Assembly: GCA_028753945.1 (NCBI GenBank)
Contig: JAPNXP010000005.1
Location: 4,712,001 to 4,776,000, forward strand
Direction of reading: 5' to 3'
DNA from: Hexactinellida sp. DTS-2022
Lineage: Eukaryota > Porifera > Hexactinellida
Length of the DNA stretch: 64,000 nt
A model generated the notes under the pieces. That model saw only the letters and a list, made by a program, of their open reading frames with translations. It was not told where the DNA came from and searched no databases. This document shows, piece after piece, positions 1-64,000 of this stretch. Within the stretch, counting starts at the first letter, position 1; every line of letters starts with the position of its first letter. Made by a program: the position numbers and the translations under genes.

Positions 1-50
1 CGGTTATTATTTCGTTATATCCGACTTCGTTATATCGGAAGTTCACTGTA
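1..50. mobile_element. Right end of a pogo-like MITE (Ser/Ile-rich CTCGTTATAACG family)
   Basis: The window opens inside an element whose right end matches the copy at 4431-4603: a CGTTATATCCGACTTCGTTATA stretch closing in an AGTTCACTGTA end. It sits in a laminin intron. Its left half lies outside the window. Confidence 0.6.
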
Positions 51-72
51 ATTTAATGTTACTATCTACTAC

Positions 73-3000
73 GTATATGAAGTCAAACGGGACTTTAAAA
101 AGTGCCCGGAATATCGGAGTGGCCGCTATCCACTGTACTAACAGGGCTATATGTTGTTGTGTTACCTGATGGAAGTACGTGTTCGTATCAGGCACGTAGG
201 TACCTCTTATAAACAGGTGAGTTAAACTCGATAGCACTTGTAAGAACTCCAGCTCGCTAACAGCTGATCCTGTGTCTGTTATAACCCAGTCAGCTGTCTC
301 GTGCAGGAGAATATCAATAGACACAAACCCGTTAGCCCCTACCATGCTTAACTGAGTGCAAGTAGCAATCTCCATTGAGAATCCCCTGAGCAACAGAGTG
401 TATGGGGGACACGAGAATGAGGGGAGCGTCTCAGGGATTGGATTTATCGTAAATTGTACTGACAGGGATTGTGTGTAAGAACTTAGCTTGAAACTGAGAT
501 ATTTCGCAGGTGCGCTAAAGTAGTGGACTGTTGGGAATGTGGCTATACTCGACATGTTGTTGATAGTGAATGGAAAGTAACCGATGAATGCATTCCCGTT
601 GTCGTCTAGTGTTGTCCAGCTGTCTAGAATGTCTGATTCATTCGTGTTGAACTGTGTTGAAACCTAGAGACATAGGAGTAAATATCAGAACATTATTATG
701 TGCCATTCAAATGTTACGTAACATAAAAATTCCTGAAAACTATGTCATGTTCTTGGCTATTTTGTAATATAAATATGAGCATCCTTATATGTAGACGGTC
801 TATAAAGCCCGCAAAAATTTGTAGACCGTCTATAAATTATGTAGACCAAAAGCCCTGCCGTCTATGGGTAATACTAATGTATGTGTAAGAAAACCTGGTT
901 TAGAAATAGACGGTCTACATACAAGTTATTTCTATAAATATTATGGTCTGTCACACATTGGTTACCTCCCTTTGGAAGCGTTACATAACGTTTGTATGCT
1001 CCTTATTAGTGTTGTAAAATTTCCAAAAATTTTGTTTTCCATGGAAATTTCTGGAAAGATTACATATTGATATTTCAAATTATGCTCAGGAACTTTATTT
1101 GAAATTGCCAAAATTTTTGTGCTACTTAAGTTAATTAATTCCGAGGAAAAATAACAAGCGCACAGTAACAACTCTATATTATAGATATGGTTTATCAAAA
1201 TTTAAAAACAAGGTATATATAACAATTTTTCTATGTAAAATTTCCGGAAAATTGGGAATTTGTTGGAAATTTCCTGAGCTTACAACACTACTCCTAACAA
1301 CCTAACTCACCCTGCCCTGTACATATCCCGTGGCAGCATAACACACTGTATCCCCCTGACCGCTGCAATAACAAGCCCTGCATCCGGTGGGATTAGCCCC
1401 GTCCAGGCTATAATACCCCTCTCTGCATTCTCTGCACATCCTACCGACCACGTTAGTCCTGCATTGACACTCTCCTGTATCGGAGTCACAGGTTGAGCTG
1501 TCTGCCGTTACACCGTTAACATTACAGTCACATGACGTACATCCGTTAATCCCTAGTCCGTAGTACCCGTCAATGCATCTGTCGCACTTCTCTCCCTCCA
1601 CACCGGGTCTGCACAAACACTCTCCGCCCTCCGAGCATTGGAAGTTAGCCGAACCAAGGATACTACATTCACAAGAGGCACAGCCCAAACCGGATGTGAA
1701 GTTATACGCCCCTATCTCACACTCGCTACACTTATCTCCATCCACCAAGCTAAGACAATCGCACTGCCCATTCGCGAAATCACACACCCTCGAGAGAGAC
1801 CCACTCACTATACACCCACAAGCACTACAACCGATCCCAGTCTCGAGACTATAGTGCCCCGGCGTACACACTGAGCATACCCTGTCAGTTCCCACTCCAG
1901 CTAAACACGAACATTCTCCCTCAAACGTACAGTTATCCCCTATAGACCCAGCTGTATAGCAGTTACATAGCAGGAGCCCACTGTATAACTCGGCTGAGAG
2001 AGATAGAGTGATCGGGTTACAGAAGTTAGTGTCTACAGTTCCCCACGTGTTTAGCTGTTTCCGCGGTTCTACACACTCTCGGTTATACGCCTCTAATAGG
2101 GTAGAGTTTGTGTTGAAAACCGCGAGTGTAGTTAGAACTGAAACAGGGAGTAAGGCCATGGAATCGATGAGAACATTAGAGTGCGTGCTACCGTGTGTAA
2201 CAGTTAGTGTATATTCTATGTTTGAATTGAGACACACATCAGTAGAGGCGTGTAGTGATGAACCAGGCATAATATTACTGATTGAAATAATCGTGGTTGT
2301 GAGTATTTGTTGGTTACAGACAGAGTCAGATGGAATGTTGGACGGTTTCACATCAAATCTCAGAATGAGAGATATGTCTGTTGTAGTACGTAGCGTGTAG
2401 CGGATAACTAACTGGTATACTCCACTTGTAGCTACGGATATGGGGGATTGGAATGTGAGGGTTTCTGAAGGTGCTAATGAGGCATAACCAGCCCCAGTGA
2501 ACTCTTGATTTACTCCTAAAATAAATTAAATTACAGAATACACTACAGTCAGGTTCGTTTACATATTATGAACATTCAAGGGATCAAATATTGTGTTAAT
2601 AATAAGCGTATTCAACGAAATACAAACCCTAGGTAAATTGATAAATTGGGATCATAGGACTTGTTAATAATAAAGGTTTTCATTTTAAGCAGACTAAAAA
2701 CTGTTTATAATAATCGACTGATTTCTCACTAATTCATAATACAGCTAAAGTATACAAACCTGTGGTGAGTAGTATAGGTGTGTAAGTACCGTTGCCCTCT
2801 TCTCCCTCTTGCGTGACGTAATCAATGAGTGGCACGAAGTACCCATACGCTCTCTCGCTGCACTGTCTGTCTGTCAGGCCGTCTCTGCAATCACACTGCC
2901 CGGTGCCAGCGTCACATACAGGGGAGAGAGAGCCTCCTACGTCACACGCGCACTCCAAGCAACCATCCATGGTACCTGACATTATGTTGTAGTAGCCGGG

Positions 3001-5299
3001 CCTGCATTCACTGCAGGTCTGAGATTGTGTGTTGTCTCTGCATTGACAGTTGCCAGAGGTGTCACAATTCGAAGTTATAGAACCGAATAGGTTGCAGTTA
3101 CAAGGGGAACAGCCCAAGGTATTATCCGAGGAGAGATTGTAATACCTAGAAAATTAATGTTTGTACAGTAGAACTTCGTTAATACGAACACGGTTAATAC
3201 GAAATTCCAGTTAAAATACGAACAGTATGTCGGTCCCCTTCAAAACCTTTTCAATACAAATGACACCGGTTAATACGAATTCCGGATAAGGCGAACGCAT
3301 TTTGACGATCCTCTGGTGTTCGTACTAACGAGGTTCTACTGTATTTACATTCCAAAAATTATTTTATAATTTCTGTTGTTAGTTAGCTCACCCGTCTTTG
3401 CATTGGTCACAAGTCCTGCCTTGTACATTATCTTTACATGCACACTGTCCTGTCATCTTATCACATACACCATTCGTTATAACACCCATCATGTTACAAG
3501 CACATCCCAAACACACATCAGCATCACTAGGGGATTTAGTAGCATCCGAATAGAATGTGTCTCTACAGGAGCCACAGTGTATATCCTCTGTATTATGCAT
3601 GCACTCCAAGCACACACCCCCACTGGTGTTGTTAGACTCGGAGTAGACAGCAGAGTCGAAGTGACAGCTGGTAGAATGGGAGTTGCAATCACACTTTTCG
3701 CATTCGAATGGGTTTGAGGGCGTGCCTCTCCTCCAAGGCTGGTCTTGGTAGAATGAAGCGCATTCCTCACAGTTCATACCTAGCAACCAGTTATATAAGT
3801 AGTGTACGTACAGTATACAGTTTACTCTCGATTTGTAACTAACAAAAAGGCTCTTATAATAAATATACATCAGTAGACTCTCGTTAATACAACACCAGGG
3901 GACCGTCAAATGAGTTCGTTTTATCAGAGTTCGTATTAACCGGAGTATACCCATTGAATAGCCATTGTAGGGACTTGATTTTGTATAAATATCTGTTCGT
4001 CTTATCCGGAAATTCGTATTAACCGTGTTCATACTAACGAGGTTCTATTTATGCGGTTAAAGAATGACTATACCTGTGGTATTGTGTATACAGAGACAGG
4101 AGAGAGTGAGGCCGCTGCACTGACTCGCGTGTCCGTTACAGGCGCACCTCCCTGCTACACTGAGGTCTGCCAGCTGATAGTAGTAGCTCCTGTCCCCTTC
4201 TGGAGAGGCAGCGGGCTGAGAGGGGTACACTCTGTGCCCGTCCAGGACCACTCGGAGGTGTGAGAATGTGATGAACTCTGTCAGGACGTCGCTCTCCTCT
4301 GGCGGAGCTGTGACGCCGATGGGACGGGTTTGGTCAGGAATGTAGAGCTATTGTAATGACGGCATTATATACCTGATTACAAGGGCAGTTCAAATGTTAT
4401 GTAATGCAAAATTCCAGGAAATGATACCTATAGTCAACTCTCGTTATAACGAAGTGCTTGGGACCTGTAAATTTCTTTGTTATATCCGGATATTCGTTAT
4501 AAGCGGATAATAATTAATGCATTTAGTGCTCTGGGGGAAAATATCCATTTCGTTATAAGCGGGTATTTCGTTATATCCGACTTCGTTATAACGGGAGTTG
4601 ACTTATATCGCGCTTTTGACTTGTTTGTAACACAAAGGATGTCCGTTACATATTGGTTGACCCCCCTGCCACCTTATAAGCGTTACGTAACGTTAGAACT
4701 AACACAGTTCTGATTACACATACCACAATGCCAGGTCTGTTGCTAGTCACTTCCTCACAAACAACTTGGTTATCCGTCAGTACCTCCTCTCTCGGGTCGA
4801 GTCCGTATTTCCCCTCGCAGTCTACGCTAAAGTACCTCATCACTTCGTAGCTAGTGCCGTCCCGAGACTTCTCGAGGTAGAAGGAGTGCGGTTTGTAGGA
4901 AGTGAAGTGTAGCTGCAAGGTGTCAAGTTCCGCGCTTGCCGGGAGAGAGAGCGTGAGGTTGACTTTATTCGGTGAGTAAATACCGGTTTCACTGAGCCAT
5001 GTGGTCTCTTCCGTAGTGATGTGTAGGTCGGTTAGGAATGTGGTAGGGTGTGAGGAGTTATCAAATCGACTGTCACATATTTGGCAGCAGTCAACTTGTG
5101 TAACAGATCTCCTTACAGAGAACTCGATAGGCCCATTGATACCGCATGTGCTAGTTGCGGTTATTTCTCTCTCGAAAGAGAGACTCGTGTCTGCTGGGTA
5201 GCAGGCCACGGCTTGCTGTGAGTCTGAGTAGCAGGCGTGAGTGAGTGGAGACAGGAGCCAGAGAATGGACAGCAAGAGAAGTGTGAGAATATGAACCAT
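73..5299 (-). CDS. Laminin subunit-like protein with both IV-B and IV-A domains (3' end outside window)
   Basis: This is a secreted basement-membrane type protein. Exons, from frame-consistent GT-AG sites: 5299-4724, 4347-4074, 3779-3392, 3145-2760, 2515-1311 and 663 to about 73; the gene continues past position 1. A signal peptide (about residues 1-23) leads into a laminin N-terminal domain that ends in a YYYQLADLSVAGRC-type motif. Cys-rich laminin EGF repeats follow (DQPWRRGTPSNPFECEKCDC is typical). Exons 4-5 hold a beta-type laminin IV domain (VLIDSMALLP ... RECVEP ... LCNC). About six more EGF repeats follow. Exon 6 holds an alpha/gamma-type laminin IV-A domain (HYFSAPAKYLSFKLSSY ... LTHLFIRGTYV). 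Having both IV types is unusual. The coiled-coil C terminus that would define the chain class is not in view, so I give no symbol. Several introns carry MITEs. Confidence 0.88.
778..930. mobile_element. MITE, GTAGACGGTCTATAAA family
   Basis: The repeats TGTAGACGGTCTATAAA and its complement face each other at about 788-840 and 905-925, in the last laminin intron. The same family recurs near 26790 and 30283. There is no coding capacity. Confidence 0.5.
3166..3341. mobile_element. Pogo-like MITE, CAGTAGAACCTCGTTAATACG family
   Basis: This 176-bp element lies in a laminin intron. It begins CAGTAGAACTTCGTTAATACG and ends with the inverted form CGTACTAACGAGGTTCTACTG. TA flanks both ends, and there is no ORF. 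It is the commonest family in the window. Confidence 0.75.
3871..4048. mobile_element. Pogo-like MITE, CAGTAGAACCTCGTTAATACG family
   Basis: A second copy in the next laminin intron. It begins CAGTAGACTCTCGTTAATAC and ends ACTAACGAGGTTCTATT. Its inner TATCCGGAAATTCGTATTAACC matches the other copies. Confidence 0.7.
4431..4603. mobile_element. Pogo-like MITE, CAACTCTCGTTATAACGAAG family
   Basis: The terminal inverted repeats are AGTCAACTCTCGTTATAACG and CGTTATAACGGGAGTTGACT. It lies in laminin intron 1. Related copies are at 28880-29007, 43503-43640, 51256-51484 and 60662-60800. Confidence 0.7.
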
Positions 5300-5584
5300 T
5301 GTGTGCGATATAATCTTGAAATGTTATTACATTGAGAGCTACTAAAGCAACTAAATAATAGAGTTACTCATTCCTAATAAATACGTACAGTATTTTTACA
5401 TGTAGTATTGTACGAATGAGCGATCACCTGTCATTTACAACCACTTTTTCCTGTGCCGACTATACTTTATTTGATAACGTAATGTGGTCGTAAATGACAG
5501 GATTAACTGTAGTGTAAATAAATAAATAAAGTGTGTAATATGCGAGTATAAATAAGCACAAGTGATAAAATAAATACGTATATA

Positions 5585-7084
5585 TTACCAGAAAGATATT
5601 ATAGTGATTATCCCAGGCGAATCAGGTGAAGCAGTTATAACTCTAGTGTCGTCACACCAGATATCTAACACCAGTGTAGGGTTCCGGTGTATTACATTCA
5701 ACAGGTTTCTATTCCTCGTATCCCATACAGCTATCATTTTCCTATCCCCTGACGTAATAGCGCGATGTGCCTGCATTCTCAAACACCGCACAATCCCAAT
5801 ATGCACACCTGCGAACACACCAGCCTCTACGCCACTACGCGTGTACATACAAACTCTGCTATCAGCCCCGCCCGATATTATGATGTCACTGTTTATACCG
5901 ACACAATACACCTCTCCATTGTGTCCAGACATGGTGAATAAGTGGCGCAGTGTGTTTGTGTGCCACACACGCACGTGCCCCTCAGCCCCGCCCCCCAGGA
6001 TAAGTCCCTCTCCGATGCTACAACACATTATAGGGTCACCGTCTGTAGATAGCGTTTGTAGACAGAATCCTTTAGAAATATTCCAAACGCGCATTGTAGT
6101 ATCCCAGGAGCAAGTTATAGCTAAATTCCCGCTTAACTTAAGTTGCTGTATCTCATCCTTATGTCCCGGGAGATAATGTATTAACTTACAGTCATCAAAG
6201 AGCCCCCAAACTCTAACACAGAAATCATCTCCACAGCCCACTACATACTCCCCATTGGAATCCAACAGTTCAATACTGCAATAGCTATTCACGCCTGCTA
6301 ACTGAGAACTAACTGCTCCCAACAAACAACCATTGCATGTGTTGTACACACGGAGAAAGCCGTCACTACAGCCCGTCAATGCAATCATGCCTTTAACAAT
6401 TCCAAACGCATTAGTTTCAACTAGCCTTACGCAGTTGACTGAGTCGCTATGTCCCTCTAGCTTTAGCTTGCACTCCAGAGAGCCAGAGCTCCAAACGAAC
6501 ACAGAGCAGTCTTCTGCCCCGGACAACACAACGCTATTCAGACAGTCGAAGGCATTCACTCGACGAGAATGTCCTTTCAAAGAAGGCAGTACTGAATAAT
6601 AGCCGCGCCTCCAATTCCTGTTTAGCAAATTCGCGCGAATGAATACCTCTTTCCATCGCGAAATGTGATCATTTGCATTTCGCATTAATTCTATTAATAG
6701 ACTGATATGTGGGGGCCTGTGTGCCGAAACAGGCGTAGAGGGTTCTGACCGAATAACCGAGTGCTCTTCTCCATACCCAAGCCAGTCTTCTGCACAACAA
6801 AGCAAGTACCATAAACCATCGTTAATGGCCAATTCGTGCCATTTACGGTTAACTTTCGAAGCTCTACATAAGGATTGAGCATCGAGACGTGATAGGATGT
6901 GTAGTGCGTCGGATTGAGATAACAAGGATAGGATGTCTATTGACAGTAGATTGATAACAAGTTTGTGTATTTGTTGTAGTTCTTTGTAACTTGATTTTGT
7001 TATTATTGTATTTAGCGTAGGTTGTTGTGTTGCTTGTGGTAATGAAAAATAGTTTTCTACTAAATTGTTGTCAGGGAGAGACAT
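5585..7084 (-). CDS. F-box/WD40 repeat protein (FBXW family), substrate receptor of an SCF ubiquitin ligase
   Basis: This is an intronless gene of 499 residues. An F-box lies at about residues 48-95 (LLSIDILSLLSQSDALHILSR, then RKW and GLWYLLC). It is followed by WKEVF..ANLLNRNWRRG, the linker seen in FBXW7-type proteins, and seven WD40 blades with recognisable GHxxxV...W signatures (LKGHSRRVNAFDC, LEGHSDSVNCVRL, LPGHKDEIQQLKL, MSGHNGEVYCVGI). By family, the F-box binds SKP1 and the propeller binds phosphorylated substrates. Divergence within the blades prevents a firm choice among FBXW members. A TTAG ends 3 nt before the ATG. The stop is 286 bp from the laminin start, on the same strand. 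Confidence 0.85.
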   Translation of the reverse strand: MSLPDNNLVENYFSLPQATQQPTLNTIITKSSYKELQQIHKLVINLLSIDILSLLSQSDALHILSRLDAQSLCRASKVNRKWHELAINDGLWYLLCCAEDWLGYGEEHSVIRSEPSTPVSAHRPPHISLLIELMRNANDHISRWKEVFIRANLLNRNWRRGYYSVLPSLKGHSRRVNAFDCLNSVVLSGAEDCSVFVWSSGSLECKLKLEGHSDSVNCVRLVETNAFGIVKGMIALTGCSDGFLRVYNTCNGCLLGAVSSQLAGVNSYCSIELLDSNGEYVVGCGDDFCVRVWGLFDDCKLIHYLPGHKDEIQQLKLSGNLAITCSWDTTMRVWNISKGFCLQTLSTDGDPIMCCSIGEGLILGGGAEGHVRVWHTNTLRHLFTMSGHNGEVYCVGINSDIIISGGADSRVCMYTRSGVEAGVFAGVHIGIVRCLRMQAHRAITSGDRKMIAVWDTRNRNLLNVIHRNPTLVLDIWCDDTRVITASPDSPGIITIISFW

Positions 7085-7323
7085 TGGCTAACCAGTGACT
7101 TATAAAATTATACTGTAGATGTAATTAACAATTTAAATCATATCTAAAATTTAAAAGTTCCTAAAAAGTATATTTTATTCGGAATGATTCATTAATTAAA
7201 CAGTATTGATTGATTCGTGAAGGATCAGAATGAATAGAAAATAGTGTACAGGCTACTGTACGCTACACGGACACAAATACAAAAGCGACATTGTAAAATA
7301 ATTGTAAAAAATATGTAAAGTAT

Positions 7324-8463
7324 TTAGAGATTACGTTTCAAGTTCTCTTTCTGTCGAAAATGTGACAATACTTGTCTCGCTTTTTCATTTCCTAGATTTG
7401 AAGCGGATTCCATATTGAGTAAGGCTTTGGGGGTATTTTGATCCCCTCCTTCACCAGAAAAGTACATTAGTCCAAGATTGAACAAACCTTCTGCGTTCTT
7501 GTTTATAGCAGCAAATTCAAAAATTCGACGTGCATCTTCGAAATTCCCGAGTTTCCTTTGTTGAACGCCCCTCCAAACTATGCTCTTTAGAGAGTTTTCT
7601 AAAGTTCCATCAACGCATTCTTTATGTGTGACAGGTTCCTTGTGTGTAGGTGCGCTGGGAATATTAGGGAGCTGTATTGAGATGTGGTTATTGCGATTAA
7701 TCGGATTACTAAGGGGAATTGTATAGGAATTGGGATTTATGTGTGGAAGAATAAGTGGTCTGTTTTGAAGGGAAAATAATCTTCCTGCGATCTTTGGGAA
7801 ATAAATAAAGAAGGGTGAATTTTGAGATTTGTTATTGTTGTTGTTGTTGTTGTTGTTTACTATTTGTTGCTTTGAGCTATCAGTATTTTCATTTACATTA
7901 TTATTTTGGATTTCTGGAGCGGTGAATTTGGGTGGAGTCAAACTCCCTTGATAAAACGGGTTGGGGATAAAATACCAAGCTTTCTGAATATTTTCAATAA
8001 ACTTGGCTGCAATATAATTACAATATAAAATGGTTACAGTTCCATACGGTCGCTGGAATCTGAGAGAAATGGTTCTTTTGAACAAACTCGCAGTTGCGGC
8101 AATGTAAGTAGCTAATTCGTTACAAATCCCAAAAGTGAATTTCACAGAAAGATACCCGGCAATTACGCTGATGAAGCCGTTGCTTATCCGTGCATAAATG
8201 GCAACAGGACTTCGGCTAGCTAAATAAGTTGAGTATTGAGGGTGCGATTGTCCGACAACTAACACTATTTTCCGATTTTGAGTCGGTGAAGTTTTCGGTA
8301 GGGAATAGAAAATATTATTCCTGTAGAGTATGTTTGAAAATACACTGCTTGTGAATTTCCTGGGAAATACTGGATTCATTTTGAACAAAGCTTGAACCAG
8401 AAAAATTTTGAACGATGGTGAAAATTTTTGGAGCCAATTGTCCTTTCTAAAATAATAGTCCAT
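7324..8463 (-). CDS. Sel1-like repeat protein, possibly mitochondrial
   Basis: This intronless gene encodes about 379 residues from the ATG at 8463; the frame extends upstream only to a non-ATG codon. The N terminus is basic and aromatic, which would suit a mitochondrial presequence. The middle is poorly conserved and holds a nine-Asn run encoded by a (GTT)n microsatellite at about 7836-7857. The C terminus holds a TPR/Sel1 pair (GNFEDARRIFEFAAINKNAE, GLFNLGLMYFSGEGGDQNT, PKALLNMESASNLGNEKA). A short, C-terminal Sel1 pair behind a presequence recalls DELE1, but similarity outside the repeat is too low to name it. The frame is well supported as a real ORF. Its function is not known. Confidence 0.65.
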   Translation of the reverse strand: MDYYFRKDNWLQKFSPSFKIFLVQALFKMNPVFPRKFTSSVFSNILYRNNIFYSLPKTSPTQNRKIVLVVGQSHPQYSTYLASRSPVAIYARISNGFISVIAGYLSVKFTFGICNELATYIAATASLFKRTISLRFQRPYGTVTILYCNYIAAKFIENIQKAWYFIPNPFYQGSLTPPKFTAPEIQNNNVNENTDSSKQQIVNNNNNNNNNKSQNSPFFIYFPKIAGRLFSLQNRPLILPHINPNSYTIPLSNPINRNNHISIQLPNIPSAPTHKEPVTHKECVDGTLENSLKSIVWRGVQQRKLGNFEDARRIFEFAAINKNAEGLFNLGLMYFSGEGGDQNTPKALLNMESASNLGNEKARQVLSHFRQKENLKRNL

Positions 8464-8832
8464 AATATTAATAATATAACGGGTCAATATTCAGTAAAAG
8501 GACAATTGTTTGAAGTAAATCACAAGTTCTATATTTATATATATCAGTATGTTGTCTAAGTAACATCAAAGCAGCTGGAATTTCCAAACTGGAAACTGGA
8601 ACAAGGTGATGAGAACATTTTCAATTATAGTATATCATAAAATATACTTCCAATTCCATATTGACATAAACTTTGATACTTTATAGTTTGCAAGTTTAAC
8701 ATACCGCTAACAGGTCAGGAATTCCCTGGACAGCTTTTTGTTGAAACAGATTGTGTTTCAATTTCAACTTATTTTAGGATTTATATTTTCATCTTATACA
8801 CCTTATTATACATCTTGATTTGTGCAAACTAA

Positions 8833-9239
8833 CTACCGTATTTACTCGAATAGTAGCCCTTAGTCAAATAATCCCTTACCCCGAATAATCGACCCCTAAG
8901 GGATATCATCATATCATATCATATCATATCATAATTATCATATCATATAAAATTAATAATAGCGAATAAATGCTAAATATATATATATACCCACATCTAG
9001 GAAAATCTGGGATTTTAAATTAAATAATTATCATCAAAAATACATAGCACTTGAAGGGAGTTGGTTATAATTGTGATTAATTAACATATTTCCTTAATTA
9101 TTAAAATTAAATAGCAAATACTAATAGCTCAACTCAAATAATAGCCAAAAATCAATAATCGCCTACCCCAAAAATCGCCCCACTAAGGGGGGCTAAAAGT
9201 AAGAATCTCCTAAGCTACTAATCGAGTAAATACGGTATT
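8833..9239. mobile_element. Inverted-repeat element with CCGTATTTACTCGA ends
   Basis: This ~400-bp AT-rich element begins ACCGTATTTACTCGAATAG and ends CTAATCGAGTAAATACGGTA. Its inner CCCCGAATAATCGACCCCTAAGG is mirrored near 9165-9190. It holds an (ATCAT)n run at 8905-8945 and lies between the Sel1-repeat gene and SIL1. A shorter relative is at 31012-31132. I see no gene in the 8490-10080 spacer. Confidence 0.6.
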
Positions 9240-9782
9240 ATTTAAATGTATCTGGAATTCCCTGGACAATCCTTGGACATACAATTGTTTCATCATTAAA
9301 ACATTTTTATATGAACAACGAGCGAGCGAGCGAATTTTAGAAAAGTGTCCAGGGAAATTCCTGACAAGGGATTTAACTGACATAAGTTCATACGTACGTA
9401 TGGCTTAAATAATTGTATTGCTTAAATGCGAAACTCTGTTTAATTAAGGAAAATATCAATAATAAATTAATAATCTATTTCAATATAAAGAGATTCTACA
9501 GTCCTTTCTAAATTTATAATTATAATAAAATTAATTTATTAAATAAACTCACTTAAATATTCAACTTCAGTGGAGAGGTCTTGAGATAATCTGTGTACCA
9601 CCTAATCGATAAAGTTGCTATTGTATAAGAGAAATTTCTATAGACAGGTAATGATTCAAGGGATAATGTATACTAAAAATAACTTCACAGGTATTAATTA
9701 AAACAGAGCATTTTCTGGGTATCTGAATAAACACATCTATACTAATTAATAAAAAATTGATATCTTAATTAATAAAATAATT

Positions 9783-9882
9783 ACAGTAGAACCTAGGTAA
9801 TCCGATCCCATTTAAACTGGATTTCTCCTTAATCCGATACAAATTTCCTGTCCCAACGAGTGTCGGATTAGGCAGGTTATAC
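9783..9882. mobile_element. Short MITE, CAGTAGAACCTAGGTAATCCG type
   Basis: A ~100-bp element begins CAGTAGAACCTAGGTAATCCGA and ends in GTGTCGGATTAGGCAGGTTATACTATA. It has the same CAGT start as the pogo-like families and lies downstream of SIL1. Confidence 0.45.
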
Positions 9883-10084
9883 TATACTTATACATCGATC
9901 AACATCGTTTAAATATAAAAAGTCGGTTTCGCAAAACAGAAAAAGATTATGTTAAAATGACCTTACCAGTGCGTACAAATTACATTTTTAAAAGGTGTTA
10001 ACCGATATACAAATCTTCTGAAAACACAGCTTTTATAATGTAAAGGATTGTAGAAAATAAATAGTTGAGAGCAAAATATAATAT

Positions 10085-11381
10085 CTAGTCATGACAGAGC
10101 TTACTAAATACTCTATCGAATTCGTTTATAAACTCAAACACAGTCTCCCCTACACTCCATACTTGTAAAGCCCCACAATAACCTGAATCACGTATATTAT
10201 CAACCATTGCCTTCCTTTTAATTTCAAGATGAGAATCAGATTTCGCATCTGTTTCATACTCTTCCAACATAAATTCTGTGAATCGAATAGCTTTAACAAT
10301 AATTCTATGATTACCTATATTGATTGTAATAAGATCACTCAATATTTGAGCTAAGTTGTACTGAATAAAGCATTGCATTCCCAATCCATAAGGCAAACCT
10401 CTCAATAGAGTAGAAGTAGCGAATAAAATAGAATTTAAATCGTACTCGATTGAATTATAAGTTTGAAATAAACCTATGAGGGTAGGCAATACCAGGGTTT
10501 CATCTAGGCGTATGCGACGCGCCTCCAGGCGCGTAATTTCAAAAGGAAACTTTTCTAGGCGCGCGAAAATCGAGAGATGCTCCCATAGACGTAATACAAA
10601 TTGAGCATTTTAGGCGCGTGTGAGCGAGCTCAAACTTAATCTAGGCGCGCGGGAAATTTTGCCTGGATGAAAGCCTAGGCAATACATTTTCTTCTATAGC
10701 GATTATCTGAATTTGTTGATTATTCTGCCACATAGATCCTAGTACTAAACTGATAGCAGAAGTTACGTTAAAGTTCTGAGAAATTAAAAGTTGTGTCAAA
10801 ACTTTAAATTGATTTGTTGTAGCAATAGACAAGGCTATATCTCCATCGCTTAACCATAAATCTAACTCTTCTAAATAACGTATAATTTCAGTGGTATTTT
10901 CTGTCGAGCCAATCTTATCAATCAGATTCAATGTTGTATTATAATTCTCAGTTTGTATTAAAGATGTGAATTCGGGAGATTTAAATGCATCACCCAGCAC
11001 TGAAACAATAGGAACAGAGTTGTCAGTCTTATTCTCATTCGGCGTATAATTCTGTGGAACTCTAAATTTGTGCGTATTACGACCAGCCGACCATTTAGCT
11101 TCTTTCTTTCCTGTCTGGAAATTAATTCTTACGTCACAGCCTGCCGGTATCGACTGGTTAGGTAGAATTATCTGCCAATCATCCCCCGGCTGTAATACAC
11201 TATTTATAGAACTATCGTCAACTCGGGTTTGTGTATCAGATTCAATATCAACTGTGAGTAAGCTTGTTATGGGAGAGAGCTCGCTTGTATTATCTGGTAA
11301 TAGTAAGGAATCGTTTGTTTCTTGAGAGCAGAAGTGATTTGAAGAAATTAGGAATATAAATAGGATAGAAAAGATAACCAT
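10085..11381 (-). CDS. SIL1: SIL1-like nucleotide exchange factor for BiP, interrupted by a hAT-like MITE
   Basis: This ER-lumenal exchange factor of Hsp70 BiP has an N-terminal signal peptide (MVIFSILFIFLISSNHFCS). The family hallmark LPNQSIPAGCDVRINFQTGK follows, and an armadillo-like helical C-terminal part. The coding sequence is broken at 10485-10685 by a 185-bp element plus an 8-bp duplication of GGCAATAC. The 193 extra bases shift the frame, so simple reading stops after about 246 residues. Ignoring the insertion, the frame is continuous for 367 codons, a little shorter than vertebrate SIL1. Splicing from a GT in the duplication (10685) to an AG at 10550 would restore frame with 19 extra codons; this is only a possibility. 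A TTTAG ends 5 nt before the ATG. Confidence 0.82.
10485..10685. mobile_element. hAT-like MITE inserted in the SIL1 coding sequence, with 8-bp target duplication
   Basis: The 8-mer GGCAATAC occurs at 10485-10492 and again at 10678-10685. Between them lie 185 bp with imperfect inverted ends (CAGGGTTTCATCTAGGCG and, inverted, TAGGCTTTCATCCAGGCA). CAGGG ends and an 8-bp duplication are hallmarks of hAT elements. A relative is at 39639-39796. There is no ORF. Confidence 0.85.
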
Positions 11382-11663
11382 TTTTGCTAAATAAATGTAT
11401 ATTAATATTTGAAATATAAGTATGTTCTAAATGTAAACAAGTTGGTCGTGAAATTTTTTTATCTGATATTTAATCTTATTTCTAGATACATTCCTATTCC
11501 ATGGCATATATTAGAGGTAACTTACAGTCTTAAATTATGGAATTTTTTAACAAAAAGAAAACCCTAGCTTTTTAATATAAGTGAGTTAAAAATGAAATTG
11601 GTTTCTATACATACTAATTATCTCCTTTCAATATAATGAATTAAAACACACAATGTACTTATC

Positions 11664-12885
11664 TCAACACTTGAGTCTGTCCTTCATTGGGTTTGTGATA
11701 TCAACTCCCTCTCTCTTAACCTTAAGTGAGAAGTCCACTACGCTATACCCTTGTGTCGTGCTACTCATACTAACCACGTCAATGCAATCTGAGAAATACA
11801 GCTGGCAATTGTCACTGCGTATACCTCCACTACACTCTATTGTTAAATTGGGAAAGTCTTTTTTCAGTTGTTTAGCTGCGGTTTTCGCAGAATCAGGACT
11901 CCAGTTGTCAAGCATTGCGATGTCTGCGCCTGATTTTGCGGCTTCTATCGCCTCTTCGATTGTGCGACACTCAACTTCGATTTTAGTGGAGAATCCACCG
12001 ATCTCTCTCGTGCGTTTAACCGCAGAAGTTATAGATCCCATTGACCATATATGGTTATCCTTCAACATGACCATACTCGACAGATCATACCTGTAAATAA
12101 TAGTATTAACGATCTCGAATTATGCGTTAAATATATGATTTAGTACTAGTTATTCAACTTAACAGCAACAAACATTATGTTATTGATAGCAAGACAATAC
12201 TAAATTCGAATTCAGCTTACACATTTACCTAAAAAATTTAGCTTCACTCCAATATTTCATTAATTTGTCAATCTATTGTGGCCAAGATTACAATCAAGAT
12301 TAAAATTATTAATATCTAAATTTTCGAAGACTCGATATTTTGTAAACAACACAACATATATTTAATATTATAAATCCTATACCTGTGTGTTGATATCCCG
12401 CCGACTAACAAGGAGTATTTCTCCACCAGTCTAAACCCAGGTGTTGTTTTCCGCGTGCCTGCTATTTCTCCCTTCCATTTGCTCTCCTCCTTTAACCGCA
12501 TCAGTTCCCTAGCCCCCGTGGCTACTCCAGAGGCTCTGGCTATACAATTGAGTGCCGGTCTTTCCCCCTGCAGAATACAGCTCGCTGGCCCCGTAACAAC
12601 AGCTACACGCGCGGGGGTATTCACAATGTATGTGCCTTCGTTAACTAGCCACGTGACGTCACAGCCCAGCAGCCGGAACACAGCATTAAAGAAGGGCACA
12701 CCACATAGAACACCAGGGGACTTGCAGAGCAGAACGCACTCCTCTGGCTTGCTACCAACCACGAATGCAGCCAAGTCGAACGCGGGCACATCTTCTGCTA
12801 GCCATTCTCTTGCTAGCCTCTCAAGCGTGGGAGGGGGGATTATAGCCGACAGGTGTGATGTAATAGGCAGACACTCACTGGCCAT
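11664..12885 (-). CDS. QPRT: Nicotinate-nucleotide pyrophosphorylase (quinolinate phosphoribosyltransferase)
   Basis: It converts quinolinate and PRPP to nicotinate mononucleotide, CO2 and PPi, the last step of de novo NAD synthesis from tryptophan. Two exons, 12885-12383 and 12090-11664, give 309 residues (human 297). Family signatures are intact: [15 protein letters not shown], the phosphate/PRPP loop [36 protein letters not shown] across the splice junction, [23 protein letters not shown] and a C-terminal ECSGGI ... IDVVSM. The intron is 292 bp with GT-AG ends. TAG trinucleotides lie 1 and 6 nt before the ATG. It lies 282 bp from SIL1, same strand. Confidence 0.95.
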
Positions 12886-13057
12886 ACTATACTATGTAAT
12901 CTTATACGGGGTAGGTATTACTCGTATGCGGTCGTTAAAACGTTACGTAACGCAAAATTCTCGAAAAATAAACACCCGTTTCCCTATGTATAAATTTGAG
13001 GCTTAACTTGGCCCCAAACAACATGCGTCCGGGCGATAATTCGTGTAAATACTGTAT

Positions 13058-13180
13058 TATAGTAGAACCTCGTTAGTACGAACACGGTTAATACGAATTT
13101 CCGGATAAGACGAACAAAAAGTTCCACCGAATGAGGTCCCTACAATGGCTATTCAATGGGTACTACTCCGGTTAATCTAA
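13058..13180. mobile_element. Truncated pogo-like MITE
   Basis: TAGTAGAACCTCGTTAGTACG opens a copy of the CTCGTTAATACG family. The body (GGATAAGACGAACAAAAAG, GGCTATTCAATGGGTA, CCGGTTAAT) matches the copy at 3871-4048. The far inverted end is missing, so it is broken. It lies between QPRT and GPAA1. Confidence 0.5.
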
Positions 13181-13356
13181 TTATTCTTAGAGAAATTTGA
13201 AAAATAGCAACATTAAAAAGCTTTATGGCCTCATAAAATTTCTTATAAATAAATAATAAATTTAACTTTTTCACAAGAGGTCTTGCCTGCAATACTAGTT
13301 AATAAATCCAGTTTATAATAACACATCAATTAACTATTTTTGTACAAATAGATACA

Positions 13357-15081
13357 TCAAGAAGGGTCTTTATAAATGAACAGAGGAACTAGTATAAGAA
13401 ATATAGCACTGTACCCCCACCCATTGTATATCCGCTGTCCCAATTCATACTCTGTATAAATAGTCCCAATGAAAGATAGCTCAGGGAATATCCAAGCTAT
13501 TGAAGGGGCAAGGATTAATAGTGGTAAGAGAATTGGTATGAATCTTGGAAACGATAAGCAAATTGTTAGGAGTAGTGCTATGATAAATGCAATTGGGAAA
13601 TTGACAATCGATAGAGCGACTGTAGACAATGTGAGTAATATTATCAAAAGTGAATGGAAAAAGGGAGCATTTTCTTTGGTTACAACTGTTAAAGATCGGA
13701 AAGTTAACAAACACAACGTAAGAACAATTGAAAAAGGGAATCCAGGATACAAATACAAGTATTTGTGTACCACAATTAAGAAGGTTACGAAAGTGTAAGC
13801 TAATAGTATAGTAGCGATTGGTTGTAAAGGAATAGGTTTGGAGTGTAGTAGCAAAAGTGATATTTCCTTTTTATCCGAATGTATTATTCCAGCATCAGAT
13901 ATCCAAGGGTATAAGTAACTAATCCATAAAACAATAGCTTTTATAAATAAGGGTGCGAGAATACACATTAAGGGAGGGATATAAATTCCAATTGATATAT
14001 ACCTGTCATTTCCAGGTAGAAGATAGAAATTGAAAGATTGATGCAATGTTTCTAAGAGATTGTTTAAGCTACGCATATAAGATTCGACTAAGTTACCTAA
14101 CTCAATAGGAGATAAATCACGCGTGTTAATAACAGTATTATCTATAACAGCTTCTAACGTAAGACCTTGTATACCGTAATGTAGAAACGGGCCGTGAGGA
14201 CCTGTAGGTGCCCCTAGCATTTGATTCCAAGCCATGAACAGAGTATTGTAAAGCAATTCTCTGTACTGTAGATATCTTATAGGCTTGAAGTTTGTAGGTA
14301 TCCCTAGGGATCTACCTGCTACAATTGATATTGTGTTGACTAAATCTAAGTTGGGTAGCATGCCATTAACGCCCTCTGTTTTGATACGAACTAAATTGAA
14401 TATCTCTGACTGTATACGGATAGAAACCATACCCAGTATATTTCCAGGATGGAACTGTAGTGATTGACTTTTCAGAATATACGAATTATCGGATTTTCCC
14501 AAATATTCTTGCAACCAAGCTTGTACACCGATACTATCGTGTGACGTCATTAAAAACAATATATCTCTTGCCCAGTAATTCTGTCGGGAATAGTAGTTGG
14601 CTAGTCCAAGGAAAAGCGCGAAATTCGCAATATCCTCTTCACTAGACACAAGATTATCGTCCATACTAGTGTGCACAACAAGAATTTCAGTGTGTGTGGA
14701 CCTCTCAGCATGAAACATCCCGTAAGTATTAACACCAGATTGTACAAGAATAGAAGGTAAGTTAATTGAGAAATTCTGCTGTGCTGATTCGAATTGTAAG
14801 TCGTTAAAGTATTCGTATGCAATTTGGTGTGCTCTCAAACCTATTTGTTTGGTAATGTGCTTTTTAGCTTGGTAGTAATCTTGAGAGAACTTTAACTCAA
14901 TCATACCAACCAACAGTGCATTCTCTGATATGTAGCATTTCCCGTTGTAATCTTCAAGAGGCAATAGAGATAGCCATACCATGCCAACAACGAATAAGAG
15001 CAAATGGAATGCCAGAAATTTACTACTAACCATCTGGTAGAACCGAATTGATGCCGGACCAACATTGGCTAGGGTATGCAT
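13357..15081 (-). CDS. GPAA1: GPI transamidase component GPAA1
   Basis: It is a subunit of the ER complex that attaches GPI anchors to proteins. This intronless gene gives 574 residues (human 621). There is one N-terminal membrane segment (about residues 24-42), a large lumenal M28-peptidase-like domain, and five or so hydrophobic C-terminal segments from about residue 370 on. Family-specific strings include YISENALLVG, NTYGMFHAERSTHTEILVV, YWARDILFLMTSHDSIGVQAW, VEGVNGMLPNLDLVNT-like text, GPHGPFLHYGIQGLTLEA and LNNLLETLHQSFNFYLLPG. ATTACAG ends just 2 nt before the ATG, so either a 5'-UTR intron or a trans-splice acceptor is likely there. Confidence 0.95.
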   Translation of the reverse strand: MHTLANVGPASIRFYQMVSSKFLAFHLLLFVVGMVWLSLLPLEDYNGKCYISENALLVGMIELKFSQDYYQAKKHITKQIGLRAHQIAYEYFNDLQFESAQQNFSINLPSILVQSGVNTYGMFHAERSTHTEILVVHTSMDDNLVSSEEDIANFALFLGLANYYSRQNYWARDILFLMTSHDSIGVQAWLQEYLGKSDNSYILKSQSLQFHPGNILGMVSIRIQSEIFNLVRIKTEGVNGMLPNLDLVNTISIVAGRSLGIPTNFKPIRYLQYRELLYNTLFMAWNQMLGAPTGPHGPFLHYGIQGLTLEAVIDNTVINTRDLSPIELGNLVESYMRSLNNLLETLHQSFNFYLLPGNDRYISIGIYIPPLMCILAPLFIKAIVLWISYLYPWISDAGIIHSDKKEISLLLLHSKPIPLQPIATILLAYTFVTFLIVVHKYLYLYPGFPFSIVLTLCLLTFRSLTVVTKENAPFFHSLLIILLTLSTVALSIVNFPIAFIIALLLTICLSFPRFIPILLPLLILAPSIAWIFPELSFIGTIYTEYELGQRIYNGWGYSAIFLILVPLFIYKDPS

Positions 15082-15493
15082 AGCTGTAATAGATTAAAAA
15101 TATAATAAATAAATATTGTATATTATTCTACTATTTGTTTAAATCTGTTTGTTAAGAGCTATAAACTTGATATTTGCTAGGGGATATCGGGTTGGGAATA
15201 CAAAATTTTGAAACTTGTTTAAATATCTAGAGAAACTTGTTTAAATACCCACTCAAAGGTGACAAAACCTTGAGCCAAATAAATTAGAGGGATTATTTAT
15301 AATCTATAGCAGACATGACAATAAAGCTAAAATGTGATTGAAGTTCTAAGTAACAGCTAAGATTCCAAATTTTGCAACAAAATCGTGAAAATTCCCCCTC
15401 AAAATGTTAACATCAGATTCAGTCAACTTACTATTCATTTAAGAAAATACTTAACTAATGCATGAGAGGAGTTCAAATTAATACTTAGTTTGT

Positions 15494-15733
15494 TCACATA
15501 TTAATCCTCTCCAGAGCTTCTAGCATTACGATGCTATTCCCTCTCACAACCACCATCCCAATACTGTTACGCTCTGTGCTAGAAACCTCCTCTATGGTAT
15601 CTTCTAGCACTACGTTCATGTAGGGATCGAATCCACGCAGGATCCCAGTCACGTGTCTCCCTCTCTCGATCTTAACGGAGACTCGCTTCTCCATGTACTT
15701 CTTCAGCTCGGGCGGGTGGGCTTTGTTACTCAT
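15494..15733 (-). CDS. SNRPG: Small nuclear ribonucleoprotein G (Sm G)
   Basis: It is one of the seven Sm proteins that ring the Sm site of U1, U2, U4 and U5 snRNA. This single exon gives 79 residues, the normal length. Sm1 ([21 protein letters not shown], then MNVVL) and Sm2 ([18 protein letters not shown]) are both intact, and the N terminus ([13 protein letters not shown]) is that of Sm G and not LSm7. TTTAG ends 2 nt before the ATG. The 5' flank runs into a MITE within about 45 bp. Confidence 0.97.
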
Positions 15734-15774
15734 TTCTAAATGCGCTTGTGAAGGGAATTGAGGTAATGAGAGTA

Positions 15775-15895
15775 CAGTGGATGCCGGTTATAAGAACATC
15801 GTAGGGGAACTGCATATAATGTTCTTATAACCGACATAAATTATATAGGGGTATATGGCAACCGTTTTCCAGTAGAATGTTTTATATCCGGCAAG
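15775..15895. mobile_element. MITE, CAGTGGATGCCGGTTATAAG family
   Basis: It begins CAGTGGATGCCGGTTATAAGAACATCG and carries the inner GTTCTTATAACCGACATAAATTATA. Full copies with both ends lie at 28277-28437 and 62910-63055, where the element closes with ACCGGCATCCACTG. This copy lacks a clear right end. Confidence 0.6.
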
Positions 15896-16087
15896 TTATT
15901 TATTGAATATTAATATTATCGAGATTTACAATATATCTTCCCAAAGGTTTAGAACTCGGTTATTACCTACCTGGGCTTAAAACTTACTATTTGTTCAAAC
16001 AAAATTTTTAAGCAATACTGTATGTATCTACGTACGGTAAACTCGGTTATTACGTACTTATTTCCATTTCGAGGGGGTACGTTATAA

Positions 16088-16272
16088 CCTAGGAATTATC
16101 CAGGAGCGCGAGACGCTCCTTTTGGAGCTGTTTTTTGGGAAAAAATTTAATTAGGAGCGCGAAAATTAGAAATCCTCTCCTATACCGTAACATTAATTTG
16201 GGAATTTTAGGCGTATGAAAATTGGATGAGACCAGGATTAGGAGCGTATTTACAAATGGCTGTATAATACTC
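16088..16272. mobile_element. MITE, AGGAGCGCGAGACGCTCC family
   Basis: One end reads GGAATTATCCAGGAGCGCGAGACGCTCC and the other GGAGCGTATTTACAAATGGCTGTATAATAC. Five copies in the window share this order (also 40250-40412, 42384-42545, 42622-42801 and 57325-57500). No coding capacity is seen. I cannot assign a superfamily; the outer ends are not obvious inverted repeats. Confidence 0.6.
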
Positions 16273-16426
16273 TGGTTATAATCGAGTTTAACTCTACATA
16301 ATGATTGCAATTTCTTTGCCCAAAATTTAATCACATAAAAGTTTTATATATAATAACTTAATAAATCCTTCTATTTACGAATTATATAAATTGTTCCAGA
16401 ATTCCAAGAAAATATGAAAAATACTA

Positions 16427-16645
16427 TTAATTAAAATAAATACAATTGTTTTGTGAACGTATCAGTCGCCTCAGGGCACTGTACATTATTCTTAACATCT
16501 ACCATGGACACCTGTCTACGCACTTCTATCATCATATCCACCAAATGGTGGTGATATCTCGCGGATTTTAACACTGAACACAAAGCACTGATAAACACAC
16601 TCCCTTTACTAACGTAACGATAGGAAACATACCCTTTAACAGTAG
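16427..16645 (-). pseudogene. Duplicated 3' end of the NACHT-Roco-caspase gene (p10 fragment)
   Basis: This is nearly identical to 16924-17142: it encodes the last ~70 residues of the caspase domain (VKGYVSYRYVSKGS ... DTFTKQLYLF) with the same stop. It has no start, p20 or catalytic Cys. It joins LRR-derived sequence at 16645 through a shared TAGC. It is a fragment made by local rearrangement and not a gene of its own. Confidence 0.85.
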
Positions 16646-16923
16646 CGGAGTTCAAATTTAAATTCGTGAGCAGTAAGTATAGAATTTTATCTGTTATTGA
16701 GCAGTTTGTTAGACTAAGAGAAGTAAATACACTAAACTTTTTAAGAAAGAACGAAATACTATTAATTAAAATAAATACAATTGTTTTGTGAACGTATCAG
16801 TAGCCTCAGGGCTACTGATACGTTTTCGTGAGCAGTAAGTATAGAATTTTATCTGTTATTGAGCAGTTTGTTAGACTAAGAGAAGTAAATACACTAAACT
16901 TTTTAAGAAAGAACGAAATACTA
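16645..16923 (-). repeat. Shuffled LRR and 3'-end fragments with a 15-bp-arm palindrome
   Basis: 16645-16758 and 16826-16923 copy the LRR-coding stretch at 20511-20625 of the neighbouring gene. Both share two differences from it (TAAGAGAAG for TAAGCGAAG, GAACGAAAT for GAATGAAAT). 16759-16809 copies the gene's 3' end. A perfect inverted repeat (arms 16791-16805 and 16810-16824, 4-base loop) marks a fold-back switch. Confidence 0.85.
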
Positions 16924-16927
16924 TTAA

Positions 16928-19900
16928 TTAAAATAAATACAATTGTTTTGTGAACGTATCAGTAGCCTCAGGGCACTGTACATTATTCTTAACATCTACC
17001 ATGGACACCTGTCTACGCACTTCTATCATCATATCCACCAAATGGTGGTGATATCTCGCGGATTTTAACACTGAACACAAAGCACTGATAAACACACTCC
17101 CTTTACTAACGTAACGATAGGAAACATACCCTTTAACAGTAGCCTGTGCTATGTAGAAATCTGCGAAATTCGCAACCTTCTTCACTTCCTGACGAGCTCG
17201 TGGTGGTGGTGGTGCGTCCACAAATTTTTCCGCAGAAGAAGGGATTTCTGACATATCATCCGTTTGAACTGAGATCTCATCTTGTATCGGTGTATCCGGA
17301 CTAGAGTCAACTAACATGTTTAACCCCTGGTCCTGTCTATGCCCGCGACAAGCTTGGAATATAAACACCTTTGGTTTCCCAGCTAGGCTAGGGCACGCGT
17401 CAGCTGTGAAACTGTTGAGAATCGTTTCTTTCTTGATAGCTTTCATGTCCCGTGTGAGGATACATTCCTCCTCGTCGCCATGAGACATTACGATGCAGAA
17501 GAATGTGTCGAAAGCTGAATGGTCCATACTGCGAATTTCGGTGATATATTTCCGTATTTCAACCTTAGATAAATCTTCATAGGAATAAATTAAAAAATTC
17601 ATATTTTCGAATGTTTGTTTTAAATTTAGGAAGTCTATGTGTGAGCCACGGCGTTTCGAATTGTCATCAAAGTTTTCATTGTGGATAATAAGGCAAATCC
17701 CGCATGGGTTGTTTAGAATTGGGTAGCGACCAAAATCAAGATCTTCTCCAACAGGGATTTCAACAAAGAGCGTCTCAACAATGTAAGATTTAAAGAGGGA
17801 GCAAATATCGCGGTTTTCAGTACCTTTAGATTTCAGTAGCTTATAAAACTTATCTGCCCAGTCCTTACCTTTATTCGGCAGATTGTTTAAGACTGTTTCG
17901 ACTTTCTCTTTCCTTTCCAGAAGATAAATTTGAGATAACTCTTCTCCGTTAATTAAACCTTCTTCGAAAAGTGATTCTAGCATCAAATTTAGGTTTAAAT
18001 TCTGTACAATATGTTCACGGTATTTGTCTATGAAAGAGAGACCAAATTCTTGAGGAATTTGTTTGAACGGAAGAAGCTTATTGAAGAATCTCCAAGCGAA
18101 ATAAGTTTGTTTAACTTTGCAATAGAAATGAGATTCGTGACCAGATTGTTTGAGAAATGTTTCAAAATAGACACAAGGTTTTAATGTTCTTGAAAATGAA
18201 TTGCAAGGACAGTTAAGCACGATTTTCGCAAGTTTCCCAGATAGTATAAGGTCTCGCTGAATTTGTATAATCCATTTTTGTAGAGTGAAGAGAAGAGAAA
18301 ACATTTTAGAGCGTATATATGTATCCGAATATTCTATGTCTTGGAAAATAACACGAATGTAAGGTTGATGTTCTGTGAAATCGAGAATACAACTCAAATT
18401 AGTCTCCCATTGAAATTTAACACAATCGAATGCTAATTTTGGATCATTTTTATCAACCCTCTTACCTTTATGATGAGAGTACTCACTGCATCGATTTAAA
18501 CATAGAGAAAGAAGTGCGAAATAAAACGAGGTTGGTATCTGGTAATCTGGGAAATAAAGGTATATAATTTGGTCTGTTGGATCAGGTTGATAGATAGTTG
18601 ATATATCCTCTTTAAATAAGTATGGGATAAAGTGTTCCGTATTTTTCCCATGTCCGTAGTTAAACAGTAATACACCAAACTCTTCCAATAACTGTGTTAT
18701 TTCAGCTTTAACCTCCGTAAGGTTGTTTCTTTCTAAAATAGCGTTCAATATATTGCCTGTTAAAATAGCCATACTCTGAGCTTTCTCAATATCTTGACGA
18801 AAAGAACTTTGTTTAGATTTACTTTTCGAAATTTTCGGGATTGATTGTATCAGGTTTAAACAGTTCATGGGAGAGACCACGTGGAAAATAATATCCAATA
18901 GGCTTTGTAATGACTTAACTAATATATTTTTCCGGAAAAAGAACACACCAATTGAATGGAAAAGCTGTAGGATTTCAGTGTAATCCTGTGAACAACGTGT
19001 GTTTTCTGCTATTTTTGTTATTTCCGCTTTACCTAATACTGGGTTTGTGCTAGACAATATATTCAATGCGAAATCTAACCACCTGACTGGAAGTGCATGG
19101 TTAAAGCCTATCTCATCTGCATTTGTATGAATGGACTCTCTTAAGCTATCAAATCCCTGTATACTCCTATCTTTTGCGCTCACAATATGGTAGTTCTTAT
19201 CCACTATACATAGACAGTTGCTTTTACGAAATAAAGAGTTTGTGATTAATTTGAAGTTGCCTGCGGCTTTTTCAATAGGATTATCTACCAAATCAGCTTT
19301 GGTGAACACTACAATAATCCTAGACTTGCATTCGTACACTTCAGCTGCTGTAGATTTAGCAACAGAATATATAGTCATTATCCAGTACTGTATGATATCA
19401 AGATGCGTAACCTTACCCTTAATCTCCCTTCTATCCAGCCTGCCTGTTTCCCTCTCCCTATGCACTACTGGCTCCAGTAGATTAACTGAGAGATCTACGG
19501 GAAGTATATACACAGCTCTGGGGGTTAGGAATAGCGAATGCATGCAGAAGAAATAGGATTGACCGGCTAGATCCCATACAGTGAAGAACTCTATTGGTAG
19601 GAGAGCGCGTTGGTTGCTCCAGTGGTCTTGTATGCTTTTGAGTGGGAGATTAGCTAACTGGGCAAATGAAGCCGGGATTGGGGGATCAACTGTGTTATTA
19701 ATATACTCGCTAGGCTCTGGGTCTATTTGTATAGTTGGTAGGAGAGATAAATCCTCGGTAGAAATGGGTGGTGTATTAGTTGGTTCTTCTAGTTGGTGTT
19801 CTATAGGAGGTTGCGTGATTTTGAATTCTTGTTTAGCTTCTAACAAAGGTTCGTTTGTTGGTGTAATATCACTTAATTCCGGTTCAGGTTCTAAATTGAG

Positions 19901-22150
19901 GAAGCTTAATGTAGCATCTGATACCCCCTCATTATCTGTGTTATCAGGTCGCAGTCCTAATTCAATGAAGTTAGTATCTTCAGCTAAGTTAGATAAGTTA
20001 GTCAGGGACTTAACGCGTTTGACAGTTATATGAGCTAGTATGTCGTCACGAGTTTCCTTGAGTCTCTCCTTGAAACTTAGATTTTGACTCCAATCATTAC
20101 TCAGTTCTGTAATAGAAATATCAGTTTTTTCAATAAAGTCTGTCGACATTTCTTTCCCTTCAAATGGTTTGTTTCTTAACGCTTTTAATAAACTAGTTTT
20201 CCCAACCCCCTCTGATCCTACAACCATGAGTCTGAAAAATTTAATATTTTGACTGCCTTCATTACAAGCCAATTGGTACTGGGCCACGAAATCCTCTCCT
20301 CTATTGAGTATCTCCTGTGGTATAGTTTGGTTCGAAATGAATTCTATTTGCGGAAAATCTGACTCGAGTATTATAATTTGTGTTGTGCTTATTGAGTTGT
20401 TGCTTAAGTCTAATTTGCGTAGAAACGATAAGTGCTGTTGGAATGAGTTTCGGATTATAGGGACTGATGAGTCAGTGAGTTTATTACTCTGTAAGTTAAT
20501 GTATTGAATAGCGGAGTTCAAATTTAAATTCGTGAGCAGTAAGTATAGAATTTTATCTGTTATTGAGCAGTTTGTTAGACTAAGCGAAGTAAATACACTA
20601 AACTTTTTAAGAAAGAATGAAATACCTCTTAATAACCAACCTTCCATTGGATAATCTGATAACTGAATAGTATTATCAGGGAAAAGAGTCAACAACTTTT
20701 CCGGTGGTACAAACACTATCTCAACCATAATATTAAGCACAAGAGCGAATGCTCTAATTGAGGTGTGAATAGTCGGTAAATAGAACTTGAAAACATCTTC
20801 ACCAGATTCGTTTATTAACATTGCTTTACTACAGCCTAGAATGAAGTAGTGAGGAGGAATGGATTTCTGCAAAAAAGGCAGAATTAAGTCAAATCTCTCA
20901 ACTGGTTGTTTTCTTGCATCTTTTTTCGTGTGCATTGACGCGAGGAATTCTTGTACAATCAAGCTAATGAAAGTGTATTGTGGTTTCCATTCGTTGTTAA
21001 TCAGTGTGTATGTAGTGCAGTATAGACCAAGTCCGTCAGGGGAAAAGCGCTCATGGAAAGTTGGCAAATCTTCTGAAATAGTGTGGACTGAGTTCACTAG
21101 ACTATCGTAAGCGCTTTTGTACAAATGACATAGAGATTCGTATTTCCAAGTCGATACAATATTTAGACTTAAAATGTTCAATTGATGTGACTTTATGTCG
21201 CCTGTTAAATAGTGATTCACTTGTTGGTTGATTATTTGCACGAGAATATATCTCATTATGTAGTCAACAGATAGGGACTGGTCTAATTCCTCAATAGACA
21301 GGAGCTTAATAATAGTAAACGCGATCAGAGGGAATCGTGCTAGATGTCGGAGATCTGGAAATAAGCTTAAAAACGTGAAAAATAACTGGGAGCCTTGAAG
21401 TAGCTTAGTCGAGGATTTTGTGAAATATTCCATACAGTTTTTGCTTGAAAATCCCAGCACTTCGAGTTGTGTGTAATTCTCATAAGTGGTTTTGAGTTCG
21501 TTATAAAACTGTACACAAGGGCGAGAGAGAAGCAGGATAGAAGATTTTGAGAGAAATTTTCTACCAACAATCTGGTGCAAGGGATTATTAGGAACATAGC
21601 GAAGTAATACGTCATAAGCGTCGATAATAAATATTATATCTTTCCCGTCTCCTAATAGCAGGTGCTCGAAGTAATTAATATAACTAGGATTATCCTTGTG
21701 AGATAGGGAATATACTATTGTGAGAATATCCTTAGCGGATTTAACTTCTGGGAGTTCACAATCTACGTATATCAACATAGTCTTGCCTTCGTTAACCAAG
21801 TCATTAGCCCAAATAGAAGATATGCTACGGGCAAGCCAGGTTTTCCCTGTTCCGATCTGCCCGATAGCTAGATACAACTGGGATTGCTTTCTCAATATAG
21901 CTTCCTCTAAGGTAAATATATTCTCGCGTTCTCTGTCTAGAATAGAGTTGGCATAGGTTGGGTTGCTGGGTAGAATAATACGCATATTCGGTAATGGATT
22001 TTCTATTATGGTTAATGGAGTGTAAATATCGTTGATATTAAATTTGTATTTCGATCTGAGGTTTATTCTAATCTTTGAGTTTGTATGAATGTAGTGTCTG
22101 CTTAGCACGTGCCATGCTTCCAAACGTGTTGTGTCGATAGAGCCAGACAT
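16928..22150 (-). CDS. NACHT-LRR-Roc-COR-CARD-caspase protein, intronless
   Basis: This is one uninterrupted frame of about 1,740 codons. Numbering here counts from the in-frame GTG at 22153; the first ATG is at 22150. NACHT: Walker A GQIGTGKT (98-105), Walker B IIFIIDAYD (173-181). Leucine-rich repeats lie at about 518-600 (LSLTNCSITD, YINLQSNKLTD, LRKLDLSNNSIS). Roc GTPase: P-loop GSEGVGKT (646-653), a ~200-residue acidic/Pro-rich insert, DLAGQ (861-865), TKAD (951-954) and SAK (about 992). A COR-like region spans about 1010-1290. A CARD-like death fold lies at about 1372-1455. Caspase: catalytic-His motif SHG (1557-1559), catalytic-Cys motif QACRG (1600-1604), p10 region GYVSYRY (about 1675). 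All key nucleotide-binding and protease residues are present, so an active sensor-GTPase-protease is plausible. An immune or cell-death role is inferred from the domains only. Confidence 0.9.
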   Translation of the reverse strand: MSGSIDTTRLEAWHVLSRHYIHTNSKIRINLRSKYKFNINDIYTPLTIIENPLPNMRIILPSNPTYANSILDRERENIFTLEEAILRKQSQLYLAIGQIGTGKTWLARSISSIWANDLVNEGKTMLIYVDCELPEVKSAKDILTIVYSLSHKDNPSYINYFEHLLLGDGKDIIFIIDAYDVLLRYVPNNPLHQIVGRKFLSKSSILLLSRPCVQFYNELKTTYENYTQLEVLGFSSKNCMEYFTKSSTKLLQGSQLFFTFLSLFPDLRHLARFPLIAFTIIKLLSIEELDQSLSVDYIMRYILVQIINQQVNHYLTGDIKSHQLNILSLNIVSTWKYESLCHLYKSAYDSLVNSVHTISEDLPTFHERFSPDGLGLYCTTYTLINNEWKPQYTFISLIVQEFLASMHTKKDARKQPVERFDLILPFLQKSIPPHYFILGCSKAMLINESGEDVFKFYLPTIHTSIRAFALVLNIMVEIVFVPPEKLLTLFPDNTIQLSDYPMEGWLLRGISFFLKKFSVFTSLSLTNCSITDKILYLLLTNLNLNSAIQYINLQSNKLTDSSVPIIRNSFQQHLSFLRKLDLSNNSISTTQIIILESDFPQIEFISNQTIPQEILNRGEDFVAQYQLACNEGSQNIKFFRLMVVGSEGVGKTSLLKALRNKPFEGKEMSTDFIEKTDISITELSNDWSQNLSFKERLKETRDDILAHITVKRVKSLTNLSNLAEDTNFIELGLRPDNTDNEGVSDATLSFLNLEPEPELSDITPTNEPLLEAKQEFKITQPPIEHQLEEPTNTPPISTEDLSLLPTIQIDPEPSEYINNTVDPPIPASFAQLANLPLKSIQDHWSNQRALLPIEFFTVWDLAGQSYFFCMHSLFLTPRAVYILPVDLSVNLLEPVVHRERETGRLDRREIKGKVTHLDIIQYWIMTIYSVAKSTAAEVYECKSRIIVVFTKADLVDNPIEKAAGNFKLITNSLFRKSNCLCIVDKNYHIVSAKDRSIQGFDSLRESIHTNADEIGFNHALPVRWLDFALNILSSTNPVLGKAEITKIAENTRCSQDYTEILQLFHSIGVFFFRKNILVKSLQSLLDIIFHVVSPMNCLNLIQSIPKISKSKSKQSSFRQDIEKAQSMAILTGNILNAILERNNLTEVKAEITQLLEEFGVLLFNYGHGKNTEHFIPYLFKEDISTIYQPDPTDQIIYLYFPDYQIPTSFYFALLSLCLNRCSEYSHHKGKRVDKNDPKLAFDCVKFQWETNLSCILDFTEHQPYIRVIFQDIEYSDTYIRSKMFSLLFTLQKWIIQIQRDLILSGKLAKIVLNCPCNSFSRTLKPCVYFETFLKQSGHESHFYCKVKQTYFAWRFFNKLLPFKQIPQEFGLSFIDKYREHIVQNLNLNLMLESLFEEGLINGEELSQIYLLERKEKVETVLNNLPNKGKDWADKFYKLLKSKGTENRDICSLFKSYIVETLFVEIPVGEDLDFGRYPILNNPCGICLIIHNENFDDNSKRRGSHIDFLNLKQTFENMNFLIYSYEDLSKVEIRKYITEIRSMDHSAFDTFFCIVMSHGDEEECILTRDMKAIKKETILNSFTADACPSLAGKPKVFIFQACRGHRQDQGLNMLVDSSPDTPIQDEISVQTDDMSEIPSSAEKFVDAPPPPRARQEVKKVANFADFYIAQATVKGYVSYRYVSKGSVFISALCSVLKSARYHHHLVDMMIEVRRQVSMVDVKNNVQCPEATDTFTKQLYLF

Positions 22151-22472
22151 CACTATCTGTAACTAATGCAATGTATATAATTATTGAATATAAATAAAGT
22201 ACATATAAACACACTAAACTATAAGCCAATTTGGATTTGCAATAATATGATTTAACTCGCTTACATGGTATATGGACTTCCCTAGAGGCAAACAAATCCA
22301 AAATTTATATATCTTTAAGAGCGTGTCGAGCTTCTCAATATAACAATGCATTGTATCAGTTGGTTCAGAGGCCCGAAGTTGCTTTAATAATTTAGGATAA
22401 AGTCTTTAGTAATTGTTTATCTAAGTGATTAGAAATAATTAATTTCGCTATGAAAACAGAAATGAAATAAAA

Positions 22473-24023
22473 CTAAGGAGTATAATATGCAGAATCTGAT
22501 TCCAAACTTAAATCCAGATTTTGTTTAGATTCCTCCAATTCCGGGATCCCTGTAGGAGGCCCGGTCGCTTTAAATCTCCTCAGAAAGAAGAGCCGCTCTA
22601 TTTCCTGTTTAACCAGACACTGGTCTGATATGTAGCAGTAAGCAGCTAGATCCTCTTGAACAAAGAACTTGGTATGTTTGGCTAGAGGAACAGCTACTAA
22701 TTCCACATCTTCTGTTATCGCTATCTCCTCACAATCCTCTGTGAGATCTCTTGAGAAATCTAATACAAACTGGGATTCATCTTCCTCAATAGTATTATTA
22801 GCTACATAATCAGATACAGTTATACTACCCAGTTTTGATACACACTCCATAGAGTAATCAGCACCTGTCATTTGTACTAGGATAATCTTAGCTGTAGCTG
22901 TATAGGAGTTTGTAGCATCTAACGTGTGGATAACTAATGCTTTATAGCAACACAATACGATATTGGTATGAAAACTTTCCTTCAGTTTGTTTGTATCGAA
23001 ATGCAACTGTATCCACCATGGCTTCCTATGGTCCCATTCCTGTGTAATAACAATCTCAAACTCGCTACTGCTCAACTCAGTTAGACCTGTGTAGAGACAC
23101 TCCCACATCAAATGTTCATCTTTGTTGCAGGGATAGTCGAGAAATGACATTGTTACCGATATTATAAATCTAGTAGTTTCCTCGCTAATACCACATTCCT
23201 GGCATAGAATAACCATTAGATAGTTTGAAGGGTCAATGCAATGTATTTTAATCAGTGTAGTAATCAGTTGTTCTTTGTTATACAAGTCAGATTCATAATT
23301 GGATAGAAGTATGTAGAATTCTGCTAGAGTAACCAAGGCATTGAGATCGTTCTCATTGCTCTCTGCGTTAATTATCGCGAAATTTAACGCTCCCTTAAAA
23401 TCATTTTTTTCTTCAACTAGTAGCTTCATATGTAGATATAGAGGTACGTCCCAAACACCTTTGTTACCATAAATCCCATCGAATAATTTCAGAGTGTCTT
23501 TCAGTTGTTGTTGGTGTATATTAGATTGTCCAATTTTAATTCCCTCCCTTAACTGTTCTGATTCTAATAACTTCTCTCTCTGCAAGAGAATATAATGTGT
23601 TATCGCTGCATAAGTTTTCAACAGAGGCGAGTTAACAACAGAGTTCTTTTCAAGGTATTTAACTGAACAGCTACCAGCTTCTTTCCAGCACTCATTACTC
23701 ATGTAGTACATTGTGCGTTCAATCGAAAGAGGGATATATGCTGGGCTCTCAATGAAACTCGATTTCCGTTCAATTCTAACCAAGATCATATCAATTATTT
23801 TCTTAGGAAAATCGTTGTACATTGTAGACAATAGGACACAAGAACGAACTAGCTCACGGGCAGAACTGAATAGTATTATTAGATAGGCAGTAGCGTCCAA
23901 TAGGAACTTGAAATCGTGGTTTAACAGAGCTTGTTTTATTTCCTCGACAAGGGCCAGAGAGACTGAGTGCTCGTTCGAGCGGAATATACGGTAACCATAT
24001 CGTGTTTGGTAGCGTCTAATCAT
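22473..24023 (-). CDS. TAF1A: TAF1A-like subunit of the Pol I factor SL1/TIF-IB
   Basis: By family this is part of the selectivity factor that recruits RNA polymerase I to rDNA promoters. This intronless gene gives 516 residues, somewhat longer than human TAF1A (about 450). It is all-helical and TPR-like. Diagnostic matches are QALLNHDFKFLLDATAYL near the N terminus, GNKGVWDVPLYLHMKLLVEE, IDPSNYLMVILC, and the best signature QEWDHRKPWWIQLHF followed by CYKALVIH. The C-terminal ~100 residues are acidic and lineage-specific. A TTTCAG ends 12 nt before the ATG. It starts 563 bp from the myosin stop, and its own stop is 322 bp from the NLR start. Confidence 0.8.
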   Translation of the reverse strand: MIRRYQTRYGYRIFRSNEHSVSLALVEEIKQALLNHDFKFLLDATAYLIILFSSARELVRSCVLLSTMYNDFPKKIIDMILVRIERKSSFIESPAYIPLSIERTMYYMSNECWKEAGSCSVKYLEKNSVVNSPLLKTYAAITHYILLQREKLLESEQLREGIKIGQSNIHQQQLKDTLKLFDGIYGNKGVWDVPLYLHMKLLVEEKNDFKGALNFAIINAESNENDLNALVTLAEFYILLSNYESDLYNKEQLITTLIKIHCIDPSNYLMVILCQECGISEETTRFIISVTMSFLDYPCNKDEHLMWECLYTGLTELSSSEFEIVITQEWDHRKPWWIQLHFDTNKLKESFHTNIVLCCYKALVIHTLDATNSYTATAKIILVQMTGADYSMECVSKLGSITVSDYVANNTIEEDESQFVLDFSRDLTEDCEEIAITEDVELVAVPLAKHTKFFVQEDLAAYCYISDQCLVKQEIERLFFLRRFKATGPPTGIPELEESKQNLDLSLESDSAYYTP

Positions 24024-24317
24024 AGGTATAAATGTCTGAAACTAAGTAATACTATAACTGGTGGAGTTAACTTATTTATTAGTAGACTCGTTAAAACAAA
24101 TACAAGGGGACCGTCGAAATGTGTTCGTACAAGTATTAACCGGAGTCAATTGCATGCTTTTGTATATGCAAGGAAAATTAACCTTGTATTCCTATCTCTC
24201 CTTATCCGTGTTTGTAAATATTCGCCGCTAATGTATATGTTCTTTGTTAGATTTCATTAAACTACTGTATGTAATTATAATTCATATTTACAGTTTATTA
24301 TAGAGTAAATTAATAGC

Positions 24318-24344
<27 letters not shown>
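24318..24344. repeat. (AG)n microsatellite
   Basis: About thirteen AG dinucleotides in a row, in the spacer between the 3' end of the myosin gene and TAF1A. The rest of 24030-24570 holds a degenerate MITE (about 24083-24235) and no gene. Confidence 0.9.
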
Positions 24345-24348
<4 letters not shown>

Positions 24349-24578
24349 TTTATAGACATTTTCGAACTCGTTTAGTGGGCTAGAATACATATTAAATAAT
24401 ACCATTCAATTTAATACAATATATAAGTGTCAGATATGTATAATATCATTGTCTAATTCAAAACTATAATATACAAACACTCGAAAAGAAAAATAAACAA
24501 ACATACACTATATGTCCATTTTATAATCTAAGTACACACATTTGTAGACCCAGTTGTGTTGCGTAGTTGCTATCCAAT

Positions 24579-34969
<10,391 letters not shown>

Positions 34970-35530
34970 TTGAATTCAATAAATGTGTGTTATGTTTTGT
35001 AGTATTAATTCAATATAATATATTAAACAAGTGTCTCCTCATAGATTATTCTTATGCTAATCTGTAATAAATGAGTGAAAATAAGTCATTATACAAAAGT
35101 GTATTAGAAAAGTTAATTTCAGAATAAGGATATGGTTGTATGTAATTTGCAAGTTGGTTTGTTCAACAGTAAACAGATTTTCAAATAAAATGGTTAGCTA
35201 CCCTGCAAAATGTAGGATGCCATGTGTCCAAATATGATCCTTTGAATTAATATTATCTATACCGACATACGGTGTAAACTATGCCTACTGTACAATGGAT
35301 TGGATGTCTCTCAGAGCGAATGAATCTCTTCAAATTCTTTTGAAAGTAAATGGTTTTAAGACCCACATTAGGCGAAATTTTTATGATTCTGATTACTTCA
35401 ATATGACAGATGCAGTAATCGCTTTACCGTTTATGGGTACACCTATAATGAAATTGGATGAGTAATATAGGTTCCTAGCCTAGTTTCTAATGCACTTTGC
35501 TTATCTGGGTTTCGAAAAGGAGAAACTTAA

Positions 35531-35912
35531 TTACATTATTATAGGAAGTTAACACGATTTGGAGCAAAACATTCTCAAACACATGAAATTAACACGATTG
35601 AGGTGAAAAACATTTAGATACACGAAATTAACGCGAAAAAGTATTAGAAAAGTATTAAAGATTATTCATTTCCTTATCAAATACTATTTATTGGCTTCGA
35701 ATGATTGAAAGACATTGAACCTGTCATACCCATTTGCACATCGGAAAATCATTTACTTATCCACCGATCATCGGCGGATAAGTAAACTCATCGGAAAATA
35801 TGTAGCTTACAATTTTGCATATCCATTAACTGTCCTGGAAATTAACAACGCTCAAGAAAATTAACGCGATTTGGAGCAATTCGCGTTAATTTCCTATAAT
35901 AAGGTAATTTAA
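35531..35912. mobile_element. Inverted-repeat element with TATAGGAARTTAACRCG ends
   Basis: The left end TATTATAGGAAGTTAACACGATTTGG is mirrored by CGCGTTAATTTCCTATAATAAGG at the right. Inside are several AAATTAACRCGA repeats and a small hairpin around ACCGATCATCGGCGG. It lies between SURF6 and the 5' end of the myosin gene. Otherwise 34970-35976 holds only a 56-codon plus-strand frame (35295-35465) that I cannot assign. Confidence 0.6.
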
Positions 35913-35976
35913 ATTCTCAAATCAAATCAAACGATGATGCGTATAATATAAATTACTACTGCTAAATGAAATTTCA

Positions 35977-36720
35977 TCATTTATTCTTTCTCTTTTTAAT
36001 TCTGTTTTGTAGCTTAAGATCCTTCCTCTCCTTAATGTGTGTTCGTCTCTTCACCTGTTTATCCTTAATCCGCTTCTCTTGCAAGTTGAGACGATCACTC
36101 AATCGCTTTCTACTATCCTTCTTCCTATTTTGTACCTGTTTCCAAGACTTGTGTAGCTTCTTAACATCGTCTTTCTGTTTCTTTCCCTCCACTTTACTCA
36201 TGGCACTGCTCCATTGTTCTGTCTCTATCGCTGCATCCGCTTTAACCAAATCGAGACTCTTTAGTTGTCGCTGTTTCTTCTCAGCTTGTATGAACATTTT
36301 TGGGTAATTCTTCTTTCTAGGAATGACTTCAGATAAATCTATATTACTTTTGAATGTCAGTTGACTGAATTGGACTTCTCCAATGCCATCAGTAGAAGCG
36401 AGCTTCTTTGCAGTTTTTGGAGTCTTTTTGTGTTTCTTTGTTTTGGGTACACTTTTTGGAGATTCCTTCTGTCTCGGCTCGCGTTTTTCAATAGCACGTG
36501 ACCCTCTCAGTTCTGATAGTTTAGACTGATATTTCTCCCATAGCTCATCAGGAGCAAGTTTTACAGCATTTGTGCTAGTCCCATTCGTGTTACAATTCGG
36601 TTGTTTGTTTGTGTTTACTGCTGTGTCACTCTCAGGAGATTCATCGCGTAATTTCGGCAGTGGAATTAGAGTTAGGAGATTAGTAAAATATGCGAAATGT
36701 TTGTCCAAATTAACAGCCAT
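35977..36720 (-). CDS. SURF6: SURF6-like nucleolar ribosome-biogenesis protein
   Basis: By family it is a nucleolar RNA/DNA-binding protein of pre-rRNA processing. This intronless gene gives 247 residues (human 361), so the N-terminal linker is short. It is very Lys-rich. Conserved elements are VQFSQLTFKSN in the centre and the C-terminal family block QWSSAMSKVEGKKQKDDVKKL followed by KSWKQVQNRKKDSRKRLSDR and a basic tail. TATAG lies 16 nt before the ATG. Identity rests on this C-terminal block. Confidence 0.85.
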   Translation of the reverse strand: MAVNLDKHFAYFTNLLTLIPLPKLRDESPESDTAVNTNKQPNCNTNGTSTNAVKLAPDELWEKYQSKLSELRGSRAIEKREPRQKESPKSVPKTKKHKKTPKTAKKLASTDGIGEVQFSQLTFKSNIDLSEVIPRKKNYPKMFIQAEKKQRQLKSLDLVKADAAIETEQWSSAMSKVEGKKQKDDVKKLHKSWKQVQNRKKDSRKRLSDRLNLQEKRIKDKQVKRRTHIKERKDLKLQNRIKKRKNK

Positions 36721-37142
36721 TTATTGTAAGTAATAGCTATAGCTACATATAAAGTAATCAGAATTCTTTGAAAATCCTGTTGAAAATTATTTTTCGAAAT
36801 TTGCTTAAAGTAGTCAAGAATCAATTCACTAGTATGACACTGGTTAGTTTAATGTGCGTATAATTACGTGTACCACTAATTGACAAGGACAATAATTACA
36901 GTGATAAGGACACAAAGTGTTGCATACACGTACACCTACTTAAAAACCACAATACATAGAGGCATTAACTACCATTAAAATGTGCAGAACGGTAGTATCA
37001 ATATTTAACACAGTTGATATTCAAAGAAAACAAAATTTTCTTCATAATGGCCACAAGATAGGATATAATTCGAAGTTGCCAAATATCTGTTGTGAGATAG
37101 TGTTGATATTTCTGTTCTGATTTACATAAATGATAGCCGAGA

Positions 37143-40100
37143 TTACATAAATTTAGGTTTTTTACTGATGGTCACCTCCATTGGCATTTCATCATAGTTG
37201 AGAGAGTTAGCTCGCTTGCGGTTTTGATCACTTATCTGTACAGCCGGTAATCCGTGTCCCTGAGGCCTAGAAGGCTTCTGTAGATTGTAGCCACAGTTGG
37301 GACAAGGGGAAGAAGGTTGGGAACACTTTTGCTCGTCATAATCTCCAGAAGCAGAAAGCGGTCTCTCAGGGTACTGCTGTGATTCTTTTTTAAATTTCCT
37401 GAATTTCTTGCTTTTGCTAACTATATCTCGCTTCTCTACTATTTTCCCGTACTCGATCCCCTGTTCGATTCCTCGTCCGTATATATTAATGGCCTCTAAA
37501 TAACAGATAAAGCATATAATAAATCTAATTTATAATCACAGTTAATGGAACTAATAAATCTAATATTAATAATTGATTTAAGAAAGTACAAACAATTAGT
37601 ATTGGTAATTAATCAACACCTAATTTCCTCCATAACGACATTACTTGGCAATTGGTATTTCGGAATGAGATTTGACTTAAGCTTGAAGCTACTATCGATT
37701 AGCATAAACCCCTTCAACACCTGTATATTTGGAGACACAATTTCAATAGGAAGGTTGTCCAGAATAGGCATTAAATTGTATCCATTCTCGAACAGTTTGT
37801 TCATTAAATTAACGAAGAAAGGGTCATACAATAGTTTATTGATTTTCTCGAATACACTCTTGATATTACCCAGGATTGGATTAACGGAAAGCAGATGCAA
37901 ATCATGATGGAACCCAAGCACTTTAAGCTTTATAAACAGTTCATCTTTTTCGTCCGTAATATAAACGTTAGACGTAATATGAGTCGCTAAATTCAGTTTC
38001 ATTACAGGAATAAATTTGTTCGATTCATTAACTTTTATGTCCATTGTTAAATTCAGTGATATCCCAGTGACGTCATTATAGAAACCGAGTGAGGGAGCAG
38101 AACATGCGGAGACTGTAATTGTTAAGTTTCTATTTGGGTAGTAACGGTAGAGGGGCGGAAGAATGTATTCAAAGAAGTTGGTGTTTAATAAATGCAATAA
38201 TTTGTCAGTTAATGCGGATGGTTTTAGCGTGTATGGTGATACAATTAAAGTTAACAAACCAGCCTTGTAGTAAGACCATAGTGCGGAGTTAATTGTATAG
38301 TTAGATACGTATACGTATAGCATGTTATTCAGGCTGTTTGGTAGTGAGGGAAAAGTAGCGGGTAAATGCGGGTAAATAGCATTGTTTTGAGGTAGGCTAA
38401 TTGTACCGTTACACTGTAACTCTATGTAGTTGTTTGTATAGACAGGGTCATGAACTAAACGCAGGTCAAATGTTCCTATTTCAAATTTCAGGCGTAAGTT
38501 GATTGAGCTAAGTGTTTGCTTTATTACAGATGGCAAATTATTTCGGAATTCCTTTACAATCAAGTTCTTTCCCCAAGAAACAAGCAAATCGATTATATTC
38601 AGTAACCAAATATCTGGGGAGTTGCCTATAAACTTGATTCCCAATTTCCCAACACTAATTTCAGACTTGAGGCTATCGGTTTCCAACTCCAAATACCCAG
38701 TTGAATTCCGCTTTATTCTGAATGAAATGGAACAGTCTAGATTTACCATATCAAGAAGGACAGTTGGGTTTGCACTAACATGAATAGGGACAACAGCGAC
38801 GAACATTTCCCCACTTATAATGGCTTCTGTTTGGAGGTTAATTGATGTTTTCAAGACAATACTCAATCCTGATTTATTACTTGGCAGAATAGAAAATTCA
38901 CTGAGATTCAGTGAATTAATCTTAATTTTGTGAAGAGAAACATTCAGGTCATAGTCGATAACTTTGTGCTCTTCTTTAAGCTGGAAAGGACCCACATCAG
39001 GGATTTGTATAGACGGAGCACATTTAGCTAATTCCTCTGCGATTCTAGATATCTCAATGAATCCATTTTTTGTGAGAATTAACCCCAAACCTGTCTGTCC
39101 ATTTAAAGGGTGAACGACAGTTAAACAGAAGGAAAGCGAAAAAAGAATAAAACACTTGTACATTTCAAGTTAATTATAATTAGATTTAATTATAATTAAG
39201 ATATCCATTAAGATTGCTATATATAATCAGTGTGTTCCTATAGTCTGTGTGGAGCAGTTTTCAATTACACAATTGAACTCGTGGTATGTCTGAAATCGAC
39301 AAAGTCAAATCATGTGGTTGAACTATTACACATTCTTATAACCCATAAATATATCCATGCAGTTATTTAAAATATAAAATACGAACAAACCTTCATAGAA
39401 AGAAGTCAGTGAGCTAGCAGTTTGATGGAATAGCGGCCATAGATGGAGCGATTCTTGTATGTCATTAGGAGTTCTTTTCCTCTCCTCTAAATAAATAGAT
39501 TTATTAATTAAATATTTAAATAACTTGAAGTATAATGCAGTATTGTCACCCAATTTTTTTTTTTAAAACACTTTTAATTAAACCTGTTGGTTTGACAATT
39601 GTTTTTTGGGAAAAACTGTTTTAATCGACATTGTAATCAAGCTTTCATCCAGGCAAAATTTTATGCGGGCCTAGATTAAGTTTGAGCTCCTCACGCGCGC
39701 ATAAAATACTTAATTTCTATTACTTCCATGTGAGAATCTCTCGATTTTCGCGCGCCTAGAAAAGTTTCCTTTCAAAATTTCTGGATGAAACCCTTACTGT
39801 AATAACGGCGTATATACCTGCTACAAGCGAGGACAGATTAGTCGCCACTCGTTGGAAGCTGGTCCAGAGGTTCCGAATTGCCGCTTCCTTCATAGAGCTC
39901 AGCTGCTGCCGTTCGTAATCTTCCTGCTGAGTGCTGGTAGACACGTCGCTCTGTTCGATTAAAGCGTTTGAAGACTGAGATTCTAGCTCTGTAGAGAAGG
40001 CAGGGAATCCCTGTGTAATGTTCTCAGTCGCTTGTGTTAAATTTACGTTATTAAATGGGTGGATAGATTGGAAATCGAATAAGTGCGGCATTTGTATGTC

Positions 40101-40163
40101 TGGCGGTGTGAATGAGAATCCTGGAAACAGAGCTTGGTTGGGTGAGGGACCTGAATAAGCCAT
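37143..40163 (-). CDS. HAPSTR1: HAPSTR1 homologue (stress-response cofactor of HUWE1)
   Basis: By family it is a nuclear protein that works with the ubiquitin ligase HUWE1 in stress signalling. Three exons, 40163-39818, 39486-39391 and 37495-37143, give 264 residues in a continuous frame (human about 275). Two related repeats of the family domain are clear: NLWTSFQRVATNLSSLVAGIY... and LHLWPLFHQTASSLTSFYEE, then INIYGRGIEQGIEYG. The C-terminal basic KRANSL ... KKPKF resembles the nuclear-localisation end of the human protein. The 1.9-kb second intron contains the BPI-like gene on the same strand, and the first intron contains a hAT-like MITE. GTATAG ends 5 nt before the ATG. Confidence 0.85.
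37613..39163 (-). CDS. BPI/LBP-family lipid-binding protein, nested in a HAPSTR1 intron
   Basis: This intronless gene gives 516 residues, close to the usual length of two-domain BPI proteins (about 450-490). A signal peptide (MYKCFILFSLSFCLTVVHP) precedes GLGLILTKNGFIEISRIAEE, the start of the first barrel; the second barrel begins near LYVYVSNYTINSALW. By family such proteins bind lipopolysaccharide or other lipids through two hydrophobic pockets in a boomerang fold, outside the cell. The canonical disulphide Cys pair of the first barrel is not obvious. It lies between the second and third exons of HAPSTR1 on the same strand. No acceptor-like AG is close to its ATG. Confidence 0.85.
   Translation of the reverse strand: MYKCFILFSLSFCLTVVHPLNGQTGLGLILTKNGFIEISRIAEELAKCAPSIQIPDVGPFQLKEEHKVIDYDLNVSLHKIKINSLNLSEFSILPSNKSGLSIVLKTSINLQTEAIISGEMFVAVVPIHVSANPTVLLDMVNLDCSISFRIKRNSTGYLELETDSLKSEISVGKLGIKFIGNSPDIWLLNIIDLLVSWGKNLIVKEFRNNLPSVIKQTLSSINLRLKFEIGTFDLRLVHDPVYTNNYIELQCNGTISLPQNNAIYPHLPATFPSLPNSLNNMLYVYVSNYTINSALWSYYKAGLLTLIVSPYTLKPSALTDKLLHLLNTNFFEYILPPLYRYYPNRNLTITVSACSAPSLGFYNDVTGISLNLTMDIKVNESNKFIPVMKLNLATHITSNVYITDEKDELFIKLKVLGFHHDLHLLSVNPILGNIKSVFEKINKLLYDPFFVNLMNKLFENGYNLMPILDNLPIEIVSPNIQVLKGFMLIDSSFKLKSNLIPKYQLPSNVVMEEIRC
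39639..39796. mobile_element. hAT-like MITE, CAGGGTTTCATC family
   Basis: It begins AAGCTTTCATCCAGGC and ends CTGGATGAAACCCTT. The 8-mers ATTGTAAT and ACTGTAAT beside it are a near-perfect target duplication. The interior CGCGCGCCTAGAAAAGTTTCC matches the copy in SIL1. It lies in the first HAPSTR1 intron. Confidence 0.7.
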
Positions 40164-40249
40164 TTGTTCTATACACTAGTTGCTTGTATAATCAATAATA
40201 TAGATAAGTAGCAGTATTGAATAAACCTAGTAATAGTATAGGCAGTGTA

Positions 40250-40412
40250 TTATACAGCCATTTATAAATACGCTCCTAATCCTGATCCAATGTATTAGCC
40301 TAAATCACAAATTAATGTTATGGTATAAGATTCCAAATTTTCGCGTCCTAATTAAAATTTTCCAAAAATAATGCTCCAAAAGGAGCGTCTCGCGCTCCTG
40401 GATAATTCCTTG
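40250..40412. mobile_element. MITE, AGGAGCGTCTCGCGCTCC family
   Basis: It runs from GTGTATTATACAGCCATTTATAAATACG to CTCGCGCTCCTGGATAATTCCTTGG. It lies just upstream of HAPSTR1. The rest of 40420-41220 is AT-rich and shows nothing I can name. Confidence 0.6.
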
Positions 40413-41222
40413 GATATAGGTCCGTACCAGGCAGTACGTTGATATAATATTAAATGAGAAAATAGCTGAATAATATCGTAGTGAAAATACGTTTCTGCAT
40501 GAAGAAAATTACAATCCTTTGGCAAAGAGAGTTGCTTTTATACGTGAAATCCCCATTATAATTACTAGCGTGGTTATTGCATAATAACCCAGAAAGTTTC
40601 AATGTATTATTGCAATGATCACAGGTACAATATTATGAAAGTAAAATAAAATCACTAAACTAGTCAAAATTTAAAACGTGCTATTAACTAACATCTTAAT
40701 GAGAGAGATTTGCAGACTAATATTACGCAAGCATTAAGTCACTAAGGGGACACAATTAAATTATCAAAATAAAAATATTAATGAAATAATCGAGAAAATA
40801 TTATTTCTCACTCGTAGATAGTACGTAGTATATTACTATATAATGTTATTTCCACGAAAATTTCAGGTTAAATAACTAACTGAATAAGATGATCGAAGAT
40901 ATGGAAATTTGGAAAAGTCTTTATTTGTAATTGAACGTAGCTCTTACTCGCAAAATCTGAAAAGTGACTCCATCTTGTAATTTATCCTAATTAGTTTCCC
41001 TTTTATGACTTCGTGCTTAAATGTGATAATATTGTCTATGGAGGTAATTGGGGGTCATGGACTATTCAAATAATTCGACACATAAGTTTACAGTACATCT
41101 TTGTACAAACCACAATGCTGGAGAATCCATTACATGATTACTAGCTTGGATATGACACAAATTATATCTGCTTTTGTAACTTATTAGACAGTTATTCTAT
41201 GTGTGATATTGTGAAACATAAT

Positions 41223-41888
41223 TCAATTAAAAATTGGGTTCTGAGAAGAGTCCCTCACTACAATTCCTCGACAGATTTCTAACCCAGCCTGGTAACAGTC
41301 CTGATGCATTGGAATGCATACATCCCCCATTCCATATTTTATAGCATCCCTTGCTCCGAAATAAATATTATTCTTAAACAGTTTATAAGCGTGCGTTCGC
41401 CTATCCGCTCTTGGGTCCCTTTTGTGCAAACTTCTCAATCCACCAGTCATCGTTGTAATCAGGCATATTTTTGACATTGGTTCCATCCAAGCGGATTCAT
41501 GCAACACGCGAATATCGCCAGTCATCGCTACCTCAAACAATAGACAAGTTATTCTGTCTCTGAAGCAAGTTACGATTGGGATAGAGCGGTATTCAAGTTC
41601 CCGTATACTATTTCTAGCCCATTCAGTGTCTATTTCAGTAGAGTTATTAGTTATAATAGGAGATGTGTTGTTATTAAGGAGAATACAATGAGTTGATAAA
41701 TTCCTCTCACATTCGGTTATATGACTGCATAAAGAATTTAGTAATATATTTGATAAATGGAGCGAATTAATTGTAATAGATGTTATGCCGATATTAGCTT
41801 CTGTGAGGTGTGAAATTTCGATGCAGGGAGAGCTGGAAAATGAACGGAAAGGGGTTTTTAAAACAAATGTGGTCATAAACCGCATCAT
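41223..41888 (-). CDS. Divergent crotonase-fold protein, probably mitochondrial
   Basis: This intronless gene gives 221 residues. The basic, Phe/Ser-rich start (MRFMTTFVLKTPFRSFSSS) looks like a mitochondrial presequence. The core follows enoyl-CoA hydratase/isomerase proteins: SIPIVTCF, then FEVAMTGDIRVLHESAWM, then YKLFKNNIYFGARDAIKYGMGD. It is short for the family (usually 260-300), and the usual AxGGG oxyanion-hole motif is replaced by RDRITCLL. A hydratase activity is therefore doubtful; a pseudo-enzyme or thioesterase-like role is possible. CTATTAG directly abuts the ATGATG start. Confidence 0.6.
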   Translation of the reverse strand: MMRFMTTFVLKTPFRSFSSSPCIEISHLTEANIGITSITINSLHLSNILLNSLCSHITECERNLSTHCILLNNNTSPIITNNSTEIDTEWARNSIRELEYRSIPIVTCFRDRITCLLFEVAMTGDIRVLHESAWMEPMSKICLITTMTGGLRSLHKRDPRADRRTHAYKLFKNNIYFGARDAIKYGMGDVCIPMHQDCYQAGLEICRGIVVRDSSQNPIFN

Positions 41889-42064
41889 CTAATAGTGTTA
41901 AAATTCGCATTTAAACTAAGACCAATTATAATCCCGTATTTATAAATATAAGAAATATCATAAAACATAGAACAATTTTACCTCAAATTTGACACTAAAC
42001 AATTCATGAAATCTCTTCAGACAAGTGTCCATGGTACAGCAAGCAATAACCAATATTTAGAAAT

Positions 42065-44037
<1,973 letters not shown>

Positions 44038-45014
44038 AGTAAGGTGTTATACCCGTAGGAAACTATAACTTATAACAATCTACACATGCATTTATAAGCC
44101 TACAGTACAGTACTAATATTGTCCAATAGCAAAGGCAATTAATTAATTAATGTTCGAAATATAAAAATAAACCAAGGTTGATAAAGTGATGTCTGGGAAT
44201 GAAATTATATATATTGCTACTCTCAACAAATAGTTATGACCCAATAGTAAGAACATATGTTAGCAGCAAAATACTAAAATAGTATACGTACTATAATAAT
44301 AGCAATTTCCTGTGGAGACTATAATTATCTAGATACGTCAGTATAAATGTGTAGAAACAATTGGTATGGCTAAGTTACTCTTGGAGTCTTGGTGATTATT
44401 AAGGATCGTTTTTACAAACAGTTTGAGGTTTAATTGATTCGTTAGGTCGAGTATAATTGACTTATAAAGTAGATTACATATTCCTCAGTTAAAATACTAT
44501 AATGATATTCCTAAAAAGTGACTGGTTTAGTGATTTGTGTGTCTTGTCAGGTGTTTTATGGGGAATTTCAAAGAAACCGTTGGATTTAGGAATATGTAAC
44601 ACATGTAATTTAAAAGTATGAGACATAATAAATCTTTACAGAAATCACCAAGAAATTATATACAGATCTTTAACTCAAATATGAAATGATTTCATAACAT
44701 TATATGAAAGAATATAACCTGATTACATAGACATAAGCCCAAATAAACGACAATCACTTCACCAAATATAATGTATACACGTGTACAATCATAAAAGTCA
44801 AATAATTTCATACGTTTATTTAAAGAAAATATATTTTACTGGTATTATTATGATGCTCCTTGATTGAGTGATAAAATACTAATAGTACATTCAATTGAAA
44901 AAGTTGAAAATTGTGTTCAATATATTCAGGACGAAAAAGAATAGTTTGGAGAGATCATGCAGTCCAAAACGTGGGGTATGTTAGTTATCAAACAGGTGTT
45001 ATTTTTCGTAGCAT

Positions 45015-46072
45015 TCATTTGGTTTGATACCATACATTATGAGGCCGTATGGCAAGTGGTGAGATTATCTGAGGTGGGTTTGTTTTAACTGCAAGGATAA
45101 CTGGTTGCATTATCTGCTGTGTGTTTGGTTCTATTTGAATTGAAGCGTTTGGAGGCGGTGAGTGAGTGGGAGCTATCTGCACAACATCTTGGAACTGAGT
45201 GGAGAATTTGCTCGGGTTTTTTTCTGGTATTTGTTTGGGCAATAGAGATTTAAAAGTGCCCTCTGTATTGGGTGACAAGTTACCCGACTTGTTGCTATTC
45301 TGACTGTGGATATCTCTTCGCATTAAAGAGATACGAAAGGGAGAAGTTAGCGTGTATGGCTCTGCTGGGTATAACCTGTATTGGGGCGTTGGAGCTTTGT
45401 AGAAATCAATGCTAACATTCTCAGAACCCGGGGTCGCTTTCTGGGAGAAGGGAATCGCACGCCGAGACCGGTATGTACCGAAGTTTGGGTATTCGCGTCT
45501 GTAATCGGATCCGTTTGATTTTATTGGTGAATCTAAACGTATTAGTTAGACATGAAGAGAATGAGCAAATTAAGTTATTCAATAATAAAGTTAGACAATA
45601 CAGTCGAAACCAGTTTTTTTAACTAATTCTTTGCATGGAAATAAAGTAAGAAAATCCGATAGTTAGAATAAACCGATTGAAAATACAAGTAACACAAAAA
45701 TTGGAATTTCTTACACATTTAAATAAATAGTTAGTTAGAAAAAACCGATTAGTTTAAAAAACCCGGTGTAAGAAAAACCCCGTTTCGACTGTAGAATTCG
45801 TTTGCGATATATAAACAGATCTTACGTGAGAGTGTTTGGTATTGTGGAGGAGAAGTGATTGAAGTGAATCCTTGCTTTGAAGCTGCATATATCAAGTGTG
45901 TATTCGTGGCATTACAAATTGGGATACCATAAGGAGAGCTCACACAGGGGCTGAAAATAGGACTGATACCTAGCACATCCTCTCGGTCTCTCTTCTGGTG
46001 CGACTGAGTCACCAGGTACCCTGTGGCCTGGTAGCCACGAGGGATAGCGTCGTGAGCAGATGTAGACCGCTC
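45015..46072 (-). CDS. Unassigned low-complexity protein (5' end not found)
   Basis: Two exons fit in frame: 46072-45826 and 45532-45015, at least 254 residues, with GT-AG sites and a MITE (45601-45791) in the intron. The start codon must lie in an upstream exon that I cannot see. The product is rich in Pro, Ser, Asn and Tyr with short Tyr/Arg motifs (DYRREYPNFGTYRSRRAIPF, YKAPTPQYRLYPAEPYTLTS) and a Gln/Pro tail. I recognise no domain. Such Pro/Tyr repeats occur in axonemal and scaffold proteins, but I make no claim. 44040-45010 and 46080-46860 hold no other gene I can support. Confidence 0.5.
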
Positions 46073-46182
46073 CTAGATTTATATAAAGCTTATAGCGTAT
46101 AATGCAATAATGAACGTATGGAAACAAAGTACACTCTGATCTCTCTAATAGTCCACCAGTGGGTAAATGGCCCTAAGTAACT

Positions 46183-46371
46183 ACAATCAACTCCGCTTAA
46201 TTAATAGAACCACCGGTTAATCGATTTCACTGCTTATTCGGGTCAAAATTTCACAGGATTTATAGGACATAATTACAGTTTGGCTTACAATATTTTCGGT
46301 TAATCGGTTTCTCCGGGTAATCGGGTCAAAACAACCCGGTCCCGAGGTGGCTCTATTATGCGGAGTTGTAT
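46183..46371. mobile_element. Pogo-like MITE, CAACTCCGCTTAATAG family
   Basis: It begins CAATCAACTCCGCTTAATTAATAG and ends GTGGCTCTATTATGCGGAGTTG. It is related to the copies at 25469 and 32132. Confidence 0.6.
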
Positions 46372-46862
46372 TAGAGAACATGGACTATTACACATATAGA
46401 AATAGTTGATTTGGACAAGTAAATAAGTAGACTATTAGAAAAGTGGACTATTAATTAAAGAAGTGGACAATTAGAGAGAACAGACTGTACAAACGAATTT
46501 CAATGCAAGTATAATATCGGGTTAGGAATATATAATCATCCCATTTGAAAATAAATCAAATAGGGAAATAATAATAAATTATTGATGCAAATTAAAACCT
46601 CATTTTGTACTTCTAAGTAATTTTTCCCCGCAGAATTAATGGAAGTATTCATTTGCTATGATTTCCATGTTTGTGTGTCTACAGCATATTCAGACAAAAA
46701 TTCACATATTTTGCATCAAAACATTTGTATATCCCATAGCTCAATTAAAGCAACATAATTTTAAAAGAATTTATTAGAGAATTCATTGCATTGCAGTAGA
46801 TATTAAAGTGGTTATTGGGTATTTGTAATTCAGTCCAGAATATTGAAAGGGTTCCAACTGTT

Positions 46863-47114
46863 TTAGAGTCTGTAAATGTAATCGTTTTGAGGGTTGATGA
46901 CCGGTTCATTGAGTATAACAGTGCCGAAAGGTTGTTGCTTTTTTTTCTTATATTTGCTGTACATTAAACATCCACCAACGAATGACATCCAACAAACATT
47001 GAAGGCCATACACGAACAACAGAAAAGGAAAAAAGAGGAGAATAAGACTGATCCAATGCTAATTCCATGTGGATAAGTATCGTTGAAATAAGGTTCTGTA
47101 AATTTAAACGACAT
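46863..47114 (-). CDS. Small single-span membrane protein (hypothetical)
   Basis: An 83-codon frame with a good composition for a real protein: a short polar N terminus (with NDTY, a possible glycosylation site), one long hydrophobic segment of about 32 residues (SIGSVLFSSFFLFCCSCMAF...) rich in Cys and Phe, then a basic KYKKKKQQ stop-transfer and a short tail. I see no homologue. It could also be an exon of a larger gene. 47115-47680 shows no gene. Confidence 0.35.
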   Translation of the reverse strand: MSFKFTEPYFNDTYPHGISIGSVLFSSFFLFCCSCMAFNVCWMSFVGGCLMYSKYKKKKQQPFGTVILNEPVINPQNDYIYRL

Positions 47115-47681
47115 TTGTATGCGGATAATTATTCTAAATATTCACAACTGAATTACGTGTTATTAATAGCTGCGATCACCCAATCAAATTTGATCTAAAG
47201 CAGAGCGATTATAGGCTACCTGTACAACGTAGTATGTATTGCTCAAATTTGATGGTTAATAATTCTCTTCACACTCATACAAGCTTAATTAAGTAAAACG
47301 ACGAATGCTTTAAATATAATTAAAGAATCATCTGAACATCTGCATCAAATTACCCTGTGCTTCCTATCTTTCAATAGTGATCAAATATATTGAAAATCAA
47401 CTAGCAGACTAAAATAACTAGATTTTTTGGTGCCACAATACTGTGCAACAGTGCAAGTATATCCAAGGGAAATATAAATTATATTCAAAGTAGTATAAAT
47501 TAATAATTATGGTTATAACTTATAAGTATAGCGAGGCTTCTAAATTAGTCAACAAGCAACAGTTGATAACGTAAAGTTCAGCTGATCTGTTCGTACTTGT
47601 AACAGTTATTTCTAAGTTTTCAAGGACAATAGTATATTATTTAACGTTTGCATTGAAATACATAATGTGTGTTGCATTGTT

Positions 47682-50356
47682 TTATATGGAATTATGGCTG
47701 TGCGGTTGAATCGGCCAAATTAGCTCCACAACTAATGGAGTCTGGCTCCACTGCGAATAAAGCAACAATTAATTGTCTGGCCTCAATCAATTAAGTATCC
47801 TTACACAACAATGGTAAATTATAATACTCTCGACTTTTCCTTGTTATTTGCATTGTAAATTTGTGGCGGTAATAAAGATGGCAACAGATAGGGTGTAAAG
47901 AAAGTTGCCTGAACTTACCAGTTGGACTGTAGTCCAGTCGAAGACGTAGTCATAGCTGAAACCAATGTTATGAAAAAGATGTCTGAAAAGTTGCCGTAAA
48001 TAGATGTAATCTGGTAAATCTTCAAACTTTAGACTGCGACAGAAGTTCAAATAATCACAGAACTCAGCTAATAGAAAAGAAATCGCTAACTACCAATTAT
48101 ACGAATTAGCATAAATAGAAGCAATTAGACTCACGAGGAAATCCATTGCAAAGTGATTCAATAGGTGTTGATAATTTCTTTTCAGATATTTTTTCATATT
48201 TCTGCTTCTTTGTAGCCGCTTTAAGGCCTTGCCAAGGCAGAGATCCCAGATTGAAATACATCATCACATACCCTAGCGACTCTAAGTCATCTCGGCGACT
48301 CTGTTCTAAAGAATCACATTTATAATCACATAAATAAATCCACACATATTTTATCTTTCGTACACAACTCACCAATTCCATTGTGTGTGTTAAGACTAGC
48401 GTAACGTGCTGTGCCAGTCAAATTCTTATTGTCCTTATAAGGAATATGTTGGTTCGTCTTTGGATCTCGAAATTTCTTTGCCAATCCAAAGTCAATAATA
48501 TAAACAATACTGCTTTTCTTACCCAAACCCATTAGGAAGTTATCTGGTTTGATGTCTCGATGGATAAAGTTTTTGCTATGAATATATTCGATCTTTGACA
48601 CCTATATAATAACTCCATAAAAGTCTATGTAAACACTTTCTAACACTTACACATTATACTAATTTATTAACCAAATAATAAAATGCTATTTTAATTACTA
48701 TACTAAGTTTACGATATCTGTGTAATGTTATTGGAAAAAAATAATTTTATTTCTTGGTAGCTATGCGAAGCAAATGTAAAAGTTGAATTGATGATATCTG
48801 TATAACTGTAAATTTATTTAATTCTTTAGCGAAAATTGTATTTCTCCCCAAAAGGAATCGCAAAATGAAACATTTTTTGAGAAATTCGTATACGAGTGAC
48901 AAAATTAATATCCTGTATAAAAGTGATATGTGATTCATTTTACAAAATAATTCTTTGCAACTAGTCCATGCATAATTACTTGGTTTATCGCATAGGGATA
49001 TCAATTTTCAATCCGTTCAGAACCGACAAATACCTCAAATTAAGTACAATTTTTAATCTAAAACATCTGTGGAATACAAAAAAACACAGCTTTTGTGGCT
49101 GTATCTTAAATTAACAGAATGTATAATTAAATAGAGCAATTCTATTACAACATGCATCGTGTGTGTATCATGGAATTTAAAATAAATCCAACCAAAATTA
49201 CCTAACGAACCATCTGATCAGCTAGTAGCAGTACTGTTTTTATTGAGAACTTTCTACGGCAGAAGTTAAAGAGGTCTTCCAAACTGGGTCCCAGCAATTC
49301 CATCACTAGAATGTTGTGTTCGCCTTCCGTACCACACCAATGGATACTTGGAATTCCAACTAGTTTAATAAAATGGAATTAATTTCACAAATATGCTCAA
49401 CTCATTCAAAAATCAGATATTGGCCACAACTACTGTCACCAGATAGCTACGAAGGCAAATTTAAAATCAGTTCGTTAGAACATTTTATATAGAACATAAT
49501 TATTCAAATATGTAGTCACCTCCTCCTTGCATCATTCTGTAGTATTTGCCTTCTAGCATAAGCTGAGGATGTCTGGCCCGAGTGCTTTCTAGTTTAATCG
49601 CCACCTCTTCGTTTGAGAGCGTGTGTACACCTTATGATAAGGAAACGAATATTTAATGCAGAATAATCTAATGAATATGACCTCGTGTATTGTAACAAAT
49701 AAGTAAACATATTTGGGAGCTAAAAATAACTATATAATTATAGTAATTCTTGGGCCATTCAAATAGTTAGTTTTATAATCGTTATTTCATTCGCCTCGTA
49801 ATTGTCAATAAATAAGTAAACAAATTTTGTAGCTAGAAATAAATTATAATATATTTCTGGGGGCATTCACGAAGTTACTTTTCTAATTGATATCTTAATT
49901 AAGTTATCGCTTGTTAAGGACTTGTAAAATATCAAAGGCACACACAACATCAGATAACTTTAGCCACGTTGAGTTCGGATAAGAGAAATACGATATATTT
50001 CACCTGATGAGAAATATGCTATTGAGAAGCTAAATTCCATTCAAATAAGGGAAAAACGAATATAAATGAATATGGTCTTGTATGTGATTATATAATATTC
50101 CCCATGGAAATGCATATACAAGTAAACGAACTTGTTTATGAAACAAAAATTCCTAATAAACAACTCAATCTTTGAATGAAATAATAGCTCAAAATTTGTA
50201 CTATAAAGAATGAAATAAAATGAAATAATATTCAAATAACTCACCTAAATAAATGTCCCCAAATGACCCGCTTCCAATCTTCCTCCCAAGCCGATATTTG
50301 CCCTGTCCAACTAGTAATTCAGTACTGTCATTCTTCTGGCAACTTCTTGTATCCAT
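47682..50356 (-). CDS. CSNK1A1: Casein kinase 1, alpha-like
   Basis: This Ser/Thr kinase acts, by family, in Wnt and other pathways. Exons in continuous frame: 50356-50245, 49630-49520, 49359-49211, 48601-48373, 48305-48135 and 48067-47919 (307 codons). A likely last exon at 47750-47682 adds 22 residues and a stop; it has a good TTTATTCGCAG acceptor, but the assignment is tentative. Motifs: [12 protein letters not shown]-loop, VAIKLES lysine, [46 protein letters not shown] (CK1 replaces APE with SIN-like), [18 protein letters not shown] and DYVFDW. The C-terminal tail is short, as in CK1-alpha and unlike CK1-delta/epsilon. ACCAG lies 12 nt before the ATG. Confidence 0.93.
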
Positions 50357-50852
50357 GATAAGAATATTCTGGTTAGATATCTCGTTGAAATTTTTGTTGA
50401 AACTGTAATAGGATTCAACCTGCTATTTAGCAAGGAATTTAGTAAGTTTGCTACTATAGAAATCGAAATAAGCAGAGAGCGTTTGAACCACGATTTATAC
50501 TAGTGTGGTGCCTATTCATCATACAAAATGACTTTACATGTTAGTTCATAGTCATTAACCATTGCCATTGAATGTACACGGAATCAGTTCATTCCACTTT
50601 TCCAAATGGATATGCCACTCAAACATAATGAAGAGAACTATGCATTTTTGTTGCAAATTACTTAAATAGTTTTACGGGTAAATCACCTATATGGCTATAT
50701 CAATAATTAGTATAATAGAATTTGCATTCTTTGTCTTGTATAGATAATAACATACATATATTCACATATAAGATATTATCAAAACAAATTTATTGGAAAT
50801 GTATGTACTTATCTTCCTCAGTGAATAATATCGAGTTTCACTCTTAGTTACC
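50357..50852. promoter_or_regulatory. Divergent spacer between CK1 and DHX35
   Basis: These 496 bp separate the last minus-strand gene from the first plus-strand gene, so any promoters for both must lie here or in their 5' introns. The sequence is AT-rich and MITE-free. I cannot point to a specific box. It is the only strand switch in the window. Confidence 0.5.
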
Positions 50853-53509
50853 ATGTCGGTAGGAAAGAATTTTGTAAGGCCGTCCGATCTCGCTACACTC
50901 GAGGGGGAGAGACAGGGCATTAGTTGTGAAGTAGGACAGATAATCGCTTATAACCCGAACAAACATTTATCTATACAACACCAGCAACAAGCTCTGCCTA
51001 TTACGCAGAAGAAGTCAGATATTCTATATCTCATTTCTATGTATCAAGTGGTGATTATAGTGGGGGAGGCAGGCTCGGGTAAGAGCACTCAGATTCCACA
51101 GTTCCTATTAGAGGGGGGTTGGTGCCAGGGCGATAAGATAGTGGGGGTCACACAGCCGAGGAGAGTGGGCGTGCTGACTATAGCGCAGCGGATAGCTGAA
51201 GAGCTGGGGTGTAACGTGGGTAAGTTTGGACAATGGATATTCAACTGTACACGTACAGTCAACTCCCGTTATAACGAAGTGTGAGGGACCGTAGTTTCAT
51301 TTCGTTATAAGCGGAGTTCGATCATAAAAGAGTTCATTATAAGTGGAATTTCGTTATATCCATTTCGTTGTAAACGAAGTTTTAATAATGTAATAAGATT
51401 GAAGGATTCCGGACCATTGAACGACTTCGTTATAAGCAGGTACATACTTAGTTATATCCGACTTGATTATAACGGGAGTTGACTGATATGAATAGCATCC
51501 CAATCAATAAATTCCCATTATTACTCGGTTATAAAACTAAATAACTGCTTATATAGAAGTTATGTATATTCTCAATACGGATAAAGTAGTTACTACGCTT
51601 ATAAACTAAAGGACTTCGTTTTATAACGAGTGTTTCACTGTACTTTTAGTTATTCAAACGTTTTAGCAAAAAGCTGAATGGTGGTTTTATTATCCATTGT
51701 ACCAGTTGGTTATACAATATAATTCATGAAACAATATTTGAATGCATTACCCTCCCTTCTATAGGCGAGACGGTGGGCTACAGAATCCAGTTCGATAGCT
51801 ACGTCACACTTGGACGTACAAAAATAAAACTTCTAACCGACACTTCGCTCTTACAAGAACTAATGAGGGATCCTCTCCTTTCTAACTACTCCGTCATAAT
51901 GCTAGACGATGTGCACGAGAGATCTATATACACAGAAATACTGCTTTCTCTCTTACGGAAGATAATAAAACTTAGGAAAGATCTACGGCTTATAATAACC
52001 TCATCAACTTTAGAAGCCGGGAAATTCAAGTCTTTTTTTGAGCTCCACAAGTCTGATGCTAAAAAGGAGACTTGTGTTGTGTATGGGATTGAAGGTCGAG
52101 TTTGTAACGTTGAGATATTATATACAAAGGTGCCCGTAGCAGATTATATAAAGGCTACGGCTGAATTGGTATTGGAAATACATAGGAGACAGCCACCAGG
52201 TGATGTGCTCGCATTTCTCACAGATGAACGGGAAATCCGTGCGGTAGAAGAGATCATAAACGAATCGGAAAACACGAAAAACAAATCTAACTTGATACTC
52301 TCAGTACACCCACTCCACGCCTCACTTCCTCCTCAAGAACAAATTAAAGTTTTCAAACCTGCCATTGACAGGGCCACTGTAAGGAAGGTAATTCTATCCA
52401 CAAACATTGCAGAGAGTTCTGTTACAATACCTGGTGTCGTATATGTTATAGACTGTGGGTTTGTAAAAATGAATGTCTACCATCCACCATCCGATACAGA
52501 GTTCGTAGCAACCGTACCGGTATCTAGGAATTCAGCCGATCAAAGAGCAGGTCGCGCTGGTCGCATTCGTTCAGGAAAAGCTTTCAGACTTTACACCAAA
52601 CAATCCTTTGACTCACTCGCCAAGGAAACTAAGCCGGAAATCCTACGTGTGAACCTAGCGCCTGTTATTCTCAGTTTAAAAGCTCTTGGTGTGGACAATA
52701 TAGTCCGCTTCCCCTTCCTATGCCGGCCGCCTGCCACTAACCTGGCCAGGGGGCTGGAATTGCTATTCGGCTTGGGGGCCCTGGACAAGAGTGGGTCTCT
52801 GTTAAAGCCACTCGGGCTGCGTATGGCAGAAATGGCACTGCATCCGACTCTAAGCAAAATGCTATTCACTTCCTGTGAGCTGGGGTGCTCGGAAGAGATA
52901 GTCTCCATAGTAGCGCTAATGCTGGTTAGGAATGTGCTGTTAAGACCGGGTAATAAGACATACGACGCAGCACGAGCTCATACCAAGTTTCAAGTCGACG
53001 GTGGAGATATTCTGACTCTGTTGAATGCGTATATTGCATTCTGCGAGGTTGGAAAGAGGATTGAATGGTGCAAGGAACAGTACTTGAATTGGAAAGCATT
53101 GACTCACGCCTGTAGGATCAGAGAAACGCTGGTGTCGGTGTTGGAAACTTTCGGAGAGGTGTTACAAAGCGCGAGTGGCGATGATACGCTCATACGCAAG
53201 TGCATTTATTCAGGACTGTTTCCTAACCTCGCTAAGTTGGTGGGTGGGGGTGTGTATAGCTCTGTGCGGTGTGAAGGTGTGAGAATGTCGTTACACCCCT
53301 CAAGTTGTTTTTCGCGGGAAATGAAGAGACCTGGCTGGATTGTCTTCCACGAAATGAGTCGGTCGAAACAGCTGATTTATATAAATAAGATCACACCTGT
53401 AGAATTCGATTGGATCAGCGAACTGACGTCACACTATTACGATTATGGAACGGAGAGAGAAATCGAGATAAGGCGTAAAAAACCGCGATTAGTAGATTCA
53501 CCCGAGTGA
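50853..53509 (+). CDS. DHX35: DEAH-box RNA helicase DHX35
   Basis: This is a spliceosome-associated DEAH helicase. Two exons, 50853-51219 and 51765-53509, give 703 residues, the same length as human DHX35. Motif I is GEAGSGKST (71-79), motif Ia TQPRRVG, motif V STNIAESSVTIPGVVYVIDCG, motif VI QRAGRAGRIRSG. The HA2 and OB-fold regions follow (LAPVILSLKALGVDN, YLNWKALTHACRIRE, HPSSCF). Odd points: motif II reads DDVH in place of DEAH (about 170-173), and motif III reads SST in place of SAT (about 202-204). The intron holds a CAACTCCCGTTATAACG-family MITE (51256-51484). TCTTAG ends 5 nt before the ATG. Confidence 0.93.
51256..51484. mobile_element. Pogo-like MITE, CAGTCAACTCCCGTTATAACG family
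   Basis: It begins CAGTCAACTCCCGTTATAACGAAG and ends TTATAACGGGAGTTGACTG in the DHX35 intron. A decayed CACTG-ended piece follows to about 51640. Confidence 0.75.
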
Positions 53510-53569
53510 GATTGCTTATACCAATTGATTTTCCTAAAATATGAATGATTTTTCTAACAAGTATGAATA

Positions 53570-53788
53570 CAGTCAGGTCTGCTTATTGTGAACAATATTT
53601 CTCTGCTTTTCTATGAAGATATTTTATTGTGAACAAGCCCTATGGTCCAAATTTACCAACTTACATAAGCTTTGTATATGTGGAGTTCGCTTATTATGAA
53701 GTCTCTATAGAGACTGTGTTCATAATAGAGCTCTATTATGAACACAATATTAGGTCCCTTGAATGTTCATAATAAAAGAACCTGACTG
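53570..53788. mobile_element. MITE, CAGTCAGGTCTGCTTATTGTG family
   Basis: It begins CAGTCAGGTCTGCTTATTGTGAAC and ends GTTCATAATAAAAGAACCTGACTG. TA flanks both ends. It fills most of the 350 bp between DHX35 and the coiled-coil gene. Confidence 0.7.
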
Positions 53789-53859
53789 TATTTTCTAAAA
53801 ATATCAAAGGTAAGTGACCTATAATTTCAATTAAACTTAATCCATTGCTTATCCAGCAG

Positions 53860-56807
53860 ATGTCCTCCATTAGCGATAATAGCGAAGACACGGATGAGTT
53901 CATACAGTCTATTCGCACTGAGTTGGAGCAATACCCGGTGTACACGCTGGGAGAACAGCTGATCCTAGAGGAACCCCCGCCCCGGCATCTCAACAGCCCG
54001 CTCTCCAGTCCGAGTAAAGCCGCGCAATACTCAACAGACGAAGACGCAGCTCTAGACAGAGACATTGACAAGATTCTAGACACATTCGGGCATGATATTA
54101 CCAATAGAACGCTTGAGGGGTATCTGACTGATGACGAGAATGAGATCGAGTTAAACTTACAGAGAGAAAGCCGCCGTTTTGAAGCCTTCGAACTACCGAG
54201 TCCGCTAAACTCAACTCCGCAACACAGGATCCTAGACAGCTCTCACTCCGACCCGCTGCTAAGCCACAAGCCCCCGTCACCTCCTGAAGTGTTCATGACT
54301 CCAATGCAGCTTTTCTCCCACAACTCACCTGGAAACAGCTGGAATGAAAAGGAAATTCAATCCCTGAAGAGTAAAATTCACAGACAGACCCTGCATCATA
54401 AATCAGAGTTGGACGAGCATCTAACTCGGGAGAGAGAGGCCAGAGCTAAATTGGAGATTTCCCACAAAGAAAACCAAAGTCTTATGAAAGCTATGAAAAC
54501 ACAACTTGTTAGTTTGCAGCAGAAAATCCGGGAAATGCAATCAGAAAAAGTTCGCTTAGCTCAGGACTGCCAGGAGCAAGTTGAGATCAGAGATTCGCCT
54601 CAAGAAGATCTGAATAAGTTCAAGGAAATAGCTGACTACTATAAGGGTATTGCTAAGGAACAGGACCGTAAAGTGAGTAACTTAGAACAGATCATCCGTG
54701 GTCTTAATGCGGAAATTAATCAGTTAACTTCTCGCATTACTGAGAAGGACAAGGAAATGTGCCAGTTTAACGAAAAACTGAAGGACCAAGCGAGGAATTT
54801 CGCGAGTGACAAGATCCGGAAAGAAAGCGAAACACAGGATAAGTTAAACATGACACAGAAAACTCAACATAGAGAGAAAGTTTTGTCAGTCGCGAAATTG
54901 CAAGAAGATCTCTCACAGACTCACAACGAAGAGATTAGTCAGCTGAAAAACTCACTACATGAAGAGAAAAATCGCGCTTTATCACGCTTAGAAGAGGGTT
55001 ACATTCAGAAGATCACAAAAGCAGAAGAAATTACTAAAAAGCTCGAAACATATTTAGAATCTTCAGGTAAGAAGATGGAAGTTAAAGATGACAACTTAAA
55101 GTCTATTGAAATACAACACAAGAAAGAGGTAAAGTCCGCAAATCGGTATAGACAAGGAATTATATAAAAAAGCTTGCCCAAATTTTCGAGACCGGCATGG
55201 GAGCTTAAATGAAAGTTAAATCACGAAATATACCCTAAAGTATCAGAATCAGGCATAAAACTTAACTTGCCGAAGTTGGTCACGGAATCTTAGATTTTGA
55301 CCCTACAATATTTACAATTGGCTGTATAGTACACTGTGTATAGAAATAACACATTCAATGTTGCCATTATGTATCTAGGTTCACCAACTTAACTCTGAAA
55401 TACAAAAGCTACAATCCAGTATACAGCGCACTACGAAAGACCTGACACAGAACAAGTCACAGGCAGTAGCCAGAGCTCGCCAGGAGACAGAGGACCTGAC
55501 TCTACAGCGAATACAGCTGGCCGTAGAATCCAGCCACAAGTCGCATCAGGTGGAAATCCAGAAAATGAAAGCTAACTTCAAACGCGTGACAGACGAGTTG
55601 GCAGGTGTGCGGGAGCAGAACGCAGAGCTGGTTAAGAGGGACAAGGAGAGACTTGTGGCTCACGCAGAGTTCGAACAGAGACTGGCCCTGCAGCTAGCTG
55701 ATGAGCTCAATGCACACTCGTACATTGGATTACCAACTAGTAAGTCACAGTCAGGTCTGCTATTGTGGACTGCTTTTCGACTGCTTATATGAAAAATCTA
55801 AAATTACAGCTGTGCCGACAGCATGTTCTTTTGGAGGCACTATATTTTGGTTGTGGTGGATTGATGTTCCTCCAATGAAAATGCTTCGGCACAGCTGTAA
55901 TTTTAGATTTTTGTAAATATCATCATAACTACAGACCATTTCGAATTTCGAATTTCGAATTCTTATCATGAACAAGCTCTATGCTAACTATCTCATCATC
56001 ATTTGATCTCATGATGTTCATAGTATACTGTATGCTATTAAGTATTTCCGGTATATGTCAGTGTACTGCTAGATCGACAGAGGAGAGGGGCACCTTCTGA
56101 GAAGCGATACAGCGGTAGCATGACCTGTCTGAGCGAGATGCAGGGCCCCAAGGAGTCAGCTGAGAGTATACTCAGGGTGTTGACAGTCGCGAATGACGAT
56201 CTGAGAAAGCGCGCGAAAGAGGCTGAGCAGAAAATCGAGTCACAACAGAGAAAGATAAAACAAATGGAAAGCGACCATCAGGTTTGTTTGTGCTTTTGTT
56301 AAACAACCAAATTATATACAATAGTTATCACTGGAGTGTATATAGAGCAAAGTGAAGCAGCTACGACGAGATTCTGAGTATGACTCTAACAGAACTGATT
56401 GTAAAGAAAAATCGGATATTACGAACAAGAAACGAAAAGATTCTGAAATGAAGGATCTCGAGACGAGTAATACCAGTTTGAGAGAGTACATTCACACCCT
56501 GGAAGAGGAGAGAAAAACCGCAGAAGATAATGTAATGAACGATCCGCGAGTGGTGGAAGCCGTGACTCTCCTTTCAAAGCTACAAAAACGATTACAAATA
56601 ATTACAGCAGACAGGTCTAATTTGCAAGGAGAGATTCTCAAACTGAGAGAACTGAAAGAGAAACACAACATTAAACACTCCACTCCAATTTCACCACAGA
56701 TATTCAATGAGAAAGTATTGGAGCACAGTACGTTACAGAATAAGTATAGGATATTATTGCGTGAGAAAATGGACCTAGAGCGATCCAACCTCGAAATGTT
56801 TATATAA
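53860..56807 (+). CDS. Coiled-coil protein, possibly centrosomal
   Basis: Four exons, 53860-55128, 55379-55739, 56073-56281 and 56346-56807, give 766 residues in frame. The N-terminal ~170 residues are acidic and Ser/Pro-rich (SDNSEDTDEFIQSI, VYTLGEQLILEEPPPR). The rest is almost continuous heptad coiled coil rich in Lys, Glu and Gln. I recognise no named domain. CEP152, CEP63 or similar centriole scaffold proteins have this general shape, and the gene sits just upstream of CENPJ on the same strand, but that is suggestive only. The frame opens with a TTG upstream; I chose the ATG at 53860, 3 nt after a TATCCAG. The intron between exons 2 and 3 carries a nested MITE pair. Confidence 0.8.
55746..56028. 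mobile_element. CAGTCAGGTCTG-family MITE split by a hairpin element
   Basis: The outer ends are CAGTCAGGTCTGCTATTGTGGAC and GATGTTCATAGTATACTG. Inside, 26-bp perfect arms (AAAAATCTAAAATTACAGCTG and its complement, about 55790-55816 and 55887-55913) bracket about 70 bp, so a second element has inserted. Confidence 0.6.
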
Positions 56808-57049
56808 GTAATCCCCTATACCCCTCTAAACCACATATCACATTATTTGATAAGTATTTGTAACTGAACGCTATTTACTCAACCTTCCTCGCTTACACAT
56901 TGAGTTATTAATATATTTTTATTAGAAATATACTAAGTCTTGCCGCACTCTTGCGCATTTAGAGGGTGTACCAATTCCAACTTCACTTCTCTTTGATTTA
57001 CAGTACAGTCAGCTATGCTTAAAGTGTGAAAATTTTACAGTACTTACAT

Positions 57050-57208
57050 TAGAACCTCGTTTGTACGAATACCAAGAGACCGTCAAAATGCGTTCGTCTT
57101 ATCCGGAATTTAATCTGTGTCATTTGTATAGAAAATGCTTTGAAGGGGACTGAAATAGTGTTTGTATTAATTAATTAACCGTGTTCGTACCAACGAGGTT
57201 CTACTGTA
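57050..57208. mobile_element. Pogo-like MITE, CAGTAGAACCTCGTTAATACG family
   Basis: It runs from ATTAGAACCTCGTTTGTACG to CGTACCAACGAGGTTCTACTG. It lies between the coiled-coil gene and CENPJ. A CCTGACTGTA-ended fragment at 57225-57308 follows. Confidence 0.65.
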
Positions 57209-57324
57209 CTTAGAGTTTGTATTAAGTTGAGTCCGCTTATTATAAAGTATATACGTATGTAAATTTTTTGGTCCCTTGTATGTTCATTATAGAATAACCT
57301 GACTGTACGTATACTCAATGCCAG

Positions 57325-57500
57325 TGTATTATACAGCCATATGTAAATACGCTCCTAATCCTGCTCTGATCCAATTTTCATACGCCTAAATCACAAATTT
57401 ATGTTACGGTATAGGAGAGGATACCAATTTTTCGCGCTCCTAAATTCAAATTTATCAAAAATCATGCTCCAAAAAAGGAGCGTCTTTGGATAATTCCTTG
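57325..57500. mobile_element. MITE, AGGAGCG family
   Basis: It runs from GTGTATTATACAGCCATATGTAAATACG to AAAAAAGGAGCGTCTTTGGATAATTCCTTG. It ends only about 22 bp upstream of the CENPJ ATG, so it may supply part of the 5' leader or promoter. Confidence 0.6.
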
Positions 57501-57522
57501 CTCACTGCTATTAGCTTATAAC

Positions 57523-59907
57523 ATGTCTGACTCGGGTTCCCTTGACTCCCAGTGTTACACTCCAGAGCTCCGATCTGAGGACACTAGTCCGCAGCAGAGC
57601 GAACTCGTTCTCACAGAACGGCCGATATTGTCCAAGCTAGGAGAGGGAGTTAGGTTCGAAGAGCTGCTTGAGATGCAGTTGGATACACCGGAAGTTAAAA
57701 AAACCCCTACAACAACAACAACAACAACAAGTGGGAAACCTAAACGGAGGTTCTTGAAGAGGGGAGAGGGCATAGCTAGGTTCACCCCTGCAGGAGCCCA
57801 GTTGAGGAAGAAACAAATGGCGCCAAAACAAACCCCTTCTTCCAGAGACGAACCGATGAAGCGAAAAGTCGCAAACGAAAAGCCGAAAGTAACACGAAAA
57901 CCTTTACCCAAGCGCATTCCTCAATTGGTTAAGGCCTCAGCTCCTATTGACAGCGCTCCCTCTCCGATCCCCTACACCACTCCTTCCTACGTGAATCGCG
58001 GCACTAAAGCTTCCCGCTTCCAAACACCCCCGCTATCCGTCGGTATCACTCCGAGACACATTTCGTTCCAAACTGACAACCAGTCGAGTCTCGGTTCTAA
58101 CTTCACTGCCACAGACTCACCCTCTCAACTACGCAATGTCCCTAGCGACGACTCTGTACTCATGGTATTCATGAGAAATGAGATACAGCTGCAAGATGAT
58201 CTGAAGGAATTCCAGGCGCTAGAAGCCCTAGTGGAAGCACAAGCTAACGGACTCACGAACTTTGATTTCGATACGAACTCTCCGATGGATAGCCCCAGGT
58301 TCCACGCACTAGGCAAGAAGGCGGAGCAGTATTTGCTTAAGAGGAACAGCTCTGTTCCGGACGTGCACCCAAATAGCCCCCTTTCTGCGGCCAGCAGCAG
58401 TGGGTACCAGAACCCGCTGGATAACGCGAGAGTTGGAGATGACGAGGAGTGGGACGAATATCTTGGGGACGAAATAGAGACACATGAATCCTGGAGTCAA
58501 TCCCCAGAAGTGAGAGCCACTGAAGAGCTAGCTGTACACACGATTAGCGTTATTAACAGCAAGCAAGAGGAAATACAATCACAGATTGAAAAAGAAGAAA
58601 TAAAATCACAGATTGAGAAAGAAGATATATCTAATCTAATCCAGGAGAGGGTTACAGAATTAGAGAATGAGATTACAGAGTATCAGAGGCTGAACGCAGT
58701 TATGAGGAGACAGGAAGGGGACCGACAACGCGAGGAGAGTGAGCTCAAGCTAAAGCTGGATGAATTCGAAGAGTATCGGAAATCAGAATTGGACAGAATG
58801 GAGAAGGACTACCAATCTCAGATGTCAGTTGTGAGGCGGGAGAGACAGCGCTTAGAGCAATACAAACAGACCTACCATTCTTCTGAAGCTAAGCTGCTCA
58901 AGCAGGAGATAGAGATTCTACGCGAACAATTAGCGGAGTCGCAGGATGCACTACGCGATAAGGAAACTAAGAACAGAACAGTCACGCTCCGCTTGAAGAA
59001 TAATGTAAAGCAAGCTGAGTTCGAACGAGACGAGCTCAAGAGCCAAATAGCGCTCATAGAGTCAATACGGCTAAAGCAATGGGAGGAGTCAGCTGATCAG
59101 GCTACTGCGAAACGACCCGTGCGGACAAAGCTTAAGTTCGACAGAATTCCCTCAGAAGAAGACCTGACCAGATATGTGTATGAGAGAGAAACAACTGAGA
59201 TATTCTCAGAGTCAAGTGCATCCATTGAATCTGATACCAACGAGGATAATGGGATGAGTACTATAGATAATACGATTCAAATGAATCAGAATAAATATAG
59301 CGACGGAGCAACCAAATCCTATGCGAATTCAACTGCAACGCCAAGCTTTGCTGACAAACTAAGTGAGAGGGTTTTACCCGACAAATCAACAGAAATAACT
59401 TACTTCAACAATACACGAAAAGTTATATCCCCGAACGGCAAACTGGTCACTTTGTATCTTTCCAACGGAGATATAAAAACTACCACAGCAGATAAGACAG
59501 TTTATTTCTACGCTGAAAACAGCACCAAGTATACAAAGTTTAAAAACGGAGAAGAAGTGTTTGAGTACTCCACTGGACAGCGAGAAACAAACAGACCGGA
59601 CGGCTCAAAGGAAATAATATTTCCGGACGGAAACACGGCTTATATATTTCCTGACGGTTCTGAAAAGGTTACATGCAAAGACGGGACAATACAAAAGAAA
59701 TCAGCTGATGGGAGCACCACTATAATATGGCACCCTGACGGGTATGTTGACACGCTTACTAGAGAGTTTAAAAAGCGCGAATTCGCAGATGGCACTTGTA
59801 AAATCGTGTTTAAAGACGGTACAAACGAGACCAGATACCCTGGCGGTAGGGTACGTATTAAAACAGCAGAAGGAAAGATAACTCATGATGGTATTATTAA
59901 CAAATAG
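57523..59907 (+). CDS. CENPJ: CPAP/SAS-4 centriole protein
   Basis: By family it binds tubulin and STIL and controls centriole length. This intronless gene gives 794 residues (human CPAP about 1,340), so it is compact. The N-terminal motif KRRFLKRGEGIARFTPAG (about 74-91) is the conserved CPAP/TCP10 basic segment. A Thr run from an (ACA)n tract lies at about 62-69. A coiled coil spans about 350-530. The C-terminal G-box/TCP domain (about 620-794) is a long beta-repeat array with VLPDKSTEITYFNNTRKVI, SPNGKLVTLYLSNGDIK, RPDGSKEIIFPDG and YPGGRVRIK, the site that binds STIL. CTATTAG ends 8 nt before the ATG. Confidence 0.93.
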   Translation: MSDSGSLDSQCYTPELRSEDTSPQQSELVLTERPILSKLGEGVRFEELLEMQLDTPEVKKTPTTTTTTTSGKPKRRFLKRGEGIARFTPAGAQLRKKQMAPKQTPSSRDEPMKRKVANEKPKVTRKPLPKRIPQLVKASAPIDSAPSPIPYTTPSYVNRGTKASRFQTPPLSVGITPRHISFQTDNQSSLGSNFTATDSPSQLRNVPSDDSVLMVFMRNEIQLQDDLKEFQALEALVEAQANGLTNFDFDTNSPMDSPRFHALGKKAEQYLLKRNSSVPDVHPNSPLSAASSSGYQNPLDNARVGDDEEWDEYLGDEIETHESWSQSPEVRATEELAVHTISVINSKQEEIQSQIEKEEIKSQIEKEDISNLIQERVTELENEITEYQRLNAVMRRQEGDRQREESELKLKLDEFEEYRKSELDRMEKDYQSQMSVVRRERQRLEQYKQTYHSSEAKLLKQEIEILREQLAESQDALRDKETKNRTVTLRLKNNVKQAEFERDELKSQIALIESIRLKQWEESADQATAKRPVRTKLKFDRIPSEEDLTRYVYERETTEIFSESSASIESDTNEDNGMSTIDNTIQMNQNKYSDGATKSYANSTATPSFADKLSERVLPDKSTEITYFNNTRKVISPNGKLVTLYLSNGDIKTTTADKTVYFYAENSTKYTKFKNGEEVFEYSTGQRETNRPDGSKEIIFPDGNTAYIFPDGSEKVTCKDGTIQKKSADGSTTIIWHPDGYVDTLTREFKKREFADGTCKIVFKDGTNETRYPGGRVRIKTAEGKITHDGIINK

Positions 59908-61653
59908 ATGGGTTTTGTGCGGTTAATTGATTGGGTCTTATTCTTTGTAGTGTGTATTGATTGGTGTATTATCTGTGCATGAGCGATGTACATTCAAGAG
60001 ACTGAATTCACGATTCAAGGTATTATATTACTATCAGTCTCTTAATAATTATTCGCATAAAGAGTAGATTTTCACATTTAGATGATTTTTCCTTGAGGGA
60101 AGTAATGATTTAATGTTAATTAACCGCTATTTAAATCTCTCATCTAAATCTACTTCAAATTTTGTTAAATAACTAGTTGGTATCAATTTCACCAAATTGT
60201 TTTTAGTATAATTATGAGGACTTGCAACATCAGCTTTCTTAACCTGAGTCCTTCCTACATTCCTTCTTAACAAGAGTATTAAGTTTCTTATTGAATAACT
60301 TATTTCTTATAAACAATCCAGGTGTAGAGTATAATCAGATTTGAATGGAATGCAATATTAATTAGTTTTGTTGACACGCCCGAATTGTGCTAGCATTTTT
60401 ATTTGGGTTAATTGGGTTAACCCCAAATTAACCCAAATAAAAATGCTAGTATACTGATGCTATAACAGTAAACTGTTGTGAAAATTCAAAAATACTACTT
60501 TAAGTCAGGTTAATTAATGACTGCGAAAACTAATCCTGCAGGCTTTATACCAACAATATTTACACTTAAGTATTCAAACATTTTCTTTTCGCCATTCCTC
60601 ATTTTTCTGGTTGAGTACAATGACAACCCAACTTTAAATATGGAAAGAATTACAGTGAAAGAATTACACTTCGTTATATCTGGATATTCGTTATAAGCAG
60701 GTAATAATTAATGCATTTAGTGCTCAAGGGAAAATCTCAATTACGTATAACTTATAAGCAGTTATTTTGTTATATCATACTTCGGTATTCACTGTATCTG
60801 AAAATAACACATCAACTAATTTGTTTATTTCATTATTAATATACTTACATAAATTATTTGCTCTGAATATGCTCCGAAAATTGGTTATTTTGTAATAGCC
60901 TTAGAGCATTGAATAACTTCTCCATAATTAAGTATATAAAGTTATGTAACTCCACTTTTTGGATTCAATTGATCAGATGGAGGTTCATATGACATATGGG
61001 TAACCTAACACATTATTAAACTCGATTACATAAAATATCTCAAATGATTTAAAATTTTAATATCAAAACTATCAATTAGTTTTTTATTGATTCTAATTCT
61101 TGCCCACTACATAGTATCTAATTTTGGCATGGTGCAACGGTTAACACAAATGTAAGCCTAGCATAGCGGGTTTAGTTAATTAATATGGCTTTTATTAGTT
61201 CACAAAAGGATTATATTAGGACTTGATAAAATGTATTCACAAGAATTTAGATTAAATTACTGTTAATTTAATTACATAACGATATGGTTTGTATTTCTAG
61301 ATACTACATTCATGCAATTCATAAGGAATTCAGTTGATATTTGAAATACCTTTACTAACAGTATCGAGTTACGCGTGTGTTTAAATAATTATTGCTTAAT
61401 TAACCTCTACTAGGTAAACAATCACCTGTTTGTATGAATATTTTTCTCCACAAAAATGTTTGGTGCATTAAGTAATTGTTTAGAGCACTTATAAATTGAA
61501 CTGTTTAATCCATATTGATTCAATCAGCTCTCAAAGCGACAACTAATCTATAGACAATGCCATTGCCCTCACTATATAATGAATGGGGTACAATAAATAA
61601 CTATTCATTTACTCTTATATTCAATAACTCGATACTAAATTAATATATTCACT
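59908..61653. other. AT-rich intergenic region
   Basis: This is a 1.7-kb spacer with no convincing frame. It contains a perfect 23-bp-arm palindrome (60390-60449) and a CGTTATATCTGGATATTCG MITE remnant at about 60662-60800. Nothing else is identified. Confidence 0.6.
60390..60449. repeat. Perfect 23-bp inverted repeat with a 14-bp loop
   Basis: Arms at 60390-60412 and 60427-60449 (CTAGCATTTTTATTTGGGTT... and its complement) match at every base. The loop, TGGGTTAACCCCAA, is itself nearly self-complementary. It lies about 480 bp after the CENPJ stop. Confidence 0.9.
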
Positions 61654-62645
61654 ATGCAGAATTCAAAACGAAAAAAGCGCTTTAGCTTGACAATTGAAAA
61701 GAAGGAACAAATGGCAGAAACAAACCAGCAAGTAACAATGTTCCGTCCAACCATCCCATCCATACAAAAGCTAACAAGAGACGCCTCTAAGTCAATCGAT
61801 TCAAACGGCCTTCCCCCTACCCCCCTTGGGCATCACATTTCAATGATATACGATGAGACTAGTAAGCGTAGCTGGCTATGGAAATGGACAAACTATATAC
61901 AGGGGTACCAGAAGCGCTGGTTCGTATTGGACGACGGAAAGCTGTCCTACTATAGAAGTAGGGAGGAGATCACACACAGCTGTAGGGGGACTATAAACCT
62001 GTGTGGCGCGTACATAGAGACGATGAACAGAACTTATTTTGTGGTCAGAAACGGGACAAGCCAGGTGTTCCACTTGAAAGCGCCGACTGAAGAGGAGAAG
62101 CAGCAATGGGTGACGTCACTCACTAAGGCGAAGAGTCAAGTGAGGACGAACACTATATAACCATTTTAATATTATAGTAGAACCTCGTTAGTATGAACAT
62201 CAGGGGACCGTTAAATGCGTTCGCCTTTCCGGAATTTGTATTAACGTATATCATTTGTATTGAAAAGGCTTTTAACTGGAATTCGTATTAACCATGTTCG
62301 TACTGACGAGGTTCTACTGTATTAATTAACCTTGTGTTTATAGGCAATAAGAATAATAGAATCTGAGGTAGATGCTGCACCTGGTCGGTACAAAGATATC
62401 GATTCAACTCACCCTGTCGATTCCCCTATTGACAGTCTACAGACCAAGCTATTGGATCTACAGAACAACTATGATAATCTGCAGAGAAAGGGACAGCAGT
62501 TATTGCAAGTTATAAACACCGGTGATACACTTGACCACCTCAGTCCTGTTTTGAAGGAGAAATTCACTCTCTACTCCCTAACGGCCACTTCGCTACTTAA
62601 GAAGGCTAACGAGTATTGTGATAGCGCAGCTGAAATGTTTACCAA
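61654..62645 (+). CDS. OSBP: Oxysterol-binding protein (OSBP), 5' part
   Basis: By family it exchanges sterol and PI4P at ER-Golgi contacts. Exons 61654-62139 and 62344-62645 are in frame. The second ends at a GTGAGT donor, and the sterol-binding domain must lie beyond the window. A poorly conserved basic N terminus (about 70 residues) precedes a PH domain very like OSBP (WLWKWTNYIQGYQKRWFVLD, KLSYYRS, HSCRGTINL, FHLKAPTEEEKQQWVTSL). The second exon has a coiled coil (SLQTKLLDLQNNYDNLQRKG) matching the OSBP central dimerisation region. The intron carries a pogo-like MITE at 62175-62320. Human OSBP and OSBP2 cannot be separated. Confidence 0.9.
62175..62320. mobile_element. Pogo-like MITE, CAGTAGAACCTCGTTAATACG family
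   Basis: It runs from TAGTAGAACCTCGTTAGTATG to CGTACTGACGAGGTTCTACTG in the first OSBP intron. Confidence 0.7.
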
Positions 62646-62691
62646 GTGAGTTATTAGTTGAGAGCAAGGGTTTATAATATACAGTAGAACT

Positions 62692-62849
62692 CGGTTATAA
62701 CGTACCCCCTTGGGAAAGGAAAATTAGTATGTATTATCCGAGTGTACGTAGTAACAGAGTTTACCCTACATAGAAATACATACTGCTGCTTTATAAACTG
62801 GGTTCAAATAAATTAGTACGAACCCTCGTTATAACAGAGTTCTACTGTA
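62692..62849. mobile_element. Pogo-like MITE, CAGTAGAACTCGGTTATAACG family
   Basis: It runs from CAGTAGAACTCGGTTATAACGTACC to CGTTATAACAGAGTTCTACTG. It matches the copy at 27615-27784. It lies in an OSBP intron. Confidence 0.7.
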
Positions 62850-62909
62850 TATTGCAGTTTGTTTTACTGACCAAGGATATGTGAAATCCACATGATTAGA
62901 ATATATATG

Positions 62910-63055
62910 ATGTCTGATATAAGCACACCGGTTATAAGAACATATCGGATATAAGCACACTATGTTAGAAAACGGATGCCATATACCTGTATAATTTATG
63001 TCGGTTATAAGAACCTTAAGTGCAGTTCCCGACGATTATAACCGGCATCCACTGT
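62910..63055. mobile_element. MITE, CAGTGGATGCCGGTTATAAT family
   Basis: It begins GTCTGATATAAGCACACCGG and ends CGACGATTATAACCGGCATCCACTG. It is inverted relative to the copy at 15775. It lies in an OSBP intron. Confidence 0.65.
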
Positions 63056-63506
63056 ATATGATATCACAAATAATGACAATGTGTTTAATTCAAGCTAATC
63101 ATAAATTCCGGGGGGTACAATAATGTTACAAAGCTAATCGTATACCATTGTTTTAATTCATCCTGTCTACACAACTCTTTTGGTTATTCCCAAATTACAT
63201 TTCTTTATAATTAAATCTCTATTTATAAATGTTCTATGAAACAGGGAAATTTTAATATTAACTATCCCTCGCGAATAAAACAACAGGAAAATTAAGCTAT
63301 TTACAATGTTAAATATGTTAATGTGTGACAGGTGAAAGGATTATTATAACTGTAAAACAAGTTAGCTATCTGAATATAATTTATAGTACATTAATTTCCA
63401 CATAAATATTTACTACTATATCTCTTGTAAATAATAACATAATTTTTGTAATACGTTATACGGTATTATATACAATTTATAATAAACGTATTGCGTGTTA
63501 CAAGTA

Positions 63507-63882
63507 CAGTACACCCTCGCTAATCCGAAAGGAGATCCAAAATTATTTTTCGTGTAAATTTGGGGGAAAATTCTAAATATTTGTATATTACAATGGAATT
63601 ATTAAAAAATAAGTCTCAGACAAGTATTTAGGTAGTATACTACAGTAGAGTTGCTTTATTTGCAACTCGAGTTTGCCACTAAATCTGGTTGCTAATAGGC
63701 GAAGTTGCTAATAGGGGAATGAAATTAACAGTATTATCAACGCTTGGATTAAAAAGGTTTGGTTCGGATTAGCTGGGTCTCCTTTTATAGAAGTCTATAG
63801 AAAGTGTATTACTTCACTAATCAGAATTGAAATTTTTGAATCGGAACATCTCTGTTCGGATTATCGAGGGTTTACTGTAATA
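63507..63882. mobile_element. Nested MITEs, CAGTACACCCTCGCTAATCCG outer element
   Basis: The outer inverted ends are CAGTACACCCTCGCTAATCCG and CGGATTATCGAGGGTTTACTG. A GAGTTGCTTTATTTGCAACTCG element at about 63642-63755 interrupts it. The remainder of 63060-64000 is AT-rich with no exon I can support. Confidence 0.65.
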
Positions 63883-64000
63883 GGAGACATATCAATAAAT
63901 CGAGTAGTAAGATGACTCCAGTTATGATTAGATAATCAGGAGTTGAAATAATCTGAAGTTAAATATGAGATCACTTATGTATATATGGCATGATATTCAT

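Follow-up and report, generated by a model that had tools for sequence, protein, structure and literature searches.

A sponge gene carrying NACHT, leucine-rich repeat, Roc, CARD and caspase regions in one open reading frame

We analysed a 64,000-nt stretch of the genome of Hexactinellida sp. DTS-2022 (hereafter 'the window'), which contains no N letters and carries on its minus strand a long gene whose parts are listed in Table 1. The reading frame starts with an ATG at 22150, ends with a stop codon at 16928–16930 and belongs to an open run whose upstream edge lies at 22162, in agreement with the earlier note, which had described a single intronless frame at exactly these positions. Base composition gives, by simple arithmetic, ~7% stops per random codon, and an open run of 1,744 codons is therefore far above chance. 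Residues are numbered here from the GTG at 22153 (residue 1), so that the ATG is residue 2.

Table 1. Features of the gene and of the block directly downstream of it (window coordinates).
Feature	Position	Strand	Basis or remarks
Whole coding sequence, single open frame	16928..22150	minus	1,740 codons from ATG
Short N-terminal stretch without recognised effector domain	21929..22150	minus	No Pfam effector match
NACHT ATPase	21416..21868	minus	Residues 96–246; Pfam E 3.9e-12, 46.7 bits (cut-off 26.7)
Region between NACHT and LRRs	20612..21253	minus	Position only; VQEFLA motif at residues 400–405
About three LRRs (by eye), NLR/ribonuclease-inhibitor type	20354..20611	minus	Pfam LRR_1 on isolated piece
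First part of the Roc G-domain, containing the P-loop GSEGVGKTS (G1)	20054..20248	minus	Pfam Roc E 2.7e-10, best over residues 641–689
Long acidic, proline-rich insert in Roc, G1 to G3	19619..20053	minus	Composition; ends by eye
Roc G-domain, second part, with WDLAGQ (G3), TKAD (G4) and SAK (G5)	19094..19618	minus	LRRK2 Roc match
Probable COR domain	18059..19093	minus	COR-A start by sequence; COR-B by position
CARD	17828..18037	minus	Residues 1373–1442; Pfam E 1.9e-7 (whole protein) and 9.7e-9 (piece), both exceeding the cut-off
Caspase domain with SHG (His 1558), QACRG (Cys 1602), RRGSHID and SYR	16937..17701	minus	Pfam Peptidase_C14
p20–p10 linker with candidate cleavage Asp residues (LVD, SPD, QTDD, FVD)	17216..17317	minus	Sequence
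Rearranged copies of the gene's caspase end and of an LRR segment, outside the frame	16419..16927	minus	Directly downstream of the stop codon

When the whole protein is scanned with Pfam, NACHT, Roc, CARD and Peptidase_C14 all exceed their curated cut-offs, in that order. The leucine-rich repeats (LRRs) and the COR domain that the earlier note had also placed in this series fared less well: the LRRs are few and weak, and COR is matched by neither Pfam nor NCBIfam, with profiles of our own supporting its start. Third-position codon use is broadly alike in seven stretches of the gene, with no sharp break, and broadly resembles that of six frames elsewhere in the window. The coding-strand GC skew runs from −0.24 to −0.04 between NACHT and COR and reaches 0.00 in the CARD and +0.05 in the caspase, compared with −0.10 to +0.13 among those six frames; the shift at the CARD–caspase end could reflect separate origins or domain composition.

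The front of the protein is that of an NLR, i.e. a NACHT domain followed by LRRs, although the LRR part is short and, in the whole-protein scan, scores under the cut-off (LRR_1, 16.5 bits versus 20.6; 25.1 bits, E 1e-5, on the isolated piece). Weak PDB matches of this part are to the LRRs of NLRP proteins and of ribonuclease inhibitor (E 0.003–0.04), and the best PDB match of the NACHT part is NLRP3 (E 3.2e-9). AAA_22 also matches over NACHT, marginally above its cut-off (27.4 versus 27 bits), and PADLOC yields three matches, all weak, that fall on the two P-loop regions (E 0.0017 to 0.026). Of the two NACHT motifs that had been proposed, Walker A (GQIGTGKT, 21839–21862) is intact, whereas the Walker B stretch within IIDAYD reads DAYDV where NLRP3 has DGFDE, a pairing made by eye that the printed alignment arranges otherwise. 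Given this change, NACHT may or may not hydrolyse ATP. An LLLSRP stretch is also present. The region between NACHT and the LRRs probably consists of winged-helix and helical domains, judging from its position and from the usual anatomy of NLRs.

No Pfam CARD or Death domain precedes NACHT, as it would in the NLRC and NLRD types; the CARD of this protein is C-terminal. The earliest Pfam match is a weak one of P-loop type (PIF1, E 0.14) from residue 72, and PDB matches to NLRP1 start at residue 25. Between 22162 and the stop codon of the neighbouring TAF1A gene lie 310 bp, in which the longest minus-strand frame wholly contained has 63 aa, and a second one, of 78 aa, overlaps the gene itself. 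Judged by frame length, a hidden N-terminal exon encoding a CARD or Death domain is therefore unlikely in this gap.

Behind the LRRs, the Roc G-domain is recognised both by Pfam and by a match to the Roc domain of LRRK2 (E 4.3e-5 overall), a match made up of a G1, a G3 and a G4–G5 stretch that are collinear, only the G3 one being notable by itself (i-Evalue 0.024). All four G motifs named in the earlier note are in place. G1 lies at residue 646 and G3 at residue 860, separated by the acidic, proline-rich insert; the 188 residues from 701 to 888 include 29 acidic, 10 basic and 20 proline residues.

For COR, a four-sequence profile was not significant (220–251 of 3000 shuffles scored as high), and hhalign gave no support either. 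We also built profiles from ten bacterial Roco proteins of plasmids, each of which has a Pfam COR-A match. The Roc-COR profile scored 12.6 bits against residues 890–1375 (best single stretch 8.8), compared with a maximum of 6.1 bits in 1000 shuffles, 683 of which gave a score, and of 0.7 bits in 25 control windows from other frames. Its best stretch, residues 987–1075, covers the last portion of Roc together with the beginning of COR-A; a second, weaker stretch (1100–1163) hits the same COR-A start, and because this start fits the query at two places the register of the match is insecure. A COR-only profile gave 8.6 bits from residue 1015, with none of 3000 shuffles as high, a positive score reached only after the profile had been enlarged to ten sequences and the start shifted upstream, three starts and three profiles having been tried. 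With later starts, 2 (from 1022) and 6 (from 1030) of 3000 shuffles scored as high, and the piece from residue 1046 gave 4.8 bits versus a shuffle maximum of 5.9. We regard a COR domain as probable, the profile support being moderate and confined to its start; an alignment to COR-B made by eye is given no weight. Structure prediction without an alignment returned a pLDDT of 40 for the COR region and 34 for CARD–caspase; these low values say nothing about the folds, because the clear caspase region came out equally poor.

The CARD immediately precedes the caspase domain, as in initiator caspases. A PDB sequence search with the CARD piece returned no natural CARD among its eight matches up to E 10, the best being a designed protein (0.14). 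The caspase itself is complete with respect to Peptidase_C14 (residues 1485–1739, profile positions 2–233 of 233, E 2.5e-48) and, by sequence, is of the C14A type, with p20 and p10 parts, a His–Cys dyad and an arginine pocket: the histidine of SHG and the cysteine of QACRG, both already recognised in the earlier note, and the arginines preceding GSHID and in SYR all line up with caspase-3 residues that have these roles. The three Asp-bearing sites pointed out before in the p20–p10 linker (LVD, SPD and QTDD) are likewise present, and we add a fourth candidate, KFVD (residues 1643–1646). Cleavage at these residues is putative.

The surroundings bear on whether all this is one gene. A tblastn search of the window with the protein found no second copy of the gene, only downstream fragments and chance-level matches. 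The absence of introns looks ordinary here, since the nearby TAF1A, GPAA1, BPI/LBP and F-box/WD genes, judged over their Pfam spans, are long single frames too; retroposition as the cause of the missing introns was dropped for the same reason. The BPI/LBP-family gene (37616–39169, a single frame whose C-terminal domain matches Pfam at E 2.9e-21) lies ~15 kb upstream of the gene described here, and a laminin-type EGF domain is also among the Pfam matches. This domain, the CARD and the caspase-3-like domain are, from what is established about their families, indicative of an animal. The window further contains short repeats, dispersed and bearing stretches similar to AGAACCTCGTT (e.g. 26641–26785, 32415–32566, 34518–34673, 57036–57176 and 62164–62280), which we take to be, perhaps, pogo-like non-autonomous transposons, and an AT-rich tandem repeat (27231–27500) with 24-bp spacing and nine overlapping copies listed.

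In the block directly downstream of the stop codon the caspase end recurs over 228 bp with one mismatch, accompanied by two copies of an LRR segment (~105 and ~125 bp, each with three mismatches and one gap) and a short extra copy of the stop region. By eye, two of the junctions have a few bases in common with their sources (GTATTT and GCTA), and one junction is a 15-bp fold-back hairpin, AACGTATCAGTAGCC-CTGA-GGCTACTGATACGTT. Pieces of LRR and of caspase p10 are fused in an ORF at 16434–16796, which matches Pfam Peptidase_C14 at E 3.2e-11. This arrangement looks like the product of replication template switching or like a library or assembly artefact.

The long frame itself could be an artefact in which an NLR/Roco gene was mis-joined to a neighbouring caspase gene. 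Chimeric joins can arise in amplified libraries, the joining of an LRR segment to a caspase end just downstream, fold-back repeat included, is of that kind, and the GC skew of the front differs from that of the CARD–caspase end. A random join, however, preserves the frame one time in three, yet the frame is kept across every domain junction, with the key residues of each domain intact and codon use as even as described; moreover, the window is free of N letters and the chimeric copies fall outside the frame. We consider such a mis-assembly distinctly unlikely.

Relatives were sought in several collections. Six short peptide patterns taken from the protein matched 2 stretches in IMG/VR viral contigs and 12 in GTDB genome contigs, none of which was confirmed; such patterns detect close relatives only, here in viral and prokaryotic collections. 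With tblastn, the Roc-COR part gave no match in phages at E up to 1 and five in plasmids (E 0.7 to 10, none significant alone), four of them to annotated COR-domain proteins and one to an ABC transporter. At E 0.001, no NACHT and no CARD were found in the 10 plasmid Roco proteins. One of these, from Nostoc (L006 469–5076), is an LRR-Roc-COR-CHAT protein, its CHAT domain being a protease of the caspase clan, and one from Niveispirillum (L010) is Roc-COR-TIR. Plasmids of Haliscomenobacter hydrossis encode two LRR-Roc-COR proteins (L001 2067–5192 and L005 964–4305) with a C-terminal EAD11 match, over the cut-off in the first and slightly under it in the second; one of the two genes is near brxC and the other adjoins restriction-modification genes.

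The lack of relatives in the close-relative search of IMG/VR and GTDB contigs, together with the local rearrangements of the gene's 3' part, would suit a fusion that has no role and is recent, rarely expressed or in decay. Against this stand 1,740 codons free of stops, frameshifts and loss of catalytic residues, and we find a gene of this kind improbable.

As the likelier though not an assured reading, we favour a real fusion, present as one gene in the genome of an animal, in which an NLR front is joined via its LRRs to a Roco core that carries a CARD–caspase as its C-terminal effector. The frame, the domain order and the conserved nucleotide-binding and catalytic residues are its observed basis. 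NACHT-LRR (in NLRs), LRR-Roc-COR (in Rocos) and CARD–caspase (in initiator caspases) are known neighbour pairs, and the order is therefore the one expected from a fusion through a shared LRR edge. The simplest history would be just such a fusion, with the CARD–caspase taking the effector position of Rocos.

How the protein would work can be sketched, and we infer each step of activation, as well as any role in immunity or cell death, from its domains. The resting chain would be folded shut until a signal sensed on the LRR/NACHT side opened it. ATP-driven assembly of NACHT and GTP-controlled dimerisation of Roc-COR would then gather several chains, their CARDs would stack and neighbouring caspase domains would dimerise, probably firing by proximity. 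The caspases could next cut the p20–p10 linkers at Asp (LVD, SPD, QTDD, FVD) and, once cut, act on nearby substrates, with defence or cell death as the outcome. The earlier note spoke of a 'self-contained sensor-GTPase-caspase'. The sequence supports the presence, in one chain, of a sensor, a pair of nucleotide-binding domains and a caspase, and the label itself is a reasonable, if conjectural, way to put it.

The division of labour between the two switches may differ from this sketch. Roc-COR could be the working switch of a Roco-type regulated protease, with NACHT mainly a scaffold or sensor and an output in signalling or remodelling rather than death; G1, G3, G4 and G5 are all present in Roc whereas the NACHT Walker B is altered, and the effector is C-terminal as in Rocos, not N-terminal as in NLRs. 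An intact Walker A and a NACHT score well over the Pfam cut-off speak against so passive a NACHT, and we think this alternative unlikely. We also suggest tentatively, as an idea short of even chances, that the protein is an inflammasome in one chain, its sensor fused to an ATP switch, a GTP switch and an executioner caspase. Two nucleotide checkpoints would then gate the protease with no need of adaptors, and the protein would form a bridge between bacterial LRR-Roc-COR-effector defence proteins and animal NLR signalling. If real and active, the protein would unite the logic of NLRs, Rocos and caspases in one molecule and would allow the gating of a caspase by both an ATP switch and a GTP switch to be studied in a single protein.

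Comparison with known systems places these parts in context. In inflammasomes and the apoptosome, NLRP3, NLRC4 and APAF1 are proteins separate from caspase-1 and caspase-9; there an ATPase of NACHT or related type, a CARD and a caspase cooperate, and here they lie in one chain. Animal Rocos such as LRRK2 and DAPK resemble the protein in its LRRK2-like Roc motifs and in having the effector after COR. That effector is a kinase in LRRK2 and, in the available passages on it, in DAPK, unlike the CARD–caspase found here together with NACHT. Among the titles, abstract openings and passages of the matches listed, a set that left out Yuen 2014 and Hamada 2013, reportedly the two main earlier NLR surveys, the whole domain order in one protein is not described, as the earlier note had supposed. 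The passages seen of PMC11508797, PMC11797021, PMC3196919, PMC4715348 and PMC8242945 mention no NLR–caspase fusion, and none of the sought terms is present in PMC11229196.

The closest parallels come from sponges, sea anemones and bacteria. According to the passages available, the sponge Dysidea avara has 126 genes with NACHT and LRRs, including an NLRX class that, like the gene here, lacks an N-terminal CARD or Death domain, and a figure legend (Figure 2) lists CASc (caspase) and COR among its NLR domains, in no stated protein or order (PMC12909245, 2026). A novel gene of a sea anemone, NG1, combines LRR, Ras/Roc, a low-threshold COR and TIR_2 in one protein; it thus shares with our gene an immune domain in an animal LRR-Roc-COR protein, with TIR in place of CARD–caspase and no NACHT mentioned in the passage concerned (PMC5094078). 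Bacterial conflict proteins of LRR-AP-GTPase(Roc)-COR type carry effectors at the same C-terminal spot as the CARD–caspase here; in the passages concerned these domains are of 24 or more kinds and include caspase (PMC8195603, 2021). The Nostoc and Niveispirillum plasmid Rocos have their CHAT and TIR effectors at this spot too. The caspase described here, in contrast to the bacterial effectors, resembles animal caspases in the caspase-3 alignment, and, relative to the ten plasmid Rocos, only this protein has NACHT and CARD (E 0.001). The claim that nothing comparable exists is therefore too strong: given what is reported in PMC12909245 and PMC8195603, as far as their available passages go, the idea is not wholly new, and the gene presents familiar parts in an unusual combination, which, if real and active, would be an animal counterpart of the bacterial LRR-Roc-COR-protease defence proteins.
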